DNA of 45,568 nt from Acidobacteria bacterium RIFCSPLOWO2_02_FULL_67_21 (GTDB taxonomy: Bacteria; Acidobacteriota; Vicinamibacteria; Vicinamibacterales; UBA2999): NCBI GenBank assembly GCA_001767195.1, contig MEKU01000056.1, positions 105,109 to 150,676 of the forward strand, given 5' to 3'. Shown piece after piece: positions 1 to 45,568 of this stretch (the stretch's first letter is position 1; each line of letters begins with the position of its first letter). The translations under genes and the position numbers were made by a program. The notes under the pieces are model-generated. The model was not told the origin of the DNA, searched no databases, and saw only the letters and a program-made list of their open reading frames with translations.

Positions 1-404
1 TTGCGCAGCGCGGCGTCGAGACGCAGATCCGAGAGGCGGCGCTTGCCGCCGGCATGACGTCACTCGGGCAGGACGGGTTGCTGAAGGTCAAGGCCGGCAT
101 GACGTCACCCCAGGAGCTCCTGCGCATCGTCACGGAAGTGCGGGAGGGGCGGACGCTCTGCCCGTCGTGCGGATCCGGCATCTCGGCGGATTTCAGCGTC
201 TGCCCGGGCTGCGGCTACCGGCTGGGCGGCGGGTGCCCGCACTGCCATCGGCCCATCCAGCCGGAGTGGAAGTTCTGCCCTTACTGCGCCAAGAGCACGT
301 CCGCCGCCGGCCGTGGCAAGAGCACCCCCAGCCTGAAGTCGAAGCGCGCGGTCCCCGAGCTTCCGGCGGCGACCAACATCGCGGAATTCAAAAACAAGAA
401 ATAA
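1..404 (+). CDS. GspE/PilB-type secretion ATPase, C-terminal fragment with double zinc ribbon
   Basis: The gene enters from the left edge: the frame is open from base 3 with no stop, so the first internal ATG (54) is not the start. The visible N-terminal part, up to a segment reading MTSLGQDGLLKVKAGMTSP, has the character of the extreme C-terminus of T2SS/type IV pilus assembly ATPases (GspE/PilB family), where an 'L..DG..KV..G.T...E' helix ends the protein. After it come four CxxC pairs (CPSC, CPGC, CPHC, CPYC), which form a double zinc ribbon, and a basic tail. Seen: the motifs. Known: the family hydrolyses ATP to power pilin or pseudopilin assembly at the inner membrane. Inferred: the zinc ribbon is fused to this ATPase. 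The J-domain gene follows 23 nt later and may be co-transcribed. Confidence 0.7.
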   Translation, partial: AQRGVETQIREAALAAGMTSLGQDGLLKVKAGMTSPQELLRIVTEVREGRTLCPSCGSGISADFSVCPGCGYRLGGGCPHCHRPIQPEWKFCPYCAKSTSAAGRGKSTPSLKSKRAVPELPAATNIAEFKNKK

Positions 405-407
405 TCA

Positions 408-430
408 CATCTACGACCATTTCGTAGATG
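408..430 (+). promoter_or_regulatory. Perfect 9-bp inverted repeat ending on the J-protein start codon
   Basis: The arms CATCTACGA and TCGTAGATG are perfectly complementary around a 5-nt loop. The right arm ends with the ATG of the next gene. In RNA this would be a hairpin that buries the start codon; in DNA it could be an operator. There is no U-tract, so it is not a classical terminator, and no clear Shine-Dalgarno lies between the two genes. Function is inferred only. Confidence 0.5.
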
Positions 431-1249
431 AAAAGCCATTACGAGCTGCTGGGCGTCGCCGCGTCGGCCTCTGCCGACGAGATCAAGCTGGCGTTCCGGC
501 ACGAGATCGCGAAGTACCACCCCGACAAAGTCCACCATTTGGGCCGCGAGTTTCAGGAGATTGCCGCGGTCCGATCGGCCGAGCTGACGCAGGCCTACAA
601 GACGCTGATGGACCCGGCCGCGCGCGCCGAGCACGACGCGGGACTGGCGTCTCGCGGCGGGACGCCGTTTGCACCGCCTCCTTCGGGAGCGGCTGAACCG
701 ATGACCCCGCCGTCCACCCCGGCCGCCCGCACGCCGGAGCCTGAGCCGGAGCGCGCGCCCTCGCCTCAGGGCGGGGAGCCGTTTGCCCGCGACCGGGCCG
801 GCGTCACCGACCTGGTGCGAAAGGCCGCCGTCATTCGATTCCGACAGGCCGTGCAGGCCGAGTTCGGCCACTGCGATGAGGCGCCGGTTCAGGGGTTCGA
901 GTTCGCCTGCGCGCCGTCCAAAGGGCGGTTCTTCGGCAAGATCCCGCCCCGGCTGCTCGCGCGATTCGTCGAGAACGTCGACGCCGCGGCAGTTGCCGAC
1001 GCCGCGGCTCTGGCGTCGCGGGTGAGGCGCGACGATCGGCGCGACATCTGCGTCTTCGTGATGGGCCCGGCCGTGGCGTCAGTGACCGAGCTGGCGCACG
1101 CTGTCGCCGAGGAACGCCGCAGGCCTGCGCCGGGCGGCATGAAGCTCGTCCTGATTCCCATCAACACCCGCAGCTGGCTGGCGCATATTCCACACGATGC
1201 CCCGCCGGCCGTGAAGGCGCTCATGACGCGACTGAAGCAGGGCAGCTAA
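428..1249 (+). CDS. J-domain (DnaJ-like) co-chaperone protein
   Basis: The protein is 273 aa. Residues 3-70 form a J domain beginning YELLGV and carrying the diagnostic HPD tripeptide in KYHPDK near residue 36. J domains stimulate ATP hydrolysis by an Hsp70 partner. A Pro/Ala/Glu-rich linker (about 80-115) follows, then a conserved-looking C-terminal region (about 120-270) that I do not recognise. The Gly/Phe region, the zinc-binding CxxCxGxG repeats and the substrate domains of true DnaJ are absent, so this is a specialised type III J protein and not the housekeeping dnaJ. The ATG is supported by the J domain starting immediately after it. It sits 23 nt behind a secretion/pilus ATPase, which may point to a client in that machinery, but that is inference. 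Confidence 0.75.
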   Translation: MKSHYELLGVAASASADEIKLAFRHEIAKYHPDKVHHLGREFQEIAAVRSAELTQAYKTLMDPAARAEHDAGLASRGGTPFAPPPSGAAEPMTPPSTPAARTPEPEPERAPSPQGGEPFARDRAGVTDLVRKAAVIRFRQAVQAEFGHCDEAPVQGFEFACAPSKGRFFGKIPPRLLARFVENVDAAAVADAAALASRVRRDDRRDICVFVMGPAVASVTELAHAVAEERRRPAPGGMKLVLIPINTRSWLAHIPHDAPPAVKALMTRLKQGS

Positions 1250-1269
1250 GGGCGGTACCTAAAGGCGGT

Positions 1270-1340
1270 ACGTAGTGCCGGGCTTCAGCCCGGCCCGGCT
1301 ACAGGTTTCAGCCCGGCCCGGCTACAGCCGGGCACTACGT
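1270..1340. repeat. Pair of inverted GTAG-footed REP-like palindromes
   Basis: The outer ends are near-perfect inverted copies (about 15 bp, one mismatch), each carrying GTAG pointing inward (1272-1275 plus; 1335-1338 minus). Each foot is followed by a hairpin: GCCGGGC-TTCA-GCCCGGC (1277-1294) and GCCCGGC-TACA-GCCGGGC (1316-1333). A 21-bp direct repeat (1284-1304 and 1307-1327) fills the middle. GTAG plus an imperfect palindrome is the layout of REP sequences moved by REP-associated tyrosine transposases. It lies between convergent genes, where it could also act as a bidirectional terminator. Confidence 0.65.
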
Positions 1341-1341
1341 T

Positions 1342-2220
<879 letters not shown>

Positions 2221-2233
2221 CGTCTAAGCGATC

Positions 2234-2258
2234 GGCGGGCCTGAAGGCCCGCCGCTAC
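2234..2258 (-). repeat. REP-like hairpin with GTAG foot, overlapping a stop codon
   Basis: Perfect 8-bp arms GGCGGGCC / GGCCCGCC flank a TGAA loop (2234-2253). On the minus strand GTAG (2255-2258) immediately precedes the hairpin, and its TAG is the stop codon of the upstream OppD-like gene. Confidence 0.65.
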
Positions 2259-3099
2259 GTCCGTCCATCACCACGTCCTTCCACCATCGATCGTCGGGGC
2301 GGACCTGAAGGTCCGCCTGTGCCGGGCACCGCGGCCAGGAGCCGCTGCGTGTACTCGTGCGAGGGAGCCCGCAGGATCTGCCGCACCGGGCCCTGTTCAA
2401 CGAGCACGCCCCGATGCATCACCGCGACGCGGTCGGCCATCTCGGCAATCACCCCGAAGTCGTGCGTGATCAGCAGCAGCGCCAGGTTGTACCGCGACCG
2501 CAGCTCGCGCATCAGGTCGAGCACCTGCGCCTGAATGGTGACATCGAGCGCCGTCGTTGGCTCGTCGGCGATGACGAGCGGCGGCCGGCAGGCGAGCGCG
2601 ATGGCAATCATCACCCGCTGGCGCATGCCCCCGGAGAGCTGATGCGGATAGTCGCGAACGCGGCGGCGGGCATCGGGAATATGCACGGCGTCGAGCAGCT
2701 CGACCGCGTGCTCCCATGCGCCCCGCCGGTCGGCCATGCCGTGGACCGTCAGGGCTTCGGCAATCTGGTCGCCAATCCGCATGACCGGGTTGAGCGCCGT
2801 CATCGGCTCCTGGAAGATCAGCGAGATTCGGGCGCCCCGGATGGCCCGCATCTCACGCTCCGGCAGCGCCAGCAGGTCGCGGCCTTCGAAGAGGATGCGG
2901 CCGCCGGCGACGCGCCCGGGCGGCGGCAGCAGGCGCAGGATGGCAAAGGCGGTGACGGACTTGCCGCTGCCCGACTCGCCGACCAGTCCGAGCGTCTCGC
3001 CCGGCGCTATCTGGAGGCTCACGTCATCGACGGCGGTGAGCGACGAGCGCGCGCCTTCGAAGGCGACGGTGAGATGCTGGACGTCCAGGAGAGGCGTGG

Positions 3100-3103
<4 letters not shown>
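2255..3103 (-). CDS. Oligopeptide/dipeptide ABC transporter ATP-binding protein (OppD/DppD type)
   Basis: The 282-aa ATPase has Walker [11 protein letters not shown], signature [15 protein letters not shown], Walker [13 protein letters not shown], the H-loop in LLITHDF and the Opp/Dpp C-terminal '[12 protein letters not shown]' extension. Its GTG start overlaps the TGA of the mutase gene by 4 nt (GTGA), implying translational coupling. The last residues (about 255-282) are low-complexity and are encoded by two REP-like palindromes, one of which supplies the TAG stop, so the original C-terminus was probably shorter. It would form an ATPase heterodimer with the following OppF-like protein; partner permeases must be encoded elsewhere. 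Confidence 0.9.
2298..2317 (-). repeat. REP-like hairpin inside the 3' end of the OppD-like gene
   Basis: Perfect 8-bp arms GGCGGACC / GGTCCGCC flank TGAA. It has the same architecture as the neighbour at 2234-2253, but the GTAG foot is degenerate (ACAG on the minus strand). It is translated as part of the Gly/Pro-rich C-terminal tail of the ATPase. Confidence 0.55.
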
Positions 3104-4671
<1,568 letters not shown>

Positions 4672-4697
4672 CCCGCCCCGGATTTTACGCCGGTTTG

Positions 4698-4726
4698 TTG
4701 ACACCTCCGGGTCCTGCCTCTACAAT
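4698..4726 (+). promoter_or_regulatory. Consensus-like housekeeping sigma promoter
   Basis: TTGACA (4698-4703), a 17-bp spacer and TACAAT (4721-4726) differ from the sigma-70 consensus at one base. It faces the small gene at 4864, leaving a leader of about 130 nt (4733-4863) with no obvious ORF. It overlaps the alternative GTG start of the divergent mutase gene. Confidence 0.75.
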
Positions 4727-4863
4727 GCGGTCAGTCTTCCTCGGAGGGCTAAACCCCTGCAGATGAACCTTTTGGCGCCCACTCCCCGCTGACCTCCCCG
4801 GTCGCGTGTTGGATTGGGAGACGCCCCCGGATCCCGGCCCGGCGGCGGGTGAGGAGGAGTGAA

Positions 4864-5166
4864 ATGGATGACGTCGTGAACCGGTTCGCCAAAGAGCTGG
4901 CCGACGCGATCGCCGCTGCTGTCGCCGAGAGCCCTCAGGTGGAGGCCTGCCGCGCCCGCACGCGCGAGGCGGGTTTCGAAATGCGCGTGACCCTCGAGGC
5001 GGTGGTTGGCTTCGTGAACCGGACCAGCGGAGGCCCCGTCGCCAAGGTCACCACGCCGGCCCGTCTGCTTCCAGCGCGGCGCCTCTTCGACCTCACGGCC
5101 AACGATCGGCGTTTCCTGCGCTCGCTGCGCATCGGCGTGGACGAAGCCAAAGAGCCGGTCGAGTAG
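4864..5166 (+). CDS. Small conserved-looking hypothetical protein
   Basis: A 100-aa protein begins at the ATG placed 4 nt after a strong Shine-Dalgarno (GAGGAGGAG); the earlier in-frame GTG at 4849 overlaps that ribosome site and is rejected. The protein has an acidic N-terminal helix (MDDVVNRFAKELADAIAAAV) and a central beta-like segment (GFEMRVTLEAVVGFVNRT). A basic stretch follows (TTPARLLPARRLF), then an acidic C-terminus. It has no signal peptide, membrane segment or cysteine pair, and I do not recognise the family. The near-consensus promoter, strong ribosome site and long leader predict high expression. A hairpin follows the stop. Confidence 0.65.
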   Translation: MDDVVNRFAKELADAIAAAVAESPQVEACRARTREAGFEMRVTLEAVVGFVNRTSGGPVAKVTTPARLLPARRLFDLTANDRRFLRSLRIGVDEAKEPVE

Positions 5167-5173
5167 TGGTACA

Positions 5174-5224
5174 GCCGGTGACCGCACGGGACGGCCGCCC
5201 GGCCGCCCGGTGACGGTCACCGGC
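5174..5224 (+). terminator. GC-rich inverted repeat, possible terminator
   Basis: Perfect 11-bp arms GCCGGTGACCG and CGGTCACCGGC lie 8 nt after the stop of the small gene. The 29-nt loop is rich in GGCCGCCC repeats. There is no T-tract, so intrinsic termination is uncertain; it could block readthrough into the glycosyltransferase-like gene or protect the mRNA 3' end. Confidence 0.4.
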
Positions 5225-5241
5225 GCCCTTCAGTTCCCGGT

Positions 5242-6561
5242 GTGGACGCCTTCCTCCTTCGTGCGCTCCGGATTGTCATTGCCGCGGACTCCGATCCCGT
5301 TCGCCAGGCCCTCTTCACGAATCTGAGACAGTCTCGCGCCGCCGTGCGGCTGGCGTACGCGCTCCACGAGCGCCTCGCCGGCACATCGGCCGGCGCGCTG
5401 TTTGTCTCGGGCTATGGCCTGGCCTTCTATCTGGCGATCGCTGCGCCGCCCCGCCGCGCGCCCGTGGTGGCCGTCGCGGGCCAGGCGAATGCCCGGCGCC
5501 AGATCGCACGCGTCGCCGCGTGGCTCGGGGCCGGCCAGTGCGATGCCGTCCGGTCCGGCCTGCGCCGGCTTCTCACTCCATCACGTCTCCTGGCGCTCCT
5601 CCTGCCTTCGTCGTCGAGCGGCTTCATGAGGGCCTTTCGCGTGATCCGCGCGATCGACCGTCGTCACGGATTTCTGGTGTCGAGCCGCGCGGCCTGCGCG
5701 CTCGCGTGGTACTCGCGCGGCAAGGCGATGCTGGAGGATGTGCGGCCGCGAGCGGTGGTCGTCTCGAGCGATTCCAATCCTGAGGAAGTCGGGTTCGCTG
5801 CCGCGGCACGCGCGATCGGAGTGCCGACGGTGTTCATCTCTCACGCGTACCCCACTCCGTTCTCGCCTCCACTCGATTTCTCGCTGTCGATACTCGGAGG
5901 CGACGCGGAGGTCTCCGCGCGGCGGAAGCGGGGCGAGATTCGTGGAGACGTGCTGCTGGCCGGCGTGGAAGGAGAGTCGGCGCCGCTCGATCCGGCGCGG
6001 TTCGGCCGCGAGCATCCGGTCATCGGGATCTTCACGCCGAAAGCGGTGTCGTGGCCGAAGCTGGCGGACGTGATTGCCGATTGCCGGCAGCACTTCGGCG
6101 CCAGGCGGATCGTCATTCGCTGGCATCCGAGCATGCTCGAGCCGCCCCGGCTCGGCCGCGTGCTGAACGACGTGTCCGGCATCATCGAGTCCCCGGCCGG
6201 CGCGGCGCTGCCAGACGTGGCACGGCAGTGCGACTGGGTGATTGGCGACGAGAACAGCGGCGTCCATCTTCCCGTGCTGAAGCTGGGGATCCCCACCGTC
6301 GGCGTGAAGCACCTGGGGCTGTACAGCCGGACGGACATGTACGGATTTGCGCGCGACGGTGTGGTGCTGCCGCCTGTCGCCGCGGTCCGGGACGTGCAGG
6401 CCGAGGCGCTGACCAGGTTCTACTCCGATGGATGGGCCGCCCGATTCGAGCGGTACGATGCGGGCTACCTCCGGTCCGACGCCGTCATTGGCGCCGAAGT
6501 CCGGCGCGCAATTCTCGCCCTGTCGTCGCCGGTCCGATCGACGAGCGGCGTTGCGGTCTGA
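5242..6561 (+). CDS. Putative GT-B-fold surface-carbohydrate transferase
   Basis: The protein is 439 aa with no signal peptide. The C-terminal half resembles the donor-binding half of CDP-glycerol/polysaccharide transferases of the GT-B type: a beta strand with IVIRWHPSMLEPPRL, then DWVIGDENSGVHLPVLKLGIPTVG, the place where such enzymes carry an 'S..HLEA...G.P.I' donor loop. The N-terminal half is Ala/Arg-rich with several Rossmann-like hydrophobic strands (APVVAVAG, PRAVVVSSDSN, GVPTVFISHAYP). The GTG start has no Shine-Dalgarno, but it is the only plausible start after the in-frame stop at 5179-5181. It is followed by a flippase-like gene and a GT39 gene, which supports an envelope-glycan role. 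The exact donor and acceptor are unknown. Confidence 0.55.
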   Translation: MDAFLLRALRIVIAADSDPVRQALFTNLRQSRAAVRLAYALHERLAGTSAGALFVSGYGLAFYLAIAAPPRRAPVVAVAGQANARRQIARVAAWLGAGQCDAVRSGLRRLLTPSRLLALLLPSSSSGFMRAFRVIRAIDRRHGFLVSSRAACALAWYSRGKAMLEDVRPRAVVVSSDSNPEEVGFAAAARAIGVPTVFISHAYPTPFSPPLDFSLSILGGDAEVSARRKRGEIRGDVLLAGVEGESAPLDPARFGREHPVIGIFTPKAVSWPKLADVIADCRQHFGARRIVIRWHPSMLEPPRLGRVLNDVSGIIESPAGAALPDVARQCDWVIGDENSGVHLPVLKLGIPTVGVKHLGLYSRTDMYGFARDGVVLPPVAAVRDVQAEALTRFYSDGWAARFERYDAGYLRSDAVIGAEVRRAILALSSPVRSTSGVAV

Positions 6562-6575
6562 TGCGTACACCGCTT

Positions 6576-6583
6576 GGTATACT
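6576..6583 (+). promoter_or_regulatory. Extended -10 promoter element
   Basis: TGG followed by TATACT (6578-6583) matches an extended -10 (TGnTATAAT) with one mismatch and no good -35. It lies 63 nt before the flippase-like gene start, just past the stop of the preceding gene. TGn-containing -10 elements also occur before rlmN and before the M16 peptidase gene in this window. Confidence 0.4.
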
Positions 6584-6646
6584 CGGGGCTCCCGCCGACA
6601 TTGATGCAGGACACCGGCACCAGGAACGAGCTCGGCACGGCCTGCC

Positions 6647-7690
6647 GTGCGTGACGTGAGCTCCGGCACGCTGAGCCCTGCGGCGACGACGCTCGATGGG
6701 CAGCGTGGCCGCTGGCGCCCGTCGCTGGCCGGCGCGATCAGCCTGGCCGTCAGCGGCGCGCTGCTGGCCGGCCTGTACCGCTACATCAGCCTGCGCCATG
6801 TGATCGACGTGCTTCGCGGCGCGAACAAGCCGTGGCTGGCCGTGTCGCTGGCCATGATTGCGCCGATCACGGTGCTGCGCGCGGTCCGCTTCTTCGCCGT
6901 TGCTCCCAGAGGCACGGTGCCGGGCATTGGGGAAGCGCTGCGCCTCACGCTCGTCTCGACGACGCTCAACGTCTTTCTGCCGGCCAAGACGGGCGATCTC
7001 ATCAAGAGTTACTTTGTGGCGACGCGCGGCGGAGCGTCGGCCGGCGTTGCCGTCTCGATCGTCGTGTACGAACGGCTGTGCGACGTGTTCGGCCTGACGT
7101 TCTGGTGCGTTGCGGGGTGGATGATTGCGCGGCCGGTCGTCGCCGGCGTGCCGTCGGCCATCTGGCCGTTCCTCGGGGTGGTCGGGTTTGCGTGTGCGGT
7201 GCTGATTTCATCGGAGCGGGCCGCCGGGCTCGTGCGCGCGGCATCGCAAGTGCTCACCCGCGGACCGTTCAGGCGGCTGCAGGCGCTCGCCGGGGGCTGG
7301 CCGGATCTGCTGCGGGTACTTCGCGGCCGCCGAGGATGGATCGCACTCTTTTCCGTGTCGCTCTGGCTCGTGCACCTGATCCAGATCTGGATGTTCACCG
7401 TCGCCCTGTCGGTGTCGATCCCGTTTACAGTCTGCGCAAGCCTGGCGGCGCTCGCGCTGATGGCCGGCCAGCTTCCGCTGACGCTTGCGGGGCTGGGCGC
7501 ACGCGACGTCGCGCTCGTCGTGCTGCTGGCCGGTTACATGGAGGCGGAGGTCGCCGCCGCAATGGGCATTCTCATCGCGAGCCGGGGCCTGCTCCCGCCG
7601 CTTGCAGCGCTGCCGATACTGCGTCCGTATGTGTCCGCCGTGGTGGATGAAGCACGCGGATGGCGCGGGCAGGTGGAGAGGACCCCATGA
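6647..7690 (+). CDS. Flippase-like integral membrane protein (LPG synthase transmembrane-domain family)
   Basis: A 347-aa polytopic protein with about eight hydrophobic segments, the first at residues 27-45. The pattern 'TTLNVFLPAKTGDLIKSYFV' followed by 'VVYERLCDVFGL' is the hallmark of the lysylphosphatidylglycerol synthase TM-domain / AglD-like family (UPF0104), several members of which accompany glycosyltransferases and are described as flippase-like. The catalytic LPG synthase domain is absent. The GTG start has no strong ribosome site; GTG at 6656 is an alternative. The stop overlaps the next gene's ATG by 4 nt (ATGA), so the two are probably co-translated and functionally linked. Confidence 0.75.
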   Translation: MRDVSSGTLSPAATTLDGQRGRWRPSLAGAISLAVSGALLAGLYRYISLRHVIDVLRGANKPWLAVSLAMIAPITVLRAVRFFAVAPRGTVPGIGEALRLTLVSTTLNVFLPAKTGDLIKSYFVATRGGASAGVAVSIVVYERLCDVFGLTFWCVAGWMIARPVVAGVPSAIWPFLGVVGFACAVLISSERAAGLVRAASQVLTRGPFRRLQALAGGWPDLLRVLRGRRGWIALFSVSLWLVHLIQIWMFTVALSVSIPFTVCASLAALALMAGQLPLTLAGLGARDVALVVLLAGYMEAEVAAAMGILIASRGLLPPLAALPILRPYVSAVVDEARGWRGQVERTP

Positions 7691-9336
7691 CGCAGGTCGC
7701 GCCGGCCGCGGCACCGGATCGACGGGTGGTGAGGCGCCGGCTGTGGGTCGCCGGCCTCGTCTGCTGGGCTGCGGCGGCCGTCGCGTACGGCGCGCTGCAC
7801 CTCGTATACGGTCCGAGGCCCGTCTATATCCACATTCGATGGGCGCCGGCCGTGAACGACGGAACGCGGCAGCAGCTCGAAGAACGGTTCGCGCTGGTCG
7901 ATGGTGAACAACTGGACGGCCGGACGTGGGGATACACGCTGGCCGATCAGTCGCCACAGAACATTCGAGCATTCGTCGGCGAGCCGGCTGTGGAAGACAC
8001 GCACTACATCCACCGGACGGCATTTCGCCCGTGGCGATTTGCCCCGGTGCGCCGCTATCTCGTAGAACGCTGGTGGATTCCGGGCGGGCTCGAAGGCTTC
8101 AGCTATCTCGCCGTCCTGTTCGGCGTCATCGCCGTCGGCGCGGGCCTGCTGGAGCGGGTGGTGCCCGGAATCACCGGGACGCTCGTGCTCGCCAGGCCGC
8201 GCCCTGACGCGGTATTCGTGCTGATCTTCGTGGCGGCGCTTCTGCCGCGCCTCTATCTGGCCACTACCGCGCCTTACATCCACGACGAGGAAAACGCCTC
8301 GATCCCGCGCTCACGGCTCATCTCGTTCGCTCCTGACGATCTGAACCTGCCCATCCGGAGCCAGAACCATCCGGCGCTGCCGGCGTACTTCGTCAAGTTC
8401 AGCAGCACCTTCTTCGGCACAAGGCCGCTCGGGTATCGCATGCTGCACGTCATCACTGGAATGGCCACCATCGCGCTGATTTACCTGATCGCCGCCCAGT
8501 GGTACGGCGTGGTCGCAGGCCGCTGGGCGGCGGCGCTGCTGGCGTTCAACGAGTACTACGTTGGGGTGTCATCGCGAGCCACGGCGCATGTGCCGCACCT
8601 GTTCTTTCTAGCCCTGGCGATCTATGCGTTTACCGGCTTCCTGCGCCGGCAGCGCGCTGGATACCTGTACGGGTCGGCGGTCGCCCTCGGCCTCGCGTTC
8701 TACTGCAAGGAGCATTCGGCGCTGCTCCTGCCGGTGTTTGCGCTTGCCGTGCTGCAGCGTCCGTACCGGCACTGGTTCCGCAGCGTGCACGTATACCTCG
8801 CATCGGCCCTGTTGCTGTTGGTAATCGCCCCCGACCTGCTCTGGAATGCCACCGCCGGTGAGGAGACCAGGCAGGCAACCTACGGGGACCACCTGCAGCG
8901 AATCGGCGGTCTCGGCTTTTCCCCGTACCCGCTCGTGTTCTACGCCCGCAGCGTCGTTCGATGGCTGCACCCGATTGTCACCGGCCGGCCACTCGTCGAC
9001 GCGACCGCCGAGTATTTCTCCATGAACCCGGTATTCGGCGTGCTGCTGCTCGGGGCGGTGCTGGCGGCAACCGCCCGCCGGCGGCTCCTGGAGAACAGCG
9101 GCTTTCTCGTGATCCTGTTCTGGGTCGTCTGGGGATTTTTTACCGCCATCCGGCCCGGAGGCTCTCCAAAAGACCTGGATCCGGTGAGCTGGATCTGGGT
9201 GGACGTGACGATGTTTCCGGCCGTGATTCTCGCGGGAGCGCTGCTGGCCACGGCCGCCGGCCGGGTCCGGTTCGTGGCGCTGGCTGTCGCTGCCGCCGCC
9301 TTCCTGTATGCCTCGGTGGTACTTCTCGGAACTTGA
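7687..9336 (+). CDS. GT39/ArnT-like polyprenyl-phosphate-dependent glycosyltransferase (GT-C fold)
   Basis: The protein is 549 aa from ATG 7687, which has a GGAGAGG ribosome site. After one N-terminal membrane segment comes a soluble periplasmic region (about 45-140). The rest is a multi-spanning body with 'LFVAALLPRLYLATTAPYIHDEE', the first periplasmic loop with acidic residues that act as catalytic base in PMT/ArnT enzymes, and 'RSQNHPALPAYFVKFSSTFFG', resembling the H-P-P-L..Y loop of the family. Known: such enzymes move sugars from polyprenyl-phosphate carriers to proteins or lipids outside the inner membrane. The soluble domain between TM1 and TM2 is unusual. It is coupled to the flippase-like gene, suggesting one pathway. 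Confidence 0.7.
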   Translation: MTQVAPAAAPDRRVVRRRLWVAGLVCWAAAAVAYGALHLVYGPRPVYIHIRWAPAVNDGTRQQLEERFALVDGEQLDGRTWGYTLADQSPQNIRAFVGEPAVEDTHYIHRTAFRPWRFAPVRRYLVERWWIPGGLEGFSYLAVLFGVIAVGAGLLERVVPGITGTLVLARPRPDAVFVLIFVAALLPRLYLATTAPYIHDEENASIPRSRLISFAPDDLNLPIRSQNHPALPAYFVKFSSTFFGTRPLGYRMLHVITGMATIALIYLIAAQWYGVVAGRWAAALLAFNEYYVGVSSRATAHVPHLFFLALAIYAFTGFLRRQRAGYLYGSAVALGLAFYCKEHSALLLPVFALAVLQRPYRHWFRSVHVYLASALLLLVIAPDLLWNATAGEETRQATYGDHLQRIGGLGFSPYPLVFYARSVVRWLHPIVTGRPLVDATAEYFSMNPVFGVLLLGAVLAATARRRLLENSGFLVILFWVVWGFFTAIRPGGSPKDLDPVSWIWVDVTMFPAVILAGALLATAAGRVRFVALAVAAAAFLYASVVLLGT

Positions 9337-9360
9337 TGTAGACTACGCGGCCAAACACGC

Positions 9361-10332
9361 ATGGGTACGCGGCGATCGGTGGTCGGCCTCGGCGTAGCCA
9401 TCAGCGGCGCCGCGGCGTTCCTGACGTTCTCTCCTGGCCCTGCGGCTCGGGCGCAAGCCCCCCCCACCACTACCACCACCACGGCTGCGTTCCCGCCCAC
9501 CGTTTTCGCGGTCGGCGACATCATGCATTGCAGCGCGCCGGAGGGAGGCGAGCTCACCGGTCAGCTCATGGAGCGTCTCCTGAACGAGACGCCGAACAGC
9601 ATCGGCATCACGCTCGGCGACAACTCCAACGACGACGGATCCGAGCAGAGCTACGGCTGTCTGGACCGGTCGGCGTGGGGCAGGCTCGTGAGCCGCGTCT
9701 ATCCGACGCCCGGCAATCATGACTACGGCACCGACAGGGACCTTCCGTACTACTACCTGTACTTCCCGAATGCGGGCCCGGCTCGGCGCGGGTACTACGC
9801 GTACGACTTTGGCGCCTGGCGTATCTATGCGCTCAACAGCGATTTGATTCTGCCCGAGCTGCGCCAGGCGCAGCTCGACTGGCTCGAGAGAGATCTCCGT
9901 GGGCACTACAACGGGAAATGCATCCTCGCGTATTTCCATCGCCCCCCGTTTTCGTCAGGCAGTTTCGCGAGCCCGAAATGGTCGCTCCCGATGTACCGAA
10001 AGCTCTACAAGTACGGGGCCGATCTCATTGCCACCGGGCACGAGCATTTCTTCTCCTCGCTGCCGCCCCTGAATCCGAACGGTGTCGTCGACCGCTCGTA
10101 CGGGATTCCGGCGCTCATTGCGGGCACCGGAGGCGCCGTCTTCTTCGACCGGCCGCAGCGGATGCGTTATCCGAATGATGGAGAGATCGTGCTGGCCCGG
10201 ACGCTGGGCGTCGTGAAGATCACGTTGAAGAGCAGGTCGTACGACTGGGCGTTCGTCCCCGTGTATCCCATGGCCACACCGCCTTCGGGATCCGGCCAGT
10301 GCCACGACAACCCACCTGGGTACGTGGGTTAA
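9361..10332 (+). CDS. Exported calcineurin-like metallophosphoesterase
   Basis: The 323-aa protein has an export signal (MGTRRSVVGLGVAISGAAAF...ARAQA; the Arg pair is Tat-like but incomplete), then a Thr-rich linker. The metallophosphoesterase core follows with all metal ligands in order: GD in FAVGDIMH, GDN in ITLGDNSND, GNHD in YPTPGNHDYG, the His in AYFHRPPFSSG and GHEH in IATGHEHFF. Purple-acid-phosphatase-like enzymes with this layout hydrolyse phosphomonoesters in the periplasm or outside the cell. It starts 24 nt after the GT39 gene and may be part of the same unit, for example acting on a polyprenyl or sugar phosphate, but that is speculative. Confidence 0.85.
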   Translation: MGTRRSVVGLGVAISGAAAFLTFSPGPAARAQAPPTTTTTTAAFPPTVFAVGDIMHCSAPEGGELTGQLMERLLNETPNSIGITLGDNSNDDGSEQSYGCLDRSAWGRLVSRVYPTPGNHDYGTDRDLPYYYLYFPNAGPARRGYYAYDFGAWRIYALNSDLILPELRQAQLDWLERDLRGHYNGKCILAYFHRPPFSSGSFASPKWSLPMYRKLYKYGADLIATGHEHFFSSLPPLNPNGVVDRSYGIPALIAGTGGAVFFDRPQRMRYPNDGEIVLARTLGVVKITLKSRSYDWAFVPVYPMATPPSGSGQCHDNPPGYVG

Positions 10333-10348
10333 CGGAGGCGGCGGAGCG

Positions 10349-10372
10349 AACGGAGTACGCTCCGTTCTCTAC
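10349..10372 (-). repeat. REP-like hairpin with GTAG foot at the gpmA stop
   Basis: Arms AACGGAG / CTCCGTT flank a 4-nt loop (10349-10366). On the minus strand GTAG (10369-10372) precedes it, and its TAG is the gpmA stop codon. It lies between convergent genes and may serve as a shared terminator. Confidence 0.55.
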
Positions 10373-11118
10373 GATTTGCTCTTGCCCTGATTCGCGACCG
10401 CGGCGGCGGCTGCCTTCACCGCCTCGGGATCGCCCAGGTAGAACTTCTGCAGCGGCTCCAGGTCGTCGTTGAGCAGGTACACGAGCGGCACACCTGTCGG
10501 AATGTTCAGCTCGACGATGTCCTCGTCGGAGATGTGGTCCAGATACTTGACGAGGGCGCGCAGGCTGTTGCCGTGCGCGGCAATCAACACCCGCCTGCCC
10601 GCGCGGATGTCGGGCGCGATAGTTCCGTGCCAGTAGGGGAGAAACCGTGCGACGGTATCTTTCAGCGATTCGGTGAGCGGCAGCTCCGCCGGCGTGAGCG
10701 ACGCGTAGCGGCGGTCGCCTGACGGATGCCGCGGGTCGCCGGCCGGGGGCGCCGGCGGCGGGATGTCGTAGCTGCGCCTCCAGATCTTCACCTGCGCCTC
10801 GCCGTGCTGTGAGGCCGTTTCCGCCTTGTCCAGCCCCTGCAGCGCGCCGTAGTGACGCTCGTTGAGCCGCCACGAGCGGTGCACCGGAAGCCACATCATG
10901 TCGAGGGTGTCGAGCGCGATCCAGAGCGTCCGGATGGCCCGTTTGAGCACCGACGTGTAGGCGACGTCGAATTCGTACTTCTCGGCCGCCATCAGCCGCC
11001 CGGCGTCGGCCGCTTCGGCGCGCCCCTTGTCGTTGAGATCCACATCGGTCCACCCCGTGAACCGGTTTTCGCGGTTCCAGACGCTTTCCCCGTGCCGGAG
11101 CAATACCAGTCGATGCAT
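10369..11118 (-). CDS. gpmA: 2,3-bisphosphoglycerate-dependent phosphoglycerate mutase
   Basis: The 249-aa length fits the family. It starts [22 protein letters not shown], with the phosphoacceptor His in LRHGES, and has [14 protein letters not shown], the RRSYDIPPP loop and the second catalytic His in [16 protein letters not shown]. It interconverts 3- and 2-phosphoglycerate in glycolysis/gluconeogenesis. ATG 11118 is chosen because family proteins begin right at this strand; a start ten codons upstream would translate Gly/Val codons of a GGGAGTT-type repeat. It lies downstream of enolase on the same strand, so consecutive glycolytic steps are probably co-transcribed. Its stop codon lies in a REP-like GTAG. 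Confidence 0.95.
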
Positions 11119-11179
11119 CCCCTCAACTCCCCCAAAGCCAACTCCCAACTTCCAGCGCGCCCACAGTTTCTTTCAACCG

Positions 11180-11210
11180 TTCAATTGGCAATTGGGAGTT
11201 GGGAGTTGGG
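11180..11210 (-). repeat. AATTGG/GGGAGTT short repeat absorbed into the eno 3' end
   Basis: The sequence has CAATTGGCAATTG followed by two GGGAGTT heptamers; partial inverted copies (AACTCCC) lie at 11125-11150 upstream of gpmA. Read on the minus strand it encodes the last residues of enolase (NSQLPIAN) and its stop. Similar heptamer repeats are common as intergenic short tandem repeats in other phyla. Confidence 0.55.
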
Positions 11211-12512
11211 CGTTCGTGCCAGCTGCCGGATCGCGGCCCGGCCGGCGAACCGGCCTGCCTGGCCGAGCTCTTCCTCTATGCGCAGCAGCTGGTTGTACTT
11301 CGCGATGCGGTCGCTGCGGCTGGCCGATCCGGTCTTGATCTGCCCGGCCGACGTGCCGACGGCGAGGTCCGCAATCGTGCTGTCCTCGGTCTCGCCCGAC
11401 CGGTGCGAAATGACGGTCGTGTACCGGGCCGCCCGCGCCATCGCCATCGCATCGAGCGTTTCCGAGACGGTGCCGATCTGGTTGAGCTTGACCAGCAGCG
11501 AATTGGCGACGCCCTCGGCGATCCCCTTCCTGAGAATCTCAGGGTTTGTCACGAAGACATCGTCGCCGACGATCTGCACGCGGTCGCCCAGCGCGCGGGT
11601 CAACAGCTGCCAGCCTTCCCAGTCGCCTTCCGCCACGCCGTCCTCGATCGACACGATGGGATACTGCGCGATCCACTCGCGATACATCTCCACCATGTCC
11701 GCCGCGGTCCGCGTCGTCTCACCCGATTTGCGGAAGACGTACTGGCCGTCCTGCCACAGCTCGCTGGCGGCGACATCGACGGCCACGAAGACATCCTGAC
11801 CCGACTGGAACCCAGCCTTCCCGATCGCCTCGACGACGAGATCGAGCGCCTCGCGGTTGGATTTGAGGTTGGGCGCAAATCCCCCTTCGTCGCCGACTCC
11901 CGTCGAATGGCCGGCCTTCTTCAGGATGGAGCGCAGCGCGTGGAAGATTTCGGCGCCCGCCCTGAGCGCTTCCGCGAAGGTCGGCAGGCCCGCGGGCATC
12001 ACCATGAACTCCTGCAGATCCACGCTGCTGTCGGCGTGCGCGCCGCCGTTGAGGATGTTCATCATCGGCACCGGCAGGAGCGTGGGGCCGTCCGCCGCGC
12101 CGCTGACACGGGCAATATGCCGGTACAGCGGCTCGCCCGCCGCCGCGGCTGCGGCTTTGAGCGCCGCCATCGACACGGCAAGCAGGGCGTTGGCGCCGAG
12201 GCGGCTCTTGGTCGGGGTCCCGTCGAGCGCGACGAGCCGGGCATCGAGCGCGCGCTGATCGAGCGGCTGGCCCTTCACTGCCTTCGCAATCTCGCCGTTG
12301 ATGTGCGCCACGGCGGTGCGCACGCCCTTGCCGAGGTAGCGCGTTGCGTCCTTGTCGCGCAGTTCCAGCGCCTCCCGCTCGCCGGTGGAGGCGCCGGAGG
12401 GCACCGCCGCGCGGCCGAACGCGGCGCCGGCCCAGAGGTCGACTTCGACCGTGGGGTTGCCGCGGGAATCGAGGATCTCGCGGCCGTGGAGACGGGTGAT
12501 CTGTGGAGTCAT
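11181..12512 (-). CDS. eno: Enolase
   Basis: The 443-aa protein has the full enolase signature: [15 protein letters not shown] at the N-terminus, [14 protein letters not shown], the [19 protein letters not shown] loop, [10 protein letters not shown], metal ligands in [12 protein letters not shown] and [11 protein letters not shown], the catalytic Lys in [10 protein letters not shown] and the SHRSGETED box. It converts 2-phosphoglycerate to phosphoenolpyruvate in the cytosol. ATG 12512 is used; GTG 12518 two codons earlier is possible. The final ten or so residues come from a short repeat and are unlikely to be native. It sits between glgC and gpmA. Confidence 0.97.
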
Positions 12513-12575
12513 CGACACCCCGAATCGTACTCCAGGCGGCGCGCGCGGCCGGAGCCGAGCGCGCGGAAAATTCCG

Positions 12576-13868
12576 CTATGCCGCCGGCGCCGGCCCGCTG
12601 CGGTCTGCGTCGGCTTCGGCGCGCAGCGCCTCTTGGGTGATCGGCCCGACGAGGGGGTCGTCGAGCGCGGTCACCACCACGACGCCGTTCTCGGTGACGG
12701 TGTGGCGGCGCCGGTCCTCGGCGGGATCGAAGCCGATCAGCGCCCCGCGCGGGATGAGCACGTCCCGATCGACGATCGCGCGCCGGATGCGCGCGTGCCG
12801 GCCGACGCGGACGCCCGGCATCAGAATCGACTGCTCGATGTCGCAGAAGCTGTGCACGCGCACGTTGGGACAGAGAATGCTCCCGCTGACCCGGCTTCCC
12901 GAGATGATGCAGCCGCCCGAGATGATCGAATCGAGCGCCTGGCCGCAGCGCCGGCGTTCCTCGGCGAACACGAACTTGGCCGGCGGCGCCTGTGGCTGGT
13001 AGGTCCGCAGCGGCCATTCGGGATCGTAGAGGTTGAACTCCGGGTTCACCTGGCAGAGGTCCATGCTCGCCTCGTAATAGGCGTCCAGGGTGCCGATGTC
13101 GCGCCAGTACTTGGCCGCCTTCTTGTTCTCGTCGTAGAAGCGGTAACAGAAGACCGGCGCTTTCTGAATGAGCGACGGGATGATGTTCCGCCCGAAATCG
13201 TGCTGGCTGTCCGGGCGGACCGCGTCCTCTTCGAGCGCGCGCACCAGCACATCGGTCCGGAAGATGTAGATCCCCATTGACGCCAGCGCGACGCCGGGGG
13301 CGCCGGGCACGCGCGCCGGGTCCGTCGGCTTCTCCTGAAACCCGATCACACGGCCGTCCTCGTCCACGCTGACGATGCCGAAGCGGGAGGCCTCGCTGCG
13401 GGGGACCTCGATGCCCGCCAGCGTGGCGTCCGCGTTCCGCTCGACGTGGAAGCGGAGCATCTTCGAGTAGTCCATCTTGTAGACGTGATCGCCGGAGAGC
13501 ACGATGATGTGGCTCGGCGCCTCGTCCTGGATCGAGTAGAGGTTCTGGTAGACCGCGTCGGCCGTTCCGAGGTACCAGTGCTCCCCCACGCGCTTCTGCG
13601 GCGGCAGGATCTCGATGAACTCGCCGAGCTCTTCCGACACCACGCTCCAGCCCATTCTGATGTGCCGGTTGAGCGAGAGCGACTTGTACTGGGTGGCGAT
13701 GAAGATGCGCCGCAGCCCGGAATTGATGCAGTTGCTGAGCGTGAAATCGATGATGCGGTACGGTCCGCCGAAATAGACGGCCGGCTTCGCCCGCTCCTGC
13801 GTCAGCGGCGCGAGCCGTTCACCGGCCCCGCCCGCGAGGAGAATGACCAGGATGTCGTCGAGGTCCAC
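12576..13868 (-). CDS. glgC: Glucose-1-phosphate adenylyltransferase (ADP-glucose pyrophosphorylase)
   Basis: The 430-aa protein has the nucleotidyltransferase N-terminus LLAGGAGERLAPLTQERAKPAVYFGG, then FTLSNCINSGLRRI, ATQYKS, the GTADAV box and LSGDHVYKMDY. The Glc-1-P site matches GFQEKP, and a left-handed beta-helix C-terminus (ISGGCIISGSRVSGSIL) follows. It makes ADP-glucose for glycogen synthesis. The GTG start is preceded by a weak AAGG. It is upstream of eno (57-nt gap) and gpmA on the same strand, linking glycogen storage to lower glycolysis. Confidence 0.95.
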   Translation of the reverse strand: MDLDDILVILLAGGAGERLAPLTQERAKPAVYFGGPYRIIDFTLSNCINSGLRRIFIATQYKSLSLNRHIRMGWSVVSEELGEFIEILPPQKRVGEHWYLGTADAVYQNLYSIQDEAPSHIIVLSGDHVYKMDYSKMLRFHVERNADATLAGIEVPRSEASRFGIVSVDEDGRVIGFQEKPTDPARVPGAPGVALASMGIYIFRTDVLVRALEEDAVRPDSQHDFGRNIIPSLIQKAPVFCYRFYDENKKAAKYWRDIGTLDAYYEASMDLCQVNPEFNLYDPEWPLRTYQPQAPPAKFVFAEERRRCGQALDSIISGGCIISGSRVSGSILCPNVRVHSFCDIEQSILMPGVRVGRHARIRRAIVDRDVLIPRGALIGFDPAEDRRRHTVTENGVVVVTALDDPLVGPITQEALRAEADADRSGPAPAA

Positions 13869-13996
13869 GCCCGTTGACCTTCAAATTCCGTTCCCGTCCG
13901 GCGGCAGGAACGGGCCGCGATGATAGCACGCAGGCTGGCGGCCGGCCCCCCCGCGCGGCCGGCGCTAACTCCAAGATGCGGCACGTCTTCTGATGT

Positions 13997-14026
13997 TTGA
14001 CTTGACTCGGGATCGTTGCCTATGAT
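13997..14026 (+). promoter_or_regulatory. Sigma-70-like promoter for the exported-protein gene
   Basis: TTGACT (13997-14002), an 18-bp spacer and TATGAT (14021-14026) lie 45 nt before the ATG at 14071 and are divergent from glgC. Each hexamer differs from consensus at one position. It is the only clear plus-strand promoter before the exported protein and the TonB-receptor-like gene. Confidence 0.6.
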
Positions 14027-14070
14027 CAGGCGATTTGGTTTCTCGAATCGCCCGTCCAGGGCGGTTGTTC

Positions 14071-15156
14071 ATGAAGAGAGGCATGATGCATATCCGTCGG
14101 GTTCTCACGGCGGCTGCGGCGCTGGTTGCGCTTGCGGCCACTTCGCCCGTTCTCGTCGCCCAGAACAACCAGAACCGCCGTGAGCAGGAGCGGCGCAGCC
14201 AGCAGGAGCAGCGCGACACGCAGGCGCTCGTGCAGCTGGCCGACGCCGTGATGGCCGGCAAGCCGGCTCCGACCGACGTCGGCATCGCCTGGGTGGGCAA
14301 CCATTTCGTCAAGGGCGCGGAGGGGATGACGTTCATCCCGTTCTCCGTGACTGTGGAGGCCAGTAAGCTCCCCGCCCCCGGCGTTGGCCTGTATGTCCGC
14401 GCGATTGCCAAGAACGCCGCGGCCCCGGCCCCGGCGCCTCAGGAGGGCAACAACCGGGACCGCGGCCGGAACACCAGCAAGCCGGAAAACGTCACCTATC
14501 CGTGGGACGACGTCCAGTTCCTGGACGTGCCGGCCGACGGCAAGGTGTCGCGGGCGCTCATGCTGAAGCCGGGCGAGTACGACCTGGTGATCGCGGTCAA
14601 GGAGAAGGCGCCGCTGCAGCCGCAGCGCAATCAGCCGCCTGCCAAGACCGGCATGCTGCGCCACGCGATCACGGTGCCCGATTACAACGGGGCCGAGCTC
14701 ACGGTGAGCAGCCCGATCCTCGCGGCCAACGTGGAGCCGCTCCAGGCGCCGCTCACTCCGGAAGAGCAGCGCGCGAACCCGTACACCATCGGCGGCACGC
14801 TGAAGATCGAGCCCGCGGCCGACGGGAAGTTCAAGACGAGCGGCGAGCTGCAGCTCCTCTTCTGGGTGTACGGCGTCCAGCACAACAACGGCGTGCCGGA
14901 CGTGCAGATCGAGTACAACTTCCACCAGAAGACAGCCGAAGGCGAAAAGTTCTTCAACAAGACCGCCCCGCAGGTGATCAACGCCTCGACGCTGCCGCCT
15001 GGCTTCAACGTGAACGCCGGACATCAGGTGCTCGGCTTCCTCGGGGTGCCGTTGAAGTCCTTCCAGCCCGGCGAGTATCGCGTGGAGTTCGTCATTCTCG
15101 ACAAGCTCTCGGGCAAGAAGCTCACGGACAACGCCACCTTTACCGTCGAATCGTGA
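14071..15156 (+). CDS. Exported hypothetical protein with beta-sandwich-like repeats
   Basis: The 361-aa protein has a signal peptide (basic MKRGMMHIRR, hydrophobic core, VLVAQ cleavage area), then an Asn/Arg/Gln-rich charged linker. Two beta-rich regions follow: about 50-190, ending in 'LMLKPGEYDLVIAVKEK', and about 200-360, ending in 'FQPGEYRVEFVILDKLSGKKLTDNATFTV'. The 'L.PGEY.....' motif occurs twice and suggests two Ig-like domains. I do not recognise the family, though the style recalls acidobacterial periplasmic proteins such as C-terminal regions of GWxTD proteins. The start could be 14071, 14083 or 14086; all keep the signal peptide. It is followed after 22 nt by an outer-membrane receptor gene. 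Confidence 0.7.
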   Translation: MKRGMMHIRRVLTAAAALVALAATSPVLVAQNNQNRREQERRSQQEQRDTQALVQLADAVMAGKPAPTDVGIAWVGNHFVKGAEGMTFIPFSVTVEASKLPAPGVGLYVRAIAKNAAAPAPAPQEGNNRDRGRNTSKPENVTYPWDDVQFLDVPADGKVSRALMLKPGEYDLVIAVKEKAPLQPQRNQPPAKTGMLRHAITVPDYNGAELTVSSPILAANVEPLQAPLTPEEQRANPYTIGGTLKIEPAADGKFKTSGELQLLFWVYGVQHNNGVPDVQIEYNFHQKTAEGEKFFNKTAPQVINASTLPPGFNVNAGHQVLGFLGVPLKSFQPGEYRVEFVILDKLSGKKLTDNATFTVES

Positions 15157-15178
15157 TCGCCAGCTGAGAGGCCGCCGC

Positions 15179-17077
15179 ATGTGCCACGCCATCGCCCGCC
15201 ACGCAGTTGCTGCGGTGATGTGTGTGGCGGCTGCGGCGGCGCCCGCGTCGGCCCAGGGGCTCGGGCGGGCGCGACCCATGGCGGCGGCACCGCGGTCGGC
15301 GGCCGCCGCGTATCCTGAAGCCAATCTGTACGGCATCGTCCTCGACGAGCGTGGTGAGCCGCTTGCGGGTGCCGTGGTGTCGGCCGTTGGCGCGACCAGG
15401 GTTCTGGCGGTGTCCGATCCGGACGGGCACTTCGCGTTCCGCCGGCTCCCGTACGGTCCGTACCTGGTCAGGGCGCACCTGCCCGGCTACGTCCCGCCCG
15501 CCGCGCGCCTGATTCAGGTCGATCGCGCGTCGCTGACGGTCGACTCGATCGCGTTGACGCGGCATCCGGCCGAGGCCGAGGCTCTGCCGGTGCTCGCGGC
15601 CGGTATCGGCGCCGCGGGGATGCCCCCCGCTGTGCCGGACGGCGATGACGGCACCCACGATCACGGCGAAGTCGCGTGGCGGCTTCGTCACCTGAAGCGC
15701 GGCGTGCTCAAAGATGCCGGTCCGGGCGCCATCGAGCGGTTGGGCGGCGATTGGTTCCTCGGAGACTCACTGGCCGGTGTCGGCCGGGCTGTCGGCGAGT
15801 CGGCGCGCCTGGCGTCGGCGCTCTTCGCCGGCGTGCCCTGGGACGGCCACGTCGATCTGCTGACCAGCACCTCGTTCGACCGCCCGGAGGATCTGCTCTC
15901 GCCGCAGTCGTGGCCGCCTCGAGGTGCCGCCTTTGTCTCGCTGGAAGCACCAGCCGCCGGCGGCCACTGGACCATGCGGGGCGCCGTGACGCAGGGTGAC
16001 CTGTCGTCGTGGATTGTCGCCGGCTCCTATCGCGCCGATCCTGGAACGCACCGCTGGGAAACGGGCCTGTCGTATGGGACACAGCGGCTGCTGCGCGACG
16101 TGGCCGATGCGCGGGCGGCGCTGTTCGACGGAGGACGGACCGTCGGCTCGGTGCATGCGGCTGACGAATGGACGATCGGGCCCCGCGTGACGATCGGGTA
16201 CGGCGCCGAGTACGCCCGCTACGATTACCTGGCGGCTCCGGACCATTTCAACCCGCGCGCCGGCGTGACGCTCACGCCGACGGCCGATGAGGCGTTCCGG
16301 GTGCGCGCCTCGGTGTCGCACCGGTCGACCGCCCCGGGCGCCGAAGAGTTCCTGCCGCCGTCGAGCGGCCTCTGGCTCCCCCCGGAGCGCACCTTCTCGA
16401 CGATCTCCTCCTCGTCCGGCTTCGTTCCCGAGCGTCTCGACCACGTCGAAGTGGCGGCCGAGCGCGAGTGGGTGGGTCTTTTCGTTCTCGGCGCGCGCGC
16501 GTTTCGCCAGCAGGTGACCGATCAGCTCGTCACCGTGTTCGGCGCTGCGCCCCCCGGGGCGGGGCCGGCCGGCCGCGGGCATTACTACGTGGCCTCCGCG
16601 GGCGATTTCGAGGCGCGCGGATGGAACGTCAGCCTCAGCCGCCCGCTGACGGCGCGGCTGCGCGCGTCGGTCGACTACACGAATGTTGAGTCGGCGTGGC
16701 TTCGCCCGTCGCCCGATCGAGGTGTGTTGACGGCGCTGAATGTCACGTTGCCCGGCGATCGTCGCGAGCGGTTCCACGATGTGACGGCGTCGGTCGACAG
16801 CGCAATTCCCTGGACGGCGACACGGGTCTTCGTGCTCTACAAGATCAACTCGCAGCTTGGCGAGACGCCCGACGGCGCCCCGGGCAGCGGCGCGCGCTTC
16901 GACATTCAGCTGACGCAGGCGCTGCCGTTTGTGGACATGGGCGGCGCGACGTGGGAAGCCGTGGTCGCGGTGCGGAACCTGTTTCGCGACGAGATGCTCG
17001 ACGCGTCCGTGTATGACGAGCTGCTGGTCGTCCGCCCCCCGAAGCGGGTGGTTGGCGGCGTGACGGTCCGGTTCTAG
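15179..17077 (+). CDS. TonB-receptor-like outer-membrane protein with carboxypeptidase-regulatory-like domain
   Basis: The 632-aa protein has a signal peptide (residues 1-25, ending ASAQ). A carboxypeptidase-D regulatory-like beta-sandwich spans about 50-125 (LYGIVLDERGEPLAGAVVSAV...DGHFAFRRLPYGPYLVRAHLPGY). A long beta-rich region follows, with alternating aromatic strands, ending at a terminal Phe (GGVTVRF) as expected for BAM-assembled barrels. This domain order matches the large acidobacterial TonB-dependent receptor-like families, but I see no plug domain or TonB box, so energised transport is unproven. GAGAGG precedes the ATG. It probably shares the 13997 promoter with the exported protein. 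Confidence 0.7.
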   Translation: MCHAIARHAVAAVMCVAAAAAPASAQGLGRARPMAAAPRSAAAAYPEANLYGIVLDERGEPLAGAVVSAVGATRVLAVSDPDGHFAFRRLPYGPYLVRAHLPGYVPPAARLIQVDRASLTVDSIALTRHPAEAEALPVLAAGIGAAGMPPAVPDGDDGTHDHGEVAWRLRHLKRGVLKDAGPGAIERLGGDWFLGDSLAGVGRAVGESARLASALFAGVPWDGHVDLLTSTSFDRPEDLLSPQSWPPRGAAFVSLEAPAAGGHWTMRGAVTQGDLSSWIVAGSYRADPGTHRWETGLSYGTQRLLRDVADARAALFDGGRTVGSVHAADEWTIGPRVTIGYGAEYARYDYLAAPDHFNPRAGVTLTPTADEAFRVRASVSHRSTAPGAEEFLPPSSGLWLPPERTFSTISSSSGFVPERLDHVEVAAEREWVGLFVLGARAFRQQVTDQLVTVFGAAPPGAGPAGRGHYYVASAGDFEARGWNVSLSRPLTARLRASVDYTNVESAWLRPSPDRGVLTALNVTLPGDRRERFHDVTASVDSAIPWTATRVFVLYKINSQLGETPDGAPGSGARFDIQLTQALPFVDMGGATWEAVVAVRNLFRDEMLDASVYDELLVVRPPKRVVGGVTVRF

Positions 17078-17085
17078 TCGAGCCC

Positions 17086-17108
17086 CCGAAAATTTTTTCG
17101 CTTTTCGG
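17086..17108 (+). terminator. AT-rich inverted repeat after the receptor gene
   Basis: Arms CCGAAAA and TTTTCGG flank a T-rich nonamer, 9 nt after the receptor stop and 21 nt before the kinase ATG. The stem is weak, and the T-run lies in the loop instead of following the stem. A terminator or a regulatory site for the kinase gene are both possible. Confidence 0.3.
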
Positions 17109-17128
17109 CAATCCATTTGGTTGAACGG

Positions 17129-20047
17129 ATGCTCCTGAAGGTTGGATCGAACGCGTGGGGTCGCTGGGGCGCGCCGGGGCTGCCGGTGGTCGTCGTCGGC
17201 GTCCTGCTATGCCTCGGCGTGGCCAATATCGTCGCGCGTGCGTCGTTCAACGAGGTCGAGGATGGCGTTCTCTGGGTGCTGCGTCCCGAGGGTGTGGTGG
17301 CCGCGGATGTCGCCGCCGACACGCCGGCGGCCCGGGTGGGAGTCGAGCGCGGCGACGTGCTGCTGGCGATTGACGACCGCCCGGTGGAGACGGTTGCCGA
17401 CGTGGTCGAGGCGCTGCACGCGGCCTCGTCGGGCGCGTCGGTCCGCTACACCGTGCTGCGGCTCGGCGCGCGCGCGATTCTGGAGCTCGAGGTGGCGCCG
17501 ATTCCAAACGGCGTCCGGCCCTTCTACTTCGTGCTCGCCGCCATCGGCATCTTCACGCTGCTCGTGGGCGGCGCCGTGCGGATCCTGCGGCCGTCCGACG
17601 CCGCCACGCTCCACTTCTTCTGGCTGTCGGTCGCGTTCTTCGGCCTCTTCACCTTTTCGTTCAGCGGCCGCCTCGATCGACTCGACTGGATCTTCTACTG
17701 GGGCGACGTCGCCGCCATCCTGACGCTGCCCGGGCTGTTCCTGCACTTTGCCCTCGCCTTCCCGGAGCGGAGCCGCAACTGGCTCTCGGGGCGTGCCGGC
17801 CCCGCCGTGCTGACGGCGATTTACGCGCCCGCCGTCCTGCTGGGGCTCGCCCGGATCGGGGCGCTGCTCCGGAGCGGCGCGAGCCCCTCGTTTCTGGTGC
17901 GTGTGGTCGCGGCGCTCGATCGGCTCGAGTACGTCTATCTGGTCGCCTGTTTCGTCGCCGGCCTCATTGCGCTGACGCAGGCGCTGCATCAGGTGCAGAC
18001 GATCACGGCCCGCCGGCAGCTCCGGTGGATCGCGTGGGGCACGGCGCTGGGGATGACGCCGTTCGCGCTGGGCTATGCGATCCCCTGGGCCGCGGGCGTC
18101 GAGCCGTCGCTGCCGATGCAGCTGTCCGCGATTCCGCTGAGCCTCGTCCCGCTCGCCTATGCGTCGGCCATCGTTCGCTACCGCCTGATGGACGTCGAGG
18201 TCATCGTCAAACGGGGCCTCGTGTACGGCGTGGCGCTTTCGGCGGTCGTCGTGCTGTACGTCGTGCTGCTGTACGGATTCGAGCGCATGTTCTCCACCGG
18301 CGACACCGGCTACAACTGGGTGCTCGCCGCGGTGGTCACGGCGATCGCGCTGCTGCTGGCTCCGGCGCTGAAGCAGGCGGTGCAGGAGGGCCTCGACCGC
18401 GCGTTCTATCGCGACCGCTACGACTATCGGCGGGCGCTCGTGGCGTTCGCGCGCGATCTCAACAGCGATCTCGACCTGAACCGGCTCGCCGAGCGGCTGG
18501 TCTCGCGCGTCATGGAGACGCTGCTCGTCGAGCGGATGGCGCTGATGATCGCGGACGAAGCGACGCCGGTGTTCACGCCGATTTGCGCCACGGGGTTCGA
18601 CGGGGGGACGCCCCCCGCCCTTCCGCGCGCGTCCGAGATGGGCGCGGCACTCGCCGCCGGCGACAGTGTGGCGCTGGACGATCCCATCGCGGCGAGCCGC
18701 TTCTCGGTGGACGACGTGGACGCCTGGCGCGGCGCCGGGCTGTCGAACTTCATCCCGTGCGTGTCGAACGAAGGCACGATTGCCGTGCTGGCGCTCGGGC
18801 GCAAGCAGGCCGGAGAGCCGCTGAACAGCGAGGACACGGGCCTGCTGGCCGCCGTCGCCGGCCAGATCGCGACGGCCCTCGAGAACGCCCGCCTCTACCG
18901 CCAGCTGCAGGACAAGGCGCTCGAGCTGGATCGGCTCCGCACGTTCAACGAGAACGTCCTCGAGTCGCTCGACGACGGTCTGCTCGTGATGGACCTCGAG
19001 GACCGCATTCTCCGGTGGAATCGCGCGATGGAGGGGCTGTGCGGCGTTTCGCGCGGCGATGCCATCGGGAGGACGCTCGATTCAGTGTTCGACGGCCCTC
19101 TCGTGGAGGCGATCCGCGCGGCTCGCCGCGATACGCCGGCAGGCGCGACGCTCTCCCGGCTTCGGCTTCACGGCCGCGGCCAGACCGCGGGCCGGACCAT
19201 GATCGTCAACGTCGCGGTGGTGCCGCTGCGGGCGTCGGGCGAGACGGCGCCGATTGTCGGGACGATCGTGATCCTGGAAGACACGACCCAGCGGGTCGAG
19301 CTCGAGGAGCAGCTCCAGATCTCCGAGAGGATGGCCTCGATCGGGTTGCTGGCGGCCGGCGTCGCCCACGAGGTGAACACGCCGCTCACCGGCATCTCGA
19401 GCTTCACGCAGATGCTGCTCGAAGGCGCCGATCCGCAGGACGCTCGGACCCGTCTGCTGGAGAAGATCGAGCGCCAGACCTTCCGGGCGGCCAAGATCGT
19501 CAACGGGCTGCTGAACCTCTCGCGGCCGGCCTCGGCGCTCGCGTCGGAGATGACGCCGGTCGATCTCAATGCGGTCATTGCCGACGTGCTGTCGCTGCTC
19601 GAGCATCAGTTCGAGCTGCACCACGTCCGGGTGCGCCGGGAGCTTCACGCAGCGCCGGTTCTCGTCCTCGGCGTCGAGCAGAAACTGCAGCAGGTGTTTC
19701 TCAACCTGTTCCTCAATGCGAAGGACGCGCTGCCCAGAGGCGGCTGGGTCTCGGTCTCGACCGGCGTGACGGAGGGCTCGGCGACCGCGAAGGTGGCCGA
19801 TACCGGCTCCGGAATCCCCAGCGAGTACCTGGCCCGCATCTACGATCCCTTCTTCACGACCAAGTCGACCGGTCAGGGCACCGGGCTCGGTCTCTCCATT
19901 ACGTACGGGATCGTTCGCGAGCACCAGGGGACGATCGAGTGCGAGAGCGGCGTCGGACAGGGCACCCGCTTCCTCCTCGTATTTCCGCTCGCCCCCGCGG
20001 ATGAACGCGGGCGGGCCACGCCCGTGTCCCGGGCCGCACATTCATAG
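17129..20047 (+). CDS. Membrane histidine kinase with PDZ, multi-TM, GAF, PAS, HisKA and HATPase domains
   Basis: The protein is 972 aa. In order: one TM segment (about 12-35); a PDZ domain (about 50-125, PAARVGVERGDVLLAIDDRPV); some seven TM segments (130-375); a GAF domain (about 445-590); a PAS domain (about 610-730, NENVLESLDDGLLVMDLEDRILRWN). HisKA carries the phosphoacceptor in LAAGVAHEVNTPLTGI. HATPase_c has an N box (FLNLFLNAKDAL), G1 (VADTGSGIP), F box (YDPFFTTKS) and G2 (GQGTGLGLSI). Known: it autophosphorylates and passes phosphate to a response regulator, here surely the NtrC-type gene 12 nt downstream. An N-terminal PDZ ahead of a 7TM region is unusual for a kinase. TTG 17117 is an alternative start. 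Confidence 0.88.
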   Translation: MLLKVGSNAWGRWGAPGLPVVVVGVLLCLGVANIVARASFNEVEDGVLWVLRPEGVVAADVAADTPAARVGVERGDVLLAIDDRPVETVADVVEALHAASSGASVRYTVLRLGARAILELEVAPIPNGVRPFYFVLAAIGIFTLLVGGAVRILRPSDAATLHFFWLSVAFFGLFTFSFSGRLDRLDWIFYWGDVAAILTLPGLFLHFALAFPERSRNWLSGRAGPAVLTAIYAPAVLLGLARIGALLRSGASPSFLVRVVAALDRLEYVYLVACFVAGLIALTQALHQVQTITARRQLRWIAWGTALGMTPFALGYAIPWAAGVEPSLPMQLSAIPLSLVPLAYASAIVRYRLMDVEVIVKRGLVYGVALSAVVVLYVVLLYGFERMFSTGDTGYNWVLAAVVTAIALLLAPALKQAVQEGLDRAFYRDRYDYRRALVAFARDLNSDLDLNRLAERLVSRVMETLLVERMALMIADEATPVFTPICATGFDGGTPPALPRASEMGAALAAGDSVALDDPIAASRFSVDDVDAWRGAGLSNFIPCVSNEGTIAVLALGRKQAGEPLNSEDTGLLAAVAGQIATALENARLYRQLQDKALELDRLRTFNENVLESLDDGLLVMDLEDRILRWNRAMEGLCGVSRGDAIGRTLDSVFDGPLVEAIRAARRDTPAGATLSRLRLHGRGQTAGRTMIVNVAVVPLRASGETAPIVGTIVILEDTTQRVELEEQLQISERMASIGLLAAGVAHEVNTPLTGISSFTQMLLEGADPQDARTRLLEKIERQTFRAAKIVNGLLNLSRPASALASEMTPVDLNAVIADVLSLLEHQFELHHVRVRRELHAAPVLVLGVEQKLQQVFLNLFLNAKDALPRGGWVSVSTGVTEGSATAKVADTGSGIPSEYLARIYDPFFTTKSTGQGTGLGLSITYGIVREHQGTIECESGVGQGTRFLLVFPLAPADERGRATPVSRAAHS

Positions 20048-20059
20048 CAGGGAGTCTTC

Positions 20060-21528
<1,469 letters not shown>

Positions 21529-21532
<4 letters not shown>

Positions 21533-22806
21533 GTCCGCCTGACGCGCATCATGAGCCGCTCGAAGCGGCCCAGCACGGCGTCCCAGCGGTAGTGCTGGCT
21601 GACGTACCGCCGGCCGTTCTCGCCGAGCTGCGCCCGCAGGCGGCTCTTCGTCATCAGTGCGGTGAGCGCCTCCACGAACTCGGCGCCGTTGGCGTAGTAG
21701 AGACCGGCGTTCGCGCGCCGGCAGTGCTCGACCGCCGCTCCGTTGCGGACCGCGGCCAGCACCGGCGTGCCGACGGCAAAATTCTCGAGCACGGTTGTGG
21801 CCAGCAGATCGTCGGGCTCCGGCGCCACGGCGACATCCGCCGCTTCGTACGCCATCAGCCGCTCGCAGCCGGGCAGCACGCCCGCCAGCCGCACGTGGCG
21901 CTGTTCGGGCACGTTCATCATCTTGATGCCCATCAGCACGAGCGCGGTGTCGCCGTCGGCGGATGTGTAGCGGTCGAAGTACTCCAGCATCTCGATCGAG
22001 CCGTTGTCGGGGGTGATCCGCCCTCCGTACAGCGCAAACGGGCCGTACAGCCGGTGGCGCCGGCGAAACAGCACCCCTCGCCCCTCGAGGTATCCACGCG
22101 GCGCCTCGGCCTGCTCCTCGTCGCCGCTCTCGGCCTCGTCCGGCTCCGCGACGGCGTCTTCCGGATCCTGCTGGTGGCGCGGATAGGCCTGCTGCGCCGG
22201 TGTCTCCACGCCAATGCCGACGATCTCCTCTGCCGCGGGCGTGACGCCAAGAAAGTCTCGCGCGAGCGTGCGCTCGGACGACGAGACATAGCCGACCCCG
22301 CGCGCCGACGCGAACACGTCGGCCCAGAGGCCGTACCGGAGCGCCGGATCGAGCCGAAGATACGGAAAGAGAACGCTGCGATCGGGCACGGCCGCGATGC
22401 CCGAGACGGTGGTCGCGTGGAACAGCGAGAAGAAGACGACCGCGTCATACGAGCGGTGCTGGCGCCGGAGGAATTCGACGAGCGCCGGCGATGTCGGCCC
22501 GAGGCTCCTGACCCATTCCTGCTCGTCGGCCCGGCCCTGGGGCGCTCCGCGCAGTCGCGCTGACAGCTGCCGGAACGCCGCAGGGTCGTGCGGCTGGTTG
22601 ACGGCGAACCGGCGCACCAGTACGCCGCGGACCCGATCGGCGCCTTCGGGATATTCGTTGTGCCAGCTGAGCGGATCGCGCGCGCACGTGGTGAGCACGT
22701 CGATGTGGTGCCGCGTGCTGGCCTGCTCGGCCAGCAGCCGGCAGACGTGCTCGGCGCCTGTCGTGATTTCGGCGCCGTAGCGCGGGGTGACGAACGCCAG
22801 GTTCAT
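21529..22806 (-). CDS. GT4-like glycosyltransferase with acidic insertion
   Basis: The 425-aa protein starts MNLAFVTPRYGAEITTGAEH, the glycine-rich acceptor-side strand of GT-B family-4 enzymes. The donor half has LYGGRITPDNGSIEMLEYF and, near the end, VAPEPDDLLATTVLENFAVGTPVLA, the EX7E-like donor loop (…E..A.G.PV…). It is clearly a duplicate of the adjacent upstream gene: both have VLTTCARD followed by a W-x-N-E-(Y/F)-P motif. An unusual acidic, Glu/Asp/Gln-rich insertion (about 203-240) lies at the domain junction. ATG 22806 overlaps the upstream stop by 4 nt (ATGA). It is the last gene of the operon, and its stop overlaps the convergent regulator gene's stop. Confidence 0.85.
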
Positions 22807-24149
22807 GTGCGGGCCTCCGCGCCGACCGGCAGGCCGCCGTCGTGCACCGCGTGATCCTCGTCGTCTGCGTGTGCGGCGGCGCCTGCGGGAAGCGCCGCGA
22901 CCACGTCCAGCGCGGGCGGTACGGTCGGACGGCGCCGGGCCAGCCAGCCCGGCAGCGGCTCCATCTCGTAGGCCGCCGGCTCTCGCGACAGGCGATCGAG
23001 CAGATCGCGGTACTTGCGCACGATCACCGGCCAGCTGTAGTGCCGGACATAGTACGCGCGGCCGTGCGCGCCCAGGCGCTCGCCGAGCGCGCCGTCGGCG
23101 AGCAGGCGGTCGAGGACCGTTTCGAACTCGCCGATCCCGCTGTAGCACAGGCCGCCGCGGCTTCGCTGCGACTGCCCGGCGAGCACGTCGCAGCGCGCGT
23201 TGGCAATGACCGGCCGGCCGAGCGCCCAGGCCTCCAGCGCCGCCATCGACAGGCTCTCGTAGTAGGACGGCATGACGAGCGCGGCAGCGGCGGCAATCAC
23301 GTCGAATTTGTCCCGGTCGCTCACGAATCCGAGATGACGGATACGGGGATGAGCCGGGATCGGCACGTCGGCTTTGCCGACGAGCACCAGATCGACCGTG
23401 CGGCGCGTGGTGTCCAGATACCGGGCGAAGAAGTCGAACAGCTCGTGGCAGCCCTTGTTCGCGTCGATCCGTCCGACGTACACGAGGAACGGATCCCGCA
23501 GCTCGAACTTCTGCCGCGCCCGGCCGGCGTCGACGTCGGCGGGAATCTCGGAGCCGATGCCGACGACCACGCCGGGCACGTGGCCGTTGCGGGCGACCGC
23601 CTGGATCGCGGCGCGCTCCTCGATCGAGTTGTACATGATTCCGCGGACGCCGCGGAAGATCGGCTGAAAGATGGCCAGGCCGAGCGCCGGCTCGCGCTCG
23701 GCGGTTGGAACGAGAATGGCGCGCGGCGCGAGGGCGCGCGCGCCGTAGTACGCCTGGTGGTAGCGGATGCTGAAGAGCAGGACGAAGTCGAACTCACGGC
23801 CCGACCGGCGCAGCCGTGTGATGAGTGCCGGGCTGACGGGTCCTTCACTCCTCAGCCAGTCCAGCTCCTCCTGCAGCGTGTGCAGCCGCGTGAACACACG
23901 GCGCGACCGTACACCGAAGTCGTGGAGATCGCGTTCCCGGGCGACGGGGAACCGTTCCACCGGAATGCCGTTGACGTCCTCCGTGCCGGCGGGGAACTCG
24001 TTGCGCCAGGTCAGATGATCGCGGGCGCATGTCGTGAGCACGCGTACCTCGAGATGCGGGCCCAGCCGCTCGGCCAGGTAGCGAGCGTGCAGTTCGGCGC
24101 CGCCGCTGATGTCGGCGCCATATCGCTGCACCACAAGGCCCACCTTCAT
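22803..24149 (-). CDS. GT4-like glycosyltransferase
   Basis: The 448-aa protein is a GT-B enzyme: N-terminal MKVGLVVQRYGADISGGAELHARYLAERL, donor domain opening DPFLVYVGRIDANKGCHELFDFF, RIRHLGFVSDRDKFDVIAAAAALVMPSYYESLSMAALEAWALGRPVIA (canonical E-x7-E donor-binding region). A Pro/Ala-rich C-terminal tail extends past residue 410. Family-4 enzymes transfer sugars from NDP-sugars with retention, typically in LPS, capsule or glycolipid synthesis. It overlaps the genes on both sides by 4 nt, so translation is coupled through the module. It is paralogous to the following gene; the two may add successive residues. Confidence 0.9.
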   Translation of the reverse strand: MKVGLVVQRYGADISGGAELHARYLAERLGPHLEVRVLTTCARDHLTWRNEFPAGTEDVNGIPVERFPVARERDLHDFGVRSRRVFTRLHTLQEELDWLRSEGPVSPALITRLRRSGREFDFVLLFSIRYHQAYYGARALAPRAILVPTAEREPALGLAIFQPIFRGVRGIMYNSIEERAAIQAVARNGHVPGVVVGIGSEIPADVDAGRARQKFELRDPFLVYVGRIDANKGCHELFDFFARYLDTTRRTVDLVLVGKADVPIPAHPRIRHLGFVSDRDKFDVIAAAAALVMPSYYESLSMAALEAWALGRPVIANARCDVLAGQSQRSRGGLCYSGIGEFETVLDRLLADGALGERLGAHGRAYYVRHYSWPVIVRKYRDLLDRLSREPAAYEMEPLPGWLARRRPTVPPALDVVAALPAGAAAHADDEDHAVHDGGLPVGAEART

Positions 24150-25258
24150 GTCGTGTTCGGGTCGTCGCTGCCTGTGTCGTGCTGTGGCGCCGGCGGAGCC
24201 GGCTCGCCGGCCGGAGCGACCGGCTCTCCGGGCGCCGCTTCGCTGCTCCAGGTCTGGATGGCGAGGTCAGCGGCCGGAGCCGCCGCCGGCATCGGCGGCT
24301 CGTCGGGCGGGACATCGGAGGAGCCGGCTCCTCCCTCCGGCCCGGTCGCCCCGGGTTCGGGAGCCGCGTCAGGCTCGCCGCTGTCAGGCGTATAGCCCGA
24401 ACCGGCCTGGGCCGCTTCTCCCGTCACGCCAGGGCTACGCCGGCCTCGCCGCCGGCGCCGTCGCCGCTGCGCGCTCTCCGGCCCCGCGCCTTCCCCACCG
24501 GCGTCCCCGGCCGGTGCGGCCTCGGCCGGGACCACGGCGGCCACCTCCGGCTGGCGCGCCAGGGGCCGGGCGGTCACCGCGGCCGCTTCGATGCTTCGGA
24601 CCCGCCGGTCGGAGAAATCGACCTTCGTGCTGAGCGATTCGAGCTGCTGGGACAGCGACTGGACCTCCAGGCTCACGCGCGAGACCTCCGTCACCATCCG
24701 CTGCACGATCTCGTAATGGAGCGCGTTCCACTCCGTCTGCCGCCGCTCCCGCTCGGCTTCGCGCTCGGCAGCCTCGACATTCAGGCGTGCCTGGAGGTGC
24801 AGCGCGCGGATCAGCGGATTGGGGTTGAAGAACAGCTTCAGCAGCGGGTTGAGCAGCTTCCGGATGAACCGCAGCATTCCCCGGTGCGAGTCGTAGATCG
24901 TCGTGTCCTCGAAGGTATAGACCGGCTCGCTGGGCGGGCGCGGAGGGGACGCGGGAGAGGCCGTCCCCAGAGAGCGGCGGAGCCCGTCGAGCAGCGACGG
25001 CTTCATGGCACGCGGATCCAGGATCGACTCGAGCTTTCGCGCGGCCAGATCCTGAATCTGCTGGTTCGAGAGGTCGATGCCCTGGCGCTGAGCGATCCGC
25101 GCCCGAATCTCGCGCATGATCTGCTCGACGTCCACGTGATCGCGCCCCTGCGGCTGCGCGGGGGGCGGCGGCGGCAGACGGCGGTCGGGGCCGCGCCGGT
25201 CCGGCCCGCGCCGGCCTCGATGGAAGTGTCCGCGCCGGCGGTCCTGATTCTGATCCAA
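24146..25258 (-). CDS. Coiled-coil, low-complexity protein with GT-cluster N-terminal motif
   Basis: The protein is 370 aa from TTG 25258, which follows the previous stop by 4 nt and has an AGGAGA site 10 nt upstream; no ATG/GTG gives better context. Layout: Arg/Gly/Pro-rich N-terminus (1-45); DVEQIMREIRARIAQRQG and a short helix (45-75); a segment TIYDSHRGMLRFIRKLLNPLLKLFFNP, basic-hydrophobic and probably membrane-associated; a coiled coil (about 140-215); then an Ala/Pro/Glu-rich tail with an Arg run (RRRRRRRGRRS). From memory, 'DVEEIMR.IR' followed by 'SHR...L' segments occurs in proteins of O-antigen/methyltransferase gene clusters. I infer a scaffold for the adjacent glycosyltransferases; no enzymatic motif is visible. 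Confidence 0.6.
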   Translation of the reverse strand: MDQNQDRRRGHFHRGRRGPDRRGPDRRLPPPPPAQPQGRDHVDVEQIMREIRARIAQRQGIDLSNQQIQDLAARKLESILDPRAMKPSLLDGLRRSLGTASPASPPRPPSEPVYTFEDTTIYDSHRGMLRFIRKLLNPLLKLFFNPNPLIRALHLQARLNVEAAEREAERERRQTEWNALHYEIVQRMVTEVSRVSLEVQSLSQQLESLSTKVDFSDRRVRSIEAAAVTARPLARQPEVAAVVPAEAAPAGDAGGEGAGPESAQRRRRRRRGRRSPGVTGEAAQAGSGYTPDSGEPDAAPEPGATGPEGGAGSSDVPPDEPPMPAAAPAADLAIQTWSSEAAPGEPVAPAGEPAPPAPQHDTGSDDPNTT

Positions 25259-25262
25259 GTGC

Positions 25263-26387
25263 CTAGTATCTCCTGAAGAGCGCTCCCCAGTCGGTGCGCA
25301 TGAACGTCCGAATCCGTGAGCGGCCGACGGTCGGGTACCAGAACCAGTCGTGGTACACATTCGACGCGAATGGCGCCCACACCATCAGCGGAGAGTGCAG
25401 CAGGATGCGTTCGAGCGGCCGCAGGAAGCCGCGGCGGATCATCTGGTCGCCCCAGATGACGAGCGACCGCTTCGTGCGGAACCCGAAGTTCTCGCGCGAG
25501 ACGTCGTCGCCCACCAGCTCGATGTCGCGCGGGTCGGCGACCCCGAGGCCGCGCTCGTGCGCCATCCGCAGGAATGGAATCGAGAGCGGGTCGAATCCCA
25601 TCAGCCGCGCCGCAATCGCGTCGATCGCGATCGAATCCTCCGCAGCCAGAATGAGGTTCTTCACGACTGGAATCATAGTTCTCGGGCCGGCGCCGTCGCC
25701 GGCTACCGTCCCGTCCATCACGGTGAAGACGGCGGGGTGCAGCTCGCGCTGCATATACAGGAGGTCGACCAGCACCTCGTGCATGTACTTGTGCGCGTAG
25801 TGCCGGACCTCCCGCAGCAGCCCGCCGAACGAGTTCTTCACCGAGCCGGTCATGACCGCGTGGCCGTGCGTTTTCACGGTGGGCAGGTGGACGATCTGCC
25901 TGCCAGGATAGATCGCCGGAATCTGGATGCCCTCGGGGAAGATCGCGTTGAGCTTGAGCAGCGGACTGCTGAATCGATAGACCTGCCACTCCACGTCCGT
26001 CAGCGGCGTATACGTGAGGCCGCGGCGCGCCAGCACCGATTCCCACCGGTTGTTCCGGCACCCCTCGCGCGGCTCGGTCACGACGGTCTTGTTCTCCACG
26101 GGGAGCAGCCGCGACGGGGCGAAACCGTCGCCGAGCATCTTGGTGACGACCCCGTCCACCTGCCACGGCTGGGACGAGCAGGCCGGGAAGTACTTGGTCC
26201 AGGACAGATTCAGCTTGAGGAGCGTGTCCCGGTCGCGGCTGAGGACGGCCTGGTAGCCCGCCAGGTCCATGACACGCGCATAGTCTTCGATGACGGTCTC
26301 CGGGCGGGTGCGCACGACGGCGACGCGCGCAGTGCGGCGGCGCGAAGGCGTCTCGGGGGTCGCGGGAGCATCAATGACAACCGGCAT
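25263..26387 (-). CDS. DUF362-family protein without ferredoxin domain
   Basis: The 374-aa protein shows the DUF362 pattern: LLKLNLSWTKYFPACSSQPW near the N-terminus, the conserved IVHLPTVKTHGHAVMTGSVKNSFGGL block (about 180-205), TVMDGTVAGDGAGPRTMIP and SIAIDAIAARLMGFDP. Many DUF362 proteins carry two [4Fe-4S] ferredoxin motifs; this one has only two cysteines, so it is not an iron-sulfur electron carrier. Biochemical function of the family is unknown. GGTGAT lies 3 nt before the ATG. It sits 4 nt after the UbiA-like gene and 4 nt before the coiled-coil gene, firmly within the envelope-glycan operon. Confidence 0.8.
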   Translation of the reverse strand: MPVVIDAPATPETPSRRRTARVAVVRTRPETVIEDYARVMDLAGYQAVLSRDRDTLLKLNLSWTKYFPACSSQPWQVDGVVTKMLGDGFAPSRLLPVENKTVVTEPREGCRNNRWESVLARRGLTYTPLTDVEWQVYRFSSPLLKLNAIFPEGIQIPAIYPGRQIVHLPTVKTHGHAVMTGSVKNSFGGLLREVRHYAHKYMHEVLVDLLYMQRELHPAVFTVMDGTVAGDGAGPRTMIPVVKNLILAAEDSIAIDAIAARLMGFDPLSIPFLRMAHERGLGVADPRDIELVGDDVSRENFGFRTKRSLVIWGDQMIRRGFLRPLERILLHSPLMVWAPFASNVYHDWFWYPTVGRSRIRTFMRTDWGALFRRY

Positions 26388-26391
26388 CCGA

Positions 26392-27309
26392 TCACCTGCC
26401 CAGGGGGGAGTACATCAGAAGCATGACCGCTGCGGCCCAGAGCGCGACGCAGACGAGCAGCGACCGGTCGGCCAGCAGCATGGCCGCAGGGCTTCCGCCG
26501 CCGTGTCTCTGGTGCACCAGATAGAGATATCGGAAGATCCCGTAGAGCACAAACGGAAGGGTCATCCAGAGGCGGGCGGTCCCGAGCCGCTCGGCCGTTT
26601 CGCGGCTCGTCGCGAACACCGTGTAGGCGATGACCGTTGAAGTGGTCACCACCGCGATCATCTGGTCCAGCAGGTACGGGCTGTACTCGCCGAGGATCGG
26701 CCGGTGGCGCGAGGCATCGTCGCCCAGGAGGACCAGCTCGTGGCGGCGCTTGCTGAACGCCAGGAACAGCGCCAGCAGGACCGTACACACCAGGAGCCAT
26801 GGCCGGATCGGCACCGCGACGGCCACCGCCCCGGCGACCGCGCGCAGCACAAACCCTCCGGCGATGGTCAGCACGTCGATGATCACAACGTGTTTGAACG
26901 TGACCGTGTAGAGCAGGAGGAGCAGCACGAACGCGGCGGCGACCGCGGCCAGCTCGACGGAAATCAGCCACGCCGCTGCGACCCCGCCGCAGACGAGCGC
27001 GGCGGCGGCCGCGGCCGCGCTCGTGACAGGGAGGGCGCCCGACGCGACCGGCCGCGACTGCTTCAGCGGATGCCGCCGGTCGGCGTCGCGGTCCCAGATG
27101 TCATTGGCCAGGTACATGCCGCCGGAGAGCGCGCAGAAGATGCCGAACGTCGCCAGCGCGCCGAGCCCCGCAGACGGCTCGAGCAGACGTCCGCCGAAGA
27201 GCAGGCCGGCAAACACCAGGAGGTTCTTCGTCCACTGCTCGGGACGAAGCGACGCGGCGAGGACCTGAAGCGTGGAGTGCGCGGTCTCGCGGCCTGGCTG
27301 GACGATCAC
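26392..27309 (-). CDS. UbiA-family decaprenyl-phosphate phosphoribosyltransferase-like enzyme
   Basis: A 305-aa polytopic membrane protein. LRPEQWTKNLLVF and MYLANDIWDRDADRRHPLKQSRPVASG give the first Asp-rich Mg-binding motif (NDxxDxxxDR) with the HPxKxxRP extension that distinguishes DPPR synthases (mycobacterial Rv3806c type) from quinone or heme UbiA enzymes. A second acidic region follows (LLGDDASRHRPILGEYS). Known reaction: PRPP plus decaprenyl phosphate gives decaprenylphosphoryl-5-phosphoribose, the precursor of polyprenyl-linked ribose/arabinose donors. The start is GTG, 7 nt after the STAS gene. The downstream DUF362, coiled-coil and GT4 genes suggest pentose-containing envelope glycans, but the later enzymes (DprE1/DprE2-like) are not in the window. 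Confidence 0.8.
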   Translation of the reverse strand: MIVQPGRETAHSTLQVLAASLRPEQWTKNLLVFAGLLFGGRLLEPSAGLGALATFGIFCALSGGMYLANDIWDRDADRRHPLKQSRPVASGALPVTSAAAAAAALVCGGVAAAWLISVELAAVAAAFVLLLLLYTVTFKHVVIIDVLTIAGGFVLRAVAGAVAVAVPIRPWLLVCTVLLALFLAFSKRRHELVLLGDDASRHRPILGEYSPYLLDQMIAVVTTSTVIAYTVFATSRETAERLGTARLWMTLPFVLYGIFRYLYLVHQRHGGGSPAAMLLADRSLLVCVALWAAAVMLLMYSPLGR

Positions 27310-27316
27310 CGACCGG

Positions 27317-27670
27317 TCAGGCTCTCGCCGCCGTGGAGAAGCTGCGAACCGCGTCGGCTTCGTCGTCGTAGGTCTCGAAGACCGTCAACAGCTTCGTAAT
27401 CGACAATAGATCCGTGATGCGCTTGGTGAGCCCCAGCAGCTTCAGGCTGCCGCCCTGCCGGCTCACCGTCGTGTAGGTCCGCACGATCTCGCCGAGCCCG
27501 GCGCTGTCGATGTACGCCACCGCGGCGAGGTTGAGGATCAGCTTTTTCTTGCCCTGGGACACCAGGCTGTTGACTTTGTCTCTCAGTGCTTCGTCGCCTT
27601 CGCCGAGCGTCATCCGCCCTGTCACATCCAGGATGGTGATGTCACCCGCCGACCGTTCCACGATTTCCAT
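27317..27670 (-). CDS. STAS-domain anti-sigma-factor antagonist-like protein
   Basis: The 117-aa single STAS domain contains the phosphorylatable serine motif in YIDSAGLGEIVRTY (about residue 57) and the preceding KKLILNLAAV strand typical of SpoIIAA/RsbV. Known: unphosphorylated antagonists bind a kinase/anti-sigma factor to release a sigma factor; some act in other partner-switching outputs. A strong AGGAG lies 4 nt before ATG. It is the first gene of the envelope operon and follows a terminator, so the operon promoter must lie in 27671-27690 or very near it. No cognate kinase or phosphatase is in the window. Confidence 0.9.
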   Translation of the reverse strand: MEIVERSAGDITILDVTGRMTLGEGDEALRDKVNSLVSQGKKKLILNLAAVAYIDSAGLGEIVRTYTTVSRQGGSLKLLGLTKRITDLLSITKLLTVFETYDDEADAVRSFSTAARA

Positions 27671-27689
27671 AGCGCTCCTTCAAAGGGCT

Positions 27690-27722
27690 GGAAAAAGAAG
27701 GGCCAGACCGGAGCCTGGCCCT
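27690..27722 (-). terminator. Rho-independent terminator after the zinc-ribbon gene
   Basis: On the minus strand a perfect 8-bp stem (AGGGCCAG / CTGGCCCT, 8-nt loop) is followed by TCTTTTTCC. It lies 42 nt past the zinc-ribbon stop and 20 nt before the STAS start, separating the two transcription units. Confidence 0.8.
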
Positions 27723-27763
27723 CAAAACCGTATGTCTCCGAAGTAATCGCGCGCGGCGGCGCG

Positions 27764-28072
27764 TCAGACGCCGCCGGCGCCAGCGAACTTCCGCTGCTGG
27801 AAGCACTCTTTGCAGAAAACGGGGCGCCCCTGTGTTGGTCGGAAGGGTACCGTCGTCTCCTTGCCGCAGGCCGAGCAGGTGGTATGGGTCTCGACGCGCT
27901 CGCGCGGCGCCGACGCGGTGGCCATCCGCGTAGCACGCTTGGCCTTGCAGTTCTTACACCGCTTCGGCTCGTTCTTGAACTGCTTGTCAGCGAAGAACAG
28001 CTGCTCGCCGGCCGTCCAGATGAATTCCGCGCTGCAATCCACGCACCTCAGAGTCTTGTCTTGGAACTCCAT
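27764..28072 (-). CDS. Zinc-ribbon domain protein
   Basis: The 102-aa protein has three cysteine pairs and a lone half: LRCVDCSAEF, KRCKNCKAKR, TTCSACGKET and VFCKECFQQRK, i.e. two zinc ribbons in tandem. The first half matches the widespread 'probable zinc-ribbon' family (MEFQDKTLRCVDC..EF.WTAGEQ.FF), usually found beside ribosomal or cold-shock genes. GAGGTGG precedes the ATG by 6 nt. It lies 39 nt downstream of rpsU on the same strand and ends at a clear terminator, so the two probably form a short operon related to translation. No catalytic motif is visible. Confidence 0.85.
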   Translation of the reverse strand: MEFQDKTLRCVDCSAEFIWTAGEQLFFADKQFKNEPKRCKNCKAKRATRMATASAPRERVETHTTCSACGKETTVPFRPTQGRPVFCKECFQQRKFAGAGGV

Positions 28073-28111
28073 CGGTCGCCACCTCGTGCTCGTCGATTAC
28101 GCCGGCGCGCC

Positions 28112-28309
28112 CTATTCTGCCTCGCGTCGGAGCTTCTTGCGATTCCGCTTTCGCGCCAGCGCCTGTTTGGCGCGCCGCTTGTCACCGGGCTTCAGATAAA
28201 AGGAGTGCTTCTTGATGTCCTTGATGATGTCTTCCTGCTGCACCTTTCGCTTGAAACGCCGGAGGGCGCTCTCGATTGATTCGCCGTCCTGGAGCTTGAC
28301 TTCCGCCAC
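28112..28309 (-). CDS. rpsU: 30S ribosomal protein S21
   Basis: The 65-aa protein from GTG 28309 reads VAEVKLQDGESIESALRRFKRKVQQEDII, then the basic tail KRRAKQALARKRNRKKLRREAE, as in bacterial S21. The longer upstream reading would add 35 unrelated residues; the GTG has a GGGGGG-type site at 9 nt. S21 is a small-subunit protein near the mRNA exit, helping initiation. It is divergent from purD. Confidence 0.95.
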   Translation of the reverse strand: MAEVKLQDGESIESALRRFKRKVQQEDIIKDIKKHSFYLKPGDKRRAKQALARKRNRKKLRREAE

Positions 28310-28358
28310 GCTGTAAAACACCCCCCTTATCGACCCGCGGACTACCTGTGATAGCCCG

Positions 28359-28389
28359 TTGAAAAGTGACGAATATGCTAGGCTATCAT
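28359..28389 (+). promoter_or_regulatory. Possible purD promoter
   Basis: TTGAAA (28359-28364) and TATCAT (28384-28389) are separated by 19 bp in the 176-bp gap between rpsU and purD, leaving a leader of about 90 nt. Spacing is longer than optimal. No purine riboswitch-like structure is evident in the leader. Confidence 0.35.
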
Positions 28390-28485
28390 GGGCAGGCGCG
28401 GATTCTAGGCGCAAGACGCCCCCACGTCAACGAAATAGTCGGGTTCCCCCAACCTGTTGTCCGGCCGGCAATTACCTTCCTTTCG

Positions 28486-29763
28486 ATGAGAATCCTCGTG
28501 ATTGGCAGCGGCGCCCGTGAGCACGCGCTGGTCTGGAAGCTTGCCGGCGAGCGCTCCGTCGCGCAGGTGCTGTGCGCTCCCGGCAACCCGGGGATCGGCG
28601 AGCTCGCGCAGTGCGTTCCGGGCGACCCCGGTGACCCTGCGTCGCTGCTCGAGGCGGCTCGGCGCGAGGCCGTGGACCTGACGGTGGTCGGCCCCGAGCT
28701 GCCCCTCAGCCTCGGCGTTGTCGACGCCTTTACGGCCGAAGGCCGGGCCATCCTGGGCCCTACCCGGGCGGCTGCGTCCCTGGAGACGAGCAAGGCGTTC
28801 GCGAAAGACTTCATGCGCCGGCACGGCGTCCCGACCGCCGCGTTTGAAGTCTGCGACTCCGCGCAGGATGCGGGCAGGGTGATCGCGGCCGGCCGGCTGG
28901 GCTACCCGCTCGTGCTGAAGGCGGATGGACTCGCGGCAGGCAAGGGGGTCGTCATCGCGGAGGATCGCCCGACAGCCGAAGAAACGGTCCGCCTGGCGAT
29001 GGTGGAACGCCGGTTTGCCCGGGCGGGCGACCGGCTGGTGCTGGAGCAGTTCCTTGTCGGCGAGGAGGCATCCTACTTCGTGCTGGCCGACGGCGCGGCC
29101 GTCATGCCGCTCTCCTCCGCACAGGACCACAAGCGGGTCTTCGACGGCGATCGCGGCCCGAACACGGGCGGGATGGGGGCATTCGCGCCGAGCCGGCTGA
29201 TGACGCCGGAGGTCGAGCGGCGGGTGCTCGATGAGATCGTGCGACCGGTGCTGAACGGAATGATGCAGGAAGGATGTCCGTACCGGGGATTTCTGTACGT
29301 CGGCCTGATGCTCACCGCCGACGGCCCACAGGTCGTGGAGTTCAACGTCCGTCTCGGCGATCCGGAGGCGCAGGTGCTTCTGCCGGGGCTCGATGAGGAG
29401 CTGTCGGTCGTCCTGCAGGCCGCGGCCGGCGGCCGACTTCCGTCGCGGCCGGCGCGGTGTCGCGCCGAGCCGCACGTGGGCGTCGTGCTGGCGGCCGCCG
29501 GCTATCCCGAGACGCCGCAGAGCGGACAGGCCATCTCCGGCATTGACGATGCCGCCGGCGTGCCTGGCGCGCTGGTCTTCCATGCCGGCACCAGGCGCCG
29601 CGACGGCGCCCTGGTGACGGCGGGCGGCCGCGTGCTGACCGTGGTGGGTCGAGGGCGGACGTATGGCGATGCCATCGACGTCGCCTATCAGGCGGCGTCG
29701 CGCATCAGCTTCGAGGGCATGCAGTATCGCCGGGACATCGGGCAGAAGGCGCTCCGGCCGTGA
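28486..29763 (+). CDS. purD: Phosphoribosylamine-glycine ligase
   Basis: From ATG 28486 the 425-aa protein begins MRILVIGSGAREHALVWKL, the usual GARS start. It carries the ATP-grasp landmarks SKAFAKDFMRRHGVPTA, YPLVLKADGLAAGKGVVIA, EQFLVGEEASYFVLADG, HKRVFDGDRGPNTGGMGAFAP and VEFNVRLGDPEAQVLLP. It joins phosphoribosylamine and glycine in step 2 of purine synthesis. It is separated from the main pur cluster by mtaB and rlmN. Its TGA overlaps the GTG of mtaB by 4 nt. Confidence 0.97.
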   Translation: MRILVIGSGAREHALVWKLAGERSVAQVLCAPGNPGIGELAQCVPGDPGDPASLLEAARREAVDLTVVGPELPLSLGVVDAFTAEGRAILGPTRAAASLETSKAFAKDFMRRHGVPTAAFEVCDSAQDAGRVIAAGRLGYPLVLKADGLAAGKGVVIAEDRPTAEETVRLAMVERRFARAGDRLVLEQFLVGEEASYFVLADGAAVMPLSSAQDHKRVFDGDRGPNTGGMGAFAPSRLMTPEVERRVLDEIVRPVLNGMMQEGCPYRGFLYVGLMLTADGPQVVEFNVRLGDPEAQVLLPGLDEELSVVLQAAAGGRLPSRPARCRAEPHVGVVLAAAGYPETPQSGQAISGIDDAAGVPGALVFHAGTRRRDGALVTAGGRVLTVVGRGRTYGDAIDVAYQAASRISFEGMQYRRDIGQKALRP

Positions 29764-31019
29764 GACACGCCATCGTGACGTTCGGGTGCCGTGTGAATCA
29801 GGCCGATTCCTTCGGCATTGAAGATGCGCTCCGCGCCCGCGGCAGCCAGGCCGCAGCCCCCGAGCAGGCTGACGTGGTGGTGGTGAACACCTGCGCCGTC
29901 ACCGCGAGCGCCGAGCAGGCGGCGCGCCAGACGATTCGGCGTATCGCACGCGCCAACCCGGCCGCCCGGCTCATCGTCACCGGATGCTACGCGACCCGCC
30001 GGCTCGACGAGATCGCGGGTCTGCCAAACGTGCTCCGGGTCGTGCCAAACATGGAGAAAGAGGCGCTGGTTGAGGCTGTGGCCGCCGACATCGGGCTGAC
30101 CTCGGCGGAACGCTTCGGGAACGGCGCGGGCCCCTGTGGAAGCACGCTCGAGCCCGGGGTCGCCGGCCGCACGGCGCTCACCCTGCGCGTGCAGACCGGC
30201 TGCGACGAGCGGTGCAGCTACTGCATCATCCCGAGCACGCGCGGGGCCAGCCGCTCGCGTTGTCTCGACGCCGTGCTCGGGGACGTGCATCGTGCAACCG
30301 CTGCAGGGTACAAGGAGCTCGCGATCACCGGAGTCCACCTCGGATCGTACGGGCGCGATCTGGGAGACGGTTCCTCCCTGGCGTCCCTGATCCGTGCTCT
30401 CGCCGCGGGGCCCGACGATGTGCTGTTTCGGATCAGCTCGCTGGAGCCGATGGATTGCACGCAGGAGCTGGTCGATCTCGCAGCCTCGTCACCGCGGCTG
30501 GCGCCGCACTTCCACCTTCCATTGCAGCACGGGTCGGATGCGGTGCTGCGGTCCATGCGGCGGCCGTACACCGTTGCGTTCTACGAGGCGCTCATCGATC
30601 GGATCAGGGTCGCCCTGCCGGACGCCTCGATCGGCTCGGATGTGATCGTTGGATTTCCGGGCGAGTCGCCGGAGCACTTCGAGGAGATGCGAGCCGTCCT
30701 CGAGCGCCTCCCGCTGACCTACCTGCACGTCTTTCCCTACTCCGATCGTCCTGGAACGGCCGCGTCGCGTCTGCGGCCGAAGGTCGACGGAAGGATGATC
30801 CGCGAGCGGGCAGGTCAGGTTCGCGCAATCGGCGCCGCCATGGCCGAGCGGTTTCGCCGGGCGCAGACCGGCCGCGTGATGCGCGCGCTGACGGTGGACG
30901 ATGGGACGTCGGTGGTGACGTCGAACTACCTGAAACTGCGGATCCCGCCCGGACGGGCGCGGAACGAGTGGGTGGTGGTCCGCGTGCTCGAGCAGCTTAG
31001 AGGTGAGCTCGTGGCTTGA
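29760..31019 (+). CDS. mtaB: tRNA t6A37 methylthiotransferase, MtaB family
   Basis: The 419-aa protein has the methylthiotransferase N-terminal domain with three cluster-binding cysteines (FGCRVNQAD, VVNTCAVTA, VTGCYATR) and the radical-SAM CxxxCxxC in TGCDERCSYCIIPSTRG. The 'GCRVNQ' motif and absence of MiaB/RimO signatures favour MtaB, which adds a methylthio group to t6A at position 37 of tRNA. A TRAM-like C-terminal strand region (GRVMRALTVDDGTSVVTSNYLKL) is present. GTG start, overlapping purD. The 3' flank is a REP-like repeat cluster. Confidence 0.88.
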   Translation: MRHAIVTFGCRVNQADSFGIEDALRARGSQAAAPEQADVVVVNTCAVTASAEQAARQTIRRIARANPAARLIVTGCYATRRLDEIAGLPNVLRVVPNMEKEALVEAVAADIGLTSAERFGNGAGPCGSTLEPGVAGRTALTLRVQTGCDERCSYCIIPSTRGASRSRCLDAVLGDVHRATAAGYKELAITGVHLGSYGRDLGDGSSLASLIRALAAGPDDVLFRISSLEPMDCTQELVDLAASSPRLAPHFHLPLQHGSDAVLRSMRRPYTVAFYEALIDRIRVALPDASIGSDVIVGFPGESPEHFEEMRAVLERLPLTYLHVFPYSDRPGTAASRLRPKVDGRMIRERAGQVRAIGAAMAERFRRAQTGRVMRALTVDDGTSVVTSNYLKLRIPPGRARNEWVVVRVLEQLRGELVA

Positions 31020-31023
31020 AACA

Positions 31024-31139
31024 AGAGGCGGACCTGAAGCTCCGCCTCTACGTCTGCAGGGGTCGTCGTAGAGGTCTGCAGGGGTCGTCGCGGAGGTCTA
31101 CAGGTGTCGTCGTAGAGGCGGGTCTTGAGACCCGCCTAC
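31024..31139. repeat. REP-like cluster: two palindromes flanking three 22-bp tandem repeats
   Basis: The left hairpin has arms AGAGGCGGA / TCCGCCTCT (31024-31049), followed by a minus-strand GTAG (31048-31051). Three 22-bp units (31052-31073, 31074-31095, 31096-31117), the second and third differing at a few bases, carry TCGTCGTAG-like cores. The right element is GTAG (31112-31115), hairpin GGCGGGTC-TTGA-GACCCGCC (31117-31136) and a closing CTAC (31136-31139), whose complement supplies the rlmN TAG stop. It separates the convergent mtaB and rlmN genes. Confidence 0.7.
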
Positions 31140-32215
31140 CGCATGAGCAAGGCCATCTGCTGCGCGGCCGACTTCTTCGACCCGCCTTCGACAATCAGCT
31201 GGCCGCAGGCCGCCCGGATATCGCGGCCCCGGCTCTTGCGGACCGACACCGTGAGATGGCCGTCGGCCAGTATCTGCGCGAACCGATCGACCCGCTCGTC
31301 CGAGGGCCGCTCGTACGGAATGCCGGGCGCGGGATTGAGGGGGATCAGATTCACCTTTGACTTGATCCCGGCCAGCAATCGAACCAGCCGGCGGGCGTCT
31401 TCCGGCGTGTCGTTCACGCCCGAGAGCAACACGTACTCGAACGTGATGCGGCTGCGCTTCTTGAGCGGAAACCGCCGGCAGGCGTCGAGAATCGCCGCGA
31501 GCGGATACTTCCGGTTCGGGGGCACGAGCTCGCTGCGCTGCTCGTCGCGCGTGGCGTGGAGCGAGATGGCGAGATTGGGCATGAGCGGCTCGTGCGCCAG
31601 CCGCTCCAGTCCGGGCACGATCCCGACCGTCGACAGCGTCACGCGGCGCGGCGACACCGCCAGGCCGTGCTCGCTGTGCAGCACGCGCAGCGCCTTCATC
31701 GTGTGCTCGTAATTGTGCAGTGGCTCTCCCATCCCCATCAGGACGATGTTGAACGGAAGATCGAGCAGGCCGGTTGCGCCAGCGAGCACGCGCACCTGCC
31801 CGGCAATTTCGCCCGCGGTGAGATTCCTGACGAGCCCCATCCTGCCGGTCAGGCAGAAACCGCACGACATCGCACAGCCGACCTGCGTGGAGAGGCAGAA
31901 CGTCATCGCCGGGGTGTCCGGGATGAACACCGCCTCGACGCGACGCCCGTCGGCCAGCTCGAGCAGAAACTTGCGCGTGCCGTCGATCGAGCGGTCGTCC
32001 GATACGACACGGGGCGTCCCTATCGTGAACTCCCGCTTCAGCATCTCGCGCAGATCGCGGCTCAGATCGCTCATGCGATCGAACTCGGTCACGCCGCGCT
32101 TGTAGACCCAGCGGTAGAGCTGCCGCGCGTGAAACGGCTCGACGCCGTGCGCCGCCAGATCGGCCTCGAGCTCGCGCAATTCGAGCTCGGCCAGGTCGTT
32201 GCGTGAGGGGCTCAT
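31136..32215 (-). CDS. rlmN: Dual-specificity rRNA/tRNA adenine-C2 methyltransferase
   Basis: The 359-aa radical-SAM enzyme has GCAMSCGFCLTGRMG (CxxxCxxC), the resolving cysteine near the C-terminus in RAACGQL, and family blocks ELEADLAAHGVEPFHARQLYRWVYKRG, NIVLMGMGEPLHNYE and SLHATRDEQRSELVPPNRKYPL. It methylates A2503 of 23S rRNA and A37 of tRNAs. ATG 32215 follows a GGGA-containing region; ATG 32230 five codons upstream lacks a ribosome site and lies inside a palindrome. The TAG stop is shared with a REP-like GTAG. Confidence 0.93.
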   Translation of the reverse strand: MSPSRNDLAELELRELEADLAAHGVEPFHARQLYRWVYKRGVTEFDRMSDLSRDLREMLKREFTIGTPRVVSDDRSIDGTRKFLLELADGRRVEAVFIPDTPAMTFCLSTQVGCAMSCGFCLTGRMGLVRNLTAGEIAGQVRVLAGATGLLDLPFNIVLMGMGEPLHNYEHTMKALRVLHSEHGLAVSPRRVTLSTVGIVPGLERLAHEPLMPNLAISLHATRDEQRSELVPPNRKYPLAAILDACRRFPLKKRSRITFEYVLLSGVNDTPEDARRLVRLLAGIKSKVNLIPLNPAPGIPYERPSDERVDRFAQILADGHLTVSVRKSRGRDIRAACGQLIVEGGSKKSAAQQMALLMR

Positions 32216-32226
32216 CTCTATGTCCC

Positions 32227-32262
32227 GCATTTGCTAGCAGATGCGAGACTTTGATTGTACCA
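32227..32262 (-). promoter_or_regulatory. Extended -10 promoter with overlapping palindrome for rlmN
   Basis: On the minus strand TGG-TACAAT (32254-32262) is an extended -10. Directly downstream, 32227-32244 is an 18-bp palindrome (core TGCTAGCA, one mismatch outside it) that would occupy the first transcribed bases and cover an in-frame ATG. It could be an operator or a 5'-end hairpin. Confidence 0.45.
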
Positions 32263-32312
32263 GCCGCATGGGCGCCACCCGGTGTTTCGGCCGTTCATGG
32301 CGCCGCGCTTCG

Positions 32313-32321
32313 TGCTATCAT
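32313..32321 (+). promoter_or_regulatory. Extended -10 promoter for the peptidase-purine operon
   Basis: TGC-TATCAT (32313-32321) matches an extended -10; a weak TTCATG lies 16 bp upstream of the hexamer. It would give a leader of about 100 nt before the M16 peptidase. The rest of the 32231-32426 gap shows no ORF. Confidence 0.35.
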
Positions 32322-32426
32322 GGTGATGTTCTTCTAATCCCCTGTCTGTCAACGGTTTGCAGGGAGCCTGGCGAGGCTCGTTCCTGTTGGCGGACGCGGC
32401 CCGGTCGCCCCATTTTCTGAACATCC

Positions 32427-33698
32427 ATGGCGCCATCGACGATCGTGCGCGACGTGCTTCCCAACGGGCTCCGCCTTCTGACGGAGCAGATGCCTCACGT
32501 CCGTTCGGTCAGCATCGGCGTGTGGCTGGCCCGGGGCTCGCGTCACGAAACGGTCGAGCAGAGCGGCATCGCACACTTCGTCGAGCACATGCTGTTCAAG
32601 GGCACGGCGACGCGCACGGCCGAGGACATCGCACAGACGATCGACTCCATCGGCGGCCAGATGGATGCCTTCACGGCCAAGGAGTACGCCAGCTACTACA
32701 TCAAGGTGCTCGACGAGCATCTGCCGCTCGCGGTCGACGTCCTTTCGGACATCGTGATGCGGCCCGCGTTCGATCCGGGGGACCTCGAGCGCGAGAAGAA
32801 GGTGGTGCTCGAGGAAATCAAGATGGTCGAGGACACCCCCGACGATCTCGTGCACGAGCTGTTTACGGAGCATTTCTGGCGCGACCACCCGCTCGGCCGC
32901 CCGATCCTGGGAACCAGGGAAACCGTCGAGGCGCTGACGGCTGAAGCCCTGCGGGAGTACTTCGGCGACGCGTATGCGTCCCCGAACCTGATTGTTGCGG
33001 CCGTCGGCAATGTCGAACACGAATCAGTGCGCGACCTGGTGATGAAGTTTTTCGAGGGTCTCCCCTCCGAGACGGCGCCGCTTGTCGAGGAGCGCCCGCG
33101 CGTCGTTCCGCACGTGCTCATCCGGACCAAGGAGCTGGAGCAGAGCCATGTCTGCCTGGGGGCCAGCAGCTACCAGCAGGATCACGCGGACCGGTACACG
33201 AGTTACGTCCTCAACACGGTGCTGGGCGGATCCATGAGCTCCCGTCTCTTCCAGAATGTCCGTGAGAAGCGCGGGCTGGCGTACGCCGTGTTCAGCGGCC
33301 TGAGCGCGTATCGCGACGCCGGATCGATTACCGTCTACGCCGGCTGCGCCAACGATGCCGTCGACGAGCTGATCGATGTCGTCGTCGCCGAGCTGCGGCG
33401 GCTCAAGGAGGAGGCGCTGCCCGAGACGGAGCTCCGCCGGGCCAAAGATCATCTCAAGGGGAGCCTGATGCTCAACCTGGAGAGCACGTCGAGCCGGATG
33501 TCGCACCTGGCGCGCCAGGAGATCTACTTCGATCGCCAGTACGGGCTGGATGAGACGCTGGCGGGCGTCGAACGCGTGACCGCTGACGAGGTGCGGCGCG
33601 TGGCGCAGGACCTGTTCGCGGACGGCGCCCTGGCGGCGACCGTGCTGGGCGCGGCGAACGGGCTCCGCCTCCCGCCGGAGAAACTGTCGCTCGCATGA
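32427..33698 (+). CDS. M16-family zinc metallopeptidase (processing-peptidase-like)
   Basis: The 423-aa protein has the inverted zinc motif HxxEH in GIAHFVEHMLFKGT (about residue 48) and the third ligand region EEIKMVEDTPDDLVHE with the conserved Glu. The C-terminal half has the substrate-binding FQNVREKRGLAYAVFSG block. Its length is the single-M16-pair (about 420 aa) type, like Bacillus MlpA/YmxG and mitochondrial beta-MPP. No signal peptide, so a cytosolic role. Its stop overlaps the purB ATG by 4 nt (ATGA), so an unrelated-looking peptidase is translationally coupled to purine synthesis. No clear Shine-Dalgarno precedes its ATG. Confidence 0.92.
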   Translation: MAPSTIVRDVLPNGLRLLTEQMPHVRSVSIGVWLARGSRHETVEQSGIAHFVEHMLFKGTATRTAEDIAQTIDSIGGQMDAFTAKEYASYYIKVLDEHLPLAVDVLSDIVMRPAFDPGDLEREKKVVLEEIKMVEDTPDDLVHELFTEHFWRDHPLGRPILGTRETVEALTAEALREYFGDAYASPNLIVAAVGNVEHESVRDLVMKFFEGLPSETAPLVEERPRVVPHVLIRTKELEQSHVCLGASSYQQDHADRYTSYVLNTVLGGSMSSRLFQNVREKRGLAYAVFSGLSAYRDAGSITVYAGCANDAVDELIDVVVAELRRLKEEALPETELRRAKDHLKGSLMLNLESTSSRMSHLARQEIYFDRQYGLDETLAGVERVTADEVRRVAQDLFADGALAATVLGAANGLRLPPEKLSLA

Positions 33699-34999
33699 TC
33701 GCCCGCTATACCGGCCCCGAGATGGGTCGCATCTGGAGCGACCACCGCAAGTACGAGACGTGGCTGCAGGTGGAAGTGGCCGCGGCGGAGGCGATGGCCC
33801 GCGCGGGGATCGTGCCGGCCGAAGCCGCCCAGGAGATCCGCGAGCGCGGCCGGTTCGACATCGGCCGCATCGAAGAAATCGAGCAGGTCACCCAGCACGA
33901 CGTCATCGCCTTCACCACGGCGGTCGCCGAGCATGTGGGCCCTTCGGCTCGCTGGCTCCACTTCGGCCTGACGTCGTCGGACGTCATCGATACGGCCCAG
34001 GCGCTGCAAATGCGGGAGGCCTGCGGGCTGATCCTGCGTGAGCTCGGCGCGCTGATGCAGGCCGTACGGGCCCGTGCCGAGGAGCATCGCCGCACGCCGA
34101 TGATCGGACGCACGCACGGCGTCCATGCCGAGCCGATGACGTTCGGCCTCAAGCTGGCGCTCTGGTATGCGGAACTGGCGCGCGACGCCGGCCGGGTCGG
34201 CCGGGCCCGCGACGTGATCTCGGTCGGCAAGCTCTCGGGCGCGGTCGGCACGTTTGCGCATCTGCCGCCGTCGGTTGAAGCGGACGTCTGCAGCCGGCTG
34301 GGCCTGGAGCCGGCCCCGGTTGCGTCGCAGGTGATCCAGCGCGATCGGCACGCGGAGCTGCTCGCGGCGCTGGCGATCACCGCTTCGACACTCGAGAAAT
34401 ACGCACTCGAGATTCGCGGGCTCCAGAAGACCGAGATCGGCGAGGTGGAGGAGCCGTTCGGCAAGGGGCAGAAGGGGTCGTCTGCGATGCCGCACAAGCG
34501 GAATCCGGTCGGCTGCGAGCAGATCGTCGGCCTGGCGCGGCTCGTGCGCGCCAACGCGGGCGCCGCGCTGGAGAACAACGCGCTCTGGCACGAGCGCGAC
34601 ATCTCGCATTCGTCGGTCGAACGGGTCATTCTTCCAGACAGCTTCATCGCGCTCGACCACATGCTCCGGCGGTTTACCCGGATCGTGAGCGCCATGGTCG
34701 TCTATCCGGAGCGGATGCGGGAGAACCTCGCGCGCTCGCGCGGCGTCGTGTTCTCCGGTACGATTCTCCTGGAGCTGGCGCGACGCGGCGTCTCGCGCGA
34801 GCAGGCCTACGAGTGGGTGCAGCGGAGCGCAATGCGGTCGTTCAACGAGGCGCGTGCCTTCAAGGCGCTCCTGCTCGCCGACCCGGATGTGACGGCAGCG
34901 CTGCCCCCGGCCGAGATCGAGCGGGCCTTCGACCTCGACGAGCAGCTCCGGCATGTGGATCACGTATTCGATCGCGTCTTTCAGGAGGTGGCCGTGTGA
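33695..34999 (+). CDS. purB: Adenylosuccinate lyase
   Basis: The 434-aa protein has the fumarase/aspartase-superfamily loop [17 protein letters not shown] with the catalytic Ser, plus [17 protein letters not shown] and [13 protein letters not shown] (catalytic His). It cleaves SAICAR to AICAR and adenylosuccinate to AMP, releasing fumarate. Start overlaps the peptidase stop by 4 nt, and its TGA overlaps the purS ATG by one base (TGATG). Confidence 0.97.
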
Positions 35000-35271
35000 T
35001 GCGTGCGCGGGTATTTGTGACGCTCAAACCGTCGGTGTTCGATCCGCAGGGGACGACGGTGGCCGAAGCGCTGCATACGCTCGGGTATTCGAGTGTTGCG
35101 GACGTGCGGCAGGGCAAGTACTTCGAGCTGACGCTCGACGCGAACACGCCCGAGGAGGCCCGCCGGATCGCCACCGAAGCGGCCGACAAGCTGCTGGCCA
35201 ATCCGGTGATCGAAAGCTACCGGATCGAGATCGATGCCGCCGGAGCGCCGGCGGCGGGAGCCGGCCGATGA
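34999..35271 (+). CDS. purS: Phosphoribosylformylglycinamidine synthase subunit PurS
   Basis: The 90-aa protein reads [41 protein letters not shown] and [15 protein letters not shown], the standard PurS fold. PurS bridges PurQ and small-type PurL in the three-protein FGAM synthetase, channelling ammonia. The ribosome site AGGAGG lies within the end of purB. It overlaps purQ by 4 nt (ATGA). A short Ala/Gly tail follows the last strand. Confidence 0.95.
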
Positions 35272-35981
35272 AGTTCGCCGTTGTCGTGTTTCCCGGATCG
35301 AACTGCGACCACGACGCGTACCATGCCGTCAAGCACGTGCTCGGCCAGGACGCCGCGTTCGTCTGGCACAAGGAGACGAGCCTTGGCGGGGCCGATGCCG
35401 TGATCCTCCCCGGCGGCTTCGCCCATGGCGACTATCTGCGCACCGGCGCGATCGCGCGCTTTTCACCGGTGATGCAGGCGGTGCGGCGGTTTGCCGCCGC
35501 CGGAGGCCCCGTGCTCGGCATCTGCAACGGATTTCAGGTGCTGCTCGAGGCAGGGCTGCTGCCCGGCGCGATGCTGCGGAACCGCAGCGTCCAGTTCCAG
35601 TGCGAGCACGTCTACGTGCGGGTCGAGCAGACCGACACGCCGTTCACGCTCGCATGCCGCCAGGGCCAGATCCTCAGAATTCCCATCGCGCACGGCGAGG
35701 GGAACTACTATGCGGAACCGGCGGTCCTCGAGCAGCTCGAGCGAAACCGGCAGGTGGTGTTCCGCTATACGACCGTCGCGGGTGCGGTGACGGACGACTC
35801 CAACCCGAACGGCTCCATCAATAACATAGCCGGCATCTGCAGTGAAGGTCGCAACGTGGTCGGCCTGATGCCGCACCCCGAGCGCGCGTGCGAGCTGCCG
35901 CTCGGGAGCGCCGACGGCCTGGTCGTCCTCGAATCAGTCGTGAAGGCGGTCACCCAGGGCGCGGTTGCCGCCACTCGATAA
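35268..35981 (+). CDS. purQ: Phosphoribosylformylglycinamidine synthase subunit PurQ (glutaminase)
   Basis: The 237-aa class I glutamine amidotransferase starts [22 protein letters not shown]. The nucleophile Cys is in [14 protein letters not shown] and the catalytic His-Glu in [11 protein letters not shown]. It frees ammonia from glutamine for PurL. Start overlaps purS by 4 nt; the TAA is directly followed by the purL ATG. Confidence 0.97.
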
Positions 35982-38219
35982 ATGACTCCCGACCCCCTCT
36001 TACTCCAGCAGCATGGCCTGACCCGGGGCGAATACCAGCGCATTCTGGAGATGCTCGGCCGCGAGCCCACCCTGACCGAGCTGGGCATCTTCTCGGTGAT
36101 GTGGTCGGAACACTGCAGCTACAAGAGCTCCCGGGTCCACCTGCGGAAGCTGCCGACGACCGGCCGGCGGGTGCTCCAGGGGCCCGGTGAGAACGCCGGC
36201 GCCGTCGACATCGGCGACGGCCTGGCCGCCGTCTTCAAGATCGAATCGCACAATCACCCGTCGTTCATCGAGCCGTACCAGGGCGCGGCCACCGGCGTCG
36301 GCGGCATCATCCGCGACATCTTCACGATGGGCGCGCGCCCGATCGCGCTGCTCAATTCCCTTCGGTTCGGATCGCTCGACGATCCCCACGTGCGGCGGAC
36401 GTTTGCCGGCGTCGTGGCCGGCATTGCCGGCTACGGCAACAGCATCGGGATCCCGACGGTGGGGGGCGAGATCGGGTTCGACGAGAGCTACACGGGGAAT
36501 CCGCTGGTGAACGTGTTCTGTCTCGGCATCGCGCGGGCCGACGAGATCGTGAAAGCGTCGGCGTCCGGCGAAGGGAACCCGGTGTATTACGTCGGCGCCA
36601 GGACGGGGCGCGACGGGATCCATGGCGCGACGATGGCCTCGGCGGAGTTCGATGACAAGTCGGCGGAAAAGCGCCCGGCCGTGCAGGTCGGCGACCCGTT
36701 CATGGAGAAGCTCCTGCTCGAAGCCTGCCTGGAGGTCATGAAGACCGGCGCGCTGGTCGGCATCCAGGACATGGGAGCCGCGGGCCTGACCTGTTCCACG
36801 TGCGAGATGGGGGCGCGTGGCGGCGCCGGCGTCGCGATCGACGTCTCACTCGTGCCTCAGCGCGAAACCGGCATGACGCCCTACGAGATCATGCTCTCCG
36901 AATCCCAGGAGCGCATGCTGCTGGTCGTCACGCGCGGCCGCGAACAGGAGGTCGAGCGCGTCTTCGAGAAGTGGGACCTGCACGCGGTCCGCATCGGCGA
37001 GGTCACGACCGACAACCGTCTCCGCGTGCAGCACCACGGCGAGGTGGTCGCCGACATCCCGACGGCGGCGCTGACTGACGAGGCGCCGCTGTACGAACGG
37101 CCCATGGCCGAGCCCGCGTACCTCGCGGACGCGCGGCAGCTGTCCATGCAGAGCCTGGGGCGTCCGGGCCGCCCACAGGAGATCTTCGGGCGGCTGCTGG
37201 CCTCTCCGGCCATTGCCAGCAAACAGTGGGTGTACCGCCAGTACGACCATATGGTCCGGACCAACACGCTGGTGGTCCCCGGGATGGGCGCCGGGGTCGT
37301 CCGGGTGAAGGGAACCCAGCGGGCGCTCGCGCTGTCAGTCGACGGCAACGGCCGCTTCGTGTATCTCGATCCGTTTCTGGGCGCGCAGCTGGCCGTGGCC
37401 GAGGCGGCGCGGAACGTGGCCTGCGTGGGCGGCCAGCCGATCGGCGCCACCAACTGCCTGAACTTCGGCAACCCGGAGCGCCCCGAGATCATGTGGCAGT
37501 TTGCCAGAACGGTTGAGGGGATCTCGGCCGCCTGCCGCGCCCTCGACATTCCGATCACGGGGGGGAACGTCAGCCTGTACAACGAGACCGACGGACGCGC
37601 CGTGCTCCCCACACCGGTTCTGGGCGTCGTCGGCCTGATCGAGGAGGCGTCCCGAATCGTCCGGCGGGCGTTCACCTCTCAGGGCGATGCGATCGTCCTG
37701 CTCGGGACGGGCGCCGCCGAGCTCGGCGGCAGCGAGTATCTGAAGGTGGTGCACGGGCTGGTACGCGGGGTGCCGCCGGCGCTCGATCTCGCCCGCGAGG
37801 CCGCGCTTCAGCGCCTGCTGGTCGCGGCGATTTCGCGCGCGGTGATCCGTTCGGCCCACGACTGCGCCGATGGCGGATTCGCGGTCGCCCTGGCCGAGTG
37901 CTGTTTCGGCACCGGGCTGGGTGCGGCCGTCGATCTTCCACCTGTTGAGGCGGATGCCGGGTTTGGGCCGATCGCGGCCCTGTTTGGCGAGTCGGCGTCG
38001 AGGGTGATTGTGTCGGTCGAGCCCCAGCGGACCGCCGATCTTCTGGCCCTTGCGGCGGATGAAGGGGTCCCGGCCGGCGTCATCGGGACGGTCGGCGGGG
38101 AGCGCGTCCGGATGCGTGTTGCCGGCTCAGGTGCGATCGATGAACCGCTGGCTGACGCCGAGCGGATCTGGTCGCAGGCGATCGGACGGTATTTCGAGCC
38201 GCAGCGTGCGATTGCATAA
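35982..38219 (+). CDS. purL: Phosphoribosylformylglycinamidine synthase subunit PurL (small type)
   Basis: The 745-aa protein is the bacterial small Pur[43 protein letters not shown], the [10 protein letters not shown] and [11 protein letters not shown] blocks, and a second AIRS-like half with [23 protein letters not shown] and a C-terminal [14 protein letters not shown] region. It converts FGAR to FGAM with ATP and ammonia from PurQ. No gap separates it from purQ. Confidence 0.97.
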
Positions 38220-38245
38220 AGCCGTACACTAGAAGGCCCATCCTT

Positions 38246-39718
38246 ATGGTCGACAAGTTTCGCGAAGAGTGCGGCGTCTTCGGAATCTTCGGGCACACCG
38301 AGGCCGCGAATCTCACGTACCTCGGCCTGTATGCGCTTCAGCATCGAGGCCAGGAGAGCGCGGGGATCGCGGCGTCCGACGGCGCCCTGGTGCGCCATCG
38401 CAAGGCCATGGGGTACGTCAATGAGGCGTTCGACGCCGCCGCGTTGAGCACGCTGCCCGGGTACCTGGCGATGGGCCACGTGCGGTATTCGACCGCTGGC
38501 GAAAGCCGGCTCGCCAACGCGCAGCCGATTGTGGTCGACAGCGTGCACGGCCAGTTCGGCATCTGCCACAACGGCAACCTCGTGAATGCCGGGGAACTGC
38601 GCGGCGAGCTCGTGCGCGAGGGTGCCATCTTCCAGACGAGCAGCGACACCGAGGTCGTCGTGCATCTGTTTGCCCGGTCGCGCGAGGAAGGCAGCGAGCG
38701 GGCCATTGTCGACGCCATCTCGCAGGTGCGCGGGGCCTTCTCCTTCGTGATGATGACGAAGGATCGGCTGATCGGCGTTCGCGATCCGAACGGCTTCCGC
38801 CCTCTCGTCCTGGGCCGGCTCGGCGACGCCTGGGTGATGTGCTCGGAGACCTGCGCCCTCGACCTGATCGGCGCCACGTACCTGCGCGATGTCGACCCGG
38901 GCGAGTTCATCATCATCAGCGCCGCCGGGCTGAAGTCGGTCAAGCCGTTTGCGCCTGCGCCGCAGGCGCAGTGCATCTTCGAGCATGTCTACTTTGCGCG
39001 GCCCGACAGCTACGTCTTCGGCGAGAGCGTCAACGAGGTGCGCACCGAGCTCGGGCGCCGACTGGCGCGCGAGTGCCCGGCCGAGGCCGATGTGATCGTG
39101 CCGATCCCCGACTCCGGCGTGTGCGCTGCCGTCGGGTTTGCCGAGGCCTCGGGCGTCCCGATGCGCGTCGGGCTCATTCGCAATCACTACGTCGGCCGCA
39201 CGTTCATCGAGCCGCAGCAGTCGATCCGGCACTTTGGCGTCAAGGTAAAGCTGAATCCCGTGCGGAGCATCATCGAAGGGAAGCGGGTGGTGCTCGTGGA
39301 CGACTCGATCGTGCGCGGAACCACCAGCCGGAAGATCGTCCGGATGGTGCGCGGCGCCGGCGCGCGTGAGGTTCACATGCGGATCAGCTGCCCGCCCACC
39401 ATTTCACCGTGCTTCTACGGCGTCGACACGCCGCAACGCTCCGAGCTGATTGCCGCCACGCATTCGCTCGAGGAGATTCGCAGGTACCTGGATGCCGACA
39501 GCGTCGGCTATCTGAGCCTCGAGGGGCTCACCGCCTGTGTCAACGGCGGTTCGTCGCGGTACTGCACGTCCTGCTATACCGGGAACTACCCCGTGGCGTT
39601 CCCTCGCGACGAAGCGGCCTACCTGCAGCTCGCGCTCAAGCTGAACTCCGGCTCCGGGCCCGCGGAAGAGCCCGCCCTGCGGCTGTCGACCCTGGAGACG
39701 GATCCGGTCGTAAGCTGA
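38246..39718 (+). CDS. purF: Amidophosphoribosyltransferase
   Basis: The 490-aa protein begins MVDKFREECGVFGIFGH; by analogy to the Bacillus enzyme the eight-residue propeptide is removed to expose Cys as N-terminal nucleophile. Cysteines in QCIFEHVYF, RISCPPTISPC and RYCTSCYTG (CxxC) match the oxygen-sensitive [4Fe-4S] form. The PRPP-binding loop is VVLVDDSIVRGTTSRK. It catalyses the first committed step, PRPP plus glutamine to phosphoribosylamine, and is feedback-inhibited by purine nucleotides in the family. It begins 26 nt after purL. Confidence 0.97.
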   Translation: MVDKFREECGVFGIFGHTEAANLTYLGLYALQHRGQESAGIAASDGALVRHRKAMGYVNEAFDAAALSTLPGYLAMGHVRYSTAGESRLANAQPIVVDSVHGQFGICHNGNLVNAGELRGELVREGAIFQTSSDTEVVVHLFARSREEGSERAIVDAISQVRGAFSFVMMTKDRLIGVRDPNGFRPLVLGRLGDAWVMCSETCALDLIGATYLRDVDPGEFIIISAAGLKSVKPFAPAPQAQCIFEHVYFARPDSYVFGESVNEVRTELGRRLARECPAEADVIVPIPDSGVCAAVGFAEASGVPMRVGLIRNHYVGRTFIEPQQSIRHFGVKVKLNPVRSIIEGKRVVLVDDSIVRGTTSRKIVRMVRGAGAREVHMRISCPPTISPCFYGVDTPQRSELIAATHSLEEIRRYLDADSVGYLSLEGLTACVNGGSSRYCTSCYTGNYPVAFPRDEAAYLQLALKLNSGSGPAEEPALRLSTLETDPVVS

Positions 39719-39723
39719 CGCCC

Positions 39724-40887
39724 GTGCCGCCACGACTTCCGCTTGCGATGGTTGCGCTGATCGCCGCGGCGCCCTCCCCTGCCGTCTGCATCGCAGACGC
39801 GCAGCAGACCTCCCCGGCGCTGAAGCAGCACGTCGACAGCCTCTCGTCGTTCGATTACGCAACCCGGACGAACGCCGCCCGGATGATCCGTCGCGGCGCG
39901 CCGGCCGACGCGGTGTCGGCGCTCGCGGACGCCGTTCGGGGCCATGCCGACCAGTTCGTCCGCTCTCGCGCGCTGGTGCTGCTCACAGGGTTCAACGACC
40001 CCGGAACGCCCGATCTGATGCGGTCGCTCCTGCGCGACCGCAACGACCGCATTCGCGAGGTCGTCTACCGCTGGTTCGAGCGGCACCCGGATCCGGCGCT
40101 GGCCGAATCGCTCGTCGCCGCGCTCGAGACCGAGCAATCGGAGTTCGTTCGTCCGGCGCTCGTGCGTGCGGTGGCCGCCCTGCCCGGCAATGAGACCGCT
40201 CGGCGCGCACTGCTTGCCGAGATCGGGCGTGGATTCGATTTCTTCCGTAGCGCCGTGATCGAAGCGCTTGGGGACTATCGCGCCGCGTACGCGGCGGACG
40301 CTCTCGCCGCTGTTGCGGCGCTGGATGGTCCACTGCAGGATGACGCGATCCTGGCACTCGGACGGATTGGCGGCGACCGGGCGGCGCAGGCGCTGCCGCT
40401 TCCGGTGACGGAGAAGACGTCTCCAGTAGTCACCGCGGCGCTCCAGGCGGCCGGGTGCCTGCTCGGCGGCGAGTGCCGGACCCGGCTCGAGTGGCTCGCC
40501 GGAGCGGCGCGTGATACCGCTCGGCCGGAGGCGGCGCGCGCGGCGGTGGCGGCGCTGGGTGCCGTGGGGCAGCACGACGCGCTAGCGCGGTCGGTCCTCA
40601 TCGCGATGGCGGATGGCGGCCCTGAGGGCATGCGGCACGAGATCGCCATCGCGTTCTCCACGATGGCGCTGCGACGGCCGGGCGAGATGATCGCCTGGCT
40701 CGCCCAGGGGACGGCCAGAGAGCGTGGGATTGTGATGGACCTCCTGCGGGAAGGATTCGAGAGCCTCGAAGAGGATTTCGAGGAGGAGCAGTTCTTTGCC
40801 GCCGCCCGGGCGGCCTACTGGAGCGCAGCCGACGAGTCGGCCACCCGTCGGGTTGCGGCGGCGCTCATCAACAGGCTGGATTTCTGA
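39724..40887 (+). CDS. Exported HEAT-repeat protein
   Basis: The protein is 387 aa from GTG 39724 (ATG 39748 possible). It has an N-terminal signal peptide (basic PPRLPLAM, hydrophobic VALIAAAPSPAV, cleavage near IADA). The rest is alpha-solenoid: repeated helices such as DAVSALADAVRGHADQFVRSRALVLL, TPDLMRSLLRDRNDRIREVV and LVAALETEQSEFVRPALVRAV, i.e. about seven HEAT/PBS-like units, ending with an acidic helix EEDFEEEQFFAAAR. No catalytic motif. Such solenoids bind proteins. It starts 5 nt after purF and ends 2 nt before purM, so it is embedded in the pur operon although it is predicted to leave the cytosol. Confidence 0.75.
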   Translation: MPPRLPLAMVALIAAAPSPAVCIADAQQTSPALKQHVDSLSSFDYATRTNAARMIRRGAPADAVSALADAVRGHADQFVRSRALVLLTGFNDPGTPDLMRSLLRDRNDRIREVVYRWFERHPDPALAESLVAALETEQSEFVRPALVRAVAALPGNETARRALLAEIGRGFDFFRSAVIEALGDYRAAYAADALAAVAALDGPLQDDAILALGRIGGDRAAQALPLPVTEKTSPVVTAALQAAGCLLGGECRTRLEWLAGAARDTARPEAARAAVAALGAVGQHDALARSVLIAMADGGPEGMRHEIAIAFSTMALRRPGEMIAWLAQGTARERGIVMDLLREGFESLEEDFEEEQFFAAARAAYWSAADESATRRVAAALINRLDF

Positions 40888-40889
40888 CG

Positions 40890-41927
40890 ATGGACTACAA
40901 GGCGGCCGGGGTCGACATCGATGCAGGCAACGAGGCGGTCCGGCGGATCCGGGCGCTGGCCCGCTCGACCTTCACCTCGGGTGTGCTCTCTGAGATCGGC
41001 TCGTTCGGCGGCCTGTTCCAGCTCGAATCGTCCCGATTTCGGGACCCCGTGCTGGTGGCGAGCGCCGACGGCGTCGGGACGAAGCTGAAGCTGGCGTTCC
41101 TCATGGGCCGGCACGACACAGTCGGCAAGGACCTGGTCAACCACTGCGTGAACGACATCCTGGTGCAGGGCGCCGAGCCGCTGTTCTTCCTCGACTACCT
41201 GGCGACAGGGCGTCTGGCCCCGGAGGTCACCGAACAGGTGGTGGGGGGCATGGCGAGCGCGTGCCGGGACAACGGGTGTGCGCTGCTCGGGGGGGAAACG
41301 GCCGAGATGCCGGGCTTCTATGCCGACGGCGAGTACGATCTCGCCGGGTTCATCGTCGGGGCCGTCGATCGTCAGCGCCTCATCAGTGGCCGGGCGATTC
41401 TGGTGGGCGACGTGCTCGTGGGCGTTCCCTCGTCCGGGTTGCACACCAACGGCTATTCGCTGGCGCGTCAGATCGTCTTCGAGCGCCTGGGGCTCGCCGT
41501 TGATGCACACGTTCCGGAGCTGGGCCGGACGATAGGGCAGGCGCTGCTCGAGCCGCATCGATCGTATCTGCCGCTCATCCGGCCGCTGCTCGACGGCGGC
41601 CGGATCAAAGGGATGGCGCACATCACCGGCGGCGGCATCACGGAGAACCTCCCGCGAGTCCTGCCCCATGGGACGGCGGCTGTTGTCGACGCCGCCGCGT
41701 GGGAAGTGCCGCCGATATTCCAATGGCTGCGGCGGAACGGCCAGGTGCCGGCGGACGACATGATGCGGACGTTCAATATGGGGATCGGGCTCATCATCGT
41801 GACCGCCCGCGACAAGGCGGAGCCGTTGATGGAGGAGCTGGCCGCGCGGGGCGGCCGCGACGCGCGCGTGATCGGCGAGGTGGTCGCCGGCGAGCCCCCG
41901 TCGGTCAGCTACGTCAATCTGTCGTGA
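40890..41927 (+). CDS. purM: Phosphoribosylformylglycinamidine cyclo-ligase (AIR synthetase)
   Basis: The 345-aa protein has MDYKAAGVDIDAGNEAVRRI, VASADGVGTKLKLAFL, the GRHDTVGKDLVNHCVNDILVQGAEPLFFLDYL block, ALLGGETAEMPGFY and HITGGGITENLPRVLP. It closes the imidazole ring, FGAM to AIR, using ATP. It starts 2 nt after the HEAT gene and overlaps purN by 4 nt (GTGA). Confidence 0.97.
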   Translation: MDYKAAGVDIDAGNEAVRRIRALARSTFTSGVLSEIGSFGGLFQLESSRFRDPVLVASADGVGTKLKLAFLMGRHDTVGKDLVNHCVNDILVQGAEPLFFLDYLATGRLAPEVTEQVVGGMASACRDNGCALLGGETAEMPGFYADGEYDLAGFIVGAVDRQRLISGRAILVGDVLVGVPSSGLHTNGYSLARQIVFERLGLAVDAHVPELGRTIGQALLEPHRSYLPLIRPLLDGGRIKGMAHITGGGITENLPRVLPHGTAAVVDAAAWEVPPIFQWLRRNGQVPADDMMRTFNMGIGLIIVTARDKAEPLMEELAARGGRDARVIGEVVAGEPPSVSYVNLS

Positions 41928-42547
41928 ACCGCCGTCTCGGGGTTCTGATCTCCGGCAGAGGCAGCAATCTCCAGGCGTTGATCGACGCCACGCGCGACGG
42001 GCGGCTGGACGCGGCCATCGCGGTGGTGATCTCGAACCGCGAAGAGGCGGCCGGACTCGAGCGCGCTCGCGCTGCCGGGATTGACGCCGTCGTCATCGGC
42101 CACCGCGACTACCGTTCCCGGCACGATCACGACCGCGCGCTTGTACGCGAGCTCACGGCCCGGGGCGTCGGGCTCGTCTGCCTGGCCGGATACATGCGGC
42201 TCGTGGGCCCCGTGCTGCTCGACGCATTTCCCGATGCGGTCCTGAACATTCATCCCTCATTGCTGCCGGCGTTCCCGGGGCTCGATGCCCAGGCGCAGGC
42301 CATCGCGCACGGTGTGAAGGTCAGCGGTGTGACCGTGCATCTGGTCACCCACGAGCTCGACGGCGGGCCGATCGTGCTGCAGCGCGCCGTCCCGGTTCTC
42401 GAGAACGACACGGCCGACACGCTGGCCGAACGCATTCTGGTGGAGGAACACCGCGTCTATCCCGAGGCGGTGCGGATCGTCCTGGACGGCGGCTGGCGGA
42501 TCGAAGGCCGCCGCTTCCGGCGGACGGGCGCGCCCGGATCCGCCTAG
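41924..42547 (+). CDS. purN: Phosphoribosylglycinamide formyltransferase
   Basis: The 207-aa protein has LGVLISGRGSNLQALIDA, VISNREEA, CLAGYMRLVGPVLLDAFPDAVLNIHPSLLPAFPG (catalytic Asn/His) and GVTVHLVTHELDGGPIVLQ (catalytic Asp). It transfers formyl from 10-formyl-THF to GAR in step 3 of the pathway. GTG start overlapping purM. Its TAG shares bases with the convergent phosphoesterase stop in CTAG. It closes the pur operon. Confidence 0.96.
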   Translation: MNRRLGVLISGRGSNLQALIDATRDGRLDAAIAVVISNREEAAGLERARAAGIDAVVIGHRDYRSRHDHDRALVRELTARGVGLVCLAGYMRLVGPVLLDAFPDAVLNIHPSLLPAFPGLDAQAQAIAHGVKVSGVTVHLVTHELDGGPIVLQRAVPVLENDTADTLAERILVEEHRVYPEAVRIVLDGGWRIEGRRFRRTGAPGSA

Positions 42548-43368
42548 ATCTGCGAGGGCCGCTTCAGCGTCAGGATCGCCACTTCCGGCGGGCAGTTGAT
42601 GCGCATCGGCACGTATACGGTGCCGATGCCCCGGCTGACGAAGATAGACGTGTTCTCGCGCGATCCGAGGCCCGAGAGGATTGGAAACCGGCGGCGGGCG
42701 ACGGCGCCGACGCCCGGAATGACGACCTGGCCGCCGTGCGTGTGGCCCGAGAGCACTGCCGGGACGTTGAAGGCGGCCGCCTCGGTGAGCCGCCGCGGGT
42801 CGTGGGCCAGCAGGATGACGGTCTCCCCGGCGTTGCGCAGCACCCGTGCGAGGTCCTCGGGGCGGCGGGTCCAGAAACGCACGCCGGCGAGCTCGAGCGG
42901 CTCGCCCCGGATTTCAATGCGCGTCCGGGCGTCCTTGAGCACCTCGATGTGCCGGGCGGCCAGAGCGGCGGGCATGTCCCGGTCATCGTCATGATTGCCG
43001 AGGATGGCGAAGACGCCGTGAGGGGCGCGCAGCGGCGAGAGCAGCTCGGCCACCGGCCCGACGAACGCGCGGTTGCCGAACGTCACGTAATCGCCCCCCA
43101 GGACGATCAGATCCGGCTGCTGTGCGAGCGTCAGCCGCACCGCCGCCGAGACGTCGTCGGCCGGTACGGTGCTGCTGTGGTGGATGTCGGTGAGAAATCC
43201 GATCCGCAGGCCGTCAAGCGCAGGGGCGAGCCCCGAGACGGGGAGCGCGGCTTGGGTGATGCCGAGCCGGTGCCGTTCGTACGCGACGCCGTACGCCGAG
43301 GCGCCGGTGAGTGCGCCCACGCTGGTGGCGAGCAGTCCTTTGATCGCCGTGCGGCGGCTGAGGAGCAT
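42544..43368 (-). CDS. Tat-exported YkuE-like metallophosphoesterase
   Basis: From ATG 43368 the 274-aa protein begins MLLSRRTAIKGLLATSVGALTG, a twin-arginine signal. Metal ligands follow in order: FLTDIHHSS (DxH), LGGDYVTFGN (GD), AILGNHDDD (GNHD), ILLAHDP and LSGHTHGGQVVIP (GHxHGGQ). This is the membrane-associated/periplasmic calcineurin-like hydrolase family that includes YkuE and LpxG-like enzymes. A longer reading from 43419 would add residues encoded by the intergenic repeat at 43378-43397 and is rejected. It is divergent from tyrS. Confidence 0.88.
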   Translation of the reverse strand: MLLSRRTAIKGLLATSVGALTGASAYGVAYERHRLGITQAALPVSGLAPALDGLRIGFLTDIHHSSTVPADDVSAAVRLTLAQQPDLIVLGGDYVTFGNRAFVGPVAELLSPLRAPHGVFAILGNHDDDRDMPAALAARHIEVLKDARTRIEIRGEPLELAGVRFWTRRPEDLARVLRNAGETVILLAHDPRRLTEAAAFNVPAVLSGHTHGGQVVIPGVGAVARRRFPILSGLGSRENTSIFVSRGIGTVYVPMRINCPPEVAILTLKRPSQI

Positions 43369-43377
43369 GGCGGCTTG

Positions 43378-43397
43378 CCCTGAACGAAGTCGAAGGG
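43378..43397. repeat. Short interspersed repeat (CCCTGAACGAAGTCGAAGGG)
   Basis: This partly palindromic 20-mer lies in the 49-bp gap between the phosphoesterase and tyrS starts. From general knowledge, near-identical sequences recur between and inside genes of many unrelated bacteria and give spurious 'LRSGQA'-type peptides when translated. Function unknown. Confidence 0.5.
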
Positions 43398-43417
43398 CCG
43401 GTTTATAGTAGCGGCTC

Positions 43418-44686
43418 ATGGACCTTTATGGCGAGCTTGAGTGGCGCGGCCTGATCTACGACGCGACCGAGGGTGTGCGCGAGCTGCTGGCGCGCGAGAA
43501 GGTCACGACGTACGCCGGCTTCGATCCGACGGCGGCAAGCCTGCACGTCGGCCACATCCTGCCGATTCTGGCGCTGGCTCGACTGCAGCGGTTCGGGCAC
43601 CCTCCAATTGCCGTCGTTGGCGGAGGCACGGGGCTTATTGGAGACCCGAGCTTCAAGGCGTCGGAGCGCGCCCTGCTGACCGCCGAGCAGGTGGAGGCCC
43701 ACGTCGCCGGCATTCGGACGCAGCTTGCCCGCTTTCTGGACTTCGAGAGCCGGGCCGTGCCGGCGCGCCTCGTCAACAATGCGGAGTGGCTGACGAAACT
43801 CGGCGCCATCGAGTTCATGCGCGACGTCGGGAAGCATTTCACCGTCAACGGCATGATGGCGAAGGAGTCCGTGAAGCGCAGGGTTGAAAGCGAGGAAGGC
43901 ATCTCCTATACGGAGTTCAGCTATCCGCTGCTCCAGTCCTACGACTTCCTGGTCCTGTTCGACCGCTTCAACTGCACGCTGCAGATCGGGGGCAGCGATC
44001 AGTGGGGCAACATCACGGCCGGCATGGACCTGATCCGGCGGGTCCGGGGCCGCAAGGCGCACGGGCTCGTGCTGCCGCTGCTGATGACGGCGGCCGGGAC
44101 GAAGTTCGGCAAGACGGAAGCGGGAAGCGTGTGGCTCGATCCGTCGCTGACGCGTCCGTATGAGTTCTATCAGTTCTGGCTGAACACCGACGATCGTGAT
44201 GTCGTGACGTACCTGAAGTTCTTCACGTTCCTCGATCGGCCCCGCGTTGCGGAGCTCGAGGCGGCCACCGCACGTGAGCCCGAGAAGCGTCATGCGCAGC
44301 GCGAACTGGCGCGCGAAGTGACGCGCCTGGTGCACGGCGATCAGGCCGTTCTGGACGCGGAGACGGCGTCGGCGGCGCTGTTCTCCGAGCGGGTCACGGC
44401 GATGACGCTCGAGCAGATCCGCGAACGCCTGGCCAACGTGCCGTCGCTGACGATTGCCCTGCGCCAGGACGGGTGGTCGGCGGTCGACCTCCTGGCCGAG
44501 TCCGGCGTGACGAAATCGAAGAGCCAGGCGACGCAGCTCATTCGCGGCGGCGGGATCTACATCAACGATCGGCGGATTACGGACGAGCGAGAGCGTGTGA
44601 CGCCCGATCAGGCCGTTGCGGGGCAGGTGTTCGTCGTTCGCAAGGGCAAGAAGGACAATTATCTCGTCAACATCGCGCGCGGTTGA
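43418..44686 (+). CDS. tyrS: Tyrosyl-tRNA synthetase
   Basis: The 422-aa class I synthetase has the HIGH equivalent in PTAASLHVGHILPI, the tyrosine-binding GGSDQWGNITAG block and the KMSKS equivalent KFGKTEAG. A C-terminal S4 RNA-binding domain closes it (about 355-420, TKSKSQATQLIRGGGIYINDRRI). It charges tRNA-Tyr. No T-box-like leader is possible, because only 49 bp separate it from the divergent gene. It is followed by the rRNA control region. Confidence 0.97.
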   Translation: MDLYGELEWRGLIYDATEGVRELLAREKVTTYAGFDPTAASLHVGHILPILALARLQRFGHPPIAVVGGGTGLIGDPSFKASERALLTAEQVEAHVAGIRTQLARFLDFESRAVPARLVNNAEWLTKLGAIEFMRDVGKHFTVNGMMAKESVKRRVESEEGISYTEFSYPLLQSYDFLVLFDRFNCTLQIGGSDQWGNITAGMDLIRRVRGRKAHGLVLPLLMTAAGTKFGKTEAGSVWLDPSLTRPYEFYQFWLNTDDRDVVTYLKFFTFLDRPRVAELEAATAREPEKRHAQRELAREVTRLVHGDQAVLDAETASAALFSERVTAMTLEQIRERLANVPSLTIALRQDGWSAVDLLAESGVTKSKSQATQLIRGGGIYINDRRITDERERVTPDQAVAGQVFVVRKGKKDNYLVNIARG

Positions 44687-44708
44687 GGCGCCGGCCAGAG
44701 GCGCCGGG

Positions 44709-44748
44709 TAATGTCTCAGTTGACAGTAATGTCTCAGTTGGGTTGACA
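44709..44748 (+). repeat. Tandem TAATGTCTCAGTTG repeat overlapping the rRNA -35
   Basis: Two copies of TAATGTCTCAGTTGACAG occur head to tail (44709-44726 and from 44727, the second interrupted by GG). The second copy supplies the TTGACA of rRNA promoter P1. It resembles an insertion-sequence end or a duplication of the promoter upstream region; no transposase is nearby. Confidence 0.5.
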
Positions 44749-44771
44749 GGACTGGCGCCAGCCCGTAGTCT
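44743..44771 (+). promoter_or_regulatory. rRNA operon promoter P1
   Basis: TTGACA (44743-44748), a 17-bp spacer and TAGTCT (44766-44771), followed by TAAAAGGTTCGCCTGA. A perfect 10-bp palindrome CTGGCGCCAG (44752-44761) fills the spacer. Its alignment with P2 at identical spacing supports the call. Confidence 0.7.
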
Positions 44772-44920
44772 TAAAAGGTTCGCCTGACGGGCGCCAGCCC
44801 GGCAGTGGTAGATCGGTCTGCAAGAGGGAATGCCGCCGAGGCGTTCCGGCCAGAAAACGCCACACGCACTGCAGGTAGACGCCCTATACGGATGCCCGTA
44901 AGTGGCCCGATAAAAAGGGG

Positions 44921-44949
44921 TTGACAGAGCGGGTGCCCGATAGTAACCT
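44921..44949 (+). promoter_or_regulatory. rRNA operon promoter P2
   Basis: TTGACA (44921-44926), a 17-bp spacer and TAACCT (44944-44949), followed by CAAAAGGTTCCCCTGA. The -35, spacing and the AAAAGGTTC initial region match P1, 178 bp upstream. Tandem promoters are usual for rRNA operons. Confidence 0.7.
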
Positions 44950-45221
44950 CAAAAGGTTCCCCTGAAGACGGCCGTCCGTGGCCGGCGGGGACGCCTGGTT
45001 CTTTGAAAACTGGATAGGACGTGCAAGCACAACGAAGTCTTGCCGACGCAACCGCAAGGTTGCGGAGGCAGACCCCGTTAAGTGTCAGCTTTGGCTCTGG
45101 TGAACCCCGCAAGGGAATAAGCCGGAGCTGCAACGTAACCAAACAACGCAAGAGCCAAGAACAACAGGCGCTCGCGTTAAAGAGTTGCCCTCGCCCGCAA
45201 TAAGGGTAGAGACAGCCTATT
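44950..45221 (+). other. rRNA leader with boxA-like antitermination site and processing hairpins
   Basis: This stretch of about 270 nt has no protein gene. It holds TTCTTTGAAAACTGGATA (44999-45016), which resembles boxA/leader motifs upstream of 16S genes. A 7-bp hairpin with a GCAA tetraloop lies at 45047-45064 (boxB-like), and a longer inverted repeat pairs TTGGCTC (45091-45097) with GAGCCAA (45152-45158). These fit Nus-factor antitermination and RNase III processing. The rest of the gap from tyrS (44687-44920) holds the P1 promoter, the tandem repeat and nothing else I can identify. Confidence 0.6.

Positions 45222-45568
<347 letters not shown>

Follow-up and report, generated by a model that had tools for sequence, protein, structure and literature searches.

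The repeat fold of the natural HEAT_2 family (Pfam PF13646) is shared by the designed alphaRep binders. The cyanobacterial proteins CpcE/CpcF and NblB are cytosolic HEAT proteins related to the phycobilisome. NTT-HEAT fusion nucleotide transporters have been described in bacteria (PMC5381601). The window analysed here, a stretch of 45,568 nucleotides from Acidobacteria bacterium RIFCSPLOWO2_02_FULL_67_21 (order Vicinamibacterales), encodes between purF and purM a 387-residue HEAT-repeat protein, as given by the open reading frame and its translation. Pfam HEAT_2 matched this protein in five stretches with 51.1 bits against a cut-off of 27.7 and was the sole Pfam family above its cut-off, accompanied by a sub-threshold match to GlgS (E ≤ 1). 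A search of PDB sequences returned 23 distinct ones at E ≤ 0.01, namely designed alphaReps and alphaRep fusions, one HEAT-domain protein, deoxyhypusine hydroxylase and epoxyqueuosine reductase. The best profile match named as an alphaRep was found at 1e-25 and the synthetic fusion 'E4-NB2' at 7.7e-29. The window protein differs from these HEAT_2 and alphaRep proteins in being natural and probably exported, in the conservation of a cysteine pair and of a C-terminal stretch, and in a distribution confined to a single order, where its family lies almost without exception at the same junction of the purine operon. The likeness to the NTT-HEAT fusions of PMC5381601 is a HEAT_2 domain tied to nucleotide handling, but the window protein has no NTT domain (PF03219).

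The genes purL, purF, the HEAT gene, purM and purN are co-directional in the window. The upstream neighbour purF (amidophosphoribosyltransferase; 38246-39718, plus strand, as are all features of this operon given below) scored 546.8 bits against a cut-off of 350 with NCBIfam TIGR01134, and the downstream neighbour purM (phosphoribosylformylglycinamidine cyclo-ligase; 40890-41927) scored 401.9 bits against 236.35 with TIGR00878. The purF stop ends at 39718, the HEAT gene runs from a GTG at 39724 to its stop at 40887 and the ATG of purM lies at 40890, so that the gaps of 5 nt and 2 nt reported initially were confirmed from the coordinates. The GTG start is supported by the relatives L002-L006, in which a GTG likewise follows the purF stop after 4-6 nt. 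The absence of a catalytic motif was likewise upheld, as no enzyme family was found in the protein by Pfam (E ≤ 1) or NCBIfam (E ≤ 0.001). Rfam at gathering scores indicated no known RNA control element such as a riboswitch; its only match in the window was the start of a 16S rRNA gene, which lies at the very end of the contig (window 45222-45568). A YaeI-like phosphodiesterase gene (window 42544-43419, minus strand) faces the purine operon; its product scored 129.7 bits against a cut-off of 188, and the gene recurs past purN in many relatives. The family profile found no relative of the HEAT protein elsewhere in its own genome; its only other hits there were two weak stretches of generic HEAT type (E 0.011 and 0.26), both within a single open frame.

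The solenoid proposed in the initial annotation was borne out by a confident AlphaFold2 model (mean pLDDT 92.8, pTM 0.88), in which residues 31-384 (39814-40875) form 22 helices in HEAT-like pairs and residues 1-30 are poorly predicted. The closest matches were HEAT/ARM solenoids; Foldseek and VIA-align returned alphaRep, importin, catenin and other solenoids, within the folds that Foldseek picks up. The top VIA-align row was chain A of the CpcE-CpcF complex (5n3u; Z 16.6, rmsd 6.9 over 244 residues), tied within 1 in Z with several alphaReps, which aligned over parts of the solenoid at Z 14-16; such scores for repeat folds may reflect the common arrangement only. Membership of the CpcE and NblB families was rejected, with 18.8 bits against a cut-off of 330 (NCBIfam NF058502) and 20.3 bits against 300 (NF045915), respectively. 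The weak match to OloA (PADLOC PDLC03925; 21 bits, E 4.3e-5, positions 60-265 of 596) would be explained by shared HEAT repeats, and the setting here is a purine operon. No description of the family was found among the matches listed in the open-licence literature. The family is undescribed and of a known kind, that of HEAT-repeat binding proteins, and it is unusual in the fidelity of its place.

The column entropy, pooled over all 22 helices, was 1.25 bits for second helices against 1.82 bits for first helices, the labels being assigned by simple alternation. This difference was reached by none of 5000 column shuffles and was strongest in repeats 2-6. The most conserved part comprises the second helices of repeats 1-6 (residues 45-215; 39856-40368). 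The C-terminal stretch of residues 350-366 (40771-40821) had the lowest entropy of the first helices, 1.10 bits, and its invariant or nearly invariant residues are E350, D351, E355, F357, R362, Y365 and W366. In HEAT solenoids the second helices line the inner face. A binding site on the inner face, made of the conserved second helices, is therefore the natural inference by analogy with other HEAT solenoids. Part of this conservation will be structural, and the pattern may reflect HEAT structure and not a binding site.

The signal-peptide-like N-terminus covers residues 1 to about 27 (39724-39804), with a putative cleavage site at its end. The export test was home-made and required, ahead of the core, an 11-residue stretch with a mean Kyte-Doolittle value of at least 1.6, the starts being chosen by rule. 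The window protein has such a stretch with a mean of 2.51 after a net positive n-region. The threshold was passed by 50 of the 54 family members, the window's own included (median 2.75), and a net positive n-region was present in 44 of the 54. Among the controls it was passed by 0 of 55 PurM, 1 of 41 PurF and 12 of 32 PurN N-termini (beginning at residue 1-3), where the regions compared were unequal, reaching up to the core in the family and covering the first 54 residues in the controls. Since 12 of 32 PurN N-termini pass 1.6, only the higher hydrophobicity values are telling; the highest value in the PurM, PurF and PurN controls was 2.18, and 48 of the 54 family members exceeded it. In the four failing members (L013, L015, L016 and L078) a hydrophobic stretch can be read in the same frame immediately ahead of the chosen start. 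A small-residue motif test was passed by 53 of 54 and is too lax to weigh.

The cysteines of the mature part were also compared. Cys245 (40456-40458) and Cys251 (40474-40476) are kept in 53 of 54 members and are both missing in the exception, L030; the mature part has two cysteines in 45 members, three in eight and none in one. In the AlphaFold2 model both residues lie at facing ends of the adjacent helices 234-246 and 251-263. This pattern matches what would be expected of an exported protein with one structural disulfide, the disulfide itself being putative. By the hydrophobicity measure the window protein and nearly all family members look as though they carry a signal peptide, which agrees with the initial annotation. 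The alternative offered there, a misread export signal, is unlikely on these sequences, with 50 of 54 N-termini hydrophobic, the stretch of the other four found upstream in frame and the cysteine pair kept in 53 of 54. The export of the HEAT protein is thereby supported indirectly.

The order Vicinamibacterales consists of soil and water bacteria. The family was collected from 84 loci, of which 8 without a HEAT match (tblastn) were removed and 15 duplicates merged to leave 61; removal of 7 incomplete ones gave the 54 members, with the window's own gene included as L001. Profile A1 was built on 53 rows, L050 being left out for its long N-terminus, and a carrier was defined as a genome with a match to A1 at E ≤ 1e-10. 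The HEAT gene is carried by 102 of the 162 order genomes searched, and by 65 of 100 among those of good quality. The outcome that would have refuted the initial annotation, a gene confined to the present genome, thus did not occur, and the observation stands. Three carriers (G034, G345 and G354) have more than one match each, covering different parts of the protein and read as fragments of one gene. Among 297 genomes drawn evenly from the phylum, with the best six candidates of each genome considered and the same class outside the order represented by two genomes only, full-length matches were found solely within the order. Outside the order the same draw gave partial matches (E 3.1e-7 to 9.1e-4), which were read as generic HEAT, and a profile of the C-terminal 111 residues gave three weak matches (E 0.0016, 0.0068 and 0.0093). 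Other phyla were covered by a peptide-pattern scan of genome contigs, which picks up close relatives. It returned 38 loci in records named Acidobacteria/Acidobacteriota, Vicinamibacteria/Vicinamibacterales, Luteitalea and Candidatus Sulfopaludibacter; two records named Acidimicrobiia were read as mislabelled order members (G054 and G029). Some leads were discarded: a second match in G024 (C81) reads as a sigma-54-type regulator and was put down to chance, a seemingly long open frame in G054 was a run of N, and an original absence of the gene from the families f4 and f11 was ruled out by G368 (f11), which carries it.

The synteny survey suggested in the initial annotation revealed that the embedding recurs. 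All 162 order genomes were also screened for PurM and PurF (E ≤ 1e-30 and E ≤ 1e-40, respectively), and the HEAT gene adjoins purF and/or purM in 101 of 102 carriers, which is far beyond chance. These counts omit second or partial PurF and PurM matches (for example in G333, G403, G405 and G343) and one short HEAT fragment of G354, and PurF positions are those among the matches listed. In 87 carriers purF lies upstream and purM downstream on one contig and one strand; both gaps, measured to the match edges, stay within 400 nt in 83 of these. In G034, G345 and G354 both neighbours are present and split over two contigs, each with a fragment of the HEAT gene. Among these 90 carriers with both neighbours, a gap of at least 400 nt was found in five (G024, G040, G345, G411 and G413). 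A further 11 carriers have one neighbour only; among these, in G351 the contig ends 137 nt past the match, in G054 a run of N follows the HEAT gene, in G377 and G425 the HEAT match starts at base 1 of the contig, and in G391 purM starts at base 3 of another contig. A purM match was present in 43 of the 60 non-carriers, and in all 43 purF adjoins purM at a distance of -4 to 327 nt; the remaining 17 had no purM match at E ≤ 1e-30 and were not judged.

Other features of the flanks were recorded alongside. GMC-type oxidoreductase genes (names from reading) lie between purM and purN in L069, L073, L076 and L078, preceded in L073 and L078 by a gene like gluconate dehydrogenase subunit 3, so that other probably exported proteins are encoded beside the purine operon. 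Transposase genes of the REP-associated type, called by reading from an N-terminal MPRR...NR motif or its like, recur in the purM-purN gap of L052, L072, L073, L078 and L080. In three order genomes of 90-98% completeness (G036, G041 and G043) PurM and PurF both went unmatched (E ≤ 1e-30 and E ≤ 1e-40, respectively); their purine genes are missing, very divergent or in unassembled parts.

The history of the gene was analysed on a tree of PurF and PurM obtained by a quick IQ-TREE search, with 60 rows (37 carriers, 21 non-carriers and 2 outgroup); L010 (G016) was left out, as its locus holds no purF or purM. The carrier label needs 13 changes on this tree, at least 8 of which are forced by well-supported branches. 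Label changes alone cannot tell losses from regains. The distances of the HEAT tree and the PurF+PurM tree correlated with r = 0.68 (34 rows), where the maximum of 2000 permutations was 0.22, which shows that the gene was inherited mainly vertically. Relics of the gene were searched in 35 of the 43 empty purF-purM junctions, translated and compared with a profile of the last 45 residues, a relic being a forward-frame match below E 0.01 with E-values valid for this small set. Four junctions carried one: G011 (2e-7), G009 (4.7e-4), G397 (0.0032) and G012 (0.0036). The other 31 junctions held no relic at this level, and the reverse-strand frames of the 35 gave no match below it (best E 2.0). G011 belongs to the same genus as the carrier G026; around a deletion in its junction it retains the beginning of the signal-peptide-like region and 28 C-terminal profile positions, and the phylum search with the C-terminal profile recovered the same relic (E 0.0064). 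The four relic-bearing loci (L085, L086, L089 and L184) are useful for dating losses. The correlation of distances together with the relics speaks for an early gain with repeated loss rather than repeated arrival, and some transfer is possible.

Where the gene is kept it is under purifying selection, weaker than that on purF. In nine pairs of relatives its dN/dS was 0.09-0.28 against 0.02-0.12 for purF, the HEAT value being higher in every pair; purM gave 0.08-0.24 in six pairs and exceeded the HEAT gene in two. No internal stop was present in the HEAT matches of carriers, among the matches listed.

The sole carrier with neither purF nor purM beside the gene is G016, where a contig of 3.6 kb holds the HEAT gene close to tilS and a VOC-type gene (names from reading), and purF and purM adjoin each other on another contig. 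The relocated copy retains the hydrophobic N-terminus and both cysteines. The TilS of this contig has 70-74% identity to those of G009, G015, G026 and G000 and 55% to that of G005, and gave no match in G013 and G031. G016 also has a second, partial TilS match (residues 142-195, 96%), which ends a different contig and by reading is the remainder of this tilS gene. In G026, G009 and G015 the flanking gene, by reading like deoxyhypusine synthase, lies next to tilS, some 160-250 nt separating the two matches; in the region compared in the window's own genome (G000) tilS was found and the deoxyhypusine-synthase-like gene was not. By these comparisons the contig fits its genome, and a foreign contig is also possible. 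The initial annotation had described the gene as locked in the operon; this holds for its position, in 101 of 102 carriers, and fails for any need of it, in view of the 13 label changes, at least 8 of them forced, and of the copy that G016 keeps elsewhere.

Taken as a whole, the data are best read as an exported HEAT binding scaffold that rides on the purine operon, a reading which we consider probable, with some room for others. An ancestor within the order would have gained the HEAT gene between purF and purM. The gene would be transcribed with the operon, presumably from the operon promoter, and lying a few bases from its neighbours it would be co-transcribed and so, as a rule, kept in place or lost. 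The protein would be exported by Sec, its signal peptide being cleaved near residue 27 after export, and would be soluble in the periplasm or otherwise outside the cytoplasm. A disulfide between Cys245 and Cys251 would staple the solenoid. The second helices of repeats 1-6 and the C-terminal stretch with its E, D, R and W residues may form the binding surface, and the target would be a single envelope partner, either a protein or a peptide, bound by a scaffold without an enzyme motif of its own. The tie to purines would be shared transcription and not chemistry. The gene looks like a passenger and not a part of purine synthesis, because its many losses have left the operon together.

The fidelity to one site across the order could mean that co-expression with purF and purM matters. 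This is the core of a second explanation, which we consider rather unlikely and which corresponds to the envelope option of the initial annotation: the protein would be exported for an envelope function, and co-production with PurF and PurM would purposely adjust its amount to growth rate or to the supply of purines. Such coupling would account for 101 of 102 carriers keeping the gene by purF or purM though the purL, purQ and purN context varies (in several relatives purL and purQ are absent from the upstream flank taken, or purN is kilobases distant), and for HEAT gene starts that overlap or nearly touch purF in many relatives. However, purF and purM stand together in 43 of 43 non-carriers as well, so the fidelity may reflect merely a stable junction; the G016 copy persists outside that junction, and presence changes often on the PurF+PurM tree.

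A cytosolic scaffold or assembly factor for the purine enzymes, whose apparent signal peptide is a misread start, had also been put forward. The position between two purine genes would suit it, as would one in-frame fusion with PurM in G359. There, a 697-codon open frame (L169, G359:C521, 1628-3721) joins a shortened HEAT protein in frame to PurM and is the only purM match of that genome; the HEAT part lacks its last part and keeps the signal-peptide-like N-terminus, and the PurM part lacks its first residues. The fusion could reflect misassembly, or translation of PurM could begin at an ATG that precedes its conserved part by four codons. As a single exported chain the product would be at odds with export or with a functional PurM; were the fusion real and expressed as one chain, it would fit poorly with the exported scaffold favoured above. 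Against an assembly factor stand the conserved hydrophobic N-terminus and cysteine pair, the 43 genomes with an intact purF-purM junction that manage without the gene and G016, which keeps it apart from the operon; the repeated loss and the one relocation argue against a factor that purine enzymes need. To our knowledge PurF and PurM do not need such a factor elsewhere, and this role is disfavoured to the point of being improbable. Very improbable indeed is a partner of an NTT-family membrane nucleotide transporter, for which the fusions described in PMC5381601 and a nucleotide link suiting a purine operon would speak, but PF03219 at E ≤ 1e-10 is present in at least 24 of 162 order genomes (at least 16 of 102 carriers and at least 8 of 60 non-carriers, lower bounds as many matches lie near the threshold), in shares so alike that they show no association with the HEAT gene, and was not found in the own genome at that threshold.

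The preferred reading remains that of an exported scaffold carried by the purine operon, and a further suggestion is rather doubtful at present: the amount of the periplasmic scaffold could be set by the operon, so that an envelope process would follow nucleotide status or growth rate. That process might, for example, be the assembly or turnover of one envelope complex, and a dispensable link between purines and the envelope would have stayed at one site through the history of the order. The locus is a clear example of how an order can keep a non-enzymatic, probably exported protein inside a core metabolic operon, and the example comes with counts of where the gene was kept, where it is absent, where relics are left and where it moved once. 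If co-expression matters, nucleotide synthesis would be tied to the envelope in these bacteria. If it does not, the family would serve as a natural control, indicating that a gene can be tightly embedded in an operon and strongly syntenic without sharing its pathway, contrary to a common assumption in genome annotation.
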